DNA of 52,559 nt from an uncultured Bacilli bacterium (GTDB lineage: Bacteria > Bacillota_I > Bacilli_A > RF39 > UBA660): the NCBI GenBank assembly GCA_944363785.1, contig CALVVF010000011.1:1-52559 (forward strand), in the 5' to 3' direction. This document shows, in pieces, positions 1 to 52,559 of this stretch; the first letter of the stretch is position 1; each line of letters begins with the position of its first letter. The notes under the pieces are model-generated. The model saw only the letters and a list, made by a program, of their open reading frames with translations. It ran no database searches and was not told the origin of the DNA. The translations under genes were made by a program, and so were the position numbers.

Positions 1-103
1 TGGTCAATTAACATTTTAAGGCATTAATCGCTTTTTGTATACCATCTTAGTCTCACATCAATTGTAACTCAACATAATGGAAATACTAACTAAGGATAAC
101 TTA
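1..103. other. AT-rich intergenic start of window
   Basis: No convincing open reading frame, RNA gene or repeat is visible before the promoter of the T-box operon. It may be the 3' flank of a gene lying outside the window. Confidence 0.4.
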
Positions 104-132
104 TTTACAAAGTAAAAAAATTAGTCTATAAT
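104..132 (+). promoter_or_regulatory. SigA-type promoter of the T-box/valS operon
   Basis: The -35 box is TTTACA (104-109) and the -10 box is TATAAT (127-132), with a 17-bp spacer. Transcription would begin near 139, just before the T-box leader. Confidence 0.8.
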
Positions 133-139
133 AAAAACA

Positions 140-388
140 CGAAATACAAAGAAGTCGAGGAGTACAAAGATTGATTTCTTATAGAGAATTCATGGTTGGT
201 GAAAATGAATAGAAACATCTTTGGAAGGTAGCGATGGAGTAGAATTATTGAACAGTGAGTAGGTAATTCCGTAGTGAAAAAGATACGTTAGTTCTTTAAT
301 GAAGGGTACTCTATTTAAGAGTGAATTAAGGTGGTACCGCGGGTTTAACTCGTCCTTATTAAGTAAAAAGATAAGGAGGAGTTTTTTT
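140..388 (+). promoter_or_regulatory. T-box riboswitch leader, valine-specific
   Basis: This is an untranslated leader that senses uncharged tRNA. The T-box core AAGGTGGTACCGCG lies at 328-341; its UGGU pairs with a tRNA ACCA end, which fits a discriminator A. Stem I shows AGTA in the 5' specifier-loop strand (about 155-158), the helix CAAAGAT/ATCTTTG, and on the 3' side GAAG-GTA-G, giving specifier codon GTA (Val) at 228-230. The distal part carries AGAGA and GGTTGGTG (183-202). A terminator (347-388) competes with the antiterminator. The valine specifier agrees with the two downstream ValRS genes. Confidence 0.93.
347..388 (+). terminator. T-box terminator that also contains the Shine-Dalgarno
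   Basis: AACTCGTCCTTAT (347-359) pairs with ATAAGGAGGAGTT (371-383) with one G-G mismatch, and T7 follows. The 3' arm contains AAGGAGG, the ribosome-binding site of the ATG at 389, so the same helix would also hide the SD. Confidence 0.85.
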
Positions 389-1135
389 ATGAATTATGAA
401 CAGGTAAAAGAAGTGTTTGAGAAGTATGTAGAAAATTATGATCAGAAAGAAGAAATGATTATACTTAAGAAAGAACATAGTTTTCAAGTTGCGAATTTGA
501 TGGCAGAACTTGCTTTTCGACTTAATCTATCGAAAGAAGAAATCATTTTAGCGAAAATTATCGGTCTCTTACACGATATTGGTCGTTTTGAACAATTTAG
601 AATATATGGAAAATTATCGGATAATAAAACGGTCGATCATGCAGATCAAAGTTGTATCTATCTGTTTGAAGAAGGACATATTAGAGATTTTATCGAAGAA
701 GATAAGTATGACCAAATCATTGAACTAGCGATTAGGTATCATAATAAGTTGGAAGTTCCACCATTAGAGGATAAGGAAAAATTATTTGTCTCGATGATTA
801 GAGATATGGATAAAGTCGATATCTTTAAACAATATGCTGTCCATTATCATTATGTGTTCAAAGCAGATGAAGTGACACCAACTGTTTTAAAAAACTTCAA
901 AGAAAGACATCTTCTCAATATCAAAGACAATAAATCAAAATCAGATGCCGTGTTATCGATTTTAGCTTTTATTTACGATTTTAATTTCGAAGAGAGTTTA
1001 GATATTCTAGTCGAAACAGATAATTTTGATCTATTTGTCAGTACGGTTGAAGTAGCTGAAGATAGTGAAAAGTTGTGGTTAAAGGTAAGAGAAATTTGTT
1101 ACGATGCGATTAACGAGGGAGTTCACCATGAATAG
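389..1135 (+). CDS. HD-domain metal-dependent phosphohydrolase
   Basis: A 248-residue protein with the HD-superfamily metal-binding pattern: H30, then H62-D63 in LLHDIGRF, then histidines in DHADQS and RYHNK, and a late Asp in RDMDKVD. Such proteins usually hydrolyse nucleotides or other phosphoesters; the substrate here cannot be read. The ATG at 389 is chosen because AAGGAGG lies about 10 nt upstream. An in-frame extension back to 299 would run through the T-box core and terminator, so it is rejected. It is the first gene of the valine T-box operon and overlaps the next gene by 8 nt, so its level should rise when charged tRNA-Val runs short. Confidence 0.8.
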   Translation: MNYEQVKEVFEKYVENYDQKEEMIILKKEHSFQVANLMAELAFRLNLSKEEIILAKIIGLLHDIGRFEQFRIYGKLSDNKTVDHADQSCIYLFEEGHIRDFIEEDKYDQIIELAIRYHNKLEVPPLEDKEKLFVSMIRDMDKVDIFKQYAVHYHYVFKADEVTPTVLKNFKERHLLNIKDNKSKSDAVLSILAFIYDFNFEESLDILVETDNFDLFVSTVEVAEDSEKLWLKVREICYDAINEGVHHE

Positions 1136-1574
1136 TAGAGGAAAAGTTTGGATCATCCCTGATGAAGCACAAATCATTCAACTATTATTTGAACGAGATG
1201 TACAAAGGGGAGAGGACCATGTCAAGAAATTTCAAGAGTTTTCTGATTTATATCAGTTAGGCTTTCATTTTAAATCTGATGAATATCAAGAAGCCCCGTT
1301 TCGAATTGCTGAACTTGGTCATATGACCGTAAAAAGTGAGGATTTATCCGGAATAATTGTTTTTTATTTACCAGCAGTAATTACCGATCGTGAACTCGAA
1401 TGGTTCTATCAAAATGAAATGATGCTTGAACGGTATAGTATCATTGCTGCATACACTTTACGAGTGGAAAATGATAAATATAATTGGGAAGAAAGAATTT
1501 ATGGAGTCGATAAGATAAAAAGAGAGATAAACCGTAAATACTTTCAAGAAAAACAAAGTTTAAAAAATAAATAA
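1128..1574 (+). CDS. Hypothetical protein in the valS operon
   Basis: A 148-residue soluble protein of no recognised family. It is rich in acidic and aromatic residues, has no signal peptide or membrane segment, and ends in a lysine-rich tail. The ATG at 1128 is preceded by GAGGGA and overlaps the stop of the HD gene, so translation is probably coupled. It ends 16 bp before the first valS. Its position inside a valine T-box transcript suggests a role tied to tRNA charging or amino-acid stress, but nothing in the sequence identifies one. Confidence 0.6.
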   Translation: MNSRGKVWIIPDEAQIIQLLFERDVQRGEDHVKKFQEFSDLYQLGFHFKSDEYQEAPFRIAELGHMTVKSEDLSGIIVFYLPAVITDRELEWFYQNEMMLERYSIIAAYTLRVENDKYNWEERIYGVDKIKREINRKYFQEKQSLKNK

Positions 1575-1611
1575 GGAATAGTGAAGAAATATGTTAGACA
1601 AGAAATATAAT
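1562..1611 (+). repeat. Direct repeat copy 1 (valS1 initiation region)
   Basis: About 50 bp covering the end of the preceding gene, the SD region and the first codons of valS1. It matches 4009-4058 with only a few substitutions: the 32 nt up to and including the ATG differ at one position, AAGGAATAG here versus AAGGAGTAG there. Confidence 0.85.
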
Positions 1612-4017
1612 GCGAAAGAAAAGGAAGCCAAGTGGTTAAATTATTGGCAAGAAAACAAAATCTATGAGTTTAAACCAGATAAACGAGAAATATACTCGAT
1701 TGATACGCCACCTCCAACTGTAAGTGGTAGTATCCATGTTGGTCATATCTTCTCTTATTCACAAACGGAAATGATTGCAAGATATAAACGATTACGTGGC
1801 TATAATATCTTTTATCCGTTTGGTTTTGACGATAATGGGTTACCAAGTGAAAGATTAGTTGAAAAAGAACAAGGAAAAAAAGCTCATGAAATAGGTCGTG
1901 ATGAGTTTTCTAAATTATGTTACCAGACAACCGATAAATATGAAAAAGAATTTCAAGAATTGTTCAGTAAAATGGGAGTAAGTACCGATTGGGATATTCA
2001 CTATAAAACGGTTAGCCCATCGACAATTAAAATTAGTCAAGCCTCATTTTTAGACTTAGTAAATAAGGGTCACTGTTATCATAAAGAGTCTCCAGCTTTA
2101 TGGTGTAATGAATGTTTGACTTCGATTGCCCAAGCTGAACTAGAGACAAAAACCATTAAAACAACCTTCAATTATGTTAAGTTTAAAATCGTAGAAGATG
2201 GTAAAGAATTTACTATCGCAACAACGAGACCAGAATTATTACCAGCTATTGTATGCGTCTTTGTTAATCCAGAAGATGAGAAACATAAATCCTTAATCGG
2301 AAAAACAGCTCATATTCCTGTTATTGACGTAGAAGTACCAATCATGGCAGACGAGAAAGTAGCTATTGATAAAGGAACAGGTGCTGTTATGTGTTGTACT
2401 TTTGGAGATCAAACTGATATTGAATGGTGGAAAAAATACAATCTTCCGTTAAAATACATTTTTACTAATGATGGAAGAATTATTGACTCTGTTCCTAATT
2501 ATGGTGGCTTAAAAATAAAAGAAGCGAGAAAGCAGATTATTGAAGATCTACAAAATGGTGGTTATATCGAAAAGATTGAAGAATTAGAACATGAAGTACA
2601 AACTCACGAGCGCTGTGGAAAAGAAGTTGAGTATGCGGTAATGAATCAGTGGTTTATCGATATTATGAACCACAAAGAAGATTTCCTTAGAATCGGTAAT
2701 GAAATCAAATGGCATCCTGATTACATGCATGCCAGGTATGATGAGTGGGTAAATAATGTGGCTTGGGATTGGTGTATCTCTAGACAAAGATATTTTGGTG
2801 TGCCATTTCCTGTGTGGTATTGTAAAGAATGTGGTGAAGTAATCCTCGCTAAACAGGAAGAGTTACCAGTCAATCCATTAACTGATAAGCCTTCAGTTCA
2901 TTGCTGTCCTAAATGTGGATGTAAGGAATTTGTTCCAGAAAGTGATGTAATGGATACTTGGGCAACTTCATCCGTAACACCACTAATTAATATGCGCTAT
3001 GGAGAAAAAGAAAATTACGAAACCCTCTTAAAACCGATGAGTTTAAGAACCAATGCCTCAGAGATTATTAGAACTTGGGATTTTTATACAATCGTAAAAA
3101 GTTTCTATCATTTTGGTATTCGACCTTGGAATAATGTAATGATCTCTGGATTCGTTATGGCAAGTAAAGGAGAAAAAATCAGTAAGAGTAAAGGAAACAG
3201 TAAAGTAGAACCGCTTTCACTAATCGATGAATATTCTGCTGATGTCATTCGTTATTGGGCAGGATCAGGTAGACTAGGAACAGATATTGTCTTTAGTGAA
3301 GAAACTTTATTACGCGGAAAAAAACTTATTAATAAATTATGGAACGTAGCTAAATTTATTGAAATGCACCTTTCTGATTATACCGATAGACCATTTGATG
3401 AGTATGAATATATCGATAAGTGGATCTTGTGTAGCTTCCAAGAAATGGAGAAAAACTTTATCCGTTACTTGGATGAATACGAAGTAGGACTTGCCCTAAA
3501 TACCTTAGAGAAATTCTTCTGGAATTTCTGCGATAATTACATCGAAATTGTCAAACATAGATTGTATCGCCCTGAAGAATTCGGAGAAATTCCTCGTTAC
3601 TCAGGTCAAAAAACAGTCTATACATTACTTTATAAACTATTACAAGACTTTAGTATTTTCTTCCCATTCATTACCGAAGAAATTTACCAAGAATTGTATC
3701 ATGAAAACAAATCTATTCATTTAACAGAAATCAAAGAGTTGAACTATTCTTTCGAAAAAGAAATCAAAAATGGCAATCACATGATGAATATAATTAGTCA
3801 AGCACGCGGAGAGAAAACTAATCACAATGTATCTTTAAAAACACCAATCAAAAATCTAGTATTAAAAGTAAATAAAGAATTAGAAGAAGCAATTAATTGT
3901 TCAATAAAAGATTTCAAAGCTACTTTATTTATTGAAAACTTAACGATGGAATTAACAGATAAGGATTATGAAGTAGAAAAAATAGAATTAGCTTTAGAAG
4001 ATCAAGATAAAAAATAA
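1591..4017 (+). CDS. valS: Valine--tRNA ligase, Rickettsia/archaeal-type (first of two)
   Basis: Class Ia synthetase of 808 residues. The HIGH motif appears as HVGH (49-52) and KMSKS as KISKS (529-533). The CP1 editing region has ATTRPELL and GTGAVMCCTFGDQTD; the CTFGD..D form and GFDDNGLPSERLVEK are typical of rickettsial and archaeal ValRS rather than bacterial ValRS. Cysteine pairs at 411/414 and 438-444 look like a zinc knuckle. It lacks the C-terminal coiled coil of canonical bacterial ValRS. It lies in the valine T-box operon, immediately before a canonical valS, and the two share nearly identical upstream sequences. Horizontal origin and a backup or resistance role are inference. Confidence 0.9.
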   Translation: MLDKKYNAKEKEAKWLNYWQENKIYEFKPDKREIYSIDTPPPTVSGSIHVGHIFSYSQTEMIARYKRLRGYNIFYPFGFDDNGLPSERLVEKEQGKKAHEIGRDEFSKLCYQTTDKYEKEFQELFSKMGVSTDWDIHYKTVSPSTIKISQASFLDLVNKGHCYHKESPALWCNECLTSIAQAELETKTIKTTFNYVKFKIVEDGKEFTIATTRPELLPAIVCVFVNPEDEKHKSLIGKTAHIPVIDVEVPIMADEKVAIDKGTGAVMCCTFGDQTDIEWWKKYNLPLKYIFTNDGRIIDSVPNYGGLKIKEARKQIIEDLQNGGYIEKIEELEHEVQTHERCGKEVEYAVMNQWFIDIMNHKEDFLRIGNEIKWHPDYMHARYDEWVNNVAWDWCISRQRYFGVPFPVWYCKECGEVILAKQEELPVNPLTDKPSVHCCPKCGCKEFVPESDVMDTWATSSVTPLINMRYGEKENYETLLKPMSLRTNASEIIRTWDFYTIVKSFYHFGIRPWNNVMISGFVMASKGEKISKSKGNSKVEPLSLIDEYSADVIRYWAGSGRLGTDIVFSEETLLRGKKLINKLWNVAKFIEMHLSDYTDRPFDEYEYIDKWILCSFQEMEKNFIRYLDEYEVGLALNTLEKFFWNFCDNYIEIVKHRLYRPEEFGEIPRYSGQKTVYTLLYKLLQDFSIFFPFITEEIYQELYHENKSIHLTEIKELNYSFEKEIKNGNHMMNIISQARGEKTNHNVSLKTPIKNLVLKVNKELEEAINCSIKDFKATLFIENLTMELTDKDYEVEKIELALEDQDKK

Positions 4018-4058
4018 ATAAGGAGTAGTGAAGAAATATGTTAGACAAAAAATATGAT
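4009..4058 (+). repeat. Direct repeat copy 2 (valS2 initiation region)
   Basis: Second copy of the repeat at 1562-1611. The two copies are 2447 bp apart and bracket the first valS exactly, so recombination between them would delete that gene cleanly and leave one intact initiation region. Confidence 0.85.
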
Positions 4059-6575
4059 CATCAAAAAGTAGAGATGGGAAAATACAAATTTTGGCTAGAA
4101 AAAGGGTATTTTAAATCTGGACAAGATAAAACGAAACCAGCTTATTGTATCGTAATACCTCCTCCTAATGTAACAGGAAAATTACATTTAGGTCATGCAT
4201 GGGATACTACTTTACAAGATATTATCATTCGCTATAAACGAATGGATGGGTATGATGCATTATGGTTACCAGGTATGGATCATGCCGCAATCGCAACAGA
4301 AGCAAAAGTAGTAGCTCGCCTAAAACAACAAGGAGTAGGAAAACGAGAATTAGGAAGAGAAAAATTCTTGGATGAGTGTTGGGATTGGACCAGAGAATAT
4401 GCGGAAAATATTCGTTCCCAATGGGCAAAATTAGGACTATCTGTGGATTATACTAAAGAGGCCTTTACTTTAGATGATAACCTTACTCTAGCGGTAAAAA
4501 CGGTATTTAAAAAAATGTACGATGAGGGCTTGATTTATAGAGGAGAACGAATTATCAACTGGGATCCAGAAGCTCAAACTGCTTTATCCAACGAGGAGGT
4601 AATCTATAAAGAAATAGATGGTGCTTTTTATCATCTAAAATATTTTATTGAAGATAGTGATGAATATTTAGAAGTAGCGACAACTCGTCCTGAAACATTA
4701 TTTGGTGATACGGCAGTAGCGGTAAATCCGAGTGATGAAAGATATCAAAAATATATTGGAAAAAAGGTAATTCTTCCTTTAGTAAACAAAAAAATTCCTA
4801 TTGTTGGCGATGAACATGCCGATCCAGAATTTGGAACTGGTGTCGTTAAGATAACTCCTGCTCATGATCCAAACGACTTTGAAGTAGGCCTTCGTCACAA
4901 CTTAGAGCGAGTTATAGTCATGAATCCAGATGGAACGATGAATGAAAATGCTGGCAAATACGTAGGGATGGATCGTTTCGAATGCCGAGGAGAAATGTTA
5001 AAAGATTTAGAAAAACAGGGCTTATTAATCGAAATTGAACCAATCAAGCACAGTGTCGGACACAGTGAAAGAACTGATGTGATGGTAGAGCCATATCTAT
5101 CTAAACAGTGGTTTGTCAATATGGAAAAGTTATCTCGTCAAGTTCTAGAAAATCAAAAAGATGAAGATAAAAAGGTAAACTTCTTCCCCGAAAGATTTGA
5201 AAAGATTTTAAATCATTGGATGGAAGACTGTCACGACTGGTGTATTTCTCGTCAATTATGGTGGGGACACAGAATTCCAGCATGGTACAAGGGTGATGAA
5301 GTCTATGTAGGAATAGAAGCACCAACAGAAGAAGGATGGCATCAAGATGAAGATGTATTAGATACATGGTTTAGCAGTGCTTTATGGCCATTTGCAACTC
5401 TTGGTTGGCCAAATGAAACAGAAGATTTCAAACGTTATTTTCCAAATGATTGTTTGGTAACTGGATACGATATTATTTTCTTCTGGGTTTCTAGAATGAT
5501 TTTTCAATCCTTAGAGTTTACTGGTAAGAGACCATTTAAGGATTGCTTAATTCATGGATTAATACGAGATAAAATTGGTAGAAAAATGTCTAAATCATTG
5601 GGTAACGGTGTAGATCCGATGGATGTCATCGATACCTACGGTTGTGATTCCCTACGTTTCTTTGTAACAACCAATTCTGCCCCAGGCCAGGATTTAAGAT
5701 ATGATGAAGAAAAAATAAAATCTACATGGAATTTCATTAATAAATTATGGAATGCAGCTAGATACGTATTAATGAATTTAGAAGATTTTAGTCAAGAAGA
5801 CTATACGTTAGAAAACTTGACTTTACCAGACAAATGGATTTTAGATAAATTAAATACAATAATTGGTAATGTCAGAAGCAATATGGAAAAATATGAATTT
5901 CATAATGTAGGTAATGAATTATATTCCTTTATTTGGGAAGATTATTGTGATTGGTATATCGAATTATCAAAAACCAATATGACCAAGACTACCAAGAGTG
6001 TATTACTTACTGTACTTACAGATATTTTAAAAATGCTTCATCCATTCATGCCATATGTAACTGAAGAAATCTATCAGATGCTTCCGATCAAAGAGGCTGA
6101 CTCTATTATGATTAGTACTTATCCAAAACAAGATAAAACAAAAGTATTTAAAAAAGAAAAAGAATTAGTTGAAAAAATATTAGAAGATATTGTTGCGATT
6201 CGTAATTTAAAAGCAACTAATCATATTAGTAAACATGCCGATGTGAAGATAGAAACAAAAGAAGAATTAAAATCTATTTATTGTTCACAACTCAAGATCC
6301 AAAATTTCCTTGCTGATGACAACCAAGATAATTCAGATAAACTTTCTTATCACTATCAATCTAAATTAGTCGATATTACTTATTATGATGAAGGTGAACA
6401 AGAAGATCTAGCAAAGAAAGAAGAGGAAATTAAGAAATTAGAACAGTCAATTGAGCGTCGTGAAAAATTATTGGCCAATGAAAATTACGTCAATAAAGCT
6501 CCTCAAAATGTCGTTGAATTAGATCGAAAGAAACTACAAGAAGAAAAAGAAAAATTAGCTTTATTAAAAAAATAG
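4038..6575 (+). CDS. valS: Valine--tRNA ligase, canonical bacterial type (second of two)
   Basis: An 845-residue class Ia synthetase that charges tRNA-Val. HLGH is at 50-53 and KMSKS at 516-520. The editing region carries [17 protein letters not shown] and [15 protein letters not shown], the usual bacterial form. A C-terminal charged coiled coil (about 770-845), used by ValRS to clamp the tRNA elbow, is present. The SD is AAGGAG. It is the last gene of the T-box operon and is followed by a terminator. This copy is the likely housekeeping enzyme. Confidence 0.96.
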
Positions 6576-6577
6576 GG

Positions 6578-6606
6578 AAAACTTCGGGACAAAATCCGGA
6601 GTTTTT
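6578..6606 (+). terminator. Terminator of the valS operon
   Basis: AAAACTTCGGGA pairs with TCCGGAGTTTT (including G-U pairs) and ends in a T run. Confidence 0.8.
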
Positions 6607-6670
6607 CGTTTGTATTTAACTAGACAAGAGTGAAATTATAGGCTAAACTAAAACCAGTAGGGGGAAAACT

Positions 6671-7387
6671 ATGGAAGAAAAACAAGCATTAATCTTATTT
6701 TCCGGAGGCCTAGATTCGCTTCTTACTAGTTGTAAAATGATTGAAGACGGATGGAAAGTAACGTTAGTTCATTACGATAATGGCAGTAGTAGTGGTTGTG
6801 AATATGTCAAAGAAACTGCCGAGAGATTGATTGAACGTTATGGGAAAGATAAAGTAAAATTCTGGGGCTATGGTCTAACTGTAGGCTATTTTAAAGCATT
6901 ACGTGATGAGATGTACAGTTTAGAAATACAGGAAATTGTTCAAAAATATCCTTGTTTTAATCTACCTCAATTTACATGTCTAGCTTGCCGAAGTGCAATG
7001 TATATTTACACGATTCTATTATGTAAACAATTAAATATTAAAGTAGTCGCAGAAGGAGCAAGAGCTAGCCAATTATTTGCGATTGAACAAAAAAGTATGT
7101 TAGAAGAATATCGTAAACTTTTAAACTCTTTTGGAATTGAACTAATGACTCCTTTACTAGAATTAGAAAGCGATTACGACCGGGCAATTGAACTCTTGAT
7201 TAGAGGTATTAATCCTACTGTCATGGAATCACAATGTCATTTAGGAGTGCCTATGAAAAAGCCACTAACTCCAGAAGAAGAGTTAGAGGTTTCCCATATA
7301 TATCAAGAAGAGATAAAACCTAAGTGTTTAAAATTAATTAAAATGAGTGAAAAAATCCCATTAGATCCTAGGGGAAAAATTTATTAA
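6671..7387 (+). CDS. PP-loop ATP-pyrophosphatase family protein (QueC-like)
   Basis: A 238-residue N-type ATP-pyrophosphatase with the PP-loop SGGLDS at 11-16, which adenylates a substrate before sulfur or nitrogen transfer. Three cysteines (C95, C103, C106, the last two in CLAC) could bind zinc or act in sulfur transfer. Its size and motif position resemble QueC (7-cyano-7-deazaguanine synthase), but no other queuosine genes are nearby and the Cys pattern is not clearly that of QueC. A tRNA-thiolation or other PP-loop role is also possible. The SD is AGGGGG. It stands alone between terminators. Confidence 0.65.
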   Translation: MEEKQALILFSGGLDSLLTSCKMIEDGWKVTLVHYDNGSSSGCEYVKETAERLIERYGKDKVKFWGYGLTVGYFKALRDEMYSLEIQEIVQKYPCFNLPQFTCLACRSAMYIYTILLCKQLNIKVVAEGARASQLFAIEQKSMLEEYRKLLNSFGIELMTPLLELESDYDRAIELLIRGINPTVMESQCHLGVPMKKPLTPEEELEVSHIYQEEIKPKCLKLIKMSEKIPLDPRGKIY

Positions 7388-7483
7388 AAATAAAACGGAG
7401 TAGTTAACGAAACAGTCGATAACTTTTGAGACAACAGAACTAAAACTACTCGAAATAAACATACAACAAATATATTCTTGAAA

Positions 7484-7505
7484 CTACTAGTTATCTAGTT
7501 TTTTC
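7484..7505 (+). terminator. Possible weak terminator
   Basis: A short stem ACTAG-TTAT-CTAGT is followed by T6 and a C. It lies about 100 bp after the PP-loop gene and before the next promoter. Confidence 0.4.
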
Positions 7506-7529
7506 TATTGTCCAAGTGAATGAAACAAA

Positions 7530-7558
7530 TTGCGTGCTAAGAAAAAATATTGTATAAT
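7530..7558 (+). promoter_or_regulatory. Promoter of hypothetical gene
   Basis: A perfect -10 box TATAAT (7553-7558) has a weak -35 box TTGCGT (7530-7535) 17 bp upstream. It argues against an upstream TTG start at 7550. Confidence 0.55.
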
Positions 7559-7591
7559 CTACAAGTAAATGAAAGGAAAGAAATACAAAAA

Positions 7592-8191
7592 ATGAATATT
7601 CAAAATAAGTTAGATTTAACGATCACTGAACTTCAAATGTTAAAAAGTATGACTAAAAATTTCGAAGATGAAACGAAATCTGATATTTTAGTAACAGAAA
7701 ATGATTTTACTCCTGGACAATTTGTGAGAATATCTTTTAATATAGAAAATGAAAATCGTAAAGAAACTGTGACTTATTCAGTAGAAGCATATACTGACTT
7801 GGAATTATATCGGTTAGTCGAAGAGAGAAATATTATCACAGGCGATGAACGTTTAAAGGTAAGCGTCCTAGGGCAAGATACAGAAAAAAGCCAATATACA
7901 AAAACAAAAATTCAAAAGATAAGAGAATATCAATTGACAAAGAATAATACCGTCATTGCCTATGGAGTTACTACAAAACAAACCACAAGAGAAGATGCCT
8001 ATGGTAGAACTAGTGATAACATTGATGAATATGCTAGTGTAGACGAAGCATTAGCAAATAAAAACGGTAATGTACTGGTAGAAAAACAAGACTTTTCTCT
8101 GTTTGTTTCTCCAGAAATGACAACGATTCTAACTGATATTGAAGCTACTTTCTGTCCAGTAGAGAAAAGCCAAAAACTAATTAAGAAATAG
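7592..8191 (+). CDS. Hypothetical protein
   Basis: A 199-residue soluble, charged protein with no recognised family, signal peptide or membrane segment. The central part reads like beta strands (alternating VTYSVEAYT, LKVSVLGQD). The ATG at 7592 is preceded by AAAGGAAAG; the longer frame from TTG 7550 is rejected because it would start inside the -10 box. Monocistronic, with its own promoter and a strong terminator. Confidence 0.65.
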   Translation: MNIQNKLDLTITELQMLKSMTKNFEDETKSDILVTENDFTPGQFVRISFNIENENRKETVTYSVEAYTDLELYRLVEERNIITGDERLKVSVLGQDTEKSQYTKTKIQKIREYQLTKNNTVIAYGVTTKQTTREDAYGRTSDNIDEYASVDEALANKNGNVLVEKQDFSLFVSPEMTTILTDIEATFCPVEKSQKLIKK

Positions 8192-8198
8192 ATATCAT

Positions 8199-8225
8199 AA
8201 AAGCTTTCTTAGGAAAAGCTTTTTT
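8199..8225 (+). terminator. Intrinsic terminator
   Basis: AAAAGCTTT pairs with AAAGCTTTT around a short loop and T residues follow. Confidence 0.8.
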
Positions 8226-8316
8226 GTATATCAAGAAGAGATAACGACGGGAACATAAAAAATCTATATTTTCATTTTATTCCAAAAGAAATTATAATGC
8301 ATAATATCAGAAAATA

Positions 8317-8325
8317 TGGTATACT
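8317..8325 (+). promoter_or_regulatory. Extended -10 promoter of lspA
   Basis: TGG-TATACT is an extended -10 element with no clear -35 box. The predicted transcript start, about 8332, falls at the start-codon region, so the leader is very short. Confidence 0.6.
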
Positions 8326-8335
8326 AAGCATGGTG

Positions 8336-8863
8336 ATGAAAGTGAAGAAAAATATTTATATCATTACCTTGATTCTAGTTATTATCGATCAAGTAGTAAA
8401 AAGACTCATTATAAATAGTTTTTCTTTGTTAGAAGTAAAGGAGATTATTCCTAATTTCTTTTATTTTACCTATGTTGAAAATACAGGGGCAGCTTGGAGT
8501 ATACTAGAAGACAGTACCTTTTTTCTCACCGTAATTAGTGCGATTTGTTTAATTCTACTGAATTGCTATCTAACGAAAAAAAATACCTTTTCTCGCTTAG
8601 AAGAATGGTATTATGGACTCATTATGGGTGGCATTCTAGGGAATTTTATTGATAGAGTAGTAAGAAATGGTGTCGTTGATTTTATTGGCTTAGAGTTTGG
8701 AAATTATCAGTTTCCAATATTCAATATTGCCGATATGGCGATCGTTATTGGCGTAGGTTTAATCCTACTAGAGATGATTAAGGGGGATAATGATGATAGA
8801 GATAGAAGCAAAAAAGAAAGAGATAAGATTAGATCAGTATCTAAGCGAAGAGTTAGAAATTAG
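8336..8863 (+). CDS. lspA: Signal peptidase II (lipoprotein signal peptidase)
   Basis: Membrane aspartyl protease that removes signal peptides from prolipoproteins. It has four hydrophobic segments and the family motifs VENTGAAWS, GNFIDR (first catalytic Asp) and FNIADMAI (second catalytic Asp). The start is uncertain among ATG 8330, ATG 8336 and GTG 8342; GGTGAT just upstream favours 8342, and the promoter position excludes the frame open from 8297. The charged C-terminal tail of about 24 residues (Asp/Arg/Lys/Ser) is encoded entirely within the 74-bp overlap with rluD. The lspA-rluD order is common in Bacillota. Confidence 0.93.
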   Translation: MKVKKNIYIITLILVIIDQVVKRLIINSFSLLEVKEIIPNFFYFTYVENTGAAWSILEDSTFFLTVISAICLILLNCYLTKKNTFSRLEEWYYGLIMGGILGNFIDRVVRNGVVDFIGLEFGNYQFPIFNIADMAIVIGVGLILLEMIKGDNDDRDRSKKERDKIRSVSKRRVRN

Positions 8864-9695
8864 TAGAAGTAAAATTCAAAAATTGATTAAAGAAGGAAAA
8901 GTTTTCGTAAACGAAAAGCAAGTACAACCTAGTTATCTAGTTAAAGAAAACGATTTTATCACAGTAGAGGATAATCTAACTTTTGAAATGGATATCGAGG
9001 GAGAAGATATTCCTTTAGATGTTGTTTATGAAGATGATTATTTACTAGTGATTAATAAAAAATCAGGTATGGTTGTTCATCCTGCACCGGGTAATTACCA
9101 TGGGACTTTAGTTAATGCGTTAATTCATCGCTTTAATTGGAATACAGAGAATAATATCAGACCGGGTATTGTTCATCGAATCGACAAAGATACTAGTGGT
9201 TTATTGATAGTAGCAAAGACTGAAGAAGTGCATGAATGCTTAAGTGAAATGATTAAAAATCATGAAGTAGAAAGAATTTACTATGCCTTAGTAGATGGTG
9301 TAATTCCTCATGCAACAGGAACAATCGATGCTCCAATTGGAAGAGATACAGTCAATCGTCAAAAGATGAAAGTAACGGATCAAAATAGTAAGAATGCCAT
9401 TACTCATTTTAAAGTATTAAAACGATATCAGAAAAATACCTTAATTGAATGTAAATTAGAAACAGGAAGAACCCATCAAATTAGAGTTCATCTTGCCTAT
9501 ATAGGCTATCCAATATATAATGATCCTGTTTATGGTAAGACAACAAAAACAACAGACTTTGGTCAATTTTTACATGCAAAAAAAATTTCATTTATTCACC
9601 CGATAACCAAAGAAAAACTATCTTTTGAAACCCAATTACCGAAGGAATTTGAAACTTATTTATCAGAATTAGAACAAGAAAACAGAAAGGAGTAA
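8790..9695 (+). CDS. rluD: RluA-family 23S rRNA pseudouridine synthase (RluD/YlyB-like)
   Basis: A 301-residue enzyme converting uridines to pseudouridine in 23S rRNA. It has an N-terminal S4 RNA-binding domain (about 12-70) and a catalytic domain with HRIDKDTSGLL, where D132 is the predicted nucleophile, followed by RTHQIRVHL. The SD AAGGGGG precedes ATG 8790; ATG 8793 is an alternative. The first 74 bp overlap the end of lspA in another frame. The exact rRNA target is inferred from the family only. Confidence 0.92.
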   Translation: MMIEIEAKKKEIRLDQYLSEELEISRSKIQKLIKEGKVFVNEKQVQPSYLVKENDFITVEDNLTFEMDIEGEDIPLDVVYEDDYLLVINKKSGMVVHPAPGNYHGTLVNALIHRFNWNTENNIRPGIVHRIDKDTSGLLIVAKTEEVHECLSEMIKNHEVERIYYALVDGVIPHATGTIDAPIGRDTVNRQKMKVTDQNSKNAITHFKVLKRYQKNTLIECKLETGRTHQIRVHLAYIGYPIYNDPVYGKTTKTTDFGQFLHAKKISFIHPITKEKLSFETQLPKEFETYLSELEQENRKE

Positions 9696-9698
9696 CTT

Positions 9699-10847
9699 AT
9701 GGAAGATACTTTAAATCGAAAAGATAGAATTGTAATGAAATTACTGCATTATTTCATTACCGAACAAAACTATAGTCCCATTATTTTACAAGGGGCAGAA
9801 GATGAAATATGGTTAGAAAACCTAGATAAAGAGTATAAGATTGTACGTATCGTATCTAACTATATTCACAATGATGAACAGCTCAACTTCGACTTATTCA
9901 AAACAGGAAGAATCGTAAAAAGAATTAAACGTAAAACTTTTTCTTTTCATATGAATGTTCTATCGATTTATACGGATCTAGGAGATAATGCTCATTTAGA
10001 TAAAGTACAAAATAATGATTGTATGTTCTTATATGATGAAAAAGATATTAAAAACTATAGCTTTATCGAAAAAGCTTTTCCTGATATTAAAAATAAATTA
10101 AAATTTACGGAAAAAGGCTTACAACTATTCGTAAAGATCACAAATGATATCAATACCAAGAATAAAAAAGAGGCGGAAAAAGCGGAAGATGTATTTAAAC
10201 CAAAAAAACCAATTATTACCCCAATATTAATAGCTTTAAATTTCCTATGTTATTTTCTACCTCTCTTGTTAGGAGAATATGATTATATTATCAATCAATT
10301 TTGTGTATATGGACCACTCATTAGAGCTGGAGAATATTACCGTTTATTAACAGGAATTTTCCTTCACGGAAGTCTTTTACACCTATTGTTTAACTGTTAT
10401 GCCTTATATATTATAGGTAGTCAGATGGAAAGTTTTATGGGAAAAACTAAATATTTGATTATTTACCTCTTTTCAGGATTAATGGGAAGTTTATTCTCTA
10501 TTACCTTAAATGCTAATGTCGCAAGTATTGGCGCATCAGGAGCTATCTTTGGTTTAATGGGAAGTATGCTCTATTTTGGCTACTATTACCGTGTTTATTT
10601 AGGAAATGTTTTAAAAAGTCAATTGATTCCGTTAATTGTTGTGAACCTAGTTTTAGGATTTATCGTAACAGGGGTAGATAATTTTGCTCATATTGGTGGC
10701 TTAATTGGTGGTATTTTAATGACTATTGCATTAGGAGTAAAATATAAGAGTACTAATTTTGAAAAAATTAACGGTTGGATTGTTTTAGCCTTATTCACAT
10801 TATTTATGATTTACATGGGAATTTTTGCTTTTCTATACAAAAGCTAA
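9699..10847 (+). CDS. Rhomboid family intramembrane serine protease (GluP-like)
   Basis: A 382-residue protein. A cytoplasmic N-terminal region (about 1-165) like that of B. subtilis GluP/YqgP is followed by a multi-pass rhomboid core. The catalytic dyad is visible: S280 in GASGAIFG and H331 in AHIGGLIGG; HLLFNCYAL is the typical early motif. It lacks the long C-terminal TPR region of B. subtilis GluP. The SD AAAGGAG is 4 bp after rluD, so it is cotranscribed. Likely roles are membrane protein cleavage and quality control. Confidence 0.9.
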   Translation: MEDTLNRKDRIVMKLLHYFITEQNYSPIILQGAEDEIWLENLDKEYKIVRIVSNYIHNDEQLNFDLFKTGRIVKRIKRKTFSFHMNVLSIYTDLGDNAHLDKVQNNDCMFLYDEKDIKNYSFIEKAFPDIKNKLKFTEKGLQLFVKITNDINTKNKKEAEKAEDVFKPKKPIITPILIALNFLCYFLPLLLGEYDYIINQFCVYGPLIRAGEYYRLLTGIFLHGSLLHLLFNCYALYIIGSQMESFMGKTKYLIIYLFSGLMGSLFSITLNANVASIGASGAIFGLMGSMLYFGYYYRVYLGNVLKSQLIPLIVVNLVLGFIVTGVDNFAHIGGLIGGILMTIALGVKYKSTNFEKINGWIVLALFTLFMIYMGIFAFLYKS

Positions 10848-10865
10848 AGAAAAAACGGGAATTAG

Positions 10866-10894
10866 TTGAAGAAATGAAAAATAAATGTTAGAAT
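10866..10894 (+). promoter_or_regulatory. Promoter of the ireB-ruvX operon
   Basis: TTGAAG (10866-10871), 17-bp spacer, TAGAAT (10889-10894). Confidence 0.55.
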
Positions 10895-10917
10895 GTTTAT
10901 TATAAAGAGGTGATAAG

Positions 10918-11166
10918 ATGGAGTCAAAAACTACACATCTATATGATATTGAGGAGTTTGACACTGCCTTAGTAGAAGCAATTTTGATGGAAGTAAGAGA
11001 TGCCTTAAAAGACAAAGGATATGATCCAATCAATCAATTAACAGGGTATTTGATGAGTGGGGATCCCGGATATATATCATCTCATCATGATGCTAGAAAG
11101 AAAATAACCGGCATCGATAGAAGTAAAATTATCGAAGTATTATTAAGAAAAGGACTAGACGAATGA
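10918..11166 (+). CDS. ireB: IreB family regulatory phosphoprotein (UPF0297/YrzL)
   Basis: An 82-residue protein matching the IreB family throughout, including LTGYLMSGDPGYISSHHDAR. In Enterococcus, IreB is phosphorylated by the IreK Ser/Thr kinase and modulates cephalosporin resistance; here that role is inferred from family. The SD is AGAGGTGAT. It overlaps ruvX by 4 nt in the conserved order ireB-ruvX-yrzB. Confidence 0.93.
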   Translation: MESKTTHLYDIEEFDTALVEAILMEVRDALKDKGYDPINQLTGYLMSGDPGYISSHHDARKKITGIDRSKIIEVLLRKGLDE

Positions 11167-11582
11167 GATATCTAGGATTAGATTTAGGTACGAAGACTCT
11201 GGGACTTGCCTTATCTGATGAACTTGGAACAATTGCTACCAGTTATAGAATACTGAGACATCAAGAAAACTATGAGGATTTACTACATCAATTAGAACCC
11301 ATCATCGAAGAAAAGAATATTGGTTGCTTAGTCCTAGGTTTTCCTAAAAATATGAACAACAGTGTAGGAGAACGTGGGGAAATTGCTCTACAGTTCAAAC
11401 AAAAATTAGAAGATAAGTTTCACTTGCCTGTTTATATGGAGGATGAACGTCTAACTACTCGTCAAGCAGAAAACTTATTAATCAGTAATAATACAAGTAG
11501 AAAGAAACGAAAAAAAGTAATTGATTGTGTAGCAGCTACCATCATATTACAAAGTTTTTTAGATAGAAGGGAAAGAAAATAA
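11163..11582 (+). CDS. ruvX: Putative pre-16S rRNA nuclease / Holliday junction resolvase YqgF
   Basis: A 139-residue RNase H-fold protein. It has LGLDLGTKTLGLALSD at the N-terminus with D7 as a metal ligand, LVLGFPKNMNN, and DERLTTRQAE. YqgF homologues process the 16S rRNA 5' end; the resolvase name is historical. It overlaps ireB by 4 nt and touches the next gene at its stop. Confidence 0.95.
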   Translation: MRYLGLDLGTKTLGLALSDELGTIATSYRILRHQENYEDLLHQLEPIIEEKNIGCLVLGFPKNMNNSVGERGEIALQFKQKLEDKFHLPVYMEDERLTTRQAENLLISNNTSRKKRKKVIDCVAATIILQSFLDRRERK

Positions 11583-11911
11583 TGAAAGAAAATACATTTA
11601 AAATGGTTACAGAAGACGGAAAAGAGATTATATGTAATGTTTTGTTTACCTTTGATAGCGAAGAAACAAAAAAAAGCTACATTGCCTATACAGATAATAC
11701 GTATGAGGCAGATGGTAGTATAAAAGCTTATGCTGCTGTATATCATCCAGAAAATCTAAATGCTGGTTTTGAACCGATTGAAACAGAAAAAGAATGGAAA
11801 GTAGTAGAAACCATTCTAGAAGCAATTCAAGAAGAAGTAAGAAATAAATTACAACAAGCAACAGATGAGACTGATACAGAAGCAGGTTCAACTAATCCAA
11901 ACGGGCAATAA
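11582..11911 (+). CDS. yrzB: DUF1292 domain-containing protein (YrzB)
   Basis: A 109-residue protein with the DUF1292 pattern: an N-terminal EDGKEI and VLFTF, then KSYIAYTDN and a Glu-rich helix. The C-terminal tail is acidic and Thr-rich. Function unknown. The start overlaps the ruvX stop by 1 nt, and the yrzL-yrrK-yrzB order matches B. subtilis. Confidence 0.9.
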   Translation: MKENTFKMVTEDGKEIICNVLFTFDSEETKKSYIAYTDNTYEADGSIKAYAAVYHPENLNAGFEPIETEKEWKVVETILEAIQEEVRNKLQQATDETDTEAGSTNPNGQ

Positions 11912-11927
11912 ACTTGCTCGTTATTTC
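11900..11927 (+). terminator. Possible weak terminator/attenuator before mltG
   Basis: AACGGGCAA pairs with TTGCTCGTT with one mismatch and a short T-rich tail follows. It could reduce read-through into mltG. Confidence 0.4.
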
Positions 11928-11955
11928 ATATAAAGAATAAAATAAGGAGAAAGTA

Positions 11956-13035
11956 ATGAAGAAGTTTAGAAATATTGCATTAGGCATTTTAATCGCCAGT
12001 TTAATTATTATTGTAGGCTGTTTAGGATTTTATCGCTTCATGATGATGGCACCTTCTAATGATAAGAAGACAAAAGAAATAGAAATTCCTGCTAATTCTA
12101 CGAGTAAGCAAATTGCCACTATCTTAAAAGAACAAGATTTAATTCGTGATGATAAGATATTCTTAATTTACTTAAAATTAAATAATATCAATGACCTAAA
12201 AGCAGGATATTATGATCTTGCCCCTAATATGGGAGTAGAAAAAATCGTTGCTGTTTTACGAGAAGGAAGTACTAAAAATCCAAACGAGATTCAAATTACT
12301 TTTCAAGAAGGCTTAAACATGAGAGAAATTGCCTCTATCATTAGTGATAATACCAGTAATAGTTATGAAGAAGTAATTGAAAAAGCTAATGATGAAGAGT
12401 ATATCAATAGTTTAATTGAAAAATATTGGTTTATGGATGAAAGTATTAAACAAGATGGAATTTATTATGATTTAGAAGGTTATCTTTTCCCAGATACCTA
12501 TAAATTGACAAATCGCGACGTCGATGTAGAGTATATTTTTAATAGGATGTTAGAAGAGATGAATAATGTTTTAACACCTCATAAAGAAGCAATCGAAGCA
12601 AGTGGTTTTAGTGTTCATGAAATATTAACTCTTGCCTCGATGGTAGAAGAAGAAAGTGCGAACAAACAAGATCGAAATAAAGTCGCTAGTGTATTTTTAA
12701 ATCGTTTAAAAATTAATATGCCATTAGGAAGCGATGTAACGACTCGTTATGCTAACCAAATCGATAATAAAGGGCAAGCTTTAACGGCAGCTCAATATGC
12801 TTTACAGAATCCTTATAATACTCGTTTAACGAATGGAACGATGGATGGAAAACTTCCGATTGGACCAATTTGTTCACCATCAGAAGAAGCAATTGAAGCC
12901 TCATTATATCCAGATAGTCATAACTATTTATACTTTATTGCCAATGTTCAAACGTTAGAAACTTTCTTCTATGAAGATTATGCTTCTTTCCTTGCCAAAA
13001 AAAATGAGTTATCTTCTGTAAATGGAGGACTCTAG
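11956..13035 (+). CDS. mltG: Endolytic murein transglycosylase MltG
   Basis: A 359-residue YceG-family enzyme that cuts nascent peptidoglycan strands at the membrane. One N-terminal membrane helix (about 7-28) is followed by a LysM-like region and the catalytic domain. ASMVEEES places the predicted catalytic Glu at 231. DGYYDLEGYLFPDTY and NPYNT are further family motifs. The SD is AAGGAG. It sits in the same conserved order as in B. subtilis. Confidence 0.95.
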   Translation: MKKFRNIALGILIASLIIIVGCLGFYRFMMMAPSNDKKTKEIEIPANSTSKQIATILKEQDLIRDDKIFLIYLKLNNINDLKAGYYDLAPNMGVEKIVAVLREGSTKNPNEIQITFQEGLNMREIASIISDNTSNSYEEVIEKANDEEYINSLIEKYWFMDESIKQDGIYYDLEGYLFPDTYKLTNRDVDVEYIFNRMLEEMNNVLTPHKEAIEASGFSVHEILTLASMVEEESANKQDRNKVASVFLNRLKINMPLGSDVTTRYANQIDNKGQALTAAQYALQNPYNTRLTNGTMDGKLPIGPICSPSEEAIEASLYPDSHNYLYFIANVQTLETFFYEDYASFLAKKNELSSVNGGL

Positions 13036-13043
13036 GAGGAAAA

Positions 13044-13643
13044 ATGACAAATATCAGTATATATGCCGAAATTAGAGAAATAAAAAAATATGCATTAGAT
13101 CATAAAGTTCCGATCATGGTAGATGAAGGAATCGACTTTTTAACTACGTTTATGATAAAAAATCAAATTCAAACAGTTTTAGAAATAGGAAGTGCGATTG
13201 GCTATTCAGCGATCATGATGGCACTTTCTAATCCTAATGTAAAAATAACAACAATTGAACGAGATCGGGAAAGATACTTAGAAGCAGTAAAAAATATAAA
13301 GAAAATGGGTTTAGAAGAACAAATTACTTTAATCTTTAGCGATGCCTTAGAAACAACAGTAGAAGGAACTTTTGATATGATTTTCATCGATGCAGCCAAA
13401 GGACAAAATATTCGTTTCTTTGAAAAGTTCGAGTCTAATTTAAATGAACATGGTGTAATTATTACCGATAATATTGATTTTCATGGATTAGTAGAAAAGA
13501 ATATCGAAGAAATAGAAAGTAGAAATTTACGAGGATTAATTAGAAAAATTAGAGAGTATATCGATTATTTAAAAAACAATCCTAAATACGATGTAGAATT
13601 TTTAAAAATCGGTGACGGCATTGCTGTTGCTCGTAAGAAATAG
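13044..13643 (+). CDS. trmR: tRNA 5-hydroxyuridine methyltransferase (YrrM/TrmR)
   Basis: A 199-residue class I SAM-dependent O-methyltransferase. The SAM loop is VLEIGSAIGYS (45-55), IERD follows the second strand, and FIDAAKG carries the metal-site Asp; DNIDFHG follows. In B. subtilis TrmR methylates ho5U34 to mo5U34 of tRNA after hydroxylation by TrhP. The two TrhP-like genes lie downstream, supporting the assignment. The SD GGAGG is 8 bp after mltG. Confidence 0.92.
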   Translation: MTNISIYAEIREIKKYALDHKVPIMVDEGIDFLTTFMIKNQIQTVLEIGSAIGYSAIMMALSNPNVKITTIERDRERYLEAVKNIKKMGLEEQITLIFSDALETTVEGTFDMIFIDAAKGQNIRFFEKFESNLNEHGVIITDNIDFHGLVEKNIEEIESRNLRGLIRKIREYIDYLKNNPKYDVEFLKIGDGIAVARKK

Positions 13644-13675
13644 CCTCTTTGTTGGAAGACGAAAATTTCTGTTCA

Positions 13676-14731
13676 ATGGAAATGGATACTAAAGATTTTG
13701 ATCAAATCTTAACCAAAATTAAAAATCAAAAGCCACCATTTTTAGAATTAGAAACAGAAATATTATTAGAACCAAATTTTTCCAAGCTAGTAAACTTTCA
13801 AAATATGAGTATATCTTCTTTTCTTGAATTTAGCCAAGAACGAGAAGAAAAAAAAGATCTTTTATCCCTAGAAGTGTTCGATCGATTTCTTGCAGATTGT
13901 TGGTATGACTTTTACATCGATACCGCTATAACAGATGTTCCTAAAACTATGTTTGAGCTAAGTAAAGAAATTGCTTCTGTAGTTAGAAAAACACCTGAAG
14001 AAAAACAAGAAAAATTAATAGGCATAGTGGAAGAGGAGAAACTCGTACGATTATTGGAAAAAGAGAAAGATTTGAAAAATGGCGAAAGACAATTACTTCA
14101 TTTATTTGAGTTTTTATCTCAGTTAGATGACTTTAATTTCCATTATTTAACAGAAATCTTGGAAAATAGTAATATGGCAAAAAGCATGAATTCTATTTCT
14201 GAACTACTTTCGTTTTTGAGGCAACTTACCCAATTAGAACCATCTATATTAGAACTATTCTATCACTCGATAACGAATTCAAATTTACAGGTTACTTCTT
14301 CGTACGATACAGAAATCTATCAAGTGTACCCTTATCTAATAGAAAAACTATCAAATCCTGTAACCAAACTAGAAAGAAAACAGTTAGAAACAGCCCTTTC
14401 TGTTTTAAATAATGCAGAATATGGAAAACGAAGAAAAGATGCATTAGATATAAATTGGGAAATTATCGATCTTATTTTTCAGACAAAATTTAATTGGCAA
14501 CGACAAAATATTTATGATGTTGCGGTAGAAAGTTATCCATCTGAATTAAAAAGTGATACTTATTTAATGGGTATTAAGTATATGATGGAAATGAAACAAA
14601 GAGATAAAAAAGATATACCGCCACAATTTTTAGCCCCTTCTTACGAACTTTATCAACAACAAATTGATGAAGTAGATAGGATGCTAAAAAAGTTAACAAC
14701 AGATCGACCAATCGTAAAACGAAAAAAATAA
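13676..14731 (+). CDS. Hypothetical protein between trmR and trhP1
   Basis: A 351-residue soluble, helix-rich, acidic protein with a basic C-terminus, no membrane segment and no family I recognise. The frame opens at TTG 13649, but the first ATG in frame is 13676. No good SD precedes either, so translational coupling with trmR is likely. It interrupts the trmR-trhP1 adjacency of B. subtilis, which makes a lineage-specific insertion likely. The role is unknown. Confidence 0.65.
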   Translation: MEMDTKDFDQILTKIKNQKPPFLELETEILLEPNFSKLVNFQNMSISSFLEFSQEREEKKDLLSLEVFDRFLADCWYDFYIDTAITDVPKTMFELSKEIASVVRKTPEEKQEKLIGIVEEEKLVRLLEKEKDLKNGERQLLHLFEFLSQLDDFNFHYLTEILENSNMAKSMNSISELLSFLRQLTQLEPSILELFYHSITNSNLQVTSSYDTEIYQVYPYLIEKLSNPVTKLERKQLETALSVLNNAEYGKRRKDALDINWEIIDLIFQTKFNWQRQNIYDVAVESYPSELKSDTYLMGIKYMMEMKQRDKKDIPPQFLAPSYELYQQQIDEVDRMLKKLTTDRPIVKRKK

Positions 14732-14740
14732 TAAAGTAAT

Positions 14741-14774
14741 AAGAAAGGAAAAAATAACTTTTCTTTTTCTTTGT
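14741..14774 (+). terminator. Possible terminator
   Basis: AAGAAAGGAAAA can pair imperfectly with TTTTCTTTTTCTT. A TATAAT (14787-14792) follows and could start transcription of the U32 genes. Confidence 0.45.
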
Positions 14775-14814
14775 TCTATGGTTAAATATAATCGAAAGAG
14801 GAAGAGGGAATAAT

Positions 14815-15699
14815 ATGCAGTATATCGTCGTTCCACAAAATAAACAGGAAATAAAAACTTATCAGGAAAAAGGAGTCAATCTCTTTTTATTCGGATTAAA
14901 AAATTATAGTGTTCATTACCCAGAATTATCGCTAGAAGAAATCGAAGAACTTTCTAAGGAAAGTGAACTTTTTATTGCGATGAATAAAAATATTTTTAAC
15001 GAGGAATTAGAAGAAGTAGAAAGATTACTAATCGAGTTAGAAAAAATGAATATCAAAGGGATTTTCTTCTATGATTTAGCGATCTTAAGTATTGTAAGAA
15101 GAAAACAGTTAACCTTAGATCTAGTCTGGAATCAAACCCATATGGTAACCAATTATAATACTTGTAATTATTACTTTGAAAAAGGAGTCAAGTATGGGTT
15201 GGTCGCTAATGAGATTACTCTAGAGGAAATCTGTGAGATGAAGAAAAAGACGAAAATGCAGTTGATGGTTCAAATCATGGGATATCCTAGTATGTCTCAT
15301 TCTAGAAGAATGTTAATTTCTAATTATTTTAAAAGTATGGGAAAAGAGAAACAGAAAAATAGATATACCTTACAGGATCATGCTAACCACGAGAATGATT
15401 ATCTAATCACAGAAGACAAAACCGGAACTAGTCTTTTCTTTGGAAAGATCATCAATGGGACTAAAGCTTTGCCTGAACTAATTAGAAATCATCTTGATTA
15501 TGGGCTTTTAGATACTAGTTTTATTTCTAGGGATACTTCTTTACAAGTACTAGAATTATTTAACGAAATCAAAGAAAAAGTAGAAATAGGAGATAATATC
15601 GATTTAGATAACTATCTCGAAAAGACAGCTTCTTTGATTGGAGATAGTACCAATTTCTTCTATCAAAAAACCATTTATAAGGTGAAGAAAGGGAAGTGA
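14815..15699 (+). CDS. trhP1: U32-family tRNA hydroxylation protein P1 (YrrN)
   Basis: A 294-residue peptidase-U32-like protein, shorter than its partner and without the U32 cysteine signature; it keeps VQIMGYPSMSHSRR. In B. subtilis, YrrN and YrrO (TrhP1/TrhP2) are needed for prephenate-dependent hydroxylation of U34 in tRNA, upstream of TrmR in the pathway. The gene overlaps the start region of trhP2. The annotation rests on gene order plus similarity, not on catalytic residues. Confidence 0.85.
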   Translation: MQYIVVPQNKQEIKTYQEKGVNLFLFGLKNYSVHYPELSLEEIEELSKESELFIAMNKNIFNEELEEVERLLIELEKMNIKGIFFYDLAILSIVRRKQLTLDLVWNQTHMVTNYNTCNYYFEKGVKYGLVANEITLEEICEMKKKTKMQLMVQIMGYPSMSHSRRMLISNYFKSMGKEKQKNRYTLQDHANHENDYLITEDKTGTSLFFGKIINGTKALPELIRNHLDYGLLDTSFISRDTSLQVLELFNEIKEKVEIGDNIDLDNYLEKTASLIGDSTNFFYQKTIYKVKKGK

Positions 15700-15704
15700 A
15701 CAAC

Positions 15705-16889
15705 ATGAAAAAAATAGAATTACTTTCTCCAGCAGGAGATTTAGAACGATTAAAACTTGCCCTTTTATATGGGGCTGATGCAGTTTATATCGGAGGTCAG
15801 GAATATAGTCTTCGGGCGAATGCCACCAATTTTAGTATCGAAGAAATTAAAGAAGCCTGTACCTTTGCCCATGAAAGAAATAAAAAAGTATATTTAACCG
15901 CCAATATTGTCTTTCATAACGAAGATATTAGTGGAGTTGAAGATTATTTACGCCAAGTAGCGGATGCTGGAATCGATGCCTTTATCGTGAGTGATCCGTT
16001 TATCATTCAATATATTCGTAAAAACTTTCCTGATGTAGAAGTCCATGTCAGTACCCAAGGATCAACAACCAATGTTGAAGCCGTTAACTACTGGAAGGGC
16101 GAGGGAGTAAAACGAGTCGTGCTTGCTCGTGAACTATCGCTGGAAGAGATTAAAACCATTATCGAAAAAACAGGTGTGGATATCGAAGTATTCATTCATG
16201 GTGCTATGTGCACCTTCTATAGCGGCCGTTGTGCCTTATCGAATTATTTCACGAATCGTGATTCTAATCGTGGAGGATGTAGTCAAGTATGTCGCTTTGC
16301 CTTTGATTTAGAAAATGAAGATAGTCAAAAATTCACAATGGCAACCAAAGACTTAAACTTAGCTGACCAAATAGAAAATATGATTAAAATTGGCGTTACC
16401 AGTCTGAAAGTAGAGGGAAGAATGCGTTCTCACTACTACCTAGCGACTGTAATTTCTTCCTACCGTAAATTAATTGATCTTTGTTACCAAAATAACTTGA
16501 CCAAAAAAGCCCTAGAAGAAGAGAAAAAAATATTAGCCCGTGTTGCGAATCGCGAAACGAGTTCTCATTATTTTACTCATCAAGCGGATGAAACCGATCA
16601 ATACTATACCGGTAGACAAGAATTATCTAACCAAGATTATCTCGCTTATGTGTTAGACTATGACCAAGAAAAACAGATGATTACCATTTCTGAACGTAAT
16701 TACTTTGAGCCCAATACCGAAGTAGAAATCTTTATGCCTAGTGGAAAGAGAATTTCCTTTACTATCGATACAATCTATGATCAAGAATTAAATCCACTTG
16801 AAAAGGCTTGCCATCCTGAAGAAATCTTAAAAATAAGCGTTCCAGAGGAAGTAGAGCCAAATTCTATGATGAGAATAAAAGTAAAATAA
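15705..16889 (+). CDS. trhP2: U32-family tRNA hydroxylation protein P2 (YrrO)
   Basis: A 394-residue peptidase U32 family protein. It opens with ELLSPAGDLERLKLAL and carries the U32 signature IHGAMCTFYSGRCALS followed by a second cysteine pair (GGCSQVC), likely Fe-S ligands. It acts with TrhP1 to form ho5U34 in tRNA, which TrmR then methylates. ATG 15705 is chosen over GTG 15696 because AAAGGGA is correctly spaced. It ends the conserved operon at a strong terminator. Confidence 0.93.
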   Translation: MKKIELLSPAGDLERLKLALLYGADAVYIGGQEYSLRANATNFSIEEIKEACTFAHERNKKVYLTANIVFHNEDISGVEDYLRQVADAGIDAFIVSDPFIIQYIRKNFPDVEVHVSTQGSTTNVEAVNYWKGEGVKRVVLARELSLEEIKTIIEKTGVDIEVFIHGAMCTFYSGRCALSNYFTNRDSNRGGCSQVCRFAFDLENEDSQKFTMATKDLNLADQIENMIKIGVTSLKVEGRMRSHYYLATVISSYRKLIDLCYQNNLTKKALEEEKKILARVANRETSSHYFTHQADETDQYYTGRQELSNQDYLAYVLDYDQEKQMITISERNYFEPNTEVEIFMPSGKRISFTIDTIYDQELNPLEKACHPEEILKISVPEEVEPNSMMRIKVK

Positions 16890-16891
16890 AG

Positions 16892-16937
16892 AAAAGTACC
16901 AGACAAATAGCGATTGTCACTAATGGTACTTTTTTAT
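16892..16937. terminator. Bidirectional terminator between trhP2 and the tetR gene
   Basis: AAAAGTACCA pairs with TGGTACTTTT, with an inner GACAA/TTGTC stem. T runs follow on both strands, serving the two converging genes. Confidence 0.85.
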
Positions 16938-17503
16938 TTTTCTAATTGAGGAATAAAATTGTGATTCGTAATCATCTTTTTCAAATATTCAATCACGACA
17001 TCTTCTTCTTCCTTCATCCCACGCCGAAACCATTCATTAATTACCGCAAAGACGCCACTAACATAATAGCTTGAGACAAAAAAGATAGGAATTTCGACTT
17101 GACCAAGTCTCTTTTCTACGTCTTCGACAAACATATCATAAAGTAGATCAGTACAGATTGTATTTCCTTCACTAGAGAGAATCGACCGGTAAAACTGTTG
17201 ATTCTTTTTGATGTTAGACATGTAAATTTTAGCCAAATTACAATAATAATCTAGTAAATTAGTATCAGAAGAAGTGTCCAATTTCGTCATGATCTCTTTT
17301 TGAATAAGGGTGATCGTATATTTTAATAAATCATATTTATCCGTAAAATGATGATAAAAGGTCGTCTTATGAACAAGTGCCTCCTCACAAATCTCATTTA
17401 ATCTAATTTCCGCAAATGGTTTTTCCTGTAGTAATTTGATTAATGCCTCTGCTAGTAGTTTATACGTCTTCTGAATCCGTAAATCTTTCTTTTCTTTCAT
17501 CAT
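16934..17503 (-). CDS. TetR/AcrR family transcriptional regulator
   Basis: A 189-residue repressor with an N-terminal helix-turn-helix (AEIRLNEICEEALVHKTTFYHHFTDKYDLL, about residues 29-58) and a helical ligand domain of the C-terminal TetR type used for hydrophobic effectors. The ATG at 17503 follows GAGGTG; an upstream extension to 17536 is rejected. It is transcribed divergently from an MMPL exporter, so it most likely represses that gene and itself through the palindromes at 17545-17639. The ligand is unknown. Confidence 0.88.
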   Translation of the reverse strand: MMKEKKDLRIQKTYKLLAEALIKLLQEKPFAEIRLNEICEEALVHKTTFYHHFTDKYDLLKYTITLIQKEIMTKLDTSSDTNLLDYYCNLAKIYMSNIKKNQQFYRSILSSEGNTICTDLLYDMFVEDVEKRLGQVEIPIFFVSSYYVSGVFAVINEWFRRGMKEEEDVVIEYLKKMITNHNFIPQLEK

Positions 17504-17544
17504 GACAACACCTCGAATAAATATTATTATATACAAAAATATAC

Positions 17545-17593
17545 AAAAGTAGAATAACTAAAAATAATACTTTTTATGAAAAAAGTAGAATAA
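17545..17593. promoter_or_regulatory. Candidate TetR operator cluster
   Basis: The 13-mer AAAAGTAGAATAA occurs twice (17545-17557, 17581-17593), 36 bp apart. Between and overlapping them lies the near-palindrome TACTTTTTATGAAAAAAGTA (17568-17587). It sits between the divergent tetR and MMPL genes. Confidence 0.5.
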
Positions 17594-17619
17594 TTAGGAA
17601 AAATATAAAAAAAGTAAGT

Positions 17620-17639
17620 GCTTTTTCTATGGAAAAAGC
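17620..17639. promoter_or_regulatory. Palindrome upstream of the MMPL gene
   Basis: GCTTTTTC-TATG-GAAAAAGC is a perfect 8-bp inverted repeat 28 bp before the start codon. No T run follows, so an operator or an mRNA hairpin is more likely than a terminator. Confidence 0.5.
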
Positions 17640-17666
17640 GATAATCTAATACTGGAAGGTGAAATA

Positions 17667-19910
17667 TTGAAAAAGAAAAAGAAAAAATCATTGTTAATAA
17701 AAATAGGCGACTTTATTGTCGATTTTCGATATCTATTTTTGTGCATTTTTGTTTTACTAGGCATTATTTCGTTAGTAAATTTGAATAATGTAGAAATAGA
17801 ATATGATATCACTTCTTATTTGAGTGATGAAACAGAAACCAAAGCTGGGCTCGAATTGATGGAAAAAGAGTTTGGCTCACTTAATGAACTTCAAGTAATG
17901 ATTGAAGAAATTCCATTTCAAGAAGCTTTAGAATTAAAAGCAGAATTATCATCAATTGATCATGTCGCAAGTATTTCTTTTGAAGATAATGAAAACTATT
18001 ATAAAGATGACAAGGCTCTATTCGTTATCGAATTAGACCAAGTAACAGAAGAAGAAAAAGACACAGTCATTACAAAAATCGAAGACCAAGTTCAAGATGA
18101 AAAATACTTCTTATATGTAGAAAATGGGGAAGACCAGGTAGAAGGAATGAACATCATTTTAGGATTAGCGATCTTAACGATTATCGTTGTATTATTACTA
18201 ACTACCGAATCTTACTTTGAAATTGTACTTGCTTTCTTGGTATTTGGTGTTTCCATTCTTCTTAATATGGGTAGTAACTTCTTATTTGGTAAGATTTCTT
18301 ACATTACAGAAGCAATCGCCATTGTCTTACAACTGGGCTTATCCTTAGATTATTTCATTATTTTTATGAATCATTATATGAAGGAAAGAAGCGATACTCC
18401 AAATCTAGAATTAGCGGTCAAGAAAACCGTTTCTAAATCCATCCCAGAAATACTAGCTAGTTCCTTAACTACCATCGCAGGCTTGATTGCGTTAGTATTC
18501 ATGCAGTTAAAAATTGGTGAAGATATCGGTTTAGTCTTATCTAAAGGTATCTTATGTAGCTTACTTACCGTAATTTTCTTGTTACCACTACTACTTATGG
18601 TATTTTCTAAGATCGTCGATAAGACAAAACATAAAGTGCATATTCCCAACATCAACAAGTTAGCTAACTTTATCGTAAGTTCTAGAAAAGTACTACTTCC
18701 GCTCTTTATCATTGTTTTAGTTCTCGCTATTTGTATCCTACCTAACTATGAATATGTCTATAATATTTATTCAGTTAGTTCGTTAAACAAGAGTGATAAC
18801 CAAATCGCGTTAGAGAAAATCAATGATACTTTTGGAAATACGAATCGTTTAGTCGTTCTCATGAAGAATGAAGAAAAAGACTATACAAAGGAATTAGAAT
18901 TAGCTAATCGTTTATTAGAAAATGATGAGATTAGTAAAGTGATGAGTATTGGTAATTATCCAATAGGAGAGAATATCTATCTAGGAAGTAAAGTTCAATA
19001 TCAAGAATTTGCCGTCATGTTTAATATTCCAGAAGAAATGAGTAGAAATTTATTTAGCTTATATATGAATAGTTATCAAATAGCAGAAGAGGTTTCTACC
19101 TATCGAATAAATCTCGTGGATTTACTATACTTCTTAGATGAACAAAAAGAAAATCTACCATTATCAGAAGAGATGTTACTACAAATAGAAGGGGTTAAGC
19201 AAGAATTAGAAAGTTCTATCTCGCTATTAGAAAGTCCAGAATATTCTCGAATGATTTTAGAGTTAAAAGTTCCTTCAGAAGAAGAAGAAACATTCTCCTT
19301 GTTAGATAGGATTAAAGAAGAAGTAGAAAAAGAGTATAGTGAAGTAAAACTAGTTGGTGAAAGTGTAAGTGCGAAAGACTTAAGTGATTCTTTTTCTAAA
19401 GATAATACATTAATTACCGCAGTTACCATTTTATTTATCGCTATCATTCTCTTAGGCACTTTCCGTTCTCTTGGGGCAACGATTCTGTTGATTGTCGCTA
19501 TCGAAGGAAGTATTCTAATTAACTTTTCACTCGCTACATTAATGGGAGAAAAGATATTCTTTATCAGTTATATCATTGTTTCTGCAATTCAAATGGGTGC
19601 AACGATCGATTATGCGATTGTAATGACGAACCGTTATCTCACTTTACGAGAAAAACAGGATAAGAAACAAGCCTTAATCGGTGCCATTAAAAATTCCTTC
19701 CCAACTATCGCAACGAGTGGATTAATCTTAATGATCGCGGGATTCTTAATTGGCTTAATTTCTAGTTCTGGTGTTGTTTCATCTATTGGCTTATTCTTAG
19801 CTACCGGAACACTAATCTCTGTCTTAATTACTATCTTTATTTTACCGGCTTTATTATATGGTTTAGATACCTTTATTCGTAAAACAACCTGGAAAAAACA
19901 TAGTAAGTAA
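17667..19910 (+). CDS. MMPL/RND-family transporter
   Basis: A 747-residue membrane protein with RND topology: a basic N-terminus (MKKKKKK), one membrane helix, an extracellular loop (about 45-155), a first bundle of helices (about 160-320), a second large extracellular loop (about 350-570) and a second bundle to the end. LQLGLSLDYFIIFMNHY and IQMGATIDYAIVMTNRY are the paired internal repeats with the proton-relay Asp. It starts at TTG 17667, placed by GGAAGGTG. Probably a proton-driven exporter of lipids or hydrophobic toxins under the divergent TetR. The substrate is unknown. Confidence 0.88.
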   Translation: MKKKKKKSLLIKIGDFIVDFRYLFLCIFVLLGIISLVNLNNVEIEYDITSYLSDETETKAGLELMEKEFGSLNELQVMIEEIPFQEALELKAELSSIDHVASISFEDNENYYKDDKALFVIELDQVTEEEKDTVITKIEDQVQDEKYFLYVENGEDQVEGMNIILGLAILTIIVVLLLTTESYFEIVLAFLVFGVSILLNMGSNFLFGKISYITEAIAIVLQLGLSLDYFIIFMNHYMKERSDTPNLELAVKKTVSKSIPEILASSLTTIAGLIALVFMQLKIGEDIGLVLSKGILCSLLTVIFLLPLLLMVFSKIVDKTKHKVHIPNINKLANFIVSSRKVLLPLFIIVLVLAICILPNYEYVYNIYSVSSLNKSDNQIALEKINDTFGNTNRLVVLMKNEEKDYTKELELANRLLENDEISKVMSIGNYPIGENIYLGSKVQYQEFAVMFNIPEEMSRNLFSLYMNSYQIAEEVSTYRINLVDLLYFLDEQKENLPLSEEMLLQIEGVKQELESSISLLESPEYSRMILELKVPSEEEETFSLLDRIKEEVEKEYSEVKLVGESVSAKDLSDSFSKDNTLITAVTILFIAIILLGTFRSLGATILLIVAIEGSILINFSLATLMGEKIFFISYIIVSAIQMGATIDYAIVMTNRYLTLREKQDKKQALIGAIKNSFPTIATSGLILMIAGFLIGLISSSGVVSSIGLFLATGTLISVLITIFILPALLYGLDTFIRKTTWKKHSK

Positions 19911-19940
19911 AGACAACCAAAATAAGTAATGAAATACAAA

Positions 19941-19969
19941 AACAATACTTTTCGAGTATTGTTTTTTTT
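19941..19969 (+). terminator. Terminator after the MMPL gene
   Basis: AACAATACT pairs with AGTATTGTT around a short loop and T8 follows. Confidence 0.88.
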
Positions 19970-19982
19970 GCCAATAAAGAAT

Positions 19983-20011
19983 TTACGATTTCAGTTAAAA
20001 TACGGTATAAT
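19983..20011 (+). promoter_or_regulatory. Promoter of the SDR gene
   Basis: TTACGA (19983-19988), 17-bp spacer, TATAAT (20006-20011). Confidence 0.6.
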
Positions 20012-20041
20012 AAAATAAATAAGTAAGATAGGAGAGTAAGT

Positions 20042-20920
20042 ATGAAAGATTATTTTAATTACAAAGACAAAATCTGTATTGTAACCGGAGCATCTAGTGG
20101 AATGGGATATGAAACAGCAAAAATGTTGGTGGATTTAGGAACCAAAGTATATGCTTTAGATATTAAGGAATGTAATATTGAAAATTTGGCTGGCTTTTAT
20201 TCCTGTAATCTATCTGATAAAAAGAATATTGATGAAGTATTTAACAAACTTCCAGAAAAAATCGATTGCTTCTTTGGTATAGCTGGATTATCTGGAAGTA
20301 AAACGGATTATATCACCACATTTAATTGTGACTTTACAGCAAACAAATATATCACTTTAACTTATTTAACCAAACGAATGAATAAGGGTGGAAGTATTAC
20401 TTATGTTACTTCAACTGCCGGTAAGTATTGGCAACAACATATGAAAGAGCAAAATCCTGTTGTCCATGCTCCTACTTGGGAAGAAACAGAAAATGCGATT
20501 CAAAAAATCGCTAAAGTAGCGCCTCCAACATTTGCCTATATCTTCGCAAAACGTTGTCTATCCCAGTTCTCTTGCGAGCAAGCAATCGAATTCAGTAAGC
20601 TAAATGTAAGAGTCAACAACATAATGCCAGGAGCTACCGATACCGGAATGAAAGATGAATTTGAACAGATGGCCGGTGGGGAAGAGTCTTTAAAAAGTTC
20701 AAATGGCTTGATGGGAAGATTAGCTACTTCAGAAGAAATGGCTCAACCTATCGTTTTTATCGGCTCAGATATGGCCTCTTTCATCTCAGGAATTGACTTA
20801 ATCATCGATGCTACAAATACGAGTTTAATTACGTTGAAAAAGAAAAAAGATCCTAGTAACGTTTCGGCAACCAATACGTTGATTTTAAAATTAGCGAAAA
20901 AAGCCATGACTAAGAAATAA
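20042..20920 (+). CDS. SDR oxidoreductase, 3-alpha-hydroxysteroid dehydrogenase-like
   Basis: A 292-residue classical short-chain dehydrogenase: cofactor loop TGASSGMG (15-22), catalytic Ser in YVTSTAG, and YIFAK as the YxxxK motif. The roughly 40-residue insertion between Ser and Tyr and the short central sheet (CNLSDKKNID, GIAGLSGSK) resemble the Comamonas HSDA / carbonyl reductase group. The substrate could be a steroid, bile acid or other ketone; this is inference. The C-terminus has an unusual basic extension after the usual dimer motif. Monocistronic. Confidence 0.85.
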   Translation: MKDYFNYKDKICIVTGASSGMGYETAKMLVDLGTKVYALDIKECNIENLAGFYSCNLSDKKNIDEVFNKLPEKIDCFFGIAGLSGSKTDYITTFNCDFTANKYITLTYLTKRMNKGGSITYVTSTAGKYWQQHMKEQNPVVHAPTWEETENAIQKIAKVAPPTFAYIFAKRCLSQFSCEQAIEFSKLNVRVNNIMPGATDTGMKDEFEQMAGGEESLKSSNGLMGRLATSEEMAQPIVFIGSDMASFISGIDLIIDATNTSLITLKKKKDPSNVSATNTLILKLAKKAMTKK

Positions 20921-20921
20921 G

Positions 20922-20968
20922 AAAAAAGAACGAAATGCTGATAGACAATAAAATTTTCGTTCTTTTTT
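20922..20968. terminator. Terminator after the SDR gene
   Basis: AAAAAAGAACGAAA pairs with TTTTCGTTCTTTTTT around an 18-nt loop. It can work on both strands. Confidence 0.8.
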
Positions 20969-21037
20969 TATGAATATTTACCATTAGTTTTAAAAGAAGA
21001 AAATTAACTTTCTCCAAGTAAAATCATATACTTATTC

Positions 21038-23099
21038 CTAAGATAATGAATTCAATTGATCTAAATCAAAATAGAATCCATATTCTAAATAAATTTCCTC
21101 ACCAATTTTAGCATTCTTCGTTTCTAAACATTTTCCTCCTAGTTTCTCATAAAAGTTAATCGCATGTTGATTATCCGCAAGACACCAAACAATCATATTG
21201 TGCCTATCTTGGGCAATTAGTTCTTTCACTACTTCTTTAAATAAGCTACTCCCAATTCCTTTGCCACCAGCTTCCTTTTTTAAATATAAACTAACTAATT
21301 CGGAATCATATTTTTCTTTCTTATCGTAAGGTTTAAAACAAGCATATCCCAATACTTCATCATCTTTAACTGCCACGAAAACAAGATCTTTATATTCGTC
21401 AAAACTTTGTATATATCGCTTAGTCTGTTCTTCCACATTTAGAGAATTTAAATATTTAGAAGCGATGATCTTGTCATAAGCATTTTGCCAACCTTCTACT
21501 TTGATTTTAGCCATTTGACTTTGATCTTGATATTCATTTTTACGAATCACATAGTCTTCTTTTGCTTCTAGAGTAAGTAGGGCTTCTCGCATCTTGTCAA
21601 AAGCAGAAATCAAAACATTATCCTCTAAGGCAAAACTCACTCGTCCAACTAATTCTTTTGGATAAGGCCAAGAAATCGATTGGCCGACTAAAAACCGAAT
21701 TCTTGCGTGACGATAGAAAAAGGTAAGTAAATCTCTTTCTGTGGTGATTAAGTGTCCTTGATCTTTCATCCCCTTGATTGCGGTAAAGTCTAAAATTGCA
21801 AAGAAACCTGCTTCAGGCTCTAAATTTGTAGGAAAATCCACATAGGGTAGACCAGAATGAAGAAGAGCTTCTGCTTTTTCTTTTCCGATAGTAGCTTCTA
21901 CTTTGTCTCTAATCATCTGTTGTTTAGAAATAGGTACTTGATCTAGTCCCTGAACCATAGCTTTTAATAGATGATATTTATCGACATAAATTTGTCGTAG
22001 CTCTTGAAAATATTCTTCATAGACCTGTTTTCTTCTTTCACTCGTATTAAAAGCGCCAGCCAAAGCTTGTCCGACTAAATCAGGAGCAGAGTCCATACTT
22101 TGAAAAATTCGATTAATCACTTCTCGAATCACAATTTCATCCGCAACGACGAATCCAGCTCGTAAACTAGCTAACCCATAACTTTTGGAAAGACCGAATA
22201 GGGAAATCGTATTTCGAAACATTCCAGGTATAGTCGCAATTGGTTTAGCTAGATGATTAGGATCAAAACTGATATCTCGGTAAACCAAATCATCGATGAT
22301 AAATACCCCTCGATCTAAACATACTTGTCCGATTTCCGTTAATAATTCTGTCTCACTTTCTCCTATCACTTTTCCGGTAGGATTATTAGGATTCGCATTT
22401 AAAAAGGCAACTACTCTTGGCACATATCCTTTTCGCCTATTGTATACTTTCTGTAAGCTTTCATTGATCTCATCGATCTTATTCGCAAGCTTCTTAGGAT
22501 TTACTAAGAAGTGATCTTCTTTTTCTAGATTTAAAATCTCTACTTCCGTACCAGCTCGCTCTGCGCGAATCGTGAATAAGCCATAATTAGGATCTGTTAC
22601 CAAAATTACATCCCCGGGTTTAGAAATCGTTTCCACGATAATATTAAAAATAATCGAAGTAGATGGCGTGAAAGTCAAATTATGTACCGATAACCCTTTA
22701 TCATCAACATCAGGATAAGAGTAGGGGGGTTGTATTAATAAAACCTAGTTCTTCCACATAATCGAGTAATACTTTTCTGATTCTGTCATCTCCCTCAGTA
22801 TATGGATATTTATACATCTCTGTGGTGTCTAATGCTTTGTGCATCGCTTCTATTGACAGTGGGAATGGCCGATAATTAACAGGATTACCAGTACCGAGAT
22901 CAGTATCTGGCATCGTCGTAATTTTATCATCACGGACTTCATATCCGTAAAAGTCGATCGCATCAGCAATTTTTTGTACCGTAGGATTAAACTCTTCGTG
23001 GTCATCTCGTCCACCAATAAATGGTAAACCAAATCGTCTTTCTCCTAAATTTGGATTTTCTCTTAACAATCTATCGATTGCGTTTGATTTAATTAGCAT
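21038..23099 (-). pseudogene. Aminotransferase class I/II-GNAT fusion, frameshifted
   Basis: Two frames, 22710-23099 (N-terminal 129 residues) and 21038 to about 22723 (the rest), are one gene split by one extra base in G6 at 22724-22729. With five bases it reads on as TPYSYPDVDDKG and gives 686 residues. The first about 510 residues are a PLP-dependent fold-type I aminotransferase (NANPNNPTGK; FGLSKSYGLASLRAGF with the Schiff-base Lys; an Arg near the end). The last about 150 residues are a GNAT acetyltransferase (KEAGGKGIGSSLF, acetyl-CoA loop). The aminotransferase has a large internal insertion like aspartate aminotransferase/decarboxylase types. The rest is uncorrupted, so the break is recent, regulatory or a read error. 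Confidence 0.82.
22724..22729 (-). other. G6 homopolymer frameshift site
   Basis: A run of six G on the + strand (six C in the coding strand) where the two halves of the aminotransferase meet; removing one base restores a continuous frame. Confidence 0.85.
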
Positions 23100-23149
23100 A
23101 ATATCCCTCCATCATCATTATAACAAAATAACCTTCAAAAAATAATTAC

Positions 23150-23178
23150 TTGCCTAACTTTTCAATGTTTTCTATAAT
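23150..23178 (+). promoter_or_regulatory. Promoter of the XRE membrane regulator
   Basis: TTGCCT (23150-23155), 17-bp spacer, TATAAT (23173-23178). It leaves an untranslated leader of about 90 nt. Confidence 0.65.
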
Positions 23179-23215
23179 GGATATGGAAAATGCAACCGAA
23201 AATTGACAAAAAAAC

Positions 23216-23253
23216 AACCCAAAATCGGTAGAGTCGCAACCGGGTTTTGGGTT
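23216..23253 (+). promoter_or_regulatory. Leader hairpin before the XRE gene
   Basis: AACCCAAAA...GGT (23216-23229) pairs with ACC...TTTTGGGTT (23239-23253), a long stem without a T run, ending shortly before the SD. GCAACCG occurs twice (23192-23198, 23236-23242). It could be an operator or an mRNA element controlling translation. Confidence 0.6.
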
Positions 23254-23276
23254 AAGATGACTTCGAGGTGAAAGAA

Positions 23277-24899
23277 ATGAAGTTTAGTGAAAAACTCCAA
23301 AAATTAAGAAAAGAAAATAAACTATCCCAAGAACAATTAGCGGATATGCTAGATGTCTCCCGTCAAGCAGTATCAAAATGGGAATCGGGTCAAACTTATC
23401 CGGAAATGGATAAGCTACTAGCCCTATGTAAAATATTTAAATGTAGTCTTGATGATTTGACCAATGATGAAGTAAAGGAAATCAAAAATACGGAAAAAAC
23501 AAAATTAACCGCTAGTAATTTCATCGATGAAGTAATGGATATCATTAACCGTAGTATTCAGATGTTTCAGAAGATGAATGCCCAAGAAATCTTAAAATGT
23601 ATTATCGGTATGTTGATTATCGCCTTCATCTTGCGTTTCTTGAAATTCCCTGTTGATTATATTTATAGCCTAGGTCACGATATCTTTATCAGCTTTGGCA
23701 CTCAAGTATCTAACATACTAAGTCCAATCTGGAATTTTCTACTTTCTGTATCTTATCTGATTCTAGCGATTATTTGCTTCTTTTATTTATATAAATTATT
23801 ATTCTTAGAAAAATGGGAAAAAGAGCAACAGTTAACCAAACAACAAGGAAAAATAAAAGAAGTAGATATAGACATGGATACGAATGATCAAACAGAATCA
23901 TCAGATGAGAAAAGTGGGGAAGAGAAAAAAGAAAAACAAGAAAAAGTGATCTATGCTCCACGACGTGAACGTTCAACATCACTAATTACAAAAATATTAG
24001 GTACTTTATTTACCTTTTTTGTGAAATTCTGCTTAGCTTGTATTCTAATTCCATTTTTAATCTCCTTTGTTTGCCTTGTCTTCTTCGTTGTCATCGGAAT
24101 TGTACTTATCTTCCAAGGTATTCCTTATATCGGAATTCTTCTCCTTCTTCTTAGTTGTTTACTCCTTAACTATTGTATAGTTAGTCTTATCTTACATTGG
24201 ATATTGAATCAAGCACCAAAAGGTAAACTCGCTATTTTCCTCTTTATTTTCTCTCTAGTAGGAATCGGTATTTCTGGTGCGATTAGCGCCATTGAAATTT
24301 CTAATACTACTTACTATGACCGTTTACCTGAACAGGTAGAGATGAAAACAATGCAAGAGGAATATTCAATGACGCCAGAACTTTTTGTCAAAGCGTACGC
24401 TTATGCCCAAATCAATTATCATGAAGATGACTCATTAGCAGATAAGGTTCGAGTAGAGATAGAGTATGCAGATGCTTATAACGATATTGAAATGAATCTA
24501 GAAAATAACGTAATCTATATTACTCAAGATTTTAGCCTTACTGAAAATAGGGTTAAAGAATGGAAGAAAAAACTACTTTCTAATTTAAAAGAAAGAACCA
24601 TTTATAATTACGGATTATTAGAAAAGATAACCGTAAATATTACCGCATCTAAAGAAAATATAGAACGTATTCAACAAAATGAACAAGAGTATCATCTTCG
24701 TCAAGAAGAGGAGATGAGACAAGAAGAAATCAATAGCTTAGAGGCAACCATCAATGATCTAGAACTACAAATTGAAGCTAAACAACAAGAAATTGATGAG
24801 TTAAGAACGAGTAATGAAGAAAAAGATGCCGAAATTATGGAGTATCAGACGAAACTAGAAGAGTATAAAAATCAACTACGAGAATTATTAGCCGAATAA
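23277..24899 (+). CDS. XRE-family regulator with membrane and coiled-coil domains
   Basis: A 540-residue protein. Residues 1-60 form a clear XRE helix-turn-helix (LSQEQLADMLDVSRQAVSKWESG). After a linker come several hydrophobic segments (about 105-125, 145-175, 235-330), separated by a charged cytoplasmic-like loop. Next is a soluble domain (about 345-460), and finally a long coiled coil (about 465-540). ATG 23277 follows GAGGTGAAAG; GTG 23268 lies inside that SD. It probably senses an envelope signal and acts on nearby DNA from the membrane; its targets are unknown. The hairpin leader suggests autoregulation. Confidence 0.82.
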   Translation: MKFSEKLQKLRKENKLSQEQLADMLDVSRQAVSKWESGQTYPEMDKLLALCKIFKCSLDDLTNDEVKEIKNTEKTKLTASNFIDEVMDIINRSIQMFQKMNAQEILKCIIGMLIIAFILRFLKFPVDYIYSLGHDIFISFGTQVSNILSPIWNFLLSVSYLILAIICFFYLYKLLFLEKWEKEQQLTKQQGKIKEVDIDMDTNDQTESSDEKSGEEKKEKQEKVIYAPRRERSTSLITKILGTLFTFFVKFCLACILIPFLISFVCLVFFVVIGIVLIFQGIPYIGILLLLLSCLLLNYCIVSLILHWILNQAPKGKLAIFLFIFSLVGIGISGAISAIEISNTTYYDRLPEQVEMKTMQEEYSMTPELFVKAYAYAQINYHEDDSLADKVRVEIEYADAYNDIEMNLENNVIYITQDFSLTENRVKEWKKKLLSNLKERTIYNYGLLEKITVNITASKENIERIQQNEQEYHLRQEEEMRQEEINSLEATINDLELQIEAKQQEIDELRTSNEEKDAEIMEYQTKLEEYKNQLRELLAE

Positions 24900-24923
24900 A
24901 AAGCAGGGGATAAGCCTGCTTTT
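24899..24923. terminator. Bidirectional terminator
   Basis: AAAAGCAGG pairs with CCTGCTTTT between two convergent genes. Confidence 0.8.
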
Positions 24924-24930
24924 ATGCATT

Positions 24931-25884
24931 TTATTTTTTAAATATGATCCCGTTGTCACACCGGTTTCCCCAAGCATCAATCAATTCTTTATTCTTTCTA
25001 ACGCAGATAATTTCACAATGATTAGGACATTTATGACATTCGATTCCTTTGGTTTCAAAAGTATCTTCAGTAATCGAAAAATTAAATTTCTTATCGAATG
25101 GTTTTTTACTAGCTAAAATCGCAACCCCTAAAGCTCCCATTAAATGCCCATTTTCATCGACGATGACTTCCATGCCAATTTCTTCTTCAAATGCTTTCTT
25201 GACCCCAATGTTTTTACTAACTCCCCCTTGGAAAATAACTGGGCCTTTGATTTTTTTGCCCTTACCGACATTGTTTAAATAATTCTGGGCAACACTTTTA
25301 CAAAGCCCCGCAATGATGTCTTCCTTAGAGTAACCAATCTGCATTTTATGGACTAAGTCGCTTTCGGCAAATACCGTACACCGAGCCGCAATCTTAGTTG
25401 GTTTTTTGGCTTTTAAAGCAATATCACCAAAGTCTTCGACCGCAACTCCCAAGCGTTCAGCTTGACTAGATAAGAACGATCCCGTTCCCGCTGCACATAA
25501 GGTATTCATTGCGTAATCGACAACTATACCGTCTTCTAATAAAATAATTTTAGAATCTTGCCCACCAATTTCAAAAATAGTTCTAACATCGGGATGAAGT
25601 GATAATGTTCCCACTGCATGCGCCGTAATTTCATTTTTGACAATATTGGCTCCAAGCATCGCACCAATTAATTTTCTCGCACTTCCTGTTGTCCCAATTC
25701 CCCAAATTTCTATTTTCTTCTCGTCAATTTGCTTCTTTAATTCAGTAATCAGCTTTTTTACCGCATCGATTGGATTTCCTTTTGTCCATAGATATTGACT
25801 AGCTAATATCTGATGATCTTCATCAATAATTACTCCCTTTGTTGAAATAGAGCCAATATCGACTCCCATATAACATTTCATCAT
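24931..25884 (-). CDS. 2-hydroxyacyl-CoA dehydratase activator-type ATPase (HgdC/BadF family)
   Basis: A 317-residue ASKHA-fold ATPase. GVDIGSISTKG is the phosphate-1 motif. The two cysteines that hold the [4Fe-4S] cluster in HgdC are present, in NTLCAAGTGSF and AARCTVFAESD. A C-terminal extension has more cysteines (CHKCPNHCEIIC, NRCDNG), a second possible cluster. Such activases drive ATP-dependent electron transfer to a dehydratase or double-cubane protein. It is last in a three-gene operon and overlaps the previous gene by 4 nt. No true dehydratase subunit is nearby. Confidence 0.88.
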   Translation of the reverse strand: MMKCYMGVDIGSISTKGVIIDEDHQILASQYLWTKGNPIDAVKKLITELKKQIDEKKIEIWGIGTTGSARKLIGAMLGANIVKNEITAHAVGTLSLHPDVRTIFEIGGQDSKIILLEDGIVVDYAMNTLCAAGTGSFLSSQAERLGVAVEDFGDIALKAKKPTKIAARCTVFAESDLVHKMQIGYSKEDIIAGLCKSVAQNYLNNVGKGKKIKGPVIFQGGVSKNIGVKKAFEEEIGMEVIVDENGHLMGALGVAILASKKPFDKKFNFSITEDTFETKGIECHKCPNHCEIICVRKNKELIDAWGNRCDNGIIFKK

Positions 25885-26951
25885 CGATTCTTCCTTTCAT
25901 TTAACATATCATAAAAAGCTTCTAATCTCGTCTTTACCCCCGTATCACTCGTTGCTTGATCAAAAGAGAAAAAGATAATCGGCATATGATAATCCCTACA
26001 AACATGTTGAATAATAGGAATCGCCCCAATCTCTGGAGTACAGCCAAATGGTTTAATATGAATCAACCCATCATACCCCTCATCAATTAAATGTTTTGCT
26101 CGCCAAACATTGTCCATTCCATCTGCCCCAATTGTATAACGACAATACTTTGAAATCTCTCTTAACATCTTCTTAGTATGAAATTTTTTCTCATAGAGAA
26201 GATAACTGACATTCGTAAAGCGTTTCACTTCGATTTTCATCTTAGCTAGTTCTTTTTCCAAAAAGTAACTAGAAAACGGTTCCATCGAGGTAAAAAGTTC
26301 TCCAATTACCCCGACTTTCATACAGTCATCTGGTTGATTAATCTCTAAATACTGAAACTTCTTACGATACCGAAAGTAACGTCTAGTAAGAGAGAAGAAA
26401 CCTTTAGCTTCTAAAAAAGAAGTCTGCATTTCCTTTTCTAGTTGTTCAAAACTACCTGGTTTTACTTCAAAGCCAATATGAAGACGAATAAAGTCATCGA
26501 TCTTATCCATAAAGCGAATCATAAGAATCGTAAGAAGGGCATAATAAGCAAACTTAAAAAAAGAAATTTTGGGGTTCAACTGTCGAAAAATCTGAAATAA
26601 TCTCTTTACCGTAAAATGATCACTATCTACTAAAGTATAAAACTCAAACTCATAACCAAGATCTCTTAAAATCTTTTCTTGCACTTCGGCATAATACCCA
26701 TATCGACAACCACCACCAGCTTGAATTAATACATTGGCGCCATTTTCTAATGCTTCAATAAAATTTCCTAAGTTATATTTAAATGGCACACAGACAAAAT
26801 CAGGTGCATATTTACTCCCAAGTTCGATCGTTTTTTTTGTAATCGGAGGGGCAGGGACAATTTTACATGTCGTCGTTTTCTTTAATAGATAAGTAATCGG
26901 CAAATAATAATTACCAAGATGGGGGAAACTGATATTTTTTTCAGTTGCCAT
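25881..26951 (-). CDS. Activase-associated protein, 2-hydroxyacyl-CoA dehydratase-like fold
   Basis: A 356-residue protein resembling the COG3581/COG3580 part of giant CoA-substrate-specific activase fusions. Conserved cysteines appear in FVCVPFKYNLG, GGGCRYGYY and PFGCTPEIGA, likely Fe-S ligands. It overlaps its neighbours by 4 and 11 nt, so it is tightly coupled. It probably forms a complex with the activator ATPase; the reaction is unknown. It has no membrane segment despite one hydrophobic stretch (about 130-150). Confidence 0.75.
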   Translation of the reverse strand: MATEKNISFPHLGNYYLPITYLLKKTTTCKIVPAPPITKKTIELGSKYAPDFVCVPFKYNLGNFIEALENGANVLIQAGGGCRYGYYAEVQEKILRDLGYEFEFYTLVDSDHFTVKRLFQIFRQLNPKISFFKFAYYALLTILMIRFMDKIDDFIRLHIGFEVKPGSFEQLEKEMQTSFLEAKGFFSLTRRYFRYRKKFQYLEINQPDDCMKVGVIGELFTSMEPFSSYFLEKELAKMKIEVKRFTNVSYLLYEKKFHTKKMLREISKYCRYTIGADGMDNVWRAKHLIDEGYDGLIHIKPFGCTPEIGAIPIIQHVCRDYHMPIIFFSFDQATSDTGVKTRLEAFYDMLNERKNR

Positions 26952-27861
26952 AGTGCAGTCTCCTTTCTTCTAAAATATCTAAAAAACTCTCAATTCTAGT
27001 AATGATTCCTGCATTACCACTTTCACCATCGATAATAATAGGAATAATTGGTGTCTTTACTTGTCTTAGAACCATCTCATTACTTAAAGAATCAGGTCCA
27101 CATGGAAATACCGTAAGTAAAATAATCCCATCTACACTTTCCCTATAATGTTCAACAGAAGCTATGATTTTTTTATTATAGGTCCAATAATTATGTGGAC
27201 TAATCCTTTTTACTTCAGCTTCTAAATATTTAGGATCATATTGATCAGAATAGATCACTTCAACCCCATTTTCTTCTAATAGTCGTATAATTGGTTTTCC
27301 AATAAATTCATCATATAGATTATAAGGATGTCCAGCTAGTAAGATTTTTAGCTTTCTAGTAGAGGCCATGATCGCTTTTTGTTTACTAATTTTACGTCTT
27401 TCTATTGCGGTTTGTTTTTCTTTTGCCTTACGATAACTCTTGACGATATCCCGATACTTAAATCCTAATTCTAACCCCATCGTCGTAAAAGCATAGAATT
27501 CATCTTCTTTTTTCTTAATATCGATATTATAGTGAATAATCTTTTTATCAAAAGTATTTCTAACTAGATCATATAAAGCCGAAAAATTCGTACATAATTT
27601 CTCACCCTTTTTTAAACAGATAATCCTAGGAACTAGAATATAATCACATTTATCAAGTAAATAGTAGACATGTCCCATATAAATTTTCATCGCTAAACAT
27701 GCTTCATCGACACTAAAACGACTCCCATTTTCGACCATTTCTCGGGTTGTATTACAACTGACAATAATATCGCAACCTAGTTCTTCAAAAAAAGAAGTCC
27801 AAAGTTCCCCATATTGATAAAAAAGTAATGCTTTAGGAATACCGATCTTTATCTTGTTCAT
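26941..27861 (-). CDS. DUF2229-type activase-related protein
   Basis: A 306-residue protein of the DUF2229 / activase-related family: KIGIPKALLFYQYGELW at the start, FSVDEACLAMKIYMGHV with a conserved Cys, and LTVFPCGPDSLSNEM near the end. In many anaerobes this unit, the preceding family and the HgdC-type ATPase are fused in one protein of over 1000 residues; here they are three overlapping genes. The SD is AAAGGGG. A -10 TACAAT is visible on the minus strand at 27884-27889. The physiological reaction is not known. Confidence 0.78.
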   Translation of the reverse strand: MNKIKIGIPKALLFYQYGELWTSFFEELGCDIIVSCNTTREMVENGSRFSVDEACLAMKIYMGHVYYLLDKCDYILVPRIICLKKGEKLCTNFSALYDLVRNTFDKKIIHYNIDIKKKEDEFYAFTTMGLELGFKYRDIVKSYRKAKEKQTAIERRKISKQKAIMASTRKLKILLAGHPYNLYDEFIGKPIIRLLEENGVEVIYSDQYDPKYLEAEVKRISPHNYWTYNKKIIASVEHYRESVDGIILLTVFPCGPDSLSNEMVLRQVKTPIIPIIIDGESGNAGIITRIESFLDILEERRLHYGN

Positions 27862-27883
27862 CTCTTATGCCCCTTTCTGTGAT

Positions 27884-27912
27884 ATTGTATTCATGAAAAA
27901 AAGAAAATAGAA
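27884..27912 (-). promoter_or_regulatory. Promoter of the activase-like operon
   Basis: On the minus strand a weak -35 TTCTAT (27907-27912) and a -10 TACAAT (27884-27889) are separated by 17 bp. Confidence 0.5.
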
Positions 27913-27998
27913 GTAAAAAAACCAGAAAGAAAAGGACAGATATGTGTAAACTGTTGTCAATAAATAGAGAAGTTCTTAAAAGTAAAAAAGAAATATTA

Positions 27999-28004
27999 TA
28001 TAAT
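27999..28004 (+). promoter_or_regulatory. -10 element of the ylmH operon
   Basis: TATAAT lies only 17 nt before the start codon, so the leader is extremely short, with AGGGGA as SD. No good -35 box is seen. Confidence 0.5.
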
Positions 28005-28020
28005 GATAGTAGGGGATTTT

Positions 28021-28767
28021 ATGAAAATAGAGAAAGAGAAATATCTAAATGGATTAGACAAAGTAGATAAAATTTGGTTAAGTAATATCTTAGATAAGTA
28101 TGAAAGATATATAAAAACCGGAAAAAGTAGTACGACAGATTTTCTCGATCGAAGAAAACAGACATTGATTAAAACTAGATTACCTTTTATTTTTCCAACA
28201 GCATACTTCTATCAAGTAGATGAACTTTGTGAAAAAGTAGTATTGTGTTTTGGTCAAAATCAAGAAAGTGTAACACTATATTATGCTAAAGCCCCTAATA
28301 TGAAGCATAATAAAGTACTAAAAACTTTGTTTCTCTTAGGATTTGAACCAGATACAATTGGAGATATCTGGGTAGAAAAAGAGGGGTTCTATCTAACAAA
28401 TTTAACAAGATTAAATCGCTATTTAGAAGATAACTTCGTTCTTGTAGATAATCAACTAATTCATTTAGAAGTAAAAGAATCATTGGATCTAAAAGAGGAA
28501 CACTTTATTGATCAAAAAATAATTCTTTCTAGTCTTCGTCTAGATAATCTAGTTAGTAAACTAAAACAAACTAGTCGTAAAGAAGCCTTAAAATGTTTAC
28601 AAAATCAACAGGTACTTTATAATTACCAAGTCAATACTTCCCCGTCCATTTTTATAAAAGAAGGAGATGTCTTATCGATTAGACATGTAGGAAAATTTTT
28701 AGTTTCTAAGATCGAAGGAGTAACGAAGAAAAATAAGATAATCATAAAAGTAAAGAAATATAAGTAG
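28021..28767 (+). CDS. ylmH: YlmH-like S4-domain RNA-binding protein
   Basis: A 248-residue protein with the YlmH layout: an N-terminal helical region, a central alpha/beta domain (about 50-140) and a C-terminal S4 domain (about 175-240; LDNLVSKLKQTSRKEALK then KEGDVLSIRHVGKF). In Bacilli YlmH is linked to cell division genes and to rescue or processing of stalled 50S-peptidyl-tRNA complexes. Here it is not in the division cluster. ATG 28021 follows AGGGGA; the longer frame from 28003 overlaps the -10 box. Confidence 0.85.
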   Translation: MKIEKEKYLNGLDKVDKIWLSNILDKYERYIKTGKSSTTDFLDRRKQTLIKTRLPFIFPTAYFYQVDELCEKVVLCFGQNQESVTLYYAKAPNMKHNKVLKTLFLLGFEPDTIGDIWVEKEGFYLTNLTRLNRYLEDNFVLVDNQLIHLEVKESLDLKEEHFIDQKIILSSLRLDNLVSKLKQTSRKEALKCLQNQQVLYNYQVNTSPSIFIKEGDVLSIRHVGKFLVSKIEGVTKKNKIIIKVKKYK

Positions 28768-28781
28768 AGGTGTAGTGTAGT

Positions 28782-29450
28782 ATGAAAAAGTATATATTAT
28801 TTTTATTTTGCTTGATGATGTTACCTAGTCTCGTACTAGCTGGAGATACAGAAATTGTAACTTTAGAAAAATGTGTAGATGGAGATACAGCGAATTTTAA
28901 AACAAGTGATGGTACGATTTATAAAACCAGATTTCTAGCTGTAGATACCCCGGAGACTGTTCATCCCACTAAAGAAGTAGAAGCATATGGAAAAGAGGCA
29001 AGTAATTATACTTGTGAGACTTTGACGAATGCGAAAGAAATCAAATTAGAATATGATGAAAATAGCGATAGAGAAGACAAATATGGAAGAACACTTGCTT
29101 GGGTATGGGTAGATGGTGTTTTACTACAACAGTCTTTAATCGAAAAAGGTCTAGCTGAAGTAGCTTATCTATATGAAGACTATCAATATACTTCACTTCT
29201 ACAAGATGCGGAAGCTGTTGCTAAAGCCAATAAAGTAGGTCAGTGGAGTACTGAAACAGAAAGTAATGAAGATAAGAATACTGATGAAGAAAAGACAACA
29301 GAAGAGAAAACAGAAACCAAAGAAGAAAAGAAAAAAGAAGAAAAGAAGAACTTTTTCGCTGAATTTTTCGATAATTTACTCGGTAAAATATTCGATACAA
29401 TCGACAAATTTTTAGAAAAAGTGATCGATTGGATAGAAAGTATGTTATAA
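28782..29450 (+). CDS. Secreted thermonuclease (SNase) family protein
   Basis: A 222-residue protein with an N-terminal signal peptide ending LVLAG (cleavage near 20). The staphylococcal-nuclease fold follows: VDGDTANF, RFLAVDTPET (catalytic Arg and Glu region), and YGRTLAWVWVDGVLLQQSLIEKGLA. After about residue 150 comes a highly charged Glu/Lys/Thr linker, then an amphipathic C-terminal helix (NFFAEFFDNLLGKIFDTIDKF) that may tether it to the membrane or a partner. It is likely an extracellular nuclease for nutrient DNA or biofilm. It is cotranscribed after ylmH. Confidence 0.88.
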   Translation: MKKYILFLFCLMMLPSLVLAGDTEIVTLEKCVDGDTANFKTSDGTIYKTRFLAVDTPETVHPTKEVEAYGKEASNYTCETLTNAKEIKLEYDENSDREDKYGRTLAWVWVDGVLLQQSLIEKGLAEVAYLYEDYQYTSLLQDAEAVAKANKVGQWSTETESNEDKNTDEEKTTEEKTETKEEKKKEEKKNFFAEFFDNLLGKIFDTIDKFLEKVIDWIESML

Positions 29451-29481
29451 TAACCAAGAAAGGCAAATTTAGGAGGTAAAC

Positions 29482-30039
29482 ATGACAAAAGTAAATCAAG
29501 ATAAAGCAAAGAATATTACAATAGTAGTACTAGGAATTATTGTTTTCTTAGGAGCTATTTATTTCATCTCAGAAAATACTGGGGATCGTTCTAACGACAA
29601 GGCACCAGTTGATCAAGTGGATACCGGAACATCTAATCCATCAAATCCATTATTAGAAAGTGGCGAAGAAATTCCTGAAGAAGAAAAAAGAGATATTCCA
29701 ACAATTAGCTATAGTGAAATGAAACAAGCAATGGAAAATAATGAAAAGAGAATTGTTTTCTTAGGTAGTGAATCTTGTAGTTGGTGTAATTATCAAAAAC
29801 CAATTCTAGAACACGTCTTATATCAATATCCTGATCTATATGTTTATTATATGGATATCATGGCACTTAGCGATGATGAGTATAATGAATTAACTTCTTT
29901 ACATGATGACTTAGCTGGATTTGGAACACCAACCTTCATCGTTATCGAAGGAGGAGAAGTCACAGCCGTTGATCAAGGTGCTCGTGGAACTAGTGGTTTA
30001 ATTTCTATGTTAACTCAGTACGGATTTATCAGTGAATAA
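29482..30039 (+). CDS. Membrane-anchored thioredoxin-like protein
   Basis: A 185-residue protein with one N-terminal membrane helix (about 11-30), an acidic Pro/Ser/Asn-rich linker (about 33-70), and an extracytoplasmic thioredoxin fold with CSWC in GSESCSWCNYQKP and the cis-Pro motif FGTPTF. CxxC makes it competent for disulfide exchange on secreted proteins, perhaps the exported nuclease encoded upstream. The SD AGGAGG is well placed. It overlaps the SD region of the next gene. Confidence 0.85.
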   Translation: MTKVNQDKAKNITIVVLGIIVFLGAIYFISENTGDRSNDKAPVDQVDTGTSNPSNPLLESGEEIPEEEKRDIPTISYSEMKQAMENNEKRIVFLGSESCSWCNYQKPILEHVLYQYPDLYVYYMDIMALSDDEYNELTSLHDDLAGFGTPTFIVIEGGEVTAVDQGARGTSGLISMLTQYGFISE

Positions 30040-30052
30040 GGGGAGGATAAAA

Positions 30053-30502
30053 ATGGAATCGAGAAATATTACTGAACTAGCAAAAGAGTTCAAACGAAAA
30101 TACCCGATGACAATTGCTTGGCGTTTAAATAAAAATGCCCGTGTTGTTGAAAAATATCTACGACCAAATGAAGAAGTACTCTATGTTTTTGCAGCACAAA
30201 AAAATAACAATCCTTTCGATATCTTTACAACAGCAGTTCTAGCTCTAACGAGTGAAAGATTAATCATAGCGAGAAAACGAGTAGTTTTTGGTTATTTCTT
30301 TGATTCAATTACTCCAGATTTATTTAATGATTTAAAAGTACTATCTGGAATCATCTGGGGAAAGATTCATATCGATACAGTAAAAGAACACATTATGTTA
30401 TCGAATATCGATAAAAAAGCACTTCCAGAAATTGAAAAGATGATCAGTAGTTATATGAATGAACAAAAAATGGCACTATCTCAATCTTTAGAAAGAGAAT
30501 AG
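30053..30502 (+). CDS. PH-domain-like (bPH) protein
   Basis: A 149-residue protein. After an N-terminal helix, a bacterial PH-like domain is suggested by LRPNEEVLYVFAAQKN, LALTSERLIIARKR and the repeated strands, ending in a helix (LPEIEKMISSYMNEQK). Such domains occur in stress and membrane proteins; the ligand is unknown. ATG 30053 follows GGGGAGG; the extension to 30032 overlaps the thioredoxin gene. Last gene of the ylmH operon. Confidence 0.65.
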   Translation: MESRNITELAKEFKRKYPMTIAWRLNKNARVVEKYLRPNEEVLYVFAAQKNNNPFDIFTTAVLALTSERLIIARKRVVFGYFFDSITPDLFNDLKVLSGIIWGKIHIDTVKEHIMLSNIDKKALPEIEKMISSYMNEQKMALSQSLERE

Positions 30503-30535
30503 TGCTTTTCTCTTGAGAGAAACCTTAGAAAAAAC

Positions 30536-30564
30536 TTTATGAAAATCCTGTTTTGATATATAAT
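30536..30564 (+). promoter_or_regulatory. Promoter of the membrane-anchored hypothetical gene
   Basis: TTTATG (30536-30541), 17-bp spacer, TATAAT (30559-30564). Confidence 0.55.
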
Positions 30565-30585
30565 AAAAATAGGAGGACGTATGAA

Positions 30586-31842
30586 GTGAAACGAGCAATA
30601 TCCATTTGTATTTTATTATTTATATTATTTTTAATCGCCGAATGGGCAGTAGTCTATTTTAAACAAGATCATGAAGCAGATTATCAAATCAGTAGCGGAG
30701 ATATTATTTTCGATGTAAAAGAACAATATAATAAAAAAGAAGATGACAGCTACTATATTAGTATTGGTCATGATGAGTACCAATTTGGTTATACAATAAA
30801 AAATAAATTTAATAAAAGAAAACAAATTTTAGAAAACATAGAGATGATTAATAAAGATAATATGATATGTATCTTTCCAGTATTTGGTGAAGAACATAAC
30901 GATCAAAATATTGAGTGTAGTAGTGGGGGTAATTTATACTCTTATGAAGCACAAAAGAACAATCCTATCGTCATAGAATTTGTGAATACGTTAAAAGAAA
31001 AAGGCTATCAAAATGCTTCCTGGCAAGAAACAACTGCGGAAGGAGAAAAAACAACTACTTCTACCATCTACAAAGATAATATTTTAGAAGGGGACTATAT
31101 TACAGTATGGAACTATAAAGATCTAGAAGTAATCAACAAAGATGGAGCTTTAGAACAAAATTTATCTTCTTATGAGAAATATGAAAATACGCATGGGGCA
31201 TTAGTTGGTAGGTATTATATTTTACCGGCATATTATAATCAGAATGTCTTTGATTTCCAAGAATTATTTATTTATGATATCGTTGAAAATAGTACTGAAC
31301 GTCTCGATTTAGAACGAACGATGTCTCAGGACACTTATATTAATGGTATTGTCGATGGAAAATTATACTATATGGATAAAGATAATCTTATTCAATTAGA
31401 AATTAATCCTGAAAAAAAGCAGTACCGAGTAGTGGGAAATACAGAATTAAATGGACAGATATATAATGGAAAATGGGAGACAGTAAACATCTATGATTTA
31501 GTCAATGAGAAAAAATTTCAAAAGGATTATAGTAGTATTCCTGAAATTGCTTCTAAAAATCCAGTTATGACTTATGAAAATGAAACTGATTATTATTACT
31601 ATACAGCAGATGGTAACTTCTATCGGTTAAGTAAACGAAACTTAAGTTTACCGATTTTATTATTTCAACAAACATCATTCAAAGAAGTACTCTTTAATCA
31701 AGATACATTCTACTTTCTAATCGACAATAGTCTTTATTACTATAACGAGAATTATGGAAAAAGATTAATTCTTCAAAACGATGAATTAAGATATAACGAT
31801 AATAATCGTATCGCAGTATATAAAGCGTCTTCAGAAAAATAA
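30586..31842 (+). CDS. Membrane-anchored hypothetical protein
   Basis: A 418-residue protein starting at GTG 30586, which follows AGGAGG with 8 nt spacing; the nearby ATG 30581 runs into a stop at once. One N-terminal membrane helix (ISICILLFILFLIAEWAVVYF) precedes a large extracytoplasmic part rich in Tyr, Asn and Asp. Repeated strands of the form YYMDKDNLIQL, YYYYTADGNFYRLS and FYFLIDNSLYYYNEN look like beta-propeller blades. No enzyme motif is visible. Function unknown. Confidence 0.65.
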   Translation: MKRAISICILLFILFLIAEWAVVYFKQDHEADYQISSGDIIFDVKEQYNKKEDDSYYISIGHDEYQFGYTIKNKFNKRKQILENIEMINKDNMICIFPVFGEEHNDQNIECSSGGNLYSYEAQKNNPIVIEFVNTLKEKGYQNASWQETTAEGEKTTTSTIYKDNILEGDYITVWNYKDLEVINKDGALEQNLSSYEKYENTHGALVGRYYILPAYYNQNVFDFQELFIYDIVENSTERLDLERTMSQDTYINGIVDGKLYYMDKDNLIQLEINPEKKQYRVVGNTELNGQIYNGKWETVNIYDLVNEKKFQKDYSSIPEIASKNPVMTYENETDYYYYTADGNFYRLSKRNLSLPILLFQQTSFKEVLFNQDTFYFLIDNSLYYYNENYGKRLILQNDELRYNDNNRIAVYKASSEK

Positions 31843-31860
31843 ATTTCTAATTAAGAAATA

Positions 31861-31898
31861 AACACTCAAGTTCACTTAAACTTAGAGTGTTTTTCTTT
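31861..31898 (+). terminator. Terminator
   Basis: AACACTCAAGTT pairs with AACTTAGAGTGTT and a T-rich tail follows. Confidence 0.82.
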
Positions 31899-31932
31899 GC
31901 CTCCTTGAATATATTAATATAGGAGGTAAGAA

Positions 31933-32421
31933 ATGGAGACATATATCGTAAAAGAAGGAGACAACATCGCAACGATTGCGAAGAAATATAATATTAGTAT
32001 CGTTGACTTGATTAAACAAAATAATTTAGAAAATGTCTATTATCTAGAACCAGGCTTGGAGTTAATCATTCCTGAGGAGAAGGCACCACTTGGGTTTACA
32101 CATTATACCGTTAAAAAAGGAGATAATCTCTATGAGATAGCGAAACGCTACAATATCAGTGTAAAAGATCTCTCAGAATTAAACGGCTTAGAAATCAATG
32201 AATATATTTACCCAGAACAACGGTTGTTAGTACCAGAAGAAGGGGTACAGGTTTATATTACGAAAGATGGCGATACGATTCAAACCATTATCGATAAGTT
32301 AGGCACCAATCGCGAAGAAATTTTTGTCTATAATCCTAAAATTTATCTTTTACCAGAACAATTGATTGCCTATCGAAAAAGAAACGAGCCAAAAGATCCA
32401 GAAAAGGGACTAAACAGTTAA
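31933..32421 (+). CDS. LysM repeat protein
   Basis: A 162-residue protein made almost entirely of three LysM units: YIVKEGDNIATIAKKYNIS (about 4-50), YTVKKGDNLYEIAKRYNIS (about 57-102) and a diverged third (VYITKDGDTIQTIIDKLGT, about 106-150). LysM binds peptidoglycan glycans. There is no obvious signal peptide and no catalytic domain, as in some spore-coat or cortex LysM proteins; this is a hint only. The SD is AGGAGGT. The stop lies inside the following terminator. Confidence 0.88.
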   Translation: METYIVKEGDNIATIAKKYNISIVDLIKQNNLENVYYLEPGLELIIPEEKAPLGFTHYTVKKGDNLYEIAKRYNISVKDLSELNGLEINEYIYPEQRLLVPEEGVQVYITKDGDTIQTIIDKLGTNREEIFVYNPKIYLLPEQLIAYRKRNEPKDPEKGLNS

Positions 32422-32434
32422 TGACTGTTTTTTT
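32412..32434 (+). terminator. Terminator overlapping the LysM stop codon
   Basis: AAACAGT-TAATG-ACTGTTT is followed by T4. It also overlaps the end of the convergent uvsE gene. Confidence 0.75.
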
Positions 32435-33398
32435 CTTGGCTATCTTCGGTAAGAGTAAAAACCGCTTGTTTAGAAAATTTTACAGGATATAAGAATTTTA
32501 ACTGTCTTACTAGCCGAAAGAGTGCTTCATCTTTTCCTTTACACTCTAACATAATATCCACGTCATAGGGATATTTTTTTATGACTTCTAAAAACTGGAT
32601 AAAAGATTTATAGTCGAGATAAAAACTATGGGCACGTTTTTCTTGTTTACTCTTAGGAGAAGAAAAATGAACTTTAGGAGGATAACCACTTTTCTCCCAA
32701 GTCGCAAAAATACGTGATAGAAAGTGATCTAAGTTATATTGAGTGTGGCAACAGCGATAATGATGATAATCAAGAACCATTTGTAGATGTAATTCTTCAC
32801 ATAAAGTTAGTGTATCCTCGATTGTATAGATCTTATCGTCATTTTCTAATAAAATCATCTGTTGAAGAGGTAAGGGAAGTTGAAAAAAGTTTTTCTTAAA
32901 GCGTTCGATACTTTCTTTTTTCCCCATCACTGAACTACCGATATGAAGAACGACTTTCCCGTTATCGATTTCTAGTGCCTGATAAATGGCATAGATAAAT
33001 TCTAGTATTTTTATACTACTAGTAACGACTTCCTGTCGATGACTATTTAATACACAAAATTGATCGGGGTGAAAATCGACTCGGATTTGATGACGTTTAA
33101 TCAATTGGCCAATTCTTTTCCATTTCGTAAGAAAAGGGGTAATATAGTCAAAGTCAACCTCAGGATGAGTCGCAAGGGGAATCATATTCTGACTCAATCG
33201 ATAGAAATAAATGCCGTTCTTCACATTATATCGAAGAATATTTTCTAATACCGTAAGATTATCTAGAATGATTTCTGTTAATTTTACTTTGGCTTTTTCT
33301 GTTCCTAATTTTTGATACTGACTAAAAGAGAGCGTTTTATAATGAATATAGTCATTCAAAGTAAGAGAAATCGCGACATAGCCTAATCTAATTTTCAT
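32418..33398 (-). CDS. uvsE: UV DNA damage endonuclease UvsE
   Basis: A 326-residue TIM-barrel endonuclease that nicks DNA 5' to UV photoproducts. Family motifs are MKIRLGYVAISL, FYRLSQNMIPLATHP, VDFHPDQFCVLNS, VLHIGSSVMGKK, LLENDD and LDYHHYRCCH; the His/Asp/Glu residues bind the metal cluster. The length is normal for the family. It gives a photolyase-independent repair route. It converges with the LysM gene and diverges from the GntR-ABC cassette. Confidence 0.94.
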   Translation of the reverse strand: MKIRLGYVAISLTLNDYIHYKTLSFSQYQKLGTEKAKVKLTEIILDNLTVLENILRYNVKNGIYFYRLSQNMIPLATHPEVDFDYITPFLTKWKRIGQLIKRHQIRVDFHPDQFCVLNSHRQEVVTSSIKILEFIYAIYQALEIDNGKVVLHIGSSVMGKKESIERFKKNFFQLPLPLQQMILLENDDKIYTIEDTLTLCEELHLQMVLDYHHYRCCHTQYNLDHFLSRIFATWEKSGYPPKVHFSSPKSKQEKRAHSFYLDYKSFIQFLEVIKKYPYDVDIMLECKGKDEALFRLVRQLKFLYPVKFSKQAVFTLTEDSQEKNSH

Positions 33399-33471
33399 GA
33401 TGAATCACCAATCCTAGTATGCCCAAAAACTTAACCATTCATAGAAAAAACCAAATTATTGGCATATCTAA

Positions 33472-33507
33472 TTGACAAATGTTATATACTGTTATATACT
33501 GTATAAC
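33472..33507 (+). promoter_or_regulatory. Promoter and operator of the GntR-ABC cassette
   Basis: TTGACA (33472-33477), 17-bp spacer, TATACT (33495-33500). GTTATATACT is repeated in tandem (33481-33500) and followed by GTATAAC, so GTTATA-TACTG-TATAAC (33491-33507) forms an inverted repeat over the -10 box. This fits repression by the first gene. Confidence 0.8.
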
Positions 33508-33525
33508 ATGAAAGGAGCGATAACG

Positions 33526-33903
33526 ATGAAAATCATTATTAGTAATAGTAGCTCTATCCCAATTTACGAACAGATTAAACAGGCAATTATTGAACAGATC
33601 TTAAATAATGAGCTTCAAGAAGATGAAGCCCTGCCATCGATTAGAAATTTGGCTCAAGATATTAAAATCAGTGTCATGACAATAAAAAAAGCTTACGATG
33701 AGTTAGAAAATGAAGGCTATATCGTATCTCGTCAAGGCAAGGGGACCTTTGTAGCGCCAAAAAATACAGAACTAGCCAAAGAACAAGCCCAAAAAGAAAT
33801 CGAGAGTTATATGGGAAAAATTGTCGATATTGCGGAGAAGTTTCAAATTAAACAGGAAGAGATTATCGAATTAGTAAAAATATTCTATGGGAGTGATGAA
33901 TAA
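33526..33903 (+). CDS. GntR family regulator (YtrA subfamily)
   Basis: A 125-residue regulator with an N-terminal winged helix (PIYEQIKQAIIEQI, LPSIRNLAQDIKISVMTIKKAYDELENEGYI, GKGTFV) and a short C-terminal dimer helix, the YtrA layout. These regulators usually repress an adjacent ABC transporter and respond to cell-wall antibiotics. ATG 33526 follows AAAGGAG. The palindrome over the promoter makes autorepression likely. The ABC ATPase gene starts 1 nt after its stop. Confidence 0.9.
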   Translation: MKIIISNSSSIPIYEQIKQAIIEQILNNELQEDEALPSIRNLAQDIKISVMTIKKAYDELENEGYIVSRQGKGTFVAPKNTELAKEQAQKEIESYMGKIVDIAEKFQIKQEEIIELVKIFYGSDE

Positions 33904-34755
33904 ATGAATGCGATCGAAATAAAAGGTTTAGTAAAAAAATATGATGAGAAGTTTCAACTCGGAAAGTTAGATTTAACTGTTCCTAAAGGCGTAATCGTTG
34001 GTTTAATCGGCGAAAATGGAGCGGGGAAAACAACACTCTTAAAAGCCATTTTAAATATTATTCAAACGGATGAGGGAACCATAAAAATTAACGGTAGAGA
34101 TAATCATGAGGAAAAGACAAAAGAAAATATCGGTGTGGTTTTAGATAACATGTTTTTCCCAGAACTTCTTACTGCTAAAGATATCGAACTAGCGATGAGA
34201 GGAATAGCTAAGAACTGGGATACCGAATTATACTACAATTACTTAAAGGAATTTTCTCTACCATTAGATAAACCATTAAAAGCACTATCTAAAGGAATGA
34301 GAAAAAAACTAGAAATTGCTACTGCTTTGTCGCATCACCCCGATATTTTAATTCTAGATGAAGCAACGAGTGGACTAGATCCAATAATTAGAAATGAAAT
34401 CTTAGATATCTTTTTAAACTTTATTCAAGATGAAAATCATACCATCATCCTATCTACACATATTACAAGTGATTTAGAACATGTCGCCGATAAGATTGTC
34501 TTCATTGACCAAGGAAAAATTGTTTTGGATAAAGATCGTGACGAATTAATTGATCACTATGGAATCTTAAAATGTGATCCCGATAAAATGGATCAAGTAA
34601 AAAAAGAAGACTATGTCTGTTATAAGAAAAATAAATACGATGTAGAATTCTTAGTCGCAGATAGAGAAAAGATAAGAAAAAAATATCGTGACTTTATAGT
34701 CGATAAAATGACTTTAGAAGAATTAATGTTATTAATGATTAAGGGGGTAAAGTAA
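33904..34755 (+). CDS. ABC transporter ATP-binding protein (YtrB-like)
   Basis: A 283-residue ABC ATPase: Walker A GENGAGKTT, signature LSKGMRKKLEIA, Walker B LILDEATSGLD and switch His in STHIT. The C-terminal regulatory part matches the antibiotic-efflux/ABC-2 group. It pairs with the next permease, to which it is 1 bp away. Probably an exporter or antibiotic-sensing transporter induced through the GntR gene. Confidence 0.92.
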   Translation: MNAIEIKGLVKKYDEKFQLGKLDLTVPKGVIVGLIGENGAGKTTLLKAILNIIQTDEGTIKINGRDNHEEKTKENIGVVLDNMFFPELLTAKDIELAMRGIAKNWDTELYYNYLKEFSLPLDKPLKALSKGMRKKLEIATALSHHPDILILDEATSGLDPIIRNEILDIFLNFIQDENHTIILSTHITSDLEHVADKIVFIDQGKIVLDKDRDELIDHYGILKCDPDKMDQVKKEDYVCYKKNKYDVEFLVADREKIRKKYRDFIVDKMTLEELMLLMIKGVK

Positions 34756-34756
34756 C

Positions 34757-35386
34757 ATGAAAGGATTAATTGTCAAAGATTTATTGTTGATCAAAGAAAA
34801 TATAAAACAACTCGTTCTATTTGTTTTGGTTTTTGTCTTTATTGGACTACAAGGTAATCAAATACTTGTCTTTGTGCCAGCTTTTCTATCGATGATGATG
34901 TTTCTAAGTACCTTTAGTTATGATGATTATAATAAGTGGAATAGTTATGCAGTAACCCTTCCTAATGGTAGAAAAAACATCGTAAAAGCGAAATATATAG
35001 CGAGTATTTTCTTATCGTTAGTCGCTATTTTACTTACTTATCTTTTGGTTATTTTATTTGGCGTAGCTAACCATAATTTAAATTTAGAAGAAACTACCGC
35101 TACATTATTAGGATGTTGGAGTGCGATTGTTCTTCTTCAATCTATTATGTACCCACTAATCTTTAAATTAGGAATAGAGAAGGGAAGAATATTTCTACTT
35201 GTCCTTGTCTTCGGAATTAGTGCGTTAATCGGTCTATTATTCCAAAATATAAAAGTTTCTCTATCCTCTGAAGTCATTCACTTTCTCGATAATTATCTAC
35301 TAATTATTTTACCATTACTTATGATGATTATCTTGTATATATCTTATAAAGTATCCGCAAAAATCGTTCAAAAAAAGGAATTTTAA
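34757..35386 (+). CDS. ABC-2 family transporter permease
   Basis: A 209-residue integral membrane protein with about six hydrophobic helices (20-60, 77-95, 110-135, 145-165 and 180-205 approx.). It has the ABC-2 N-terminal style MKGLIVKDLLLIKENIK and SYDDYNKWNSYAVTLPNGRKNIVKAKY, typical of small exporter permeases beside YtrB-like ATPases. The substrate is unknown; the context suggests cell-envelope antibiotics. Confidence 0.87.
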   Translation: MKGLIVKDLLLIKENIKQLVLFVLVFVFIGLQGNQILVFVPAFLSMMMFLSTFSYDDYNKWNSYAVTLPNGRKNIVKAKYIASIFLSLVAILLTYLLVILFGVANHNLNLEETTATLLGCWSAIVLLQSIMYPLIFKLGIEKGRIFLLVLVFGISALIGLLFQNIKVSLSSEVIHFLDNYLLIILPLLMMIILYISYKVSAKIVQKKEF

Positions 35387-35399
35387 TTGTAAAAAAAAC

Positions 35400-35428
35400 T
35401 TACATCAAATGAAAAAAAGTGATACAAT
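35400..35428 (+). promoter_or_regulatory. Promoter of the MATE-kinase gene
   Basis: TTACAT (35400-35405), 17-bp spacer, TACAAT (35423-35428). Confidence 0.7.
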
Positions 35429-35440
35429 AAATCATGTTGA

Positions 35441-35491
35441 GCGGTGAATAAACGTAAGTCCAAACAAATGGGCTTACGTTTTTTTTACCGC
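35441..35491 (+). promoter_or_regulatory. Leader hairpin/attenuator before the MATE-kinase gene
   Basis: AACGTAAG-CC (35451-35461) pairs with GGCTTACGTT (35471-35480) and T8 follows, a complete intrinsic terminator between promoter and gene. Outside it, GCGGT (35441-35445) can pair with ACCGC (35487-35491), closing a larger stem over the T run. It may be a regulated attenuator; I do not recognise a known riboswitch class. Confidence 0.65.
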
Positions 35492-35513
35492 CAAAAGGAA
35501 GGAGAAAAAGAAA

Positions 35514-37475
35514 ATGGAAGAAACGAAAAACAACAAGATGGCCATGACACCTATGAAAAAATTATTCTGGAAAATGGGGCTACCCATGATTATTTCTATG
35601 GCATTACAAGCACTATATAATGTGGTCGATAGTGTCTTTGTTACCAATATGGGAGAAGAAGGAGTAGTAGCCAATCAAGCGTTAACGCTTGCTTTTCCGA
35701 TTCAGATTCTAATGATCGCAATCGGAGTAGGAACTGGTGTTGGTTTAAATGCTTTACTTTCTAGAAGCCTAGGGGAAAAAGAACAAGAGAAAGTAAATAA
35801 AGCAGCTGGTACTGGTATTTTCTTAAGCTTATGTATCTACGTAGTTTTTTTACTATTTGGTCTTTTTGGCTCTGAATGGTTCATTTCCTTATTTGCCCAA
35901 GGAAATAAAGAAGTAATCGCGATGGGAACAACTTACTTAAAAATTTGTTGTTGCTTCTCTTTGGGCTCTATCGGTTACACTGTATATGAAAGATTTTTAC
36001 AATCAACTGGAAAAACTTTACTCTCAACAATTGCCCAAATATCTGGAGCACTTACTAATATTGTCTTAGATTATGTCTTTATTTTTCCTTTGGAAATGGG
36101 AGTATCTGGAGCAGCTTGGGCAACCATAATCGGTCAATTTGTCTCATTAATTCTCGCAATGATATTTCACTATACAAAAAATAAAGAGATTAACGGTAAT
36201 CTGAAATATATAAGAGGAAATAAAAAATTAGTTAAAGAAATTTATAAGATAGGGGCATCAGCTACCTTAATGCAAGCATTACTTGCTGTAATGATGGCAG
36301 GAATGAATGCAATTTTGACAACGGCTAAAGCCGATCCTTCGATCTTAGTTGGTTCCTTTGGTATTTACTATAAGATACAACAAGTAGCCTTATTTTCTGC
36401 TTTTGGTTTATCTAATACAATGATATCCATCTTGTCTTTTAACTACGGAATGAAAGATAAATCAAGAATTGATGATTGTATAAAATATGGAATTATCGAT
36501 ACAGCGATCGTTACCCTAATTTTAACCTTAGTCTTTGAAGTCTTTGCCTATCCGCTAGCGAATTTATTTGGTTTGACCGGCTCAACGACGAAAGAAATTA
36601 TCACGATTTGTACAACGGCTTTAAGAATAGCGAGTATCGGTTACTTATTTATGGGATTTACAGTCATTGTCCAAGGAATTTTACAGTCTTTGGGGTATGC
36701 GATGAAGCCACTAATTCTTTCTTTGTTAAGATTAGTGATCTTTGTATTCCCAATCGCTTATTTATTCACTTTATCAGAAAATGTTTCCACTCTTGTATGG
36801 TGGACTTTCCCAATAGCGGAACTCTTAACAGCATGTATCGCCCTTTTATTTTTAAAACAAGCGTATCATGAAAAAATTGCTGTCATTTCATTACCGAGTA
36901 TAGTATCACCGACTTCTAACCTAATCATTACTATTTCTAGGGAACACGGCACTAACGGTAAGGAAATTGCTAGAAAAGTAGCGAAAGAACTAAAACTAGA
37001 TTTCTACGATAAAGAAGAAATCAAACAGTATGCCTTAACTCATCATCTAACACCAAAAACCAATCATAAAAACGATGATTTATACCGCTATTATCTATCA
37101 TTAGATGCAGAAAAAGAAGCAATAATTAAACAGGCCAAAATCATTAATCAAATTGCCAAGAAAGGTAATTGTATACTCGTTGGTCGAGCCGCTGATTACA
37201 TTTTAAGAGACAATCAAAATGTCATTAAAATCTTTCTTTATGCTCCATTAAAGTATAGAATAGAAAAGATAAAAAGCATATATCAAGATAGTGAACAGGA
37301 TGCCAAAAAACATATCTTAAAGTCTGATCAATCTAGGGCTAACTACTACGAAGTAATTGCCAATCGTACTTGGGGAGATAGAAACAATTATGATCTTTGC
37401 TTAAATTGTGAAATCGGTAATGAAGAAATCACCAAGATCATTTGCGAATATATCAGAATAAGAAACAAGAAATAA
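35514..37475 (+). CDS. MATE efflux transporter fused to a cytidylate kinase-like domain
   Basis: A 653-residue fusion. Residues about 10-455 are a MATE-family multidrug/cation antiporter with twelve hydrophobic segments (MKKLFWKMGLPMIISMALQALYNVVDSVFV at the start). Residues about 465-653 resemble the cytidylate-kinase-2 family: ITISREHGTNGKEIA with a P-loop-like GTNGKE (479-484), GRAADYIL, and a lid/NMP region with VKIFLYAP and YRIEKI. The ligand may be a nucleotide sensed to gate or modify transport; this is inference. It is monocistronic behind a hairpin leader. Confidence 0.88.
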   Translation: MEETKNNKMAMTPMKKLFWKMGLPMIISMALQALYNVVDSVFVTNMGEEGVVANQALTLAFPIQILMIAIGVGTGVGLNALLSRSLGEKEQEKVNKAAGTGIFLSLCIYVVFLLFGLFGSEWFISLFAQGNKEVIAMGTTYLKICCCFSLGSIGYTVYERFLQSTGKTLLSTIAQISGALTNIVLDYVFIFPLEMGVSGAAWATIIGQFVSLILAMIFHYTKNKEINGNLKYIRGNKKLVKEIYKIGASATLMQALLAVMMAGMNAILTTAKADPSILVGSFGIYYKIQQVALFSAFGLSNTMISILSFNYGMKDKSRIDDCIKYGIIDTAIVTLILTLVFEVFAYPLANLFGLTGSTTKEIITICTTALRIASIGYLFMGFTVIVQGILQSLGYAMKPLILSLLRLVIFVFPIAYLFTLSENVSTLVWWTFPIAELLTACIALLFLKQAYHEKIAVISLPSIVSPTSNLIITISREHGTNGKEIARKVAKELKLDFYDKEEIKQYALTHHLTPKTNHKNDDLYRYYLSLDAEKEAIIKQAKIINQIAKKGNCILVGRAADYILRDNQNVIKIFLYAPLKYRIEKIKSIYQDSEQDAKKHILKSDQSRANYYEVIANRTWGDRNNYDLCLNCEIGNEEITKIICEYIRIRNKK

Positions 37476-37554
37476 TCCCTTTCGCTATTTATAGTATTTT
37501 TCTGATAAATATGTTATTCTTATAGTGAAAAACATGTTAAGGGTGAGAAAAAAG

Positions 37555-38251
37555 ATGACATTATTAGATTTAACGAAAGAATACGATAAATTACAGAAAA
37601 AATATGGAGCGAAGGAATTAGATTCGATTTATTTTGGCGGATGCAGTAAAAATCCTGATATTTGTTTTGTATTCATGAATCCAACGGGTAGAAATATTGC
37701 CTCTAAAAAATCGTGGCATGGGTTAAAAACACCTTGGATTGGAACGAAGAACGTTTGGGATTTGTTTTATGCTTTAGATTTAGTCGATGAAGAAATTTAT
37801 CAAAAAAATAAGGACACTAAAGGGGAGTGAATGGACGGAAGAGTTTGCGATAGAAGTGTATCAAGATGTGGAAAAACATAAGTATTTTATCACCAATCTA
37901 GCTAAATGCACCCAAGTCGATGCGAGAGAGTTACCAGACGAAGTCTTTAAACAATATCTTCATTTATTAGAAAAAGAAATTTCCCTTATTAATCCTAAAG
38001 TAATTATTTTGTTTGGAAATCAAGTAAGCTCTATCGTTTTAAATGAAAAAATATCTGTATCCCAAGTGAGAAGACAATGTCTCACCAAAGAAATCAATAA
38101 CCAAGTCCATAAGTTTTACTCAGTCTACTATCCGATTGGAAATGGTCGGTTCAATATCGATAAGGCAATCGAAGATATCAAGTATATAATGAAAGAGGAA
38201 CAGATAACGAAGATAAGAGAAAAAGAACAGATAGATGAGAAAGTAAAATAA
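37555..38251 (+). pseudogene. Uracil-DNA glycosylase superfamily protein, frameshifted
   Basis: Two frames, 37555-37830 and about 37809-38251, are joined by removing one A from A7 at 37802-37808, giving 231 residues. FVFMNPTGRNIASKKSWHG occupies the place of the first UDG motif, KYFITNLAKCTQVD the middle one, and VIILFGNQVSSIV the usual beta strand. The last motif is YYPIGNGRF instead of HPS. It is therefore a divergent member whose base specificity cannot be read. ATG 37555 follows AAGGGTGAG. The rest of the gene is intact, so the lesion is recent or a read error. Confidence 0.75.
37802..37808 (+). other. A7 homopolymer frameshift site
   Basis: Seven A where six would keep the glycosylase-like gene in one frame (EEIYQK then IRTLKGSEW). 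Confidence 0.8.
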
Positions 38252-38252
38252 A

Positions 38253-38279
38253 AAAATAGGAAGCTTTTCTTCCTATTTT
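38253..38279. terminator. Bidirectional terminator
   Basis: AAAATAGGAAG pairs with CTTCCTATTTT between two convergent genes. Confidence 0.85.
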
Positions 38280-38837
38280 CTAGTCTATCTTTTTAATGAT
38301 TCGACAAGGATTACCCACCGCAACAACATTATCTGGGATATCTTTGGTAACGACACTTCCTGCCCCAATCACCACATTATTACCAATGGTAACTCCGGCT
38401 AGAATGACAACATTTCCTCCGATCCAAACATCATTTCCAATTTTTATCGGTAAATCTACTTCTATCTGTTTCCTGCGCTTTTCTTTATCCAAGGGATGAT
38501 TAGGAGTAAATAAAGAAACATTAGGTCCCATCATTACATAATCACCAATTGTTACTTGATTACCATCTAAGATACAAAGATTATAATTCGCAAAAAAATT
38601 ATCTCCAATTACGACATTATAGCCATAATCACAGTGTAGGGGAGCCTCAATCGTACAAGAATTTCCTACTTTCTTAAATAAAGTATGAATAATTTCTTCT
38701 TTTGTTTCTTTATTTTGACATCGATTAAATTGTTCCACTAATTCTTGAGCATGCTCTCTATCTTGTAATAGTTCTTTATCCATACAACAAAACTCTAAAC
38801 CCGCTAACATTTTTTCTTTCTCACTCAAAGCCCTCAT
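38280..38837 (-). CDS. Sugar O-acetyltransferase (maltose/galactoside acetyltransferase family)
   Basis: A 185-residue left-handed beta-helix enzyme. An N-terminal helical cap ([22 protein letters not shown]) is followed by hexapeptide repeats ([54 protein letters not shown]). The catalytic His lies in LFTPNHPLD. It uses acetyl-CoA to acetylate sugars, with detoxification the usual proposal. Monocistronic, on the strand opposite its neighbours. Confidence 0.93.
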
Positions 38838-38907
38838 TCCTTTCTATTTAGCTACCTCATTATAACACACTCTCAAAGGGAAAGAAAAGATACGCTCCGA
38901 ATTTCCT

Positions 38908-38929
38908 TTTTAATCTTCATTTAATCTTA
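38908..38929 (+). promoter_or_regulatory. Direct-repeat binding site before the response regulator
   Basis: TTTTAATCTTC (38908-38918) and ATTTAATCTTA (38919-38929) are 11-bp-phased direct repeats, typical of OmpR-family sites. A -10-like TAAACT follows at 38936-38941. The same arrangement recurs at 40938-40959. Confidence 0.65.
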
Positions 38930-38962
38930 ACTAGTTAAACTAATTGAAATGGTGGTGAAAAT

Positions 38963-39661
38963 ATGCGAATATTAATTATCGAAGATGAGTATAACTTAGC
39001 GGATATTATCGCAAACAGATTAAAAAAAGAAAAATTTACTGTAGATATTTCTACAAATGGTAAAGATGGTTTATATAATGCATTAACGAATATCTACAAT
39101 TTGATTATCTTAGATATCATGTTACCTTATATAGATGGATTTCAAATACTAAAAGAAATCAGAGATAATCATATCAGTGCTAAAGTCATTATGCTGACAG
39201 CGAAAAGTGAGTTAGAAGACAAATTAAATGGTTTTCAATATGGAGCAGATGACTATTTAACTAAACCTTTCCATATTGAAGAATTAGTGGCTAGAGTCAA
39301 TGTACAATTAAGAAAAGATAGTGATCAAAAGATAAAAGACTATATTGAAGCTTACGATATCCGTTTAAATATTAAAACTTCTACGTTATCTTGTATTCCA
39401 ACAATGGAATCAATCGATGTTGGCTGTAAAGAGTTTCTAATCTTAGAGTACTTGATTCAAAATCAAAATATGATTATTTCTAGAGAACAAATCTACGATA
39501 AAGTCTGGGGAATAGACAACAACAGTGAGTCCAATAATCTAGAAGCCTATTTATCTTTTATTCGTAAAAAATTAAAAATAATCGGTTCCAAGACAAATAT
39601 TAAAGCCATACGAGGACTTGGTTATAAATTAGAGGGTAATCATGAAGAAATTAAAAAGTAA
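38963..39661 (+). CDS. OmpR-family response regulator
   Basis: A 232-residue two-component regulator. The receiver domain (1-120) has the acidic pocket IIEDE, phospho-acceptor D51 in LIILDIMLP, Thr/Lys in MLTAK and LTKPF. A winged-helix DNA-binding domain follows (about 135-228; LEAYLSFIRKKLK, AIRGLGYKL). It starts at ATG 38963 after GGTGGTGAAA. Its end overlaps the histidine kinase by 20 nt. It likely activates itself and the ABC exporter through the phased repeats. Confidence 0.95.
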   Translation: MRILIIEDEYNLADIIANRLKKEKFTVDISTNGKDGLYNALTNIYNLIILDIMLPYIDGFQILKEIRDNHISAKVIMLTAKSELEDKLNGFQYGADDYLTKPFHIEELVARVNVQLRKDSDQKIKDYIEAYDIRLNIKTSTLSCIPTMESIDVGCKEFLILEYLIQNQNMIISREQIYDKVWGIDNNSESNNLEAYLSFIRKKLKIIGSKTNIKAIRGLGYKLEGNHEEIKK

Positions 39662-40922
39662 ATTATTTTGGACCATCTTTGTGATTTTGTCCTTATTCGT
39701 GGCAACTCTGTTAACGATTTTTAACTATCAAGATTATCATCGTTCTAAAGCAGTGATTGAACAGAATTTAATGAGAATGAATAATGAACGAAATCATTTA
39801 CCACTAAGATCACCAGATGATGTGGCCGGTGAAGTAGAGGAAGAAAATAATAACAGTAGTCCACCAACTAATTTAGAAGAACAAGCTCCCCCAGACGAAG
39901 AAGTTAGACGATTTATGGATGCGACTATTTATACCGTTTTACTAGATGAAAATAATGAAATTATCGATCTGATTAGCCATACAGAAGATGGAAAGGTAGA
40001 AGAGAATATCAAAGAAGTAGCGACCAATATTATCGAAGATAATGCTGAAGATACGATCCATATTGGAAATTTATATACAACGAGATATTCTTATCATTAT
40101 CAACCAAATACCCAAATTACGATTATCGATAACGGGGAAGTCAATCATCGTTTAATGAATTCTTTACAACTTTCTATTCTTTTATTCGTATTATTAGAAA
40201 TTGTTATTTTAATTATTTCTCAAATATTATCTGCTTGGATGATTAAACCAGTCAAGATGACTTTTGATAAACAGAAACAATTTATCGCAGATGCCTCGCA
40301 TGAATTAAAGACACCACTCGCGATTATTATGGCTAGTGCCGAGAGTATTCAAGTGGAAGAAAAAGAACAAAAGTGGTTAAATAATATCAAAAGTGAATCA
40401 GAAAGAATGAATAAGTTAATCAGCAGTCTATTAGATCTTGCCAAAATTGAAAATGAAATAACCACTAAACCTAAAGAAGCAGCGAACTTATCTAAGTTAG
40501 TAGAAATGTCAATTCTTTCGTTTGAAAGTTTAGCTTATGAAAAAGAAGTGGAACTAACGTATGAAATCGAAAAAGGACTTACGATTCAGTGTAATGGCGA
40601 AGAAATCAAAGAGTTAATGAATATTCTTTTAGATAATGCGATAAAACATAGTACGAAGAAAGGAAAAATCAACGTAGAGTTAAAATCGGATAAAAATCAT
40701 ATTATGTTGAAAGTAACCAATAAAGGAAATCCTATCCCACCTGGGGAAGAAGAAAAGATATTCGAACGCTTCTATCGAGTAGATAAAGCCAGAAACCGAA
40801 AAGAAAATAGATACGGGCTAGGTCTTGCGATTGCGAAGGGAATCGTCGACAATCACCATGGAAAGATTAGTGCTAGTTCGAAAGAAGAATATACAACATT
40901 TACAGTTATGTTAAAAAAATAA
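39642..40922 (+). CDS. Sensor histidine kinase
   Basis: A 426-residue membrane kinase. One N-terminal helix (about 8-28), an extracytoplasmic sensor (about 30-175) with a Pro/Glu/Asn-rich segment, and a second helix (about 178-202). HisKA carries phospho-acceptor H220 in DASHELKTP. The ATP-binding domain has LLDNAIKHS (N box), IFERFYRVDK (F box) and RYGLGLAIAKGIV (G2). Translationally coupled to the regulator by overlap. The signal is unknown; the adjacent exporter suggests a peptide or antibiotic. Confidence 0.95.
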   Translation: MKKLKSKLFWTIFVILSLFVATLLTIFNYQDYHRSKAVIEQNLMRMNNERNHLPLRSPDDVAGEVEEENNNSSPPTNLEEQAPPDEEVRRFMDATIYTVLLDENNEIIDLISHTEDGKVEENIKEVATNIIEDNAEDTIHIGNLYTTRYSYHYQPNTQITIIDNGEVNHRLMNSLQLSILLFVLLEIVILIISQILSAWMIKPVKMTFDKQKQFIADASHELKTPLAIIMASAESIQVEEKEQKWLNNIKSESERMNKLISSLLDLAKIENEITTKPKEAANLSKLVEMSILSFESLAYEKEVELTYEIEKGLTIQCNGEEIKELMNILLDNAIKHSTKKGKINVELKSDKNHIMLKVTNKGNPIPPGEEEKIFERFYRVDKARNRKENRYGLGLAIAKGIVDNHHGKISASSKEEYTTFTVMLKK

Positions 40923-40960
40923 GAACATTAATTTCATTTTTAATGTTCTTTTAATATTTT
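40921..40960 (+). terminator. Hairpin between the kinase and ABC genes
   Basis: AAGAACATTA and TAATGTTCTT form a perfect 10-bp stem with a weak T-rich tail, overlapping the kinase stop. It may partly end transcription so that the ABC genes depend on their own promoter. Confidence 0.6.
40938..40959 (+). promoter_or_regulatory. Direct-repeat binding site before the ABC permease
   Basis: TTTTAATGTTC (40938-40948) and TTTTAATATTT (40949-40959) repeat the 11-bp pattern found before the response regulator gene. A -10-like GATAAC follows at 40972. Confidence 0.6.
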
Positions 40961-41001
40961 CAAAATAAAATGATAACGTACCAAAAAAGAAGGAGGATAA
41001 T

Positions 41002-42504
41002 ATGTATATTGTAAAGAATGCATTAATATCGATTATAAGAAATAAAGGGCGAAATCTTTTAATCGGAATAATTATTGTTGTGATTGCTTGTAGTACGACA
41101 ATAACACTAGCGATAAGATCATCAGCTAAATCTTTGATTAACTCTTATGAAAATAGCTACGATGTTGAAGCAACGATTGGGATTAATCGAGAAAATATGA
41201 AAGAGGTAATGCGCCCAAACGGAGAAGGTAGTGAAGAACCACCAGAAAAACCGGAAGAGTCTACCTCTATGAATATGACGGATATCTTTCGCGATGCGAG
41301 TAATCTAACCATCAGTGATATTGAAAACTATGGAGATAGTGAATATGTTAAAGATTATTATTATCAAGTGAGTATAGGGGTAAACTCTTCTACAATTACC
41401 GCAGCTAGTATGGAAAGTGAAAATTTTGATGAGGAAAATACTTTTGGCGGACGGCCAAATGGTGGAAGAAGAGGAGATTTCCAAAATATTTCAGCTAGTG
41501 ATTTTACCCTAATTGGTTATTCTTCTTTATCCGCAATGGAAGAGTTTGTAAGTGGAAAATACAAAATTAGCGAAGGAGAAATCTCTTCTGATTTAGAAAG
41601 CACCAGCTGTATCATCAACTCAGAACTCGCTACGTTAAACGATATCGAAGTAGGCGATGAAATTACGGTAGTTGATCCAGATAATGAAGAAAATACTTTA
41701 ACGCTAACTGTAACAGGAATTTTTGAAGAAGTAAGTGATACCGATAATCAAATGGGAATGTTCACCTCTTCGATCAATACCATCATCACAAATGTAGAAG
41801 TGACCAGTATGCTTCAAGAAAAGAATGAAGAAATGAATAGCTCTCTAACCCCAACTTTTATCCTAACGGATAAATCAGTAATTGATGATTTTGAAGAAGA
41901 ATTGAAAGAAAAAGGATTAAACGAATACTTGAGTGTATCTACTAATTTAGATGAAATCGAAGGAGCGACAGAAACGATTTCTAATGTGAATACCTTCGCT
42001 ACTACCTTTTTAGTGATTACGCTTATTATTGGTGGCGTTGTTTTATTCGTCATTAATATGATCAATATTCGAGAAAGAAAATACGAAATAGGTGTCTATC
42101 GAACAATAGGCATGAAAAAGAGTACACTTACTTTACAATTCATCTTAGAACTATTCATTGTCTCTTTTGTAGCCTTAATGATTGGAGCTGGATTCGGTGC
42201 GGTTAGTAGTGTTCCAGTATCAAACTATTTACTAGAAAATGAAATAGAAAGTAGTAGTGAAAAGATAGAAAATATTAATCAGAATTTTGGTGGTAAACCA
42301 GACGTAGGAGGAGACAGAGGATTTGAGAAAGTAAATGGTGTAGCGACTGTTCAGGCCTTTGACTCTATCGATGCGGCAGTAAACGTAAAGGTATTACTTC
42401 AACTTCTAGCGATAGGAATTGGCCTTACGTTAGTTAGTTCTCTTGCAGCAATGATTAGTATTCAAAAATTTTCCCCACTTACTATTTTAAAGGAGCGAAG
42501 TTAA
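41002..42504 (+). CDS. FtsX/MacB-type ABC transporter permease
   Basis: A 500-residue permease. One N-terminal helix (about 15-36) is followed by a large extracytoplasmic domain (about 37-325) containing a Pro/Glu-rich stretch and Gly/Arg-rich GGRPNGGRRGD. Three C-terminal helices follow (about 330-355, 382-405, 460-485), with the FtsX motif INIRERKYEIGVYRTIGMKKSTL. This is the MacB/LolE topology. It probably exports or senses peptides or antibiotics with the next ATPase. The SD is GGAGGAT. Its stop overlaps the ATPase start. Confidence 0.9.
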   Translation: MYIVKNALISIIRNKGRNLLIGIIIVVIACSTTITLAIRSSAKSLINSYENSYDVEATIGINRENMKEVMRPNGEGSEEPPEKPEESTSMNMTDIFRDASNLTISDIENYGDSEYVKDYYYQVSIGVNSSTITAASMESENFDEENTFGGRPNGGRRGDFQNISASDFTLIGYSSLSAMEEFVSGKYKISEGEISSDLESTSCIINSELATLNDIEVGDEITVVDPDNEENTLTLTVTGIFEEVSDTDNQMGMFTSSINTIITNVEVTSMLQEKNEEMNSSLTPTFILTDKSVIDDFEEELKEKGLNEYLSVSTNLDEIEGATETISNVNTFATTFLVITLIIGGVVLFVINMINIRERKYEIGVYRTIGMKKSTLTLQFILELFIVSFVALMIGAGFGAVSSVPVSNYLLENEIESSSEKIENINQNFGGKPDVGGDRGFEKVNGVATVQAFDSIDAAVNVKVLLQLLAIGIGLTLVSSLAAMISIQKFSPLTILKERS

Positions 42505-43208
42505 TGAAAACAGAGAAAGAAAATAAAGAAATCTTAACACTAGAAAATGTCAGTTATCGATATAGCGATGCCGATAAAAATGATTATGTATTACGAAATA
42601 TCAATTATAGCTTTGAATTAGGAAAGATCTATGCTATTAAAGGAAAAAGTGGTAGTGGAAAAACAACTTTACTTTCTTTGATTAGTGGCTTAGAAACCAA
42701 ATATGAGGGTAATATTGAATATAATGGAAAAAGCTTAAAAAAGATGGATTTAGATTTATATCGGAATACTTATATCGGAATTGTCTTTCAAAGTTATAAT
42801 TTACTCCCTCACTTAACAGCTAGTGAAAATATTATTCTATCAATGGAAATCAGTAAAGTAAAAGTAAAGGACAAGAAAAAGAAAGCATTAGAGCTAATGA
42901 AAAAGGTGGGGCTTAGTGAATGTTTTGAACATCGTCGAGTGTTAAAATTATCCGGAGGAGAGCAACAACGAATCGCGATCGCAAGAAGTATGTCTTATCA
43001 TCCACTTGTGTTACTTGCCGATGAACCGACTGGAAACTTGGACAAAGAAACCGAAGATGAGATTCTAAACATATTCAAAGAACTTGCACACAAAGAAAAC
43101 AAGTGTGTCATTATTGTTACTCATTCAAAAAATGTTTGTGATAATGCGGATGTGGTTTATGAATTAAAGAAAAATAAAATAGAAAAACATGAATTGTCGG
43201 AAAAGTAG
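42504..43208 (+). CDS. MacB/LolD-like ABC transporter ATP-binding protein
   Basis: A 234-residue ABC ATPase: Walker A GKSGSGKTT, Q-loop VFQSYNLLPHLTASEN, signature LSGGEQQRIAIARS, Walker B LLADEPTGNLD and switch His in VTHS. It is the LolD/MacB class that powers FtsX-type permeases by mechanotransmission. Its start overlaps the permease stop. It completes a module of regulator, kinase, permease and ATPase. Confidence 0.95.
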   Translation: MKTEKENKEILTLENVSYRYSDADKNDYVLRNINYSFELGKIYAIKGKSGSGKTTLLSLISGLETKYEGNIEYNGKSLKKMDLDLYRNTYIGIVFQSYNLLPHLTASENIILSMEISKVKVKDKKKKALELMKKVGLSECFEHRRVLKLSGGEQQRIAIARSMSYHPLVLLADEPTGNLDKETEDEILNIFKELAHKENKCVIIVTHSKNVCDNADVVYELKKNKIEKHELSEK

Positions 43209-43234
43209 GAAACAAAGTCTTTCTTACTTTTTAA
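43201..43234 (+). terminator. Terminator of the ABC module
   Basis: AAAAGTAGGAAA pairs with TTTCTTACTTTT (one G-U) around a 7-nt loop. The ATPase stop codon lies inside the stem. Confidence 0.7.
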
Positions 43235-43275
43235 TTTTAAAAAAATAAAATTATGTAAAAAAGGAAAAACTATAG

Positions 43276-43281
43276 TATACT
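43276..43281 (+). promoter_or_regulatory. -10 element of the ASCH fusion gene
   Basis: TATACT at 43276-43281, about 45 bp before the start codon; the -35 region is poor. Confidence 0.45.
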
Positions 43282-43325
43282 GGATAGAGAAAACAACAAA
43301 ATAATGACAAGAGGGGAAGAGAAAG

Positions 43326-44231
43326 ATGAAAGTACTTAGTTTAACCGAACCATATGCTACTTTGATTAAAGAAGGATACAAAAAAACAGAAACGAGAAGT
43401 TGGAAAACAAACTACAGAGGAGAAATCTATATACATGCTAGTAAAACCAAGATCCCGAAAGCTACTTTAGAAAATCAAAAATTAATGAGTCTTTGCGCAA
43501 ATCATCCACTTAATTTTGGGAAGATCATTTGTAAAGCGGAATTAGTAGACTGTATTCCTATGACAAAGGAATATATCTCAGATATGAAACAAAATCATCC
43601 TCAAGAATATCTCTGTGGCGATTATCAAGAGGGAAGATATGGTTTTGTGTTAGAGAATATTGTGCCTGTAGAAAATCCAATTGAAGTAAAGGGACAACTG
43701 GGAATTTGGGAGTATTATACGGAAGAAGAAATCATGAAAGTCATGTCTCAAATCGAGTATGGTTGGGTCGATAAGAATAAGAACCCCCATAAAGAATTGG
43801 GAGAAGATTTTGAAGAGAACTATCAACTACAAAGCCCTAAAGAATTACTGAAAAGTAAACTTGGGGTTTGTTATGATCAGGTAGAATTAGAACGTTACTA
43901 CTTTAGTAGTCATAGTGAGAAAGTAACGACGTATTGTATTATGTACGAAGCCCCTGACCATCATAAAACTAGGACGCACACATTCCTAACTTATGAAAAA
44001 GAAGGAAAGTATTATTGGTTTGAACATGCTTGGGAAAAATTTCAGGGAATTCATGAATACACTAGTTTGATGGATCTATTTCTCGATGTGAAAGAAAAAT
44101 TTATTCTTGATCAAGTAAAAGAAGAAGTAGAAGAGAATACCATTTACTTTTTTGAGTATCAAAAACCTAATTGGCACTTATCTGCCCAAGAATTCTTTAA
44201 TCATATCATTAGCGGAAAAGCTTGTTTATAA
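43326..44231 (+). CDS. ASCH-domain protein fused to a transglutaminase-like domain
   Basis: A 301-residue two-domain protein. Residues 1-130 are an ASCH domain (LSLTEPYATLIKEGYKKTETRSW, YRGEIYIHASKT), the fold of nucleobase/RNA-binding proteins and of N4-acetylcytidine amidohydrolase. Residues about 135-300 look transglutaminase-like: C182 in KLGVCYDQVELERYYF, H234 in FEHAWEKFQGIHEY, and an Asp in LMDLFLDV. The second domain could be a cysteine protease/amidase or a pseudo-enzyme. The pairing suggests action on a modified nucleoside or protein-nucleic acid link, but the function is not known. Monocistronic; SD AGAGGGGA. Confidence 0.75.
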   Translation: MKVLSLTEPYATLIKEGYKKTETRSWKTNYRGEIYIHASKTKIPKATLENQKLMSLCANHPLNFGKIICKAELVDCIPMTKEYISDMKQNHPQEYLCGDYQEGRYGFVLENIVPVENPIEVKGQLGIWEYYTEEEIMKVMSQIEYGWVDKNKNPHKELGEDFEENYQLQSPKELLKSKLGVCYDQVELERYYFSSHSEKVTTYCIMYEAPDHHKTRTHTFLTYEKEGKYYWFEHAWEKFQGIHEYTSLMDLFLDVKEKFILDQVKEEVEENTIYFFEYQKPNWHLSAQEFFNHIISGKACL

Positions 44232-44260
44232 AGAAATTTGACTAAGCTTTTTCTTTTTTT
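44217..44260 (+). terminator. Terminator after the ASCH fusion gene
   Basis: AAAAGCTT (44217-44224) and AAGCTTTT (44244-44251) pair across a 19-nt loop with a T-rich tail. The next gene's -35 box lies in the loop/stem. Confidence 0.6.
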
Positions 44261-44267
44261 GTATAAT
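44238..44267 (+). promoter_or_regulatory. Promoter of the metallopeptidase gene
   Basis: TTGACT (44238-44243), 18-bp spacer, TATAAT (44262-44267). It is embedded in the preceding terminator, so the hairpin and the promoter share DNA. Confidence 0.75.
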
Positions 44268-44290
44268 AAGTCCCGAAATGAGGGAAAAAC

Positions 44291-45620
44291 ATGGATGAAA
44301 ACAACATAGAAGAAAAAATGAAAAATCTACTGTTTGAAGAAATTTATTTTCAAATCAATCAAAAAGAATTACCTAATAAAACCAGAAATAATCGAGATAA
44401 TGAACTAAAAACAATATACGAACAAAAGACAGGAACAAGTTTTTCCTTAATGACTGATGATGATCGAAAACAATTGTATGAATGGTTAAAAAAAGAATCT
44501 AGATATCCTTTATTAAACGATCTAATCAAAAGTGAAATAGAGGTATTACTTGATCCATATTTTGCGTTAAAACTTAGCGATGAACCAAAAGAAGATCAAT
44601 TTATTAACAATAATCTTCTCTCATTATTGGAAATCATCAGGATGAAGGTGGCAAGTTCTATATCCATTCTTTTACAGGACAAAACCACTACCGAACCAAG
44701 TAAAATTACAAAAACTCAAAGAGAAGAAATAATTTCTCAAATCTTATTAGAATTAGATCCAAGTGGTAACTGGTTATCGATCTATGGTAAAGCCAAAGAA
44801 CAAGGAAAAATCATCAATTTAAATGAATGTTCTCCTAAAGAAAAAGAAATGTTATGTAAGGAACTAGAATTAACCGAAGAAAACTTACCTGAAAATGCTT
44901 GCGTCTGGAAAAAAAAGTCCGGATATTTATCTCTTATTATCTTTAGAGGGAACTACCGAAGATATTCTTACCATCATGCACGAATTTGGTCATTATCTAC
45001 TGCATTACTATAACCCAACTAAAGAACTTACTTTAACTTTAAAAGAATTTTATCCGACATTATTTGAATTTCTTGCGAAAGAATATCTAAAAAGATTGGG
45101 AATCTCTGCTGAAGAATTGTTTACTATCAGTAATTTTCGTTTAATAGATACTGCGAATTGTGGAAATCTTAACTTGGTTATCTATGATTATATAGAGATG
45201 TATTTAGTAGAAGAAACGATTAGAGAAGAAAGCGATATTAAACACCAAAACTTGATAATTAATACACATAAAAATGCATTAAAGAGAATATATGGAGATC
45301 AAGCTACCTTGTTTTTACCTCAGACTATTGCCTATTGTGATTGTGATAGTTGTATAGAGAGAATAATCACTAATCCCTCGAAATTAATACAAAGCTTTTC
45401 TCATATTATTGGTCACTATTTAGCTGAATGTGGAATTGAAAAAGTAATTCAAGATAGGCAAGTATTAGAAAAAGTAAAAGAGTATATAGAGCATCAGGAT
45501 ATTAACCCTTATGAAGTGTTTAAATTAGTAGGGTGTAGCGTAGATGATTTGGGATTAAAATCAAGTATAGAATTAACTAATATAAAAAATAAAGAAAGGA
45601 GCTTAGGAAAAAAGTACTAA
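44291..45620 (+). pseudogene. HEFGH zinc metallopeptidase-like protein, frameshifted
   Basis: Frames 44291-45013 (true coding only to about 44916) and about 44917-45620 join when one A is removed from A8 at 44909-44916, giving 442 residues. The first half is helical and charged without a known motif. Right after the frameshift comes LTIMHEFGHYLLHYYNPT, a zinc HExxH motif as in gluzincins such as M3 oligopeptidases. A later helix (NLVIYDYIEMYLVE) could supply the third ligand. The C-terminal half is helical with CDCDSC. No signal peptide, so probably cytoplasmic. The subfamily is uncertain. Confidence 0.68.
44909..44916 (+). other. A8 homopolymer frameshift site
   Basis: Eight A where seven keep the metallopeptidase frame (NACVWKKSPDIYL). 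Confidence 0.8.
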
Positions 45621-45637
45621 AAGTTCTTTTCTTTTTC

Positions 45638-45681
45638 TTGACATAAAGTACACTTTAGATATTAAAATGAAGTTGCAACTT
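45638..45681 (+). promoter_or_regulatory. Promoter with two dyads before the DUF362 gene
   Basis: TTGACA (45638-45643) and TATTAA (45660-45665) are 16 bp apart. AAAGT-AC-ACTTT (45645-45656) lies between them and the perfect palindrome AAGTTGCAACTT (45670-45681) at the predicted transcript start. Both look like repressor sites. Confidence 0.55.
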
Positions 45682-45905
45682 AAAGAATATCAACAAAATT
45701 ATCCAAACACTAAAATAAAGTGTAAATAAATTCCTCTATTAATTTTAAATAAAATGGCAATCTTAATAATGGAGGTATCACAATACTAAATAGAAAAAGT
45801 ACAAATATCAAGATGGATACTTAAGATATCTCATCATTAAAAGATCGAAAAAGTATTGCGAAGCAAAAGAATTAAATTTAAAACGAAAAATAAGGAGAGA
45901 TGAAA
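45682..45905 (+). other. Long untranslated leader of the DUF362 gene
   Basis: About 220 AT-rich bases between the promoter and the start codon. I see no clear gene or terminator. The only small frame noticed, an 11-codon ATG frame near 45753, has no SD. Confidence 0.4.
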
Positions 45906-46781
45906 ATGGAAAAAGCAAAAGTATATTTTACAAGTGAAGTATCACCAGAAAGTGTAGTAAAAATCTATGAGGCATTAGGAATAGAATTACCAGGCAAGGT
46001 AGCAGTTAAGTTACATTCTGGAGAACAGGGTAATCAAAATTACTTGCGCCCTGAATTTGTCCAAAAAATGGTAGAAAGAGTAAATGGAACTGTAGTAGAA
46101 TGTAATACCGCTTATCCAGGAGCTAGAAACACTACAGAAAAACATAAGAAATTGATGGAAGAACATGAATGGTCAAAATATTTTGATGTCGATATCATGG
46201 ATGAAGAAGGTCCAGATATGGAGTTGGAAATTCCAGATGGTACCCAAATCAAGAAAAATTATGTAGGTAAACATCTAGCGAATTATGATTCCATGTTAGT
46301 ATTATCGCATTTTAAAGGTCATGCGATGGGTGGCTTTGGTGGCGCCCTAAAACAATTATCGATTGGTTGTGCTTCCTCTTATGGAAAAGCCTATATTCAT
46401 GGAGCAGGAAATCCAGATGGAGATATGTTTAAAACAGAACAAGTTTCTTTTGTGAAATCAATGGGAGATGCTGCAAGTAGCATTCATAAATATTTTAAGG
46501 GAAATATTGCTTATATCAATGCAATGGTAAACATTTCTATTGACTGCGATTGCGATGGAAATGCCTCAGCTCCATGTATGAAGAATATTGGAATTTTGGC
46601 AAGTACTGATCCTGTTGCGATCGATCAAGCATGTATCGATATTGTTTATCATAGTACTGATCCAGGTAAAGATAAATTAATCCATAGAATAGAAGAGAAA
46701 AAGGGACTATATATCATTGATACAGCAGAGAAATTAGAAACAGGAACTAAAGAATACGAATTAATTAATATTGATGAATAA
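45906..46781 (+). CDS. DUF362 domain-containing protein
   Basis: A 291-residue protein of the DUF362 family: VAVKLHSGEQGNQNYLRPEFVQ, SHFKGHAMGGFGGALKQLSIGCAS, and ASTDPVAIDQACIDIVY. Many family members carry a C-terminal ferredoxin domain; here it is absent, and the only cysteine cluster is the central DCDCDGNASAPC. It is probably a redox or metal-associated enzyme; the reaction is unknown. ATG 45906 follows AAGGAGA at 7 nt; ATG 45900 is too close. It is preceded by a long leader with palindromes. Confidence 0.87.
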   Translation: MEKAKVYFTSEVSPESVVKIYEALGIELPGKVAVKLHSGEQGNQNYLRPEFVQKMVERVNGTVVECNTAYPGARNTTEKHKKLMEEHEWSKYFDVDIMDEEGPDMELEIPDGTQIKKNYVGKHLANYDSMLVLSHFKGHAMGGFGGALKQLSIGCASSYGKAYIHGAGNPDGDMFKTEQVSFVKSMGDAASSIHKYFKGNIAYINAMVNISIDCDCDGNASAPCMKNIGILASTDPVAIDQACIDIVYHSTDPGKDKLIHRIEEKKGLYIIDTAEKLETGTKEYELINIDE

Positions 46782-46788
46782 GATCACT

Positions 46789-46824
46789 AAAAGAAAGTTT
46801 TTTAGAAAAGCTTTCTTTTTTTTT
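46789..46824 (+). terminator. Terminator after the DUF362 gene
   Basis: AAAAGAAAG pairs with CTTTCTTTT and a long T run follows. Confidence 0.82.
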
Positions 46825-46837
46825 GCGGTCAAAAATA

Positions 46838-46865
46838 ACCGAAACTCCCTAATATTCATATTTTA
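46838..46865 (+). promoter_or_regulatory. Candidate sporulation-type (SigK-like) promoter
   Basis: AC (46838-46839), 17 bp, then CATATTTTA (46857-46865) matches the AC-N16/17-CATANNNTA pattern of late mother-cell promoters. The SD follows at once, giving an almost leaderless transcript. This is tentative; AT-rich DNA makes chance matches easy. Confidence 0.3.
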
Positions 46866-46883
46866 TATTAGGTGATAAACAAT

Positions 46884-47411
46884 ATGAAAAAATTCTATCC
46901 TAATAACTGTTTTATAATTGGTCCAACCGGTCCAACTGGCCCAATAGGCATGACAGGTCCAACCGGCCCAACCGGACCAACGGGTTCGACAGGTCCGACA
47001 GGACCAGAAATAGATAATAATTATGCTACGTTTCAAAATCAAAGTACCGATATTACTTCTGGCACCTTAATTCCACTTTCTACTCAATTTAGTGGAGGAA
47101 GTCCAACCATTACCGTTAATGGCCAAACAATAACTTTACCTAGTCCTGGAACTTATTATGTTTCTTTTAGTTTAACAGGAAGGCTAGGACCAAATCAAAG
47201 TGGAACTATAATTCCTATTATTGGTGGAGTCATTCAAGATCGTTATACTACCATTAATAATACGAATAGTGTAAACAGCGATATCACAATAGAAGATGGC
47301 ATTCTAGTTCAAGCACCCACAGACACTACCGTCCAATTCTTTTACAGTGGAAGTGCCAATATGTCTAGGGCGAACTTCTTTGTGTCTGTGTTTAAAGTAT
47401 CAAACAAATAG
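46884..47411 (+). CDS. Collagen-like repeat surface protein (BclA-like)
   Basis: A 175-residue protein. A short N-terminus ([11 protein letters not shown]) is followed by 29 residues of Gly-X-Y triplets, mostly GPT, encoded at 46920-47006. The rest is a C-terminal beta-rich domain (about 45-175) like the C1q/TNF-like heads of spore-surface BclA proteins ([25 protein letters not shown]). It should form a trimer, with a Thr-rich collagen stalk that can be glycosylated. The typical location is exosporium or cell surface. ATG 46884 follows GGTGAT. Confidence 0.85.
46920..47006 (+). repeat. Gly-X-Thr collagen-like coding repeat
   Basis: An 87-bp run of 9-bp-related units encoding GPT with two variants (GPI-GMT, GST). 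Synonymous codons differ between units, so the array is not freshly expanded. Confidence 0.85.
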
Positions 47412-47436
47412 AAAACAAGATTATATTATGCTTAAT

Positions 47437-47462
47437 AAGACTACTGAAAAAGTAGTCTTTTA
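47437..47462 (+). terminator. Terminator after the collagen-like gene
   Basis: AAGACTACT-GAAAA-AGTAGTCTT is followed by T residues. Confidence 0.85.
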
Positions 47463-47521
47463 CTAATAAAAAAATAGGTAAGTATATTTAGAATATAATA
47501 TCTAGATTTTTATAAAAATTA

Positions 47522-47530
47522 TGATATAAT
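47522..47530 (+). promoter_or_regulatory. Extended -10 promoter of the DUF5684-like gene
   Basis: TGA-TATAAT is an extended -10 element about 35 bp before the start codon. Confidence 0.6.
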
Positions 47531-47564
47531 GAAAATGTAAAGTTAAAGTAAAGGAATGAGTAGT

Positions 47565-48419
47565 ATGAAATCAAAACGATTGTCTTGGAGAGTATTGTTT
47601 ACCTTGATGGGTAATTTAATTTTAGTCTTTTTCCTAATCGCTATATTTGTCACAGAAACTAAGTTGGGATCGTCTTCGATTATTGATCAAAGTGATTTTA
47701 TTCAATATATGGAAGATAAAGGTTGTTCGTTAGTCGATGTTCAAAAACAAGAAAACTATCCTGGTGTAGATACTTATCTAGTTACTTCTGAGAATTCTTG
47801 CCCTTATTTGGTTAGTTATGCCGTTTTCGACGATCAAGATAGGCAAAATAAATTTTTTGAACCGTTAAGAAATGAAATTTTGAGTGAAAAAGGTAATTTT
47901 ATTGCGAGAAGAAGTATTGAATTTCCTCCTAAATACCTTGAATACTCAGCTAGTAGCAGTGACTTTTACAAAATAGTTACCTTAAATCAAAACTCGGTAT
48001 TATATGCATCAGCAGATAGTGCACATAAAGCAGATATTATGACACTTTTTAAAACTTTTAATTACTATTGTCCAGATACTATTTTCTATGCATTAAGTTG
48101 TTTCCTCATCACGCTTTCTATTGTTTTCATCGTAAGTTTCTGGAAAATAGAAAAGAAAATTAGAAATAAGGGTTGGGTTATCCTAATTCCATTTTATAAC
48201 ATCGGTTGCTTAACTAAAGATATATTTGGATCAGCGTGGTATATGCTTTTACTACTTGTTCCTATTGTGAATTTCTTCGTTATTCCTGCGTTCTTCTATA
48301 AAGTAGGAAAAGTGTTTAAGAAAAGTACTCTCTATTGTATTGGACTTATATTTTTACCGACGATTTTCTTACCATTACTTGCTTTTGATGATTCCAAATA
48401 CAATGTAGATAGGGGATAG
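47565..48419 (+). CDS. DUF5684-like membrane protein
   Basis: A 284-residue membrane protein. One N-terminal helix (about 12-32) precedes an extracytoplasmic domain (about 33-168; Cys in DKGCSL and SENSCPY). Three more hydrophobic segments lie at about 174-198, 208-255 and 258-275. The C-terminal part, with GWVILIPFYNIGCLTKDIFGS and FLPLLAFDDSKY, follows the DUF5684 pattern of small membrane proteins. Function unknown. ATG 47565 is preferred to ATG 47556, which lies too close to AAAGG. Confidence 0.72.
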   Translation: MKSKRLSWRVLFTLMGNLILVFFLIAIFVTETKLGSSSIIDQSDFIQYMEDKGCSLVDVQKQENYPGVDTYLVTSENSCPYLVSYAVFDDQDRQNKFFEPLRNEILSEKGNFIARRSIEFPPKYLEYSASSSDFYKIVTLNQNSVLYASADSAHKADIMTLFKTFNYYCPDTIFYALSCFLITLSIVFIVSFWKIEKKIRNKGWVILIPFYNIGCLTKDIFGSAWYMLLLLVPIVNFFVIPAFFYKVGKVFKKSTLYCIGLIFLPTIFLPLLAFDDSKYNVDRG

Positions 48420-48440
48420 TCAACTGACTATTCCTTTTTG
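48412..48440 (+). terminator. Terminator overlapping the stop codon
   Basis: GGGGATAGTC pairs with GACTATTCCT (two G-U) and T residues follow. Confidence 0.75.
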
Positions 48441-48562
48441 GTTGTTTTTAAGAAATAGATAATAGGCTGAAAGAAGAATTACTTCCATAAAACAAATAAA
48501 AGTGAATTTTTGTCCAAAGTGTTATATAATAGAGGACACGAAAAAAAGAAAGAAGTGTCACG

Positions 48563-50047
48563 ATGAAAAAATATAGCGAGAAGGAAAAACAGAGCCAAGT
48601 AGAAGAGTTTATTGCTAACATAGATCAGTATTCTGATCAAGAAATCATGGCAGAAACTCAAGAGATCACTAAATATTTACGTAGTGATTATAAATATGAA
48701 TTAGAAAAAAAGGTAAAAATACTTAGTGCTTTAGCGATTAAAGATTTAAACTTAAAGTTCCAATTCATGCGTGAATATTTTTTTACTATGATTGACAACA
48801 TTCCGATATATGATTGGTCATCGATGATTGCTATATTAAACTCTTCTCCTGATGAAACACAAGAATTTTTATTAGATCGTTTTTTTTCAAAGCACGAATT
48901 TGAAAGAGAACAAGAATGTTTACCTATCTCTAGTTGTTTACGCTATGGAGTAGAATTAGAATACTATTTTTTACGATTTCAAACGATAAAAGAATTGGCA
49001 ACTACTAATCAGTTATTAGAAAAAATTATGCATAGCATGAAAATTCCGGATGATTTAATTAACCAAATGATTAATCACCTTGGTTTTGAAGAAAAAAACG
49101 CCTCTATAAAATGGATATTATCTAAAGAAGATGGTAACGATAAGTTTCCAGAAATATCTTCTCCTATTATGATGAATACCCTGACCGATTTAAATCAATT
49201 AAAGGCAGTTTGCTTGTTATTTAAAGAGTTAGGGGCTATGACTAATAGTTTTACGGGACTACATATTAATATCGATGCGAACTATTTTGAAGGAAATATT
49301 GAGGCTTTACAAAATTTATTGACTATTTGGGGTGAATGTGAAGAATTATTCTATAAAATAGCAAATGAAGAAGGAGAAAAAATAAGAAGTGCAGCTTATT
49401 ATTCCAGTGCTCCGATTAAAGATAATATTCAAATGGCTTTAGAGGAAAATCCTACTTGGAAATTAGAAGATCAAGAAGATGATTTAAACTTTCTTTATTC
49501 TATTCAAGTACGTAATCGATTAGAAACAATATTGAATTTTGAAGAAATATCTTTGGATGATACTAATCCGGTTACTGAAAAGAAAAAATACGAATTTTTT
49601 AACGAGATGCTTAGAAATAGAGATATTAACGATACGGCTACTCGTTATACAAGCCTTAATTTCAGTCATATGAAGTGGCATCAAGAAGATAAGGGAAGAA
49701 TTGAATTTCGTCTATTTAACAGCAGTTTGTCTTATCAAACAATTGCCGAAAATTTACTATTGGTAGCTAAGCTTTGCGAAGTAAGTTTAGAGTTAGCAAA
49801 GAATAAGAGTAAGAAACAACATCAATTTCTTTTACTACAGGACCATACGGTAAATGAAGAAGAAAAGCTCGATCGCTTGTTGGCTTTGTTATTTGATGAA
49901 AAAAAGGTAAGAGAAGTTTTTAAACAAAGATGGAAAGAGATAGAAGATAATTCCTACTATCAACAATATTATCAACGATTTGAAAGGGGAGTACCCACTT
50001 TTACTTCTAGTAATGAACAATCCCATAGCTTATCTAAACAGTTATAA
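48563..50047 (+). CDS. Amidoligase family protein (COOH-NH2 ligase fold)
   Basis: A 494-residue protein. The first about 120 residues are helical and family-specific. The ligase core follows: YGVELEYYFL (Glu at 131 and 133), a KEDGND segment with FPEISSPIM, GLHINIDAN (G232, H234), and late SLNFSHMKWHQEDKGRIEFRLFNSS with the conserved Glu-Arg. These match the amidoligase-2 superfamily related to glutamate-cysteine ligase/glutamine synthetase, which makes amide bonds with ATP. Amidoligases usually sit with a GGCT or peptidase; none is found here. It converges on the dCTP-deaminase-like pair. Substrate unknown. Confidence 0.8.
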   Translation: MKKYSEKEKQSQVEEFIANIDQYSDQEIMAETQEITKYLRSDYKYELEKKVKILSALAIKDLNLKFQFMREYFFTMIDNIPIYDWSSMIAILNSSPDETQEFLLDRFFSKHEFEREQECLPISSCLRYGVELEYYFLRFQTIKELATTNQLLEKIMHSMKIPDDLINQMINHLGFEEKNASIKWILSKEDGNDKFPEISSPIMMNTLTDLNQLKAVCLLFKELGAMTNSFTGLHINIDANYFEGNIEALQNLLTIWGECEELFYKIANEEGEKIRSAAYYSSAPIKDNIQMALEENPTWKLEDQEDDLNFLYSIQVRNRLETILNFEEISLDDTNPVTEKKKYEFFNEMLRNRDINDTATRYTSLNFSHMKWHQEDKGRIEFRLFNSSLSYQTIAENLLLVAKLCEVSLELAKNKSKKQHQFLLLQDHTVNEEEKLDRLLALLFDEKKVREVFKQRWKEIEDNSYYQQYYQRFERGVPTFTSSNEQSHSLSKQL

Positions 50048-50076
50048 CACTTCATAATGATTAATATTTAACAAAT

Positions 50077-50111
50077 AAAAAAGATAGATAATTCAATATC
50101 TATCTCTTTTT
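50077..50111. terminator. Bidirectional terminator
   Basis: AAAAAGATAGATA pairs with TATCTATCTCTTTTT (one bulge) between convergent genes. Confidence 0.82.
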
Positions 50112-51173
50112 GACTAATGATTTATATAGAGGACTACCCAATTGATCCTTATCCATATTCTGCATATGTCCTTGATATTGGATAGTAGCTTCGCCTTCAG
50201 GAGTTAAATAATAAACCTGACAACATTTAATATCTTTAGTAAGTAAAATTGGCTTAACAGCTCTAATTCCCATGTGCCAATATCCTTGATAACCAATCGA
50301 ACCCATTCCTGCTGAACAGTGTACATGAAGACCATTTCTACCTAATGAACTTCTACCACTTACCATAGGAATCAAATGATATGTCTCGGTCCATTCATTG
50401 GTTCTTCCTAAATAGATTTCATCAGGATAAAGCCATATCCCTTCATCACCAATTTGAATCTTTTCAATTTTATTATCTTTTTTCATATCTAAGACAGGAT
50501 CAGTATAAATCCCAACCGTATCATGTAAAGTTAAGTTGACGGAATTAGGATTAATTAAAATTTTATCTTGAGGATTAATCAAAATATCTGGATTTTCTCC
50601 CTGCATTCTTTTTTTGATTTCCTCTCCACTTAACATTCCTGATGAATACAATCCACAAATCTTTTCTTCATTGATATTTCTTATCTCATTAGATTTTTCT
50701 AAACTAGGGAAGAAAGCTAAATTCGCAATTTTAATATCCGGATAAATAATGGTCGGTTTAGTAGCGATAATACTCAAAAATAAGTGGCCATCAAAATTAT
50801 CCGTTTTATAACCATTCGTTAACTCGATACTAACACCTAAAAGAGACAATGTCGCTTTACCGTTCAACACGGGAACAAACCCATGAGTAGTTACTCTTTC
50901 TATTGTTTTCGTCAAATATACCTTATGTGGCTGTAGAAGTAATCCTTCTTCTGGTATGACCACTTTTCTCAAGTTGGTAGTCTGATCATTTAATACTTCT
51001 TGTAAGTAATTATGGCTGTTTTTGGTATCGATAATATCATAGTCAAATACATATAGGGTATTTCCTAATCTTAAATCACAACTGTTTGGTTTATTTAAAG
51101 CATCTTCTTGTAAGTTTTCAATCACAATATTTCCTAGTTCTATCTGTTTTTTGATTTCCTTATTTGTTAACAT
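50100..51173 (-). CDS. Tandem dCTP deaminase/dUTPase-like protein (two domains)
   Basis: A 357-residue protein made of two dCTP-deaminase-like domains (about 1-175 and 177-350); both begin with a Glu/Lys helix and have the NP-N-S-x-L strand (CDLRLGNTLY, VNLTLHDTVG). Domain 2 keeps the triphosphate loop GRSSLGR (273-279) and GLHVHCSAGMGSIGYQG, but the catalytic Glu expected in TLE[IF] is Gly302. In domain 1 the matching residue is Ser134 and the loop is NGKATLS. So neither domain looks catalytic alone. It overlaps the single-domain gene by 14 nt and is probably its partner. Confidence 0.78.
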   Translation of the reverse strand: MLTNKEIKKQIELGNIVIENLQEDALNKPNSCDLRLGNTLYVFDYDIIDTKNSHNYLQEVLNDQTTNLRKVVIPEEGLLLQPHKVYLTKTIERVTTHGFVPVLNGKATLSLLGVSIELTNGYKTDNFDGHLFLSIIATKPTIIYPDIKIANLAFFPSLEKSNEIRNINEEKICGLYSSGMLSGEEIKKRMQGENPDILINPQDKILINPNSVNLTLHDTVGIYTDPVLDMKKDNKIEKIQIGDEGIWLYPDEIYLGRTNEWTETYHLIPMVSGRSSLGRNGLHVHCSAGMGSIGYQGYWHMGIRAVKPILLTKDIKCCQVYYLTPEGEATIQYQGHMQNMDKDQLGSPLYKSLVKKR

Positions 51174-51714
51174 CTGTTTTCACCAATACTTTCTGCTTTT
51201 GTTCATATTCCGTATAGAGTCTAGAAGCCGTTGGCTCCACTTGCCCAAAATATTTTCCTTTATATTCGATATTTCCATCTCCGATTAATGGATAGTAGTA
51301 AACTCGTCCAATTGGCATATTTTTATACACCCTAGTTGGATTATTACAAACGATTTCTAACGTCCAAGTACCTTCAAACCCATTATCACCAAAACCAGCA
51401 GTAACATGAATTTCCATCCCGATTGCCGCTAGTTCATCTGTTCCTGCTAAAAGAGGAACAAACCCATACGTTTTCGTAAATTCTAAAGTTCTCCCAATAT
51501 AAAGTTCATGTGGCTTTAAAATTAACCCTTCATCGGGAATCATAATCTCTTTTGTTGGTGTAGACTGAGTAAGACTTAAAAAAGGTGCGTCATATATCTT
51601 GACAGAATCCCCAAGTGTTACTTCAATAAAATTCTCCTCTAAGTGTTGTTCACTATTATCTACATATATACTTTTTCTCGTTAATTCTTCTTTAATTGCT
51701 TCCTTACTTAACAT
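51160..51714 (-). CDS. dCTP deaminase-like protein (single domain)
   Basis: A 184-residue protein with the dCTP deaminase fold. VTLGDSVKIYD matches the NP-strand. IHVTAGFGDNGFEGTWTLEI retains the catalytic Glu120 in TLEI. C-terminal EPTASRLY resembles the family end. The triphosphate-binding GRSSL.R loop is replaced by GTDELAAIG (91-99), so it should bind dCTP poorly alone. The start is ATG 51714 after AAGGAGGT; an upstream extension to 51741 is rejected. It precedes and overlaps the two-domain gene. It may deaminate, hydrolyse or merely sense nucleotides. Confidence 0.8.
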   Translation of the reverse strand: MLSKEAIKEELTRKSIYVDNSEQHLEENFIEVTLGDSVKIYDAPFLSLTQSTPTKEIMIPDEGLILKPHELYIGRTLEFTKTYGFVPLLAGTDELAAIGMEIHVTAGFGDNGFEGTWTLEIVCNNPTRVYKNMPIGRVYYYPLIGDGNIEYKGKYFGQVEPTASRLYTEYEQKQKVLVKTDVNK

Positions 51715-51947
51715 ATAGACCTCCTTCAAAAATTTTAACAAAAATCATATCAAATAACAATCAAAATTAAAGATTTTCTAATAGTTATCTCATCTTTTCA
51801 TAGAAAGATAAAAATTTAATATAAAACAAACTTTAATTAAATGAAAGAAAGGAAAATAGGAAAGTAGAAAATCCTTAGAAAAATAATGATTAACAGATAA
51901 TAGGAAAAGATAAAAAAGTAATTTTTTCATTTTCTTCTCCTTTTTTG
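51715..51947. other. Divergent intergenic region
   Basis: About 230 AT-rich bases between the dCTP-deaminase-like operon and the flavin reductase promoter. The minus-strand SD AAGGAGGT lies at its left end; I see no other feature. Confidence 0.4.
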
Positions 51948-51978
51948 TTGACTCGGGAGCAAGTCACGGGTGTATGAT
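51948..51978 (+). promoter_or_regulatory. Promoter with 19-bp spacer and dyad (MerR-type)
   Basis: TTGACT (51948-51953) and TATGAT (51973-51978) are 19 bp apart. The dyad TGACT-N8-AGTCA (51949-51966) overlaps the -35 box and runs into the spacer. The long spacer plus dyad is the signature of MerR-activated promoters. Confidence 0.55.
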
Positions 51979-52000
51979 GAGACTGAAAGGAAGGATAGGA

Positions 52001-52468
52001 ATGAGTAAAATTTTATTTCTAAATTGTAGTCCTAATCGAAAAGGAAATACTTATTTGATTGGAGAAAAAATATTAAATCAAAAGGAACATGAGGTCCTAC
52101 ACCTTGCTGATTATCGCATTTCTCAATATGGTCAAGTATTTGAGGATGATCAAATTCGTGAGGTATTACAGAAAATAGAATCTACAGAAGTATTGGTCAT
52201 TGGAACACCTGTTTATTGGTATACAGTAAGTGGTCTTTTAAAGACATTTATCGATCGCCTTTATTTACTTCCCGAAGCTGCTGCTTTAAATGGGAAAAGA
52301 GTATATCTATTTGCCCAAGGTTCGTCTCCTAATGTAGATACGATTCATTCGATTACTTTTTTAGCGCAGAGATTAGCTACTTTAATGGGAATGGAGTTAA
52401 AGGGAGTTGTCGTAGATACATCGGATGGAGCTAAGATTATCAATACATTAGATCTAAGTCGCGAATAA
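52001..52468 (+). CDS. NAD(P)H-dependent FMN reductase / flavodoxin-like protein
   Basis: A 155-residue flavodoxin-fold oxidoreductase. KILFLNCSPNRKGNTYLIG is the FMN phosphate loop; TPVYWYTVSGLLKTFIDRLY is the second FMN-binding motif, and AQGSS the third. It reduces quinones, flavins or metals; the exact acceptor is unknown. It starts at ATG 52001 after AAGGAAGGA; the extension to 51974 runs into the -10 box. The promoter looks MerR-controlled, fitting a redox or electrophile response. No regulator gene lies in the window. Confidence 0.88.
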   Translation: MSKILFLNCSPNRKGNTYLIGEKILNQKEHEVLHLADYRISQYGQVFEDDQIREVLQKIESTEVLVIGTPVYWYTVSGLLKTFIDRLYLLPEAAALNGKRVYLFAQGSSPNVDTIHSITFLAQRLATLMGMELKGVVVDTSDGAKIINTLDLSRE

Positions 52469-52510
52469 ATTAGGAGAAAGGATTAATCTGAAAAATAAAA
52501 CTAAATTTAT

Positions 52511-52531
52511 TTTAGGAAAAAACCTAAAAAA
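52511..52531. other. Short hairpin at window end
   Basis: TTTTAGG-AAAAAA-CCTAAAA can form a small stem about 45 bp after the flavin reductase gene. There is no T run on the + strand, but the minus strand has one, so it might end a gene entering from the right. Confidence 0.35.
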
Positions 52532-52559
52532 GGGCAGACTTCCCCTTACCCCAAGAAAA

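Follow-up and report, generated by a model that had tools for sequence, protein, structure and literature searches.

Two overlapping genes in the 52,559-nt stretch of DNA analyzed here (the window, from a small uncultured gut bacterium of the Bacilli) probably encode an obligate pseudo-heterotrimeric enzyme of the dCTP deaminase (DCD) type with one composite active site. The smaller gene, S, encodes a single DCD domain with the catalytic-Glu half of the site, and the gene D encodes two DCD domains, D1 and D2, of which only D2 carries the phosphate-loop half. The features of the pair are as follows:

51160-51714, minus strand: S gene, single DCD domain of 184 aa with the catalytic-Glu half (PF22769, 78.5 bits)
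51714, minus strand: ATG start of S, with AGGAGG at 51720-51725 (from the ORF and the sequence)
51418-51444, minus strand: degenerate phosphate loop of S, GTDELAAIG, residues 91-99, R/S/S/G/R lost
51352-51411, minus strand: base-binding hairpin of S with Glu120, IHVTAGFGDNGFEGTWTLEI, residues 102-121, conservation 0.96
51241-51255, minus strand: C-terminal arm of S, Lys154-Gln158 (KYFGQ), kept in 15/15 S and 6/6 B1
51160-51173, minus strand: S/D overlap of 14 nt in the sequence, the D start codon lying inside the S end
50100-51173, minus strand: D gene, two DCD domains (D1 and D2), 357 aa
50679-51173, minus strand: D1 domain, residues ~1-165, with neither catalytic half
50112-50636, minus strand: D2 domain, residues ~180-354, with the phosphate-loop half
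50331-50357, minus strand: intact phosphate loop of D2, GRSSLGRNG, residues 273-281, R-S-S-x-G-R in 16/16 D2
50268-50270, minus strand: Gly302 of D2 at the catalytic-Glu position, Gly in 16/16 D2

Both proteins match the Pfam DCD model PF22769 well above its cut-off of 27 bits, D with 178.1 bits over two stretches. We observed no match of S or D to PF00692 (dUTPase family) at E ≤ 1 and none to PF00383, the CDA/dCMP deaminase fold; their fold is that of DCD instead. With the dCTP-deaminase equivalog TIGR02274 (cut-off 92.8) S scores 63.6 and stays below the cut-off, while D scores 126.5, again over two stretches, and lies above it. D is a likely annotation trap, as it passes this curated cut-off and yet the catalytic Glu is absent from both D1 and D2. 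The models of the two-domain DCDs, NF005734 (score 15, cut-off 283) and PF06559 (19.1, cut-off 21.4), both remained under their cut-offs. An overlap of similar size to that in the window is present in L019, L020 and further loci, the two genes otherwise nearly abutting in relatives, and we read it as a possible sign of translational coupling.

Complementary motifs in S and D2

We compared the motif residues of 15 S, 16 D1 and 16 D2 domains with those of 31 single-gene relatives and of six B1 and six B2 proteins, which are encoded by adjacent single-domain genes. The single-gene relatives retain essentially all residues of both halves, and the loop residues R/S/S/G/R are near-invariant among them. 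These are kept in all 16 D2 (GRSSLGR, residues 273-279 in the window) and lost in S, where one sequence retains a single loop Ser and the S of the window none of the five residues. D110, E120 (within TLEI) and K154, on the other hand, are present in 15 of 15 S and absent from 16 of 16 D2, and H103, A106, G112 and Q158 are likewise kept in every S. D1 has lost nearly all motif residues in the 16 sequences compared; in the window GKATLSLLG (residues 105-113) stands at the loop and LFLSI at the Glu site, so that neither half is left. This complementarity of S, D1 and D2 shows no exception, and both halves together in one domain were found in none of the 15 S, 16 D1 and 16 D2 compared. The original prediction had given Glu120 and a degenerate loop to S, the loop and Gly302 to D2 and neither to D1, and this reading proved correct residue by residue; the loop of S is indeed lost, but the word 'degenerate' understates the loss, as all five near-invariant residues are gone in the window. 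Judged by this residue pattern, by the low dN/dS of all three domains and by the adjacency of S and D in every locus found, the split of the motifs between S and D2 is not due to chance.

The pattern of conservation follows the same division. The mean column conservation of the S hairpin was 0.96 compared to 0.72 for the whole S domain, and the S loop, with 0.71, lies at the background of its domain, while the D2 loop reaches 0.94. Purifying selection acts on each of S, D1 and D2, the dN/dS values between close relatives being 0.03-0.15 across the three. For D1 alone the values are 0.06-0.15, from which we can infer that D1 is not a decaying remnant.

Natural fusions and the predicted ring

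S, D1 and D2 occur as one ORF in two genera, in L023 (553 aa) and in L047 (608 aa; 592 from ATG), and no methionine remains at the former D start in either of them. A Pfam search detects three DCD stretches in L047. These fusions bear on the possibility that S and D form separate homo-oligomers whose motif losses reflect independent degeneration. S and D can be expressed as separate chains, and standard DCDs of this fold are homotrimers (PMC4827122), but neither an S nor a D homo-oligomer would hold a complete site, and with the natural S-D1-D2 fusions, the constant adjacency of the two genes and the low dN/dS in every domain also standing against it we regard this explanation as very improbable.

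AlphaFold2 was applied to the fused relatives only, and D rows and S rows were used separately as input because S or D rows were misplaced when aligned together with the fused sequences. The model of fused L047 is compact with a pTM of 0.80, disorder being limited to the linker between S and D1 and to the final residues, and that of fused L023, obtained with a different alignment, is compact with a pTM of 0.66; both were computed from thin alignments and may echo the DCD trimer from training. D1-D2 of the L047 model superposed on the Agrobacterium two-domain DCD 2r9q_A with a Z score of 24.2 over 290 residues at 2.6 Å (second model: Z 20.1). The span from S to D2 superposed on the EBV dUTPase 2bsy with Z 11.0 over 198/249 residues (second model: Z 12.8), and in both models the aligned range starts in S and ends in D2.

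2r9q carries KSSTGR in its N-domain; its C-domain holds the hairpin and Glu, and the loop of this second domain is ruined. Together with the D1-D2 superposition this motif split points to D1 as the loop-side neighbour of the D2 hairpin. Along the chain of the EBV dUTPase motif III comes first and motif II follows (PMC12524310), as they do in S and D2, and this order, together with the S-to-D2 superposition, points to S as the hairpin donor to the D2 loop. Both comparisons thus lead to the same ring order, in which the D2 loop would face the S hairpin, a handedness that is taken only from the first and last residues of the superposition ranges. In the favoured order the conservation of the facing halves is 0.96 (S hairpin) and 0.94 (D2 loop), 0.68 (D1 hairpin) and 0.71 (S loop), and 0.90 (D2 hairpin) and 0.84 (D1 loop), whereas in the opposite order the facing values do not match, although with three values per order this comparison is weak by itself. 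The assembly and its handedness are predictions from models of the fused relatives.

The DCD/dUTPase enzymes are a textbook example of identical subunits that share their active sites. DCDs have a homotrimeric core with the active sites at the intersubunit clefts (PMC4827122), so that an S-D1-D2 ring can hold one whole site, and this in only one of two ring orders. In the two-gene form S and D would assemble 1:1 into a single ring of three DCD-fold domains, with the sole catalytic site between S and D2. S would give the base-binding hairpin, Glu120 as general acid/base and the Lys of the C-terminal arm, and D2 the GRSSLGR triphosphate loop. The interface of the S loop with the D1 hairpin would be dead, while that of the D1 loop with the D2 hairpin would be kept without a Glu, with a structural role or, at most, that of binding a ligand. 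The pseudo-trimer with a single composite site, which the original prediction had put forward, is strongly supported by the fusions L023 and L047, by the compact models, by S-D2 and D1-D2 packings that match solved pairs and by the constant linkage and complementary motifs of the relatives. It is possible, if rather doubtful, that the asymmetric trimer moreover splits catalysis at S/D2 from control, the conserved Glu-less pocket of D1 loop and D2 hairpin serving as a dedicated dNTP effector site; if true, this would be a heteromeric DCD whose regulatory site is separate from its catalytic one.

The homotrimeric DCD and DCD-DUT enzymes (TIGR02274; 1xs1 of E. coli, 1ogh of M. jannaschii, 2qxx of M. 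tuberculosis and 4xjc of B. halodurans) resemble S and D in fold, loop, hairpin and Glu, but they have one gene, three identical subunits and three sites, whereas in S/D the halves lie on different domains and no more than one whole site is possible. The two-domain DCD 2r9q (NF005734/PF06559; PRK07559) is alike in its D1-D2 packing and its motifs are also split within a duplicated protein; however, it is encoded by one gene, its N-domain having the loop together with a retained Glu and its C-domain the hairpin and Glu, whereas here the loop is in D2, the Glu on the separate protein S and neither of them in D1. The monomeric dUTPases of herpesviruses (EBV 2bsy, pseudorabies 8zwq) are a duplicated trimer fold with a single composite site between two domains, like S/D2 (PMC12524310), but they are dUTPases of one chain and two domains in which the third domain is absent. 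The three-domain dUTPase of Drosophila virilis and an engineered covalent human dUTPase form a pseudo-trimer of three fused domains, as S-D1-D2 does (PMC12524310, PMC4827122); unlike S-D1-D2, the Drosophila virilis enzyme has near-identical domains and three active sites. The principle of a single composite site is already known from the herpesviral dUTPase, and the motif split of the two-domain DCD suggests the same. In the open-licence literature searched we found no description of a bacterial counterpart that is encoded by two genes, has living intermediates and also occurs in nature as a three-domain fusion.

Chemistry and genomic setting

The complex most likely deaminates dCTP in a metal-independent reaction, the product being dUTP, or dUMP in the case of a bifunctional enzyme. 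Membership in the family and the thymidine kinase beside the whole single-gene relative L051, which comes from the same bacterial family, point to dNTP metabolism, and the retention of both catalytic halves argues for catalysis rather than sensing. A sensor, in which the three domains would bind dNTP and signal without chemistry as a catalytically dead regulator, had been named as an alternative from the start. It would fit the key residues missing from two of the three sites, the conservation of the D2 hairpin (0.90) despite the lost Glu and the dUTPase already present in the genome. However, the Glu, on which catalysis depends, is invariant in S and B1 and the partner loop in D2 and B2, a pairing that a sensor does not need, and there is neither a DNA-binding or effector domain nor a conserved neighbour. 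With both catalytic halves kept we consider the sensor the less likely reading, and an improbable one.

The same assembly might also perform other chemistry, either as a dUTP/dCTP diphosphatase or on a modified-nucleotide substrate. Bifunctional and dUTPase members exist in the DCD superfamily, and the S hairpin (HVTAGFGDNGFEGTWTLEI) appears to resemble the AG[FW] hairpins that the bifunctional enzymes of M. tuberculosis and M. jannaschii possess more than it does that of E. coli. This reading is nevertheless unlikely, as the deaminase-family hairpin and catalytic Glu are retained, PF00692 gave no match and the whole single-gene relative adjoins a thymidine kinase.

The genome of the window encodes a dUTPase and dCMP-deaminase-family proteins of its own, and none of ThyA, ThyX and thymidine kinase was found above the cut-off in this assembly, which is ~95% complete. 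Since a separate dUTPase is present, the product of S and D would not be the only source of dUMP. The enzyme may be an accessory source of dUMP or a drain of dCTP, which is consistent with its patchy occurrence.

Two side observations concern thymidylate synthesis. In the bacterial family of the window, ThyX (PF02511) is found as a tandem of two domains within a single frame of ~480-510 aa (G023:C11, G028:C10, G415:C13, G470:C24, G152:C5 and G259:C63), which makes it another enzyme with a shared site that has seemingly been fused to a pseudo-oligomer. Frames of 482-487 aa in G001:C1, G016:C35, G011:C11 and G012:C3 have only a partial match to the thymidylate-synthase (ThyA) domain. Elsewhere in the window, at 46872-47411 on the plus strand, we noticed that a collagen-like GPTGPTG repeat precedes a C-terminal domain which by eye resembles exosporium/BclA-type surface proteins.

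Distribution and evolutionary series

In whole-genome searches 6 of 98 relatives had DCD-like genes, as did 16 of 386 genomes of the family and 19 of 385 of the order; the three samples overlap, and several of the genomes counted have the pair or a single-gene type. The searched family comprises small-genome Bacilli, many of them gut MAGs, and extra loci were taken from a scan of genome contigs. S adjoins D in every locus found. In the survey of linkage that had been proposed at the outset, S and D of the relatives were thus always linked and their motifs complementary, and no unlinked or non-complementary relatives were found. The 15 loci of the three-domain type share no conserved neighbour beyond near relatives. 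This also applies to the amidoligase beside the pair, whose association with S and D the original prediction had raised: it is intact only in the window genome, broken into three pieces in the sister genome G001 (L019:14177-15560) and was not found in the other 15 same-genus genomes searched. We rejected it as a partner of S/D; being broken in G001, it is by its sequence a decaying or mobile passenger.

A phage origin of the pair was rejected as well, since matches in the phage collection were to single domains only, at 26-48%. A scan of viral contigs with the D profile matched two contigs, and the viral loci from the first scan showed no 1+2 system. On viral contigs we also observed DCDs in which an insertion separates the N-terminal segment from the remaining domain (L150, L161, L162 and L195), and in which the second matched stretch begins ~25-130 residues later.

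Nucleotide depletion is a known strategy of phage defence, and the dCTP deaminases employed in defence have a metal-dependent fold. Those characterized from phages are metal-dependent too, being related to AID/APOBEC and distinct from the metal-independent E. coli Dcd family (PMC12697855). S and D belong to the latter family and have another fold than these phage enzymes. The patchy distribution (16 of 386 family genomes) would suit an anti-phage module that depletes dCTP, but PADLOC returned no match when S, D, the fused protein and two neighbours in the window were searched, and a conserved neighbour is missing. The idea of a role in phage defence, part of the original prediction, is left unsupported and appears extremely improbable.

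The whole single-gene form, which has both halves, is widespread in Clostridia, Bacteroidota and other groups and occurs in the window's family too. B1 and B2 were found as adjacent genes in six loci, B1 being Glu-only and B2 loop-only in 6 of 6. B1 keeps the hairpin, Glu and Lys and has lost residues of the loop (GRFSLAALG), while B2 keeps GRSSIGR and has Gly, Ala, Gln or Asn at the Glu position. The genome CANPXU01 contains a 1+2 system and a B1/B2 pair on separate contigs (L059:8001-9603 and L068:8001-9064), so both forms can coexist. In the Da/Db pairs (L053, L054, L055 and L252) the loops are kept in both proteins and the Glu in Db only. Three of these diverged pairs (L053:6586-10650, L054:4611-8662 and L055:7198-9976) belong to a conserved cluster that also encodes a NUDIX/NrtR-like protein, a histidine phosphatase, an unknown protein and a radical SAM protein, the last with weak similarity to models of MoaA and viperin; Da has Gln for Glu and the Db hairpin reads APLGHVGCxHNWTLEL. 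The cluster possibly encodes a pathway to a nucleotide-derived product.

In two trees S, D1, D2, B1, B2, Da and Db each form one clade with a support of 98-100, and S, B1 and D1 group together with 99/92 and 99/95. When the motif columns were removed the S/B1/D1 grouping was unresolved, while the individual clades held, B2 falling to 91/87. An origin of D1 as a tandem copy of D2 was rejected on all columns (p-AU 0.015), but not without the motif columns (p 0.24). A derivation of D1 from the Glu-type lineage of S and B1 is only suggested by these sequences. A B1/B2 pair may have formed a 2:1 trimer, after which the Glu-type gene would have been copied and the copy fused to the loop-type gene, giving S and D1-D2. 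As the deeper grouping depends on the motif columns, this order of events is a proposal.

If the composite-site reading is true, the series would run from a homotrimer through a two-gene heterotrimer and the 1+2 form to a fused chain, and the origin of an obligate heteromer would be testable in living relatives. One bacterial family holds all the apparent stages, namely the whole single-gene form, the two-gene pair, the 1+2 pair and the three-domain fusion. How a symmetric homomer becomes an obligate asymmetric heteromer with fewer sites is a general question, which could here be tested with small soluble proteins.
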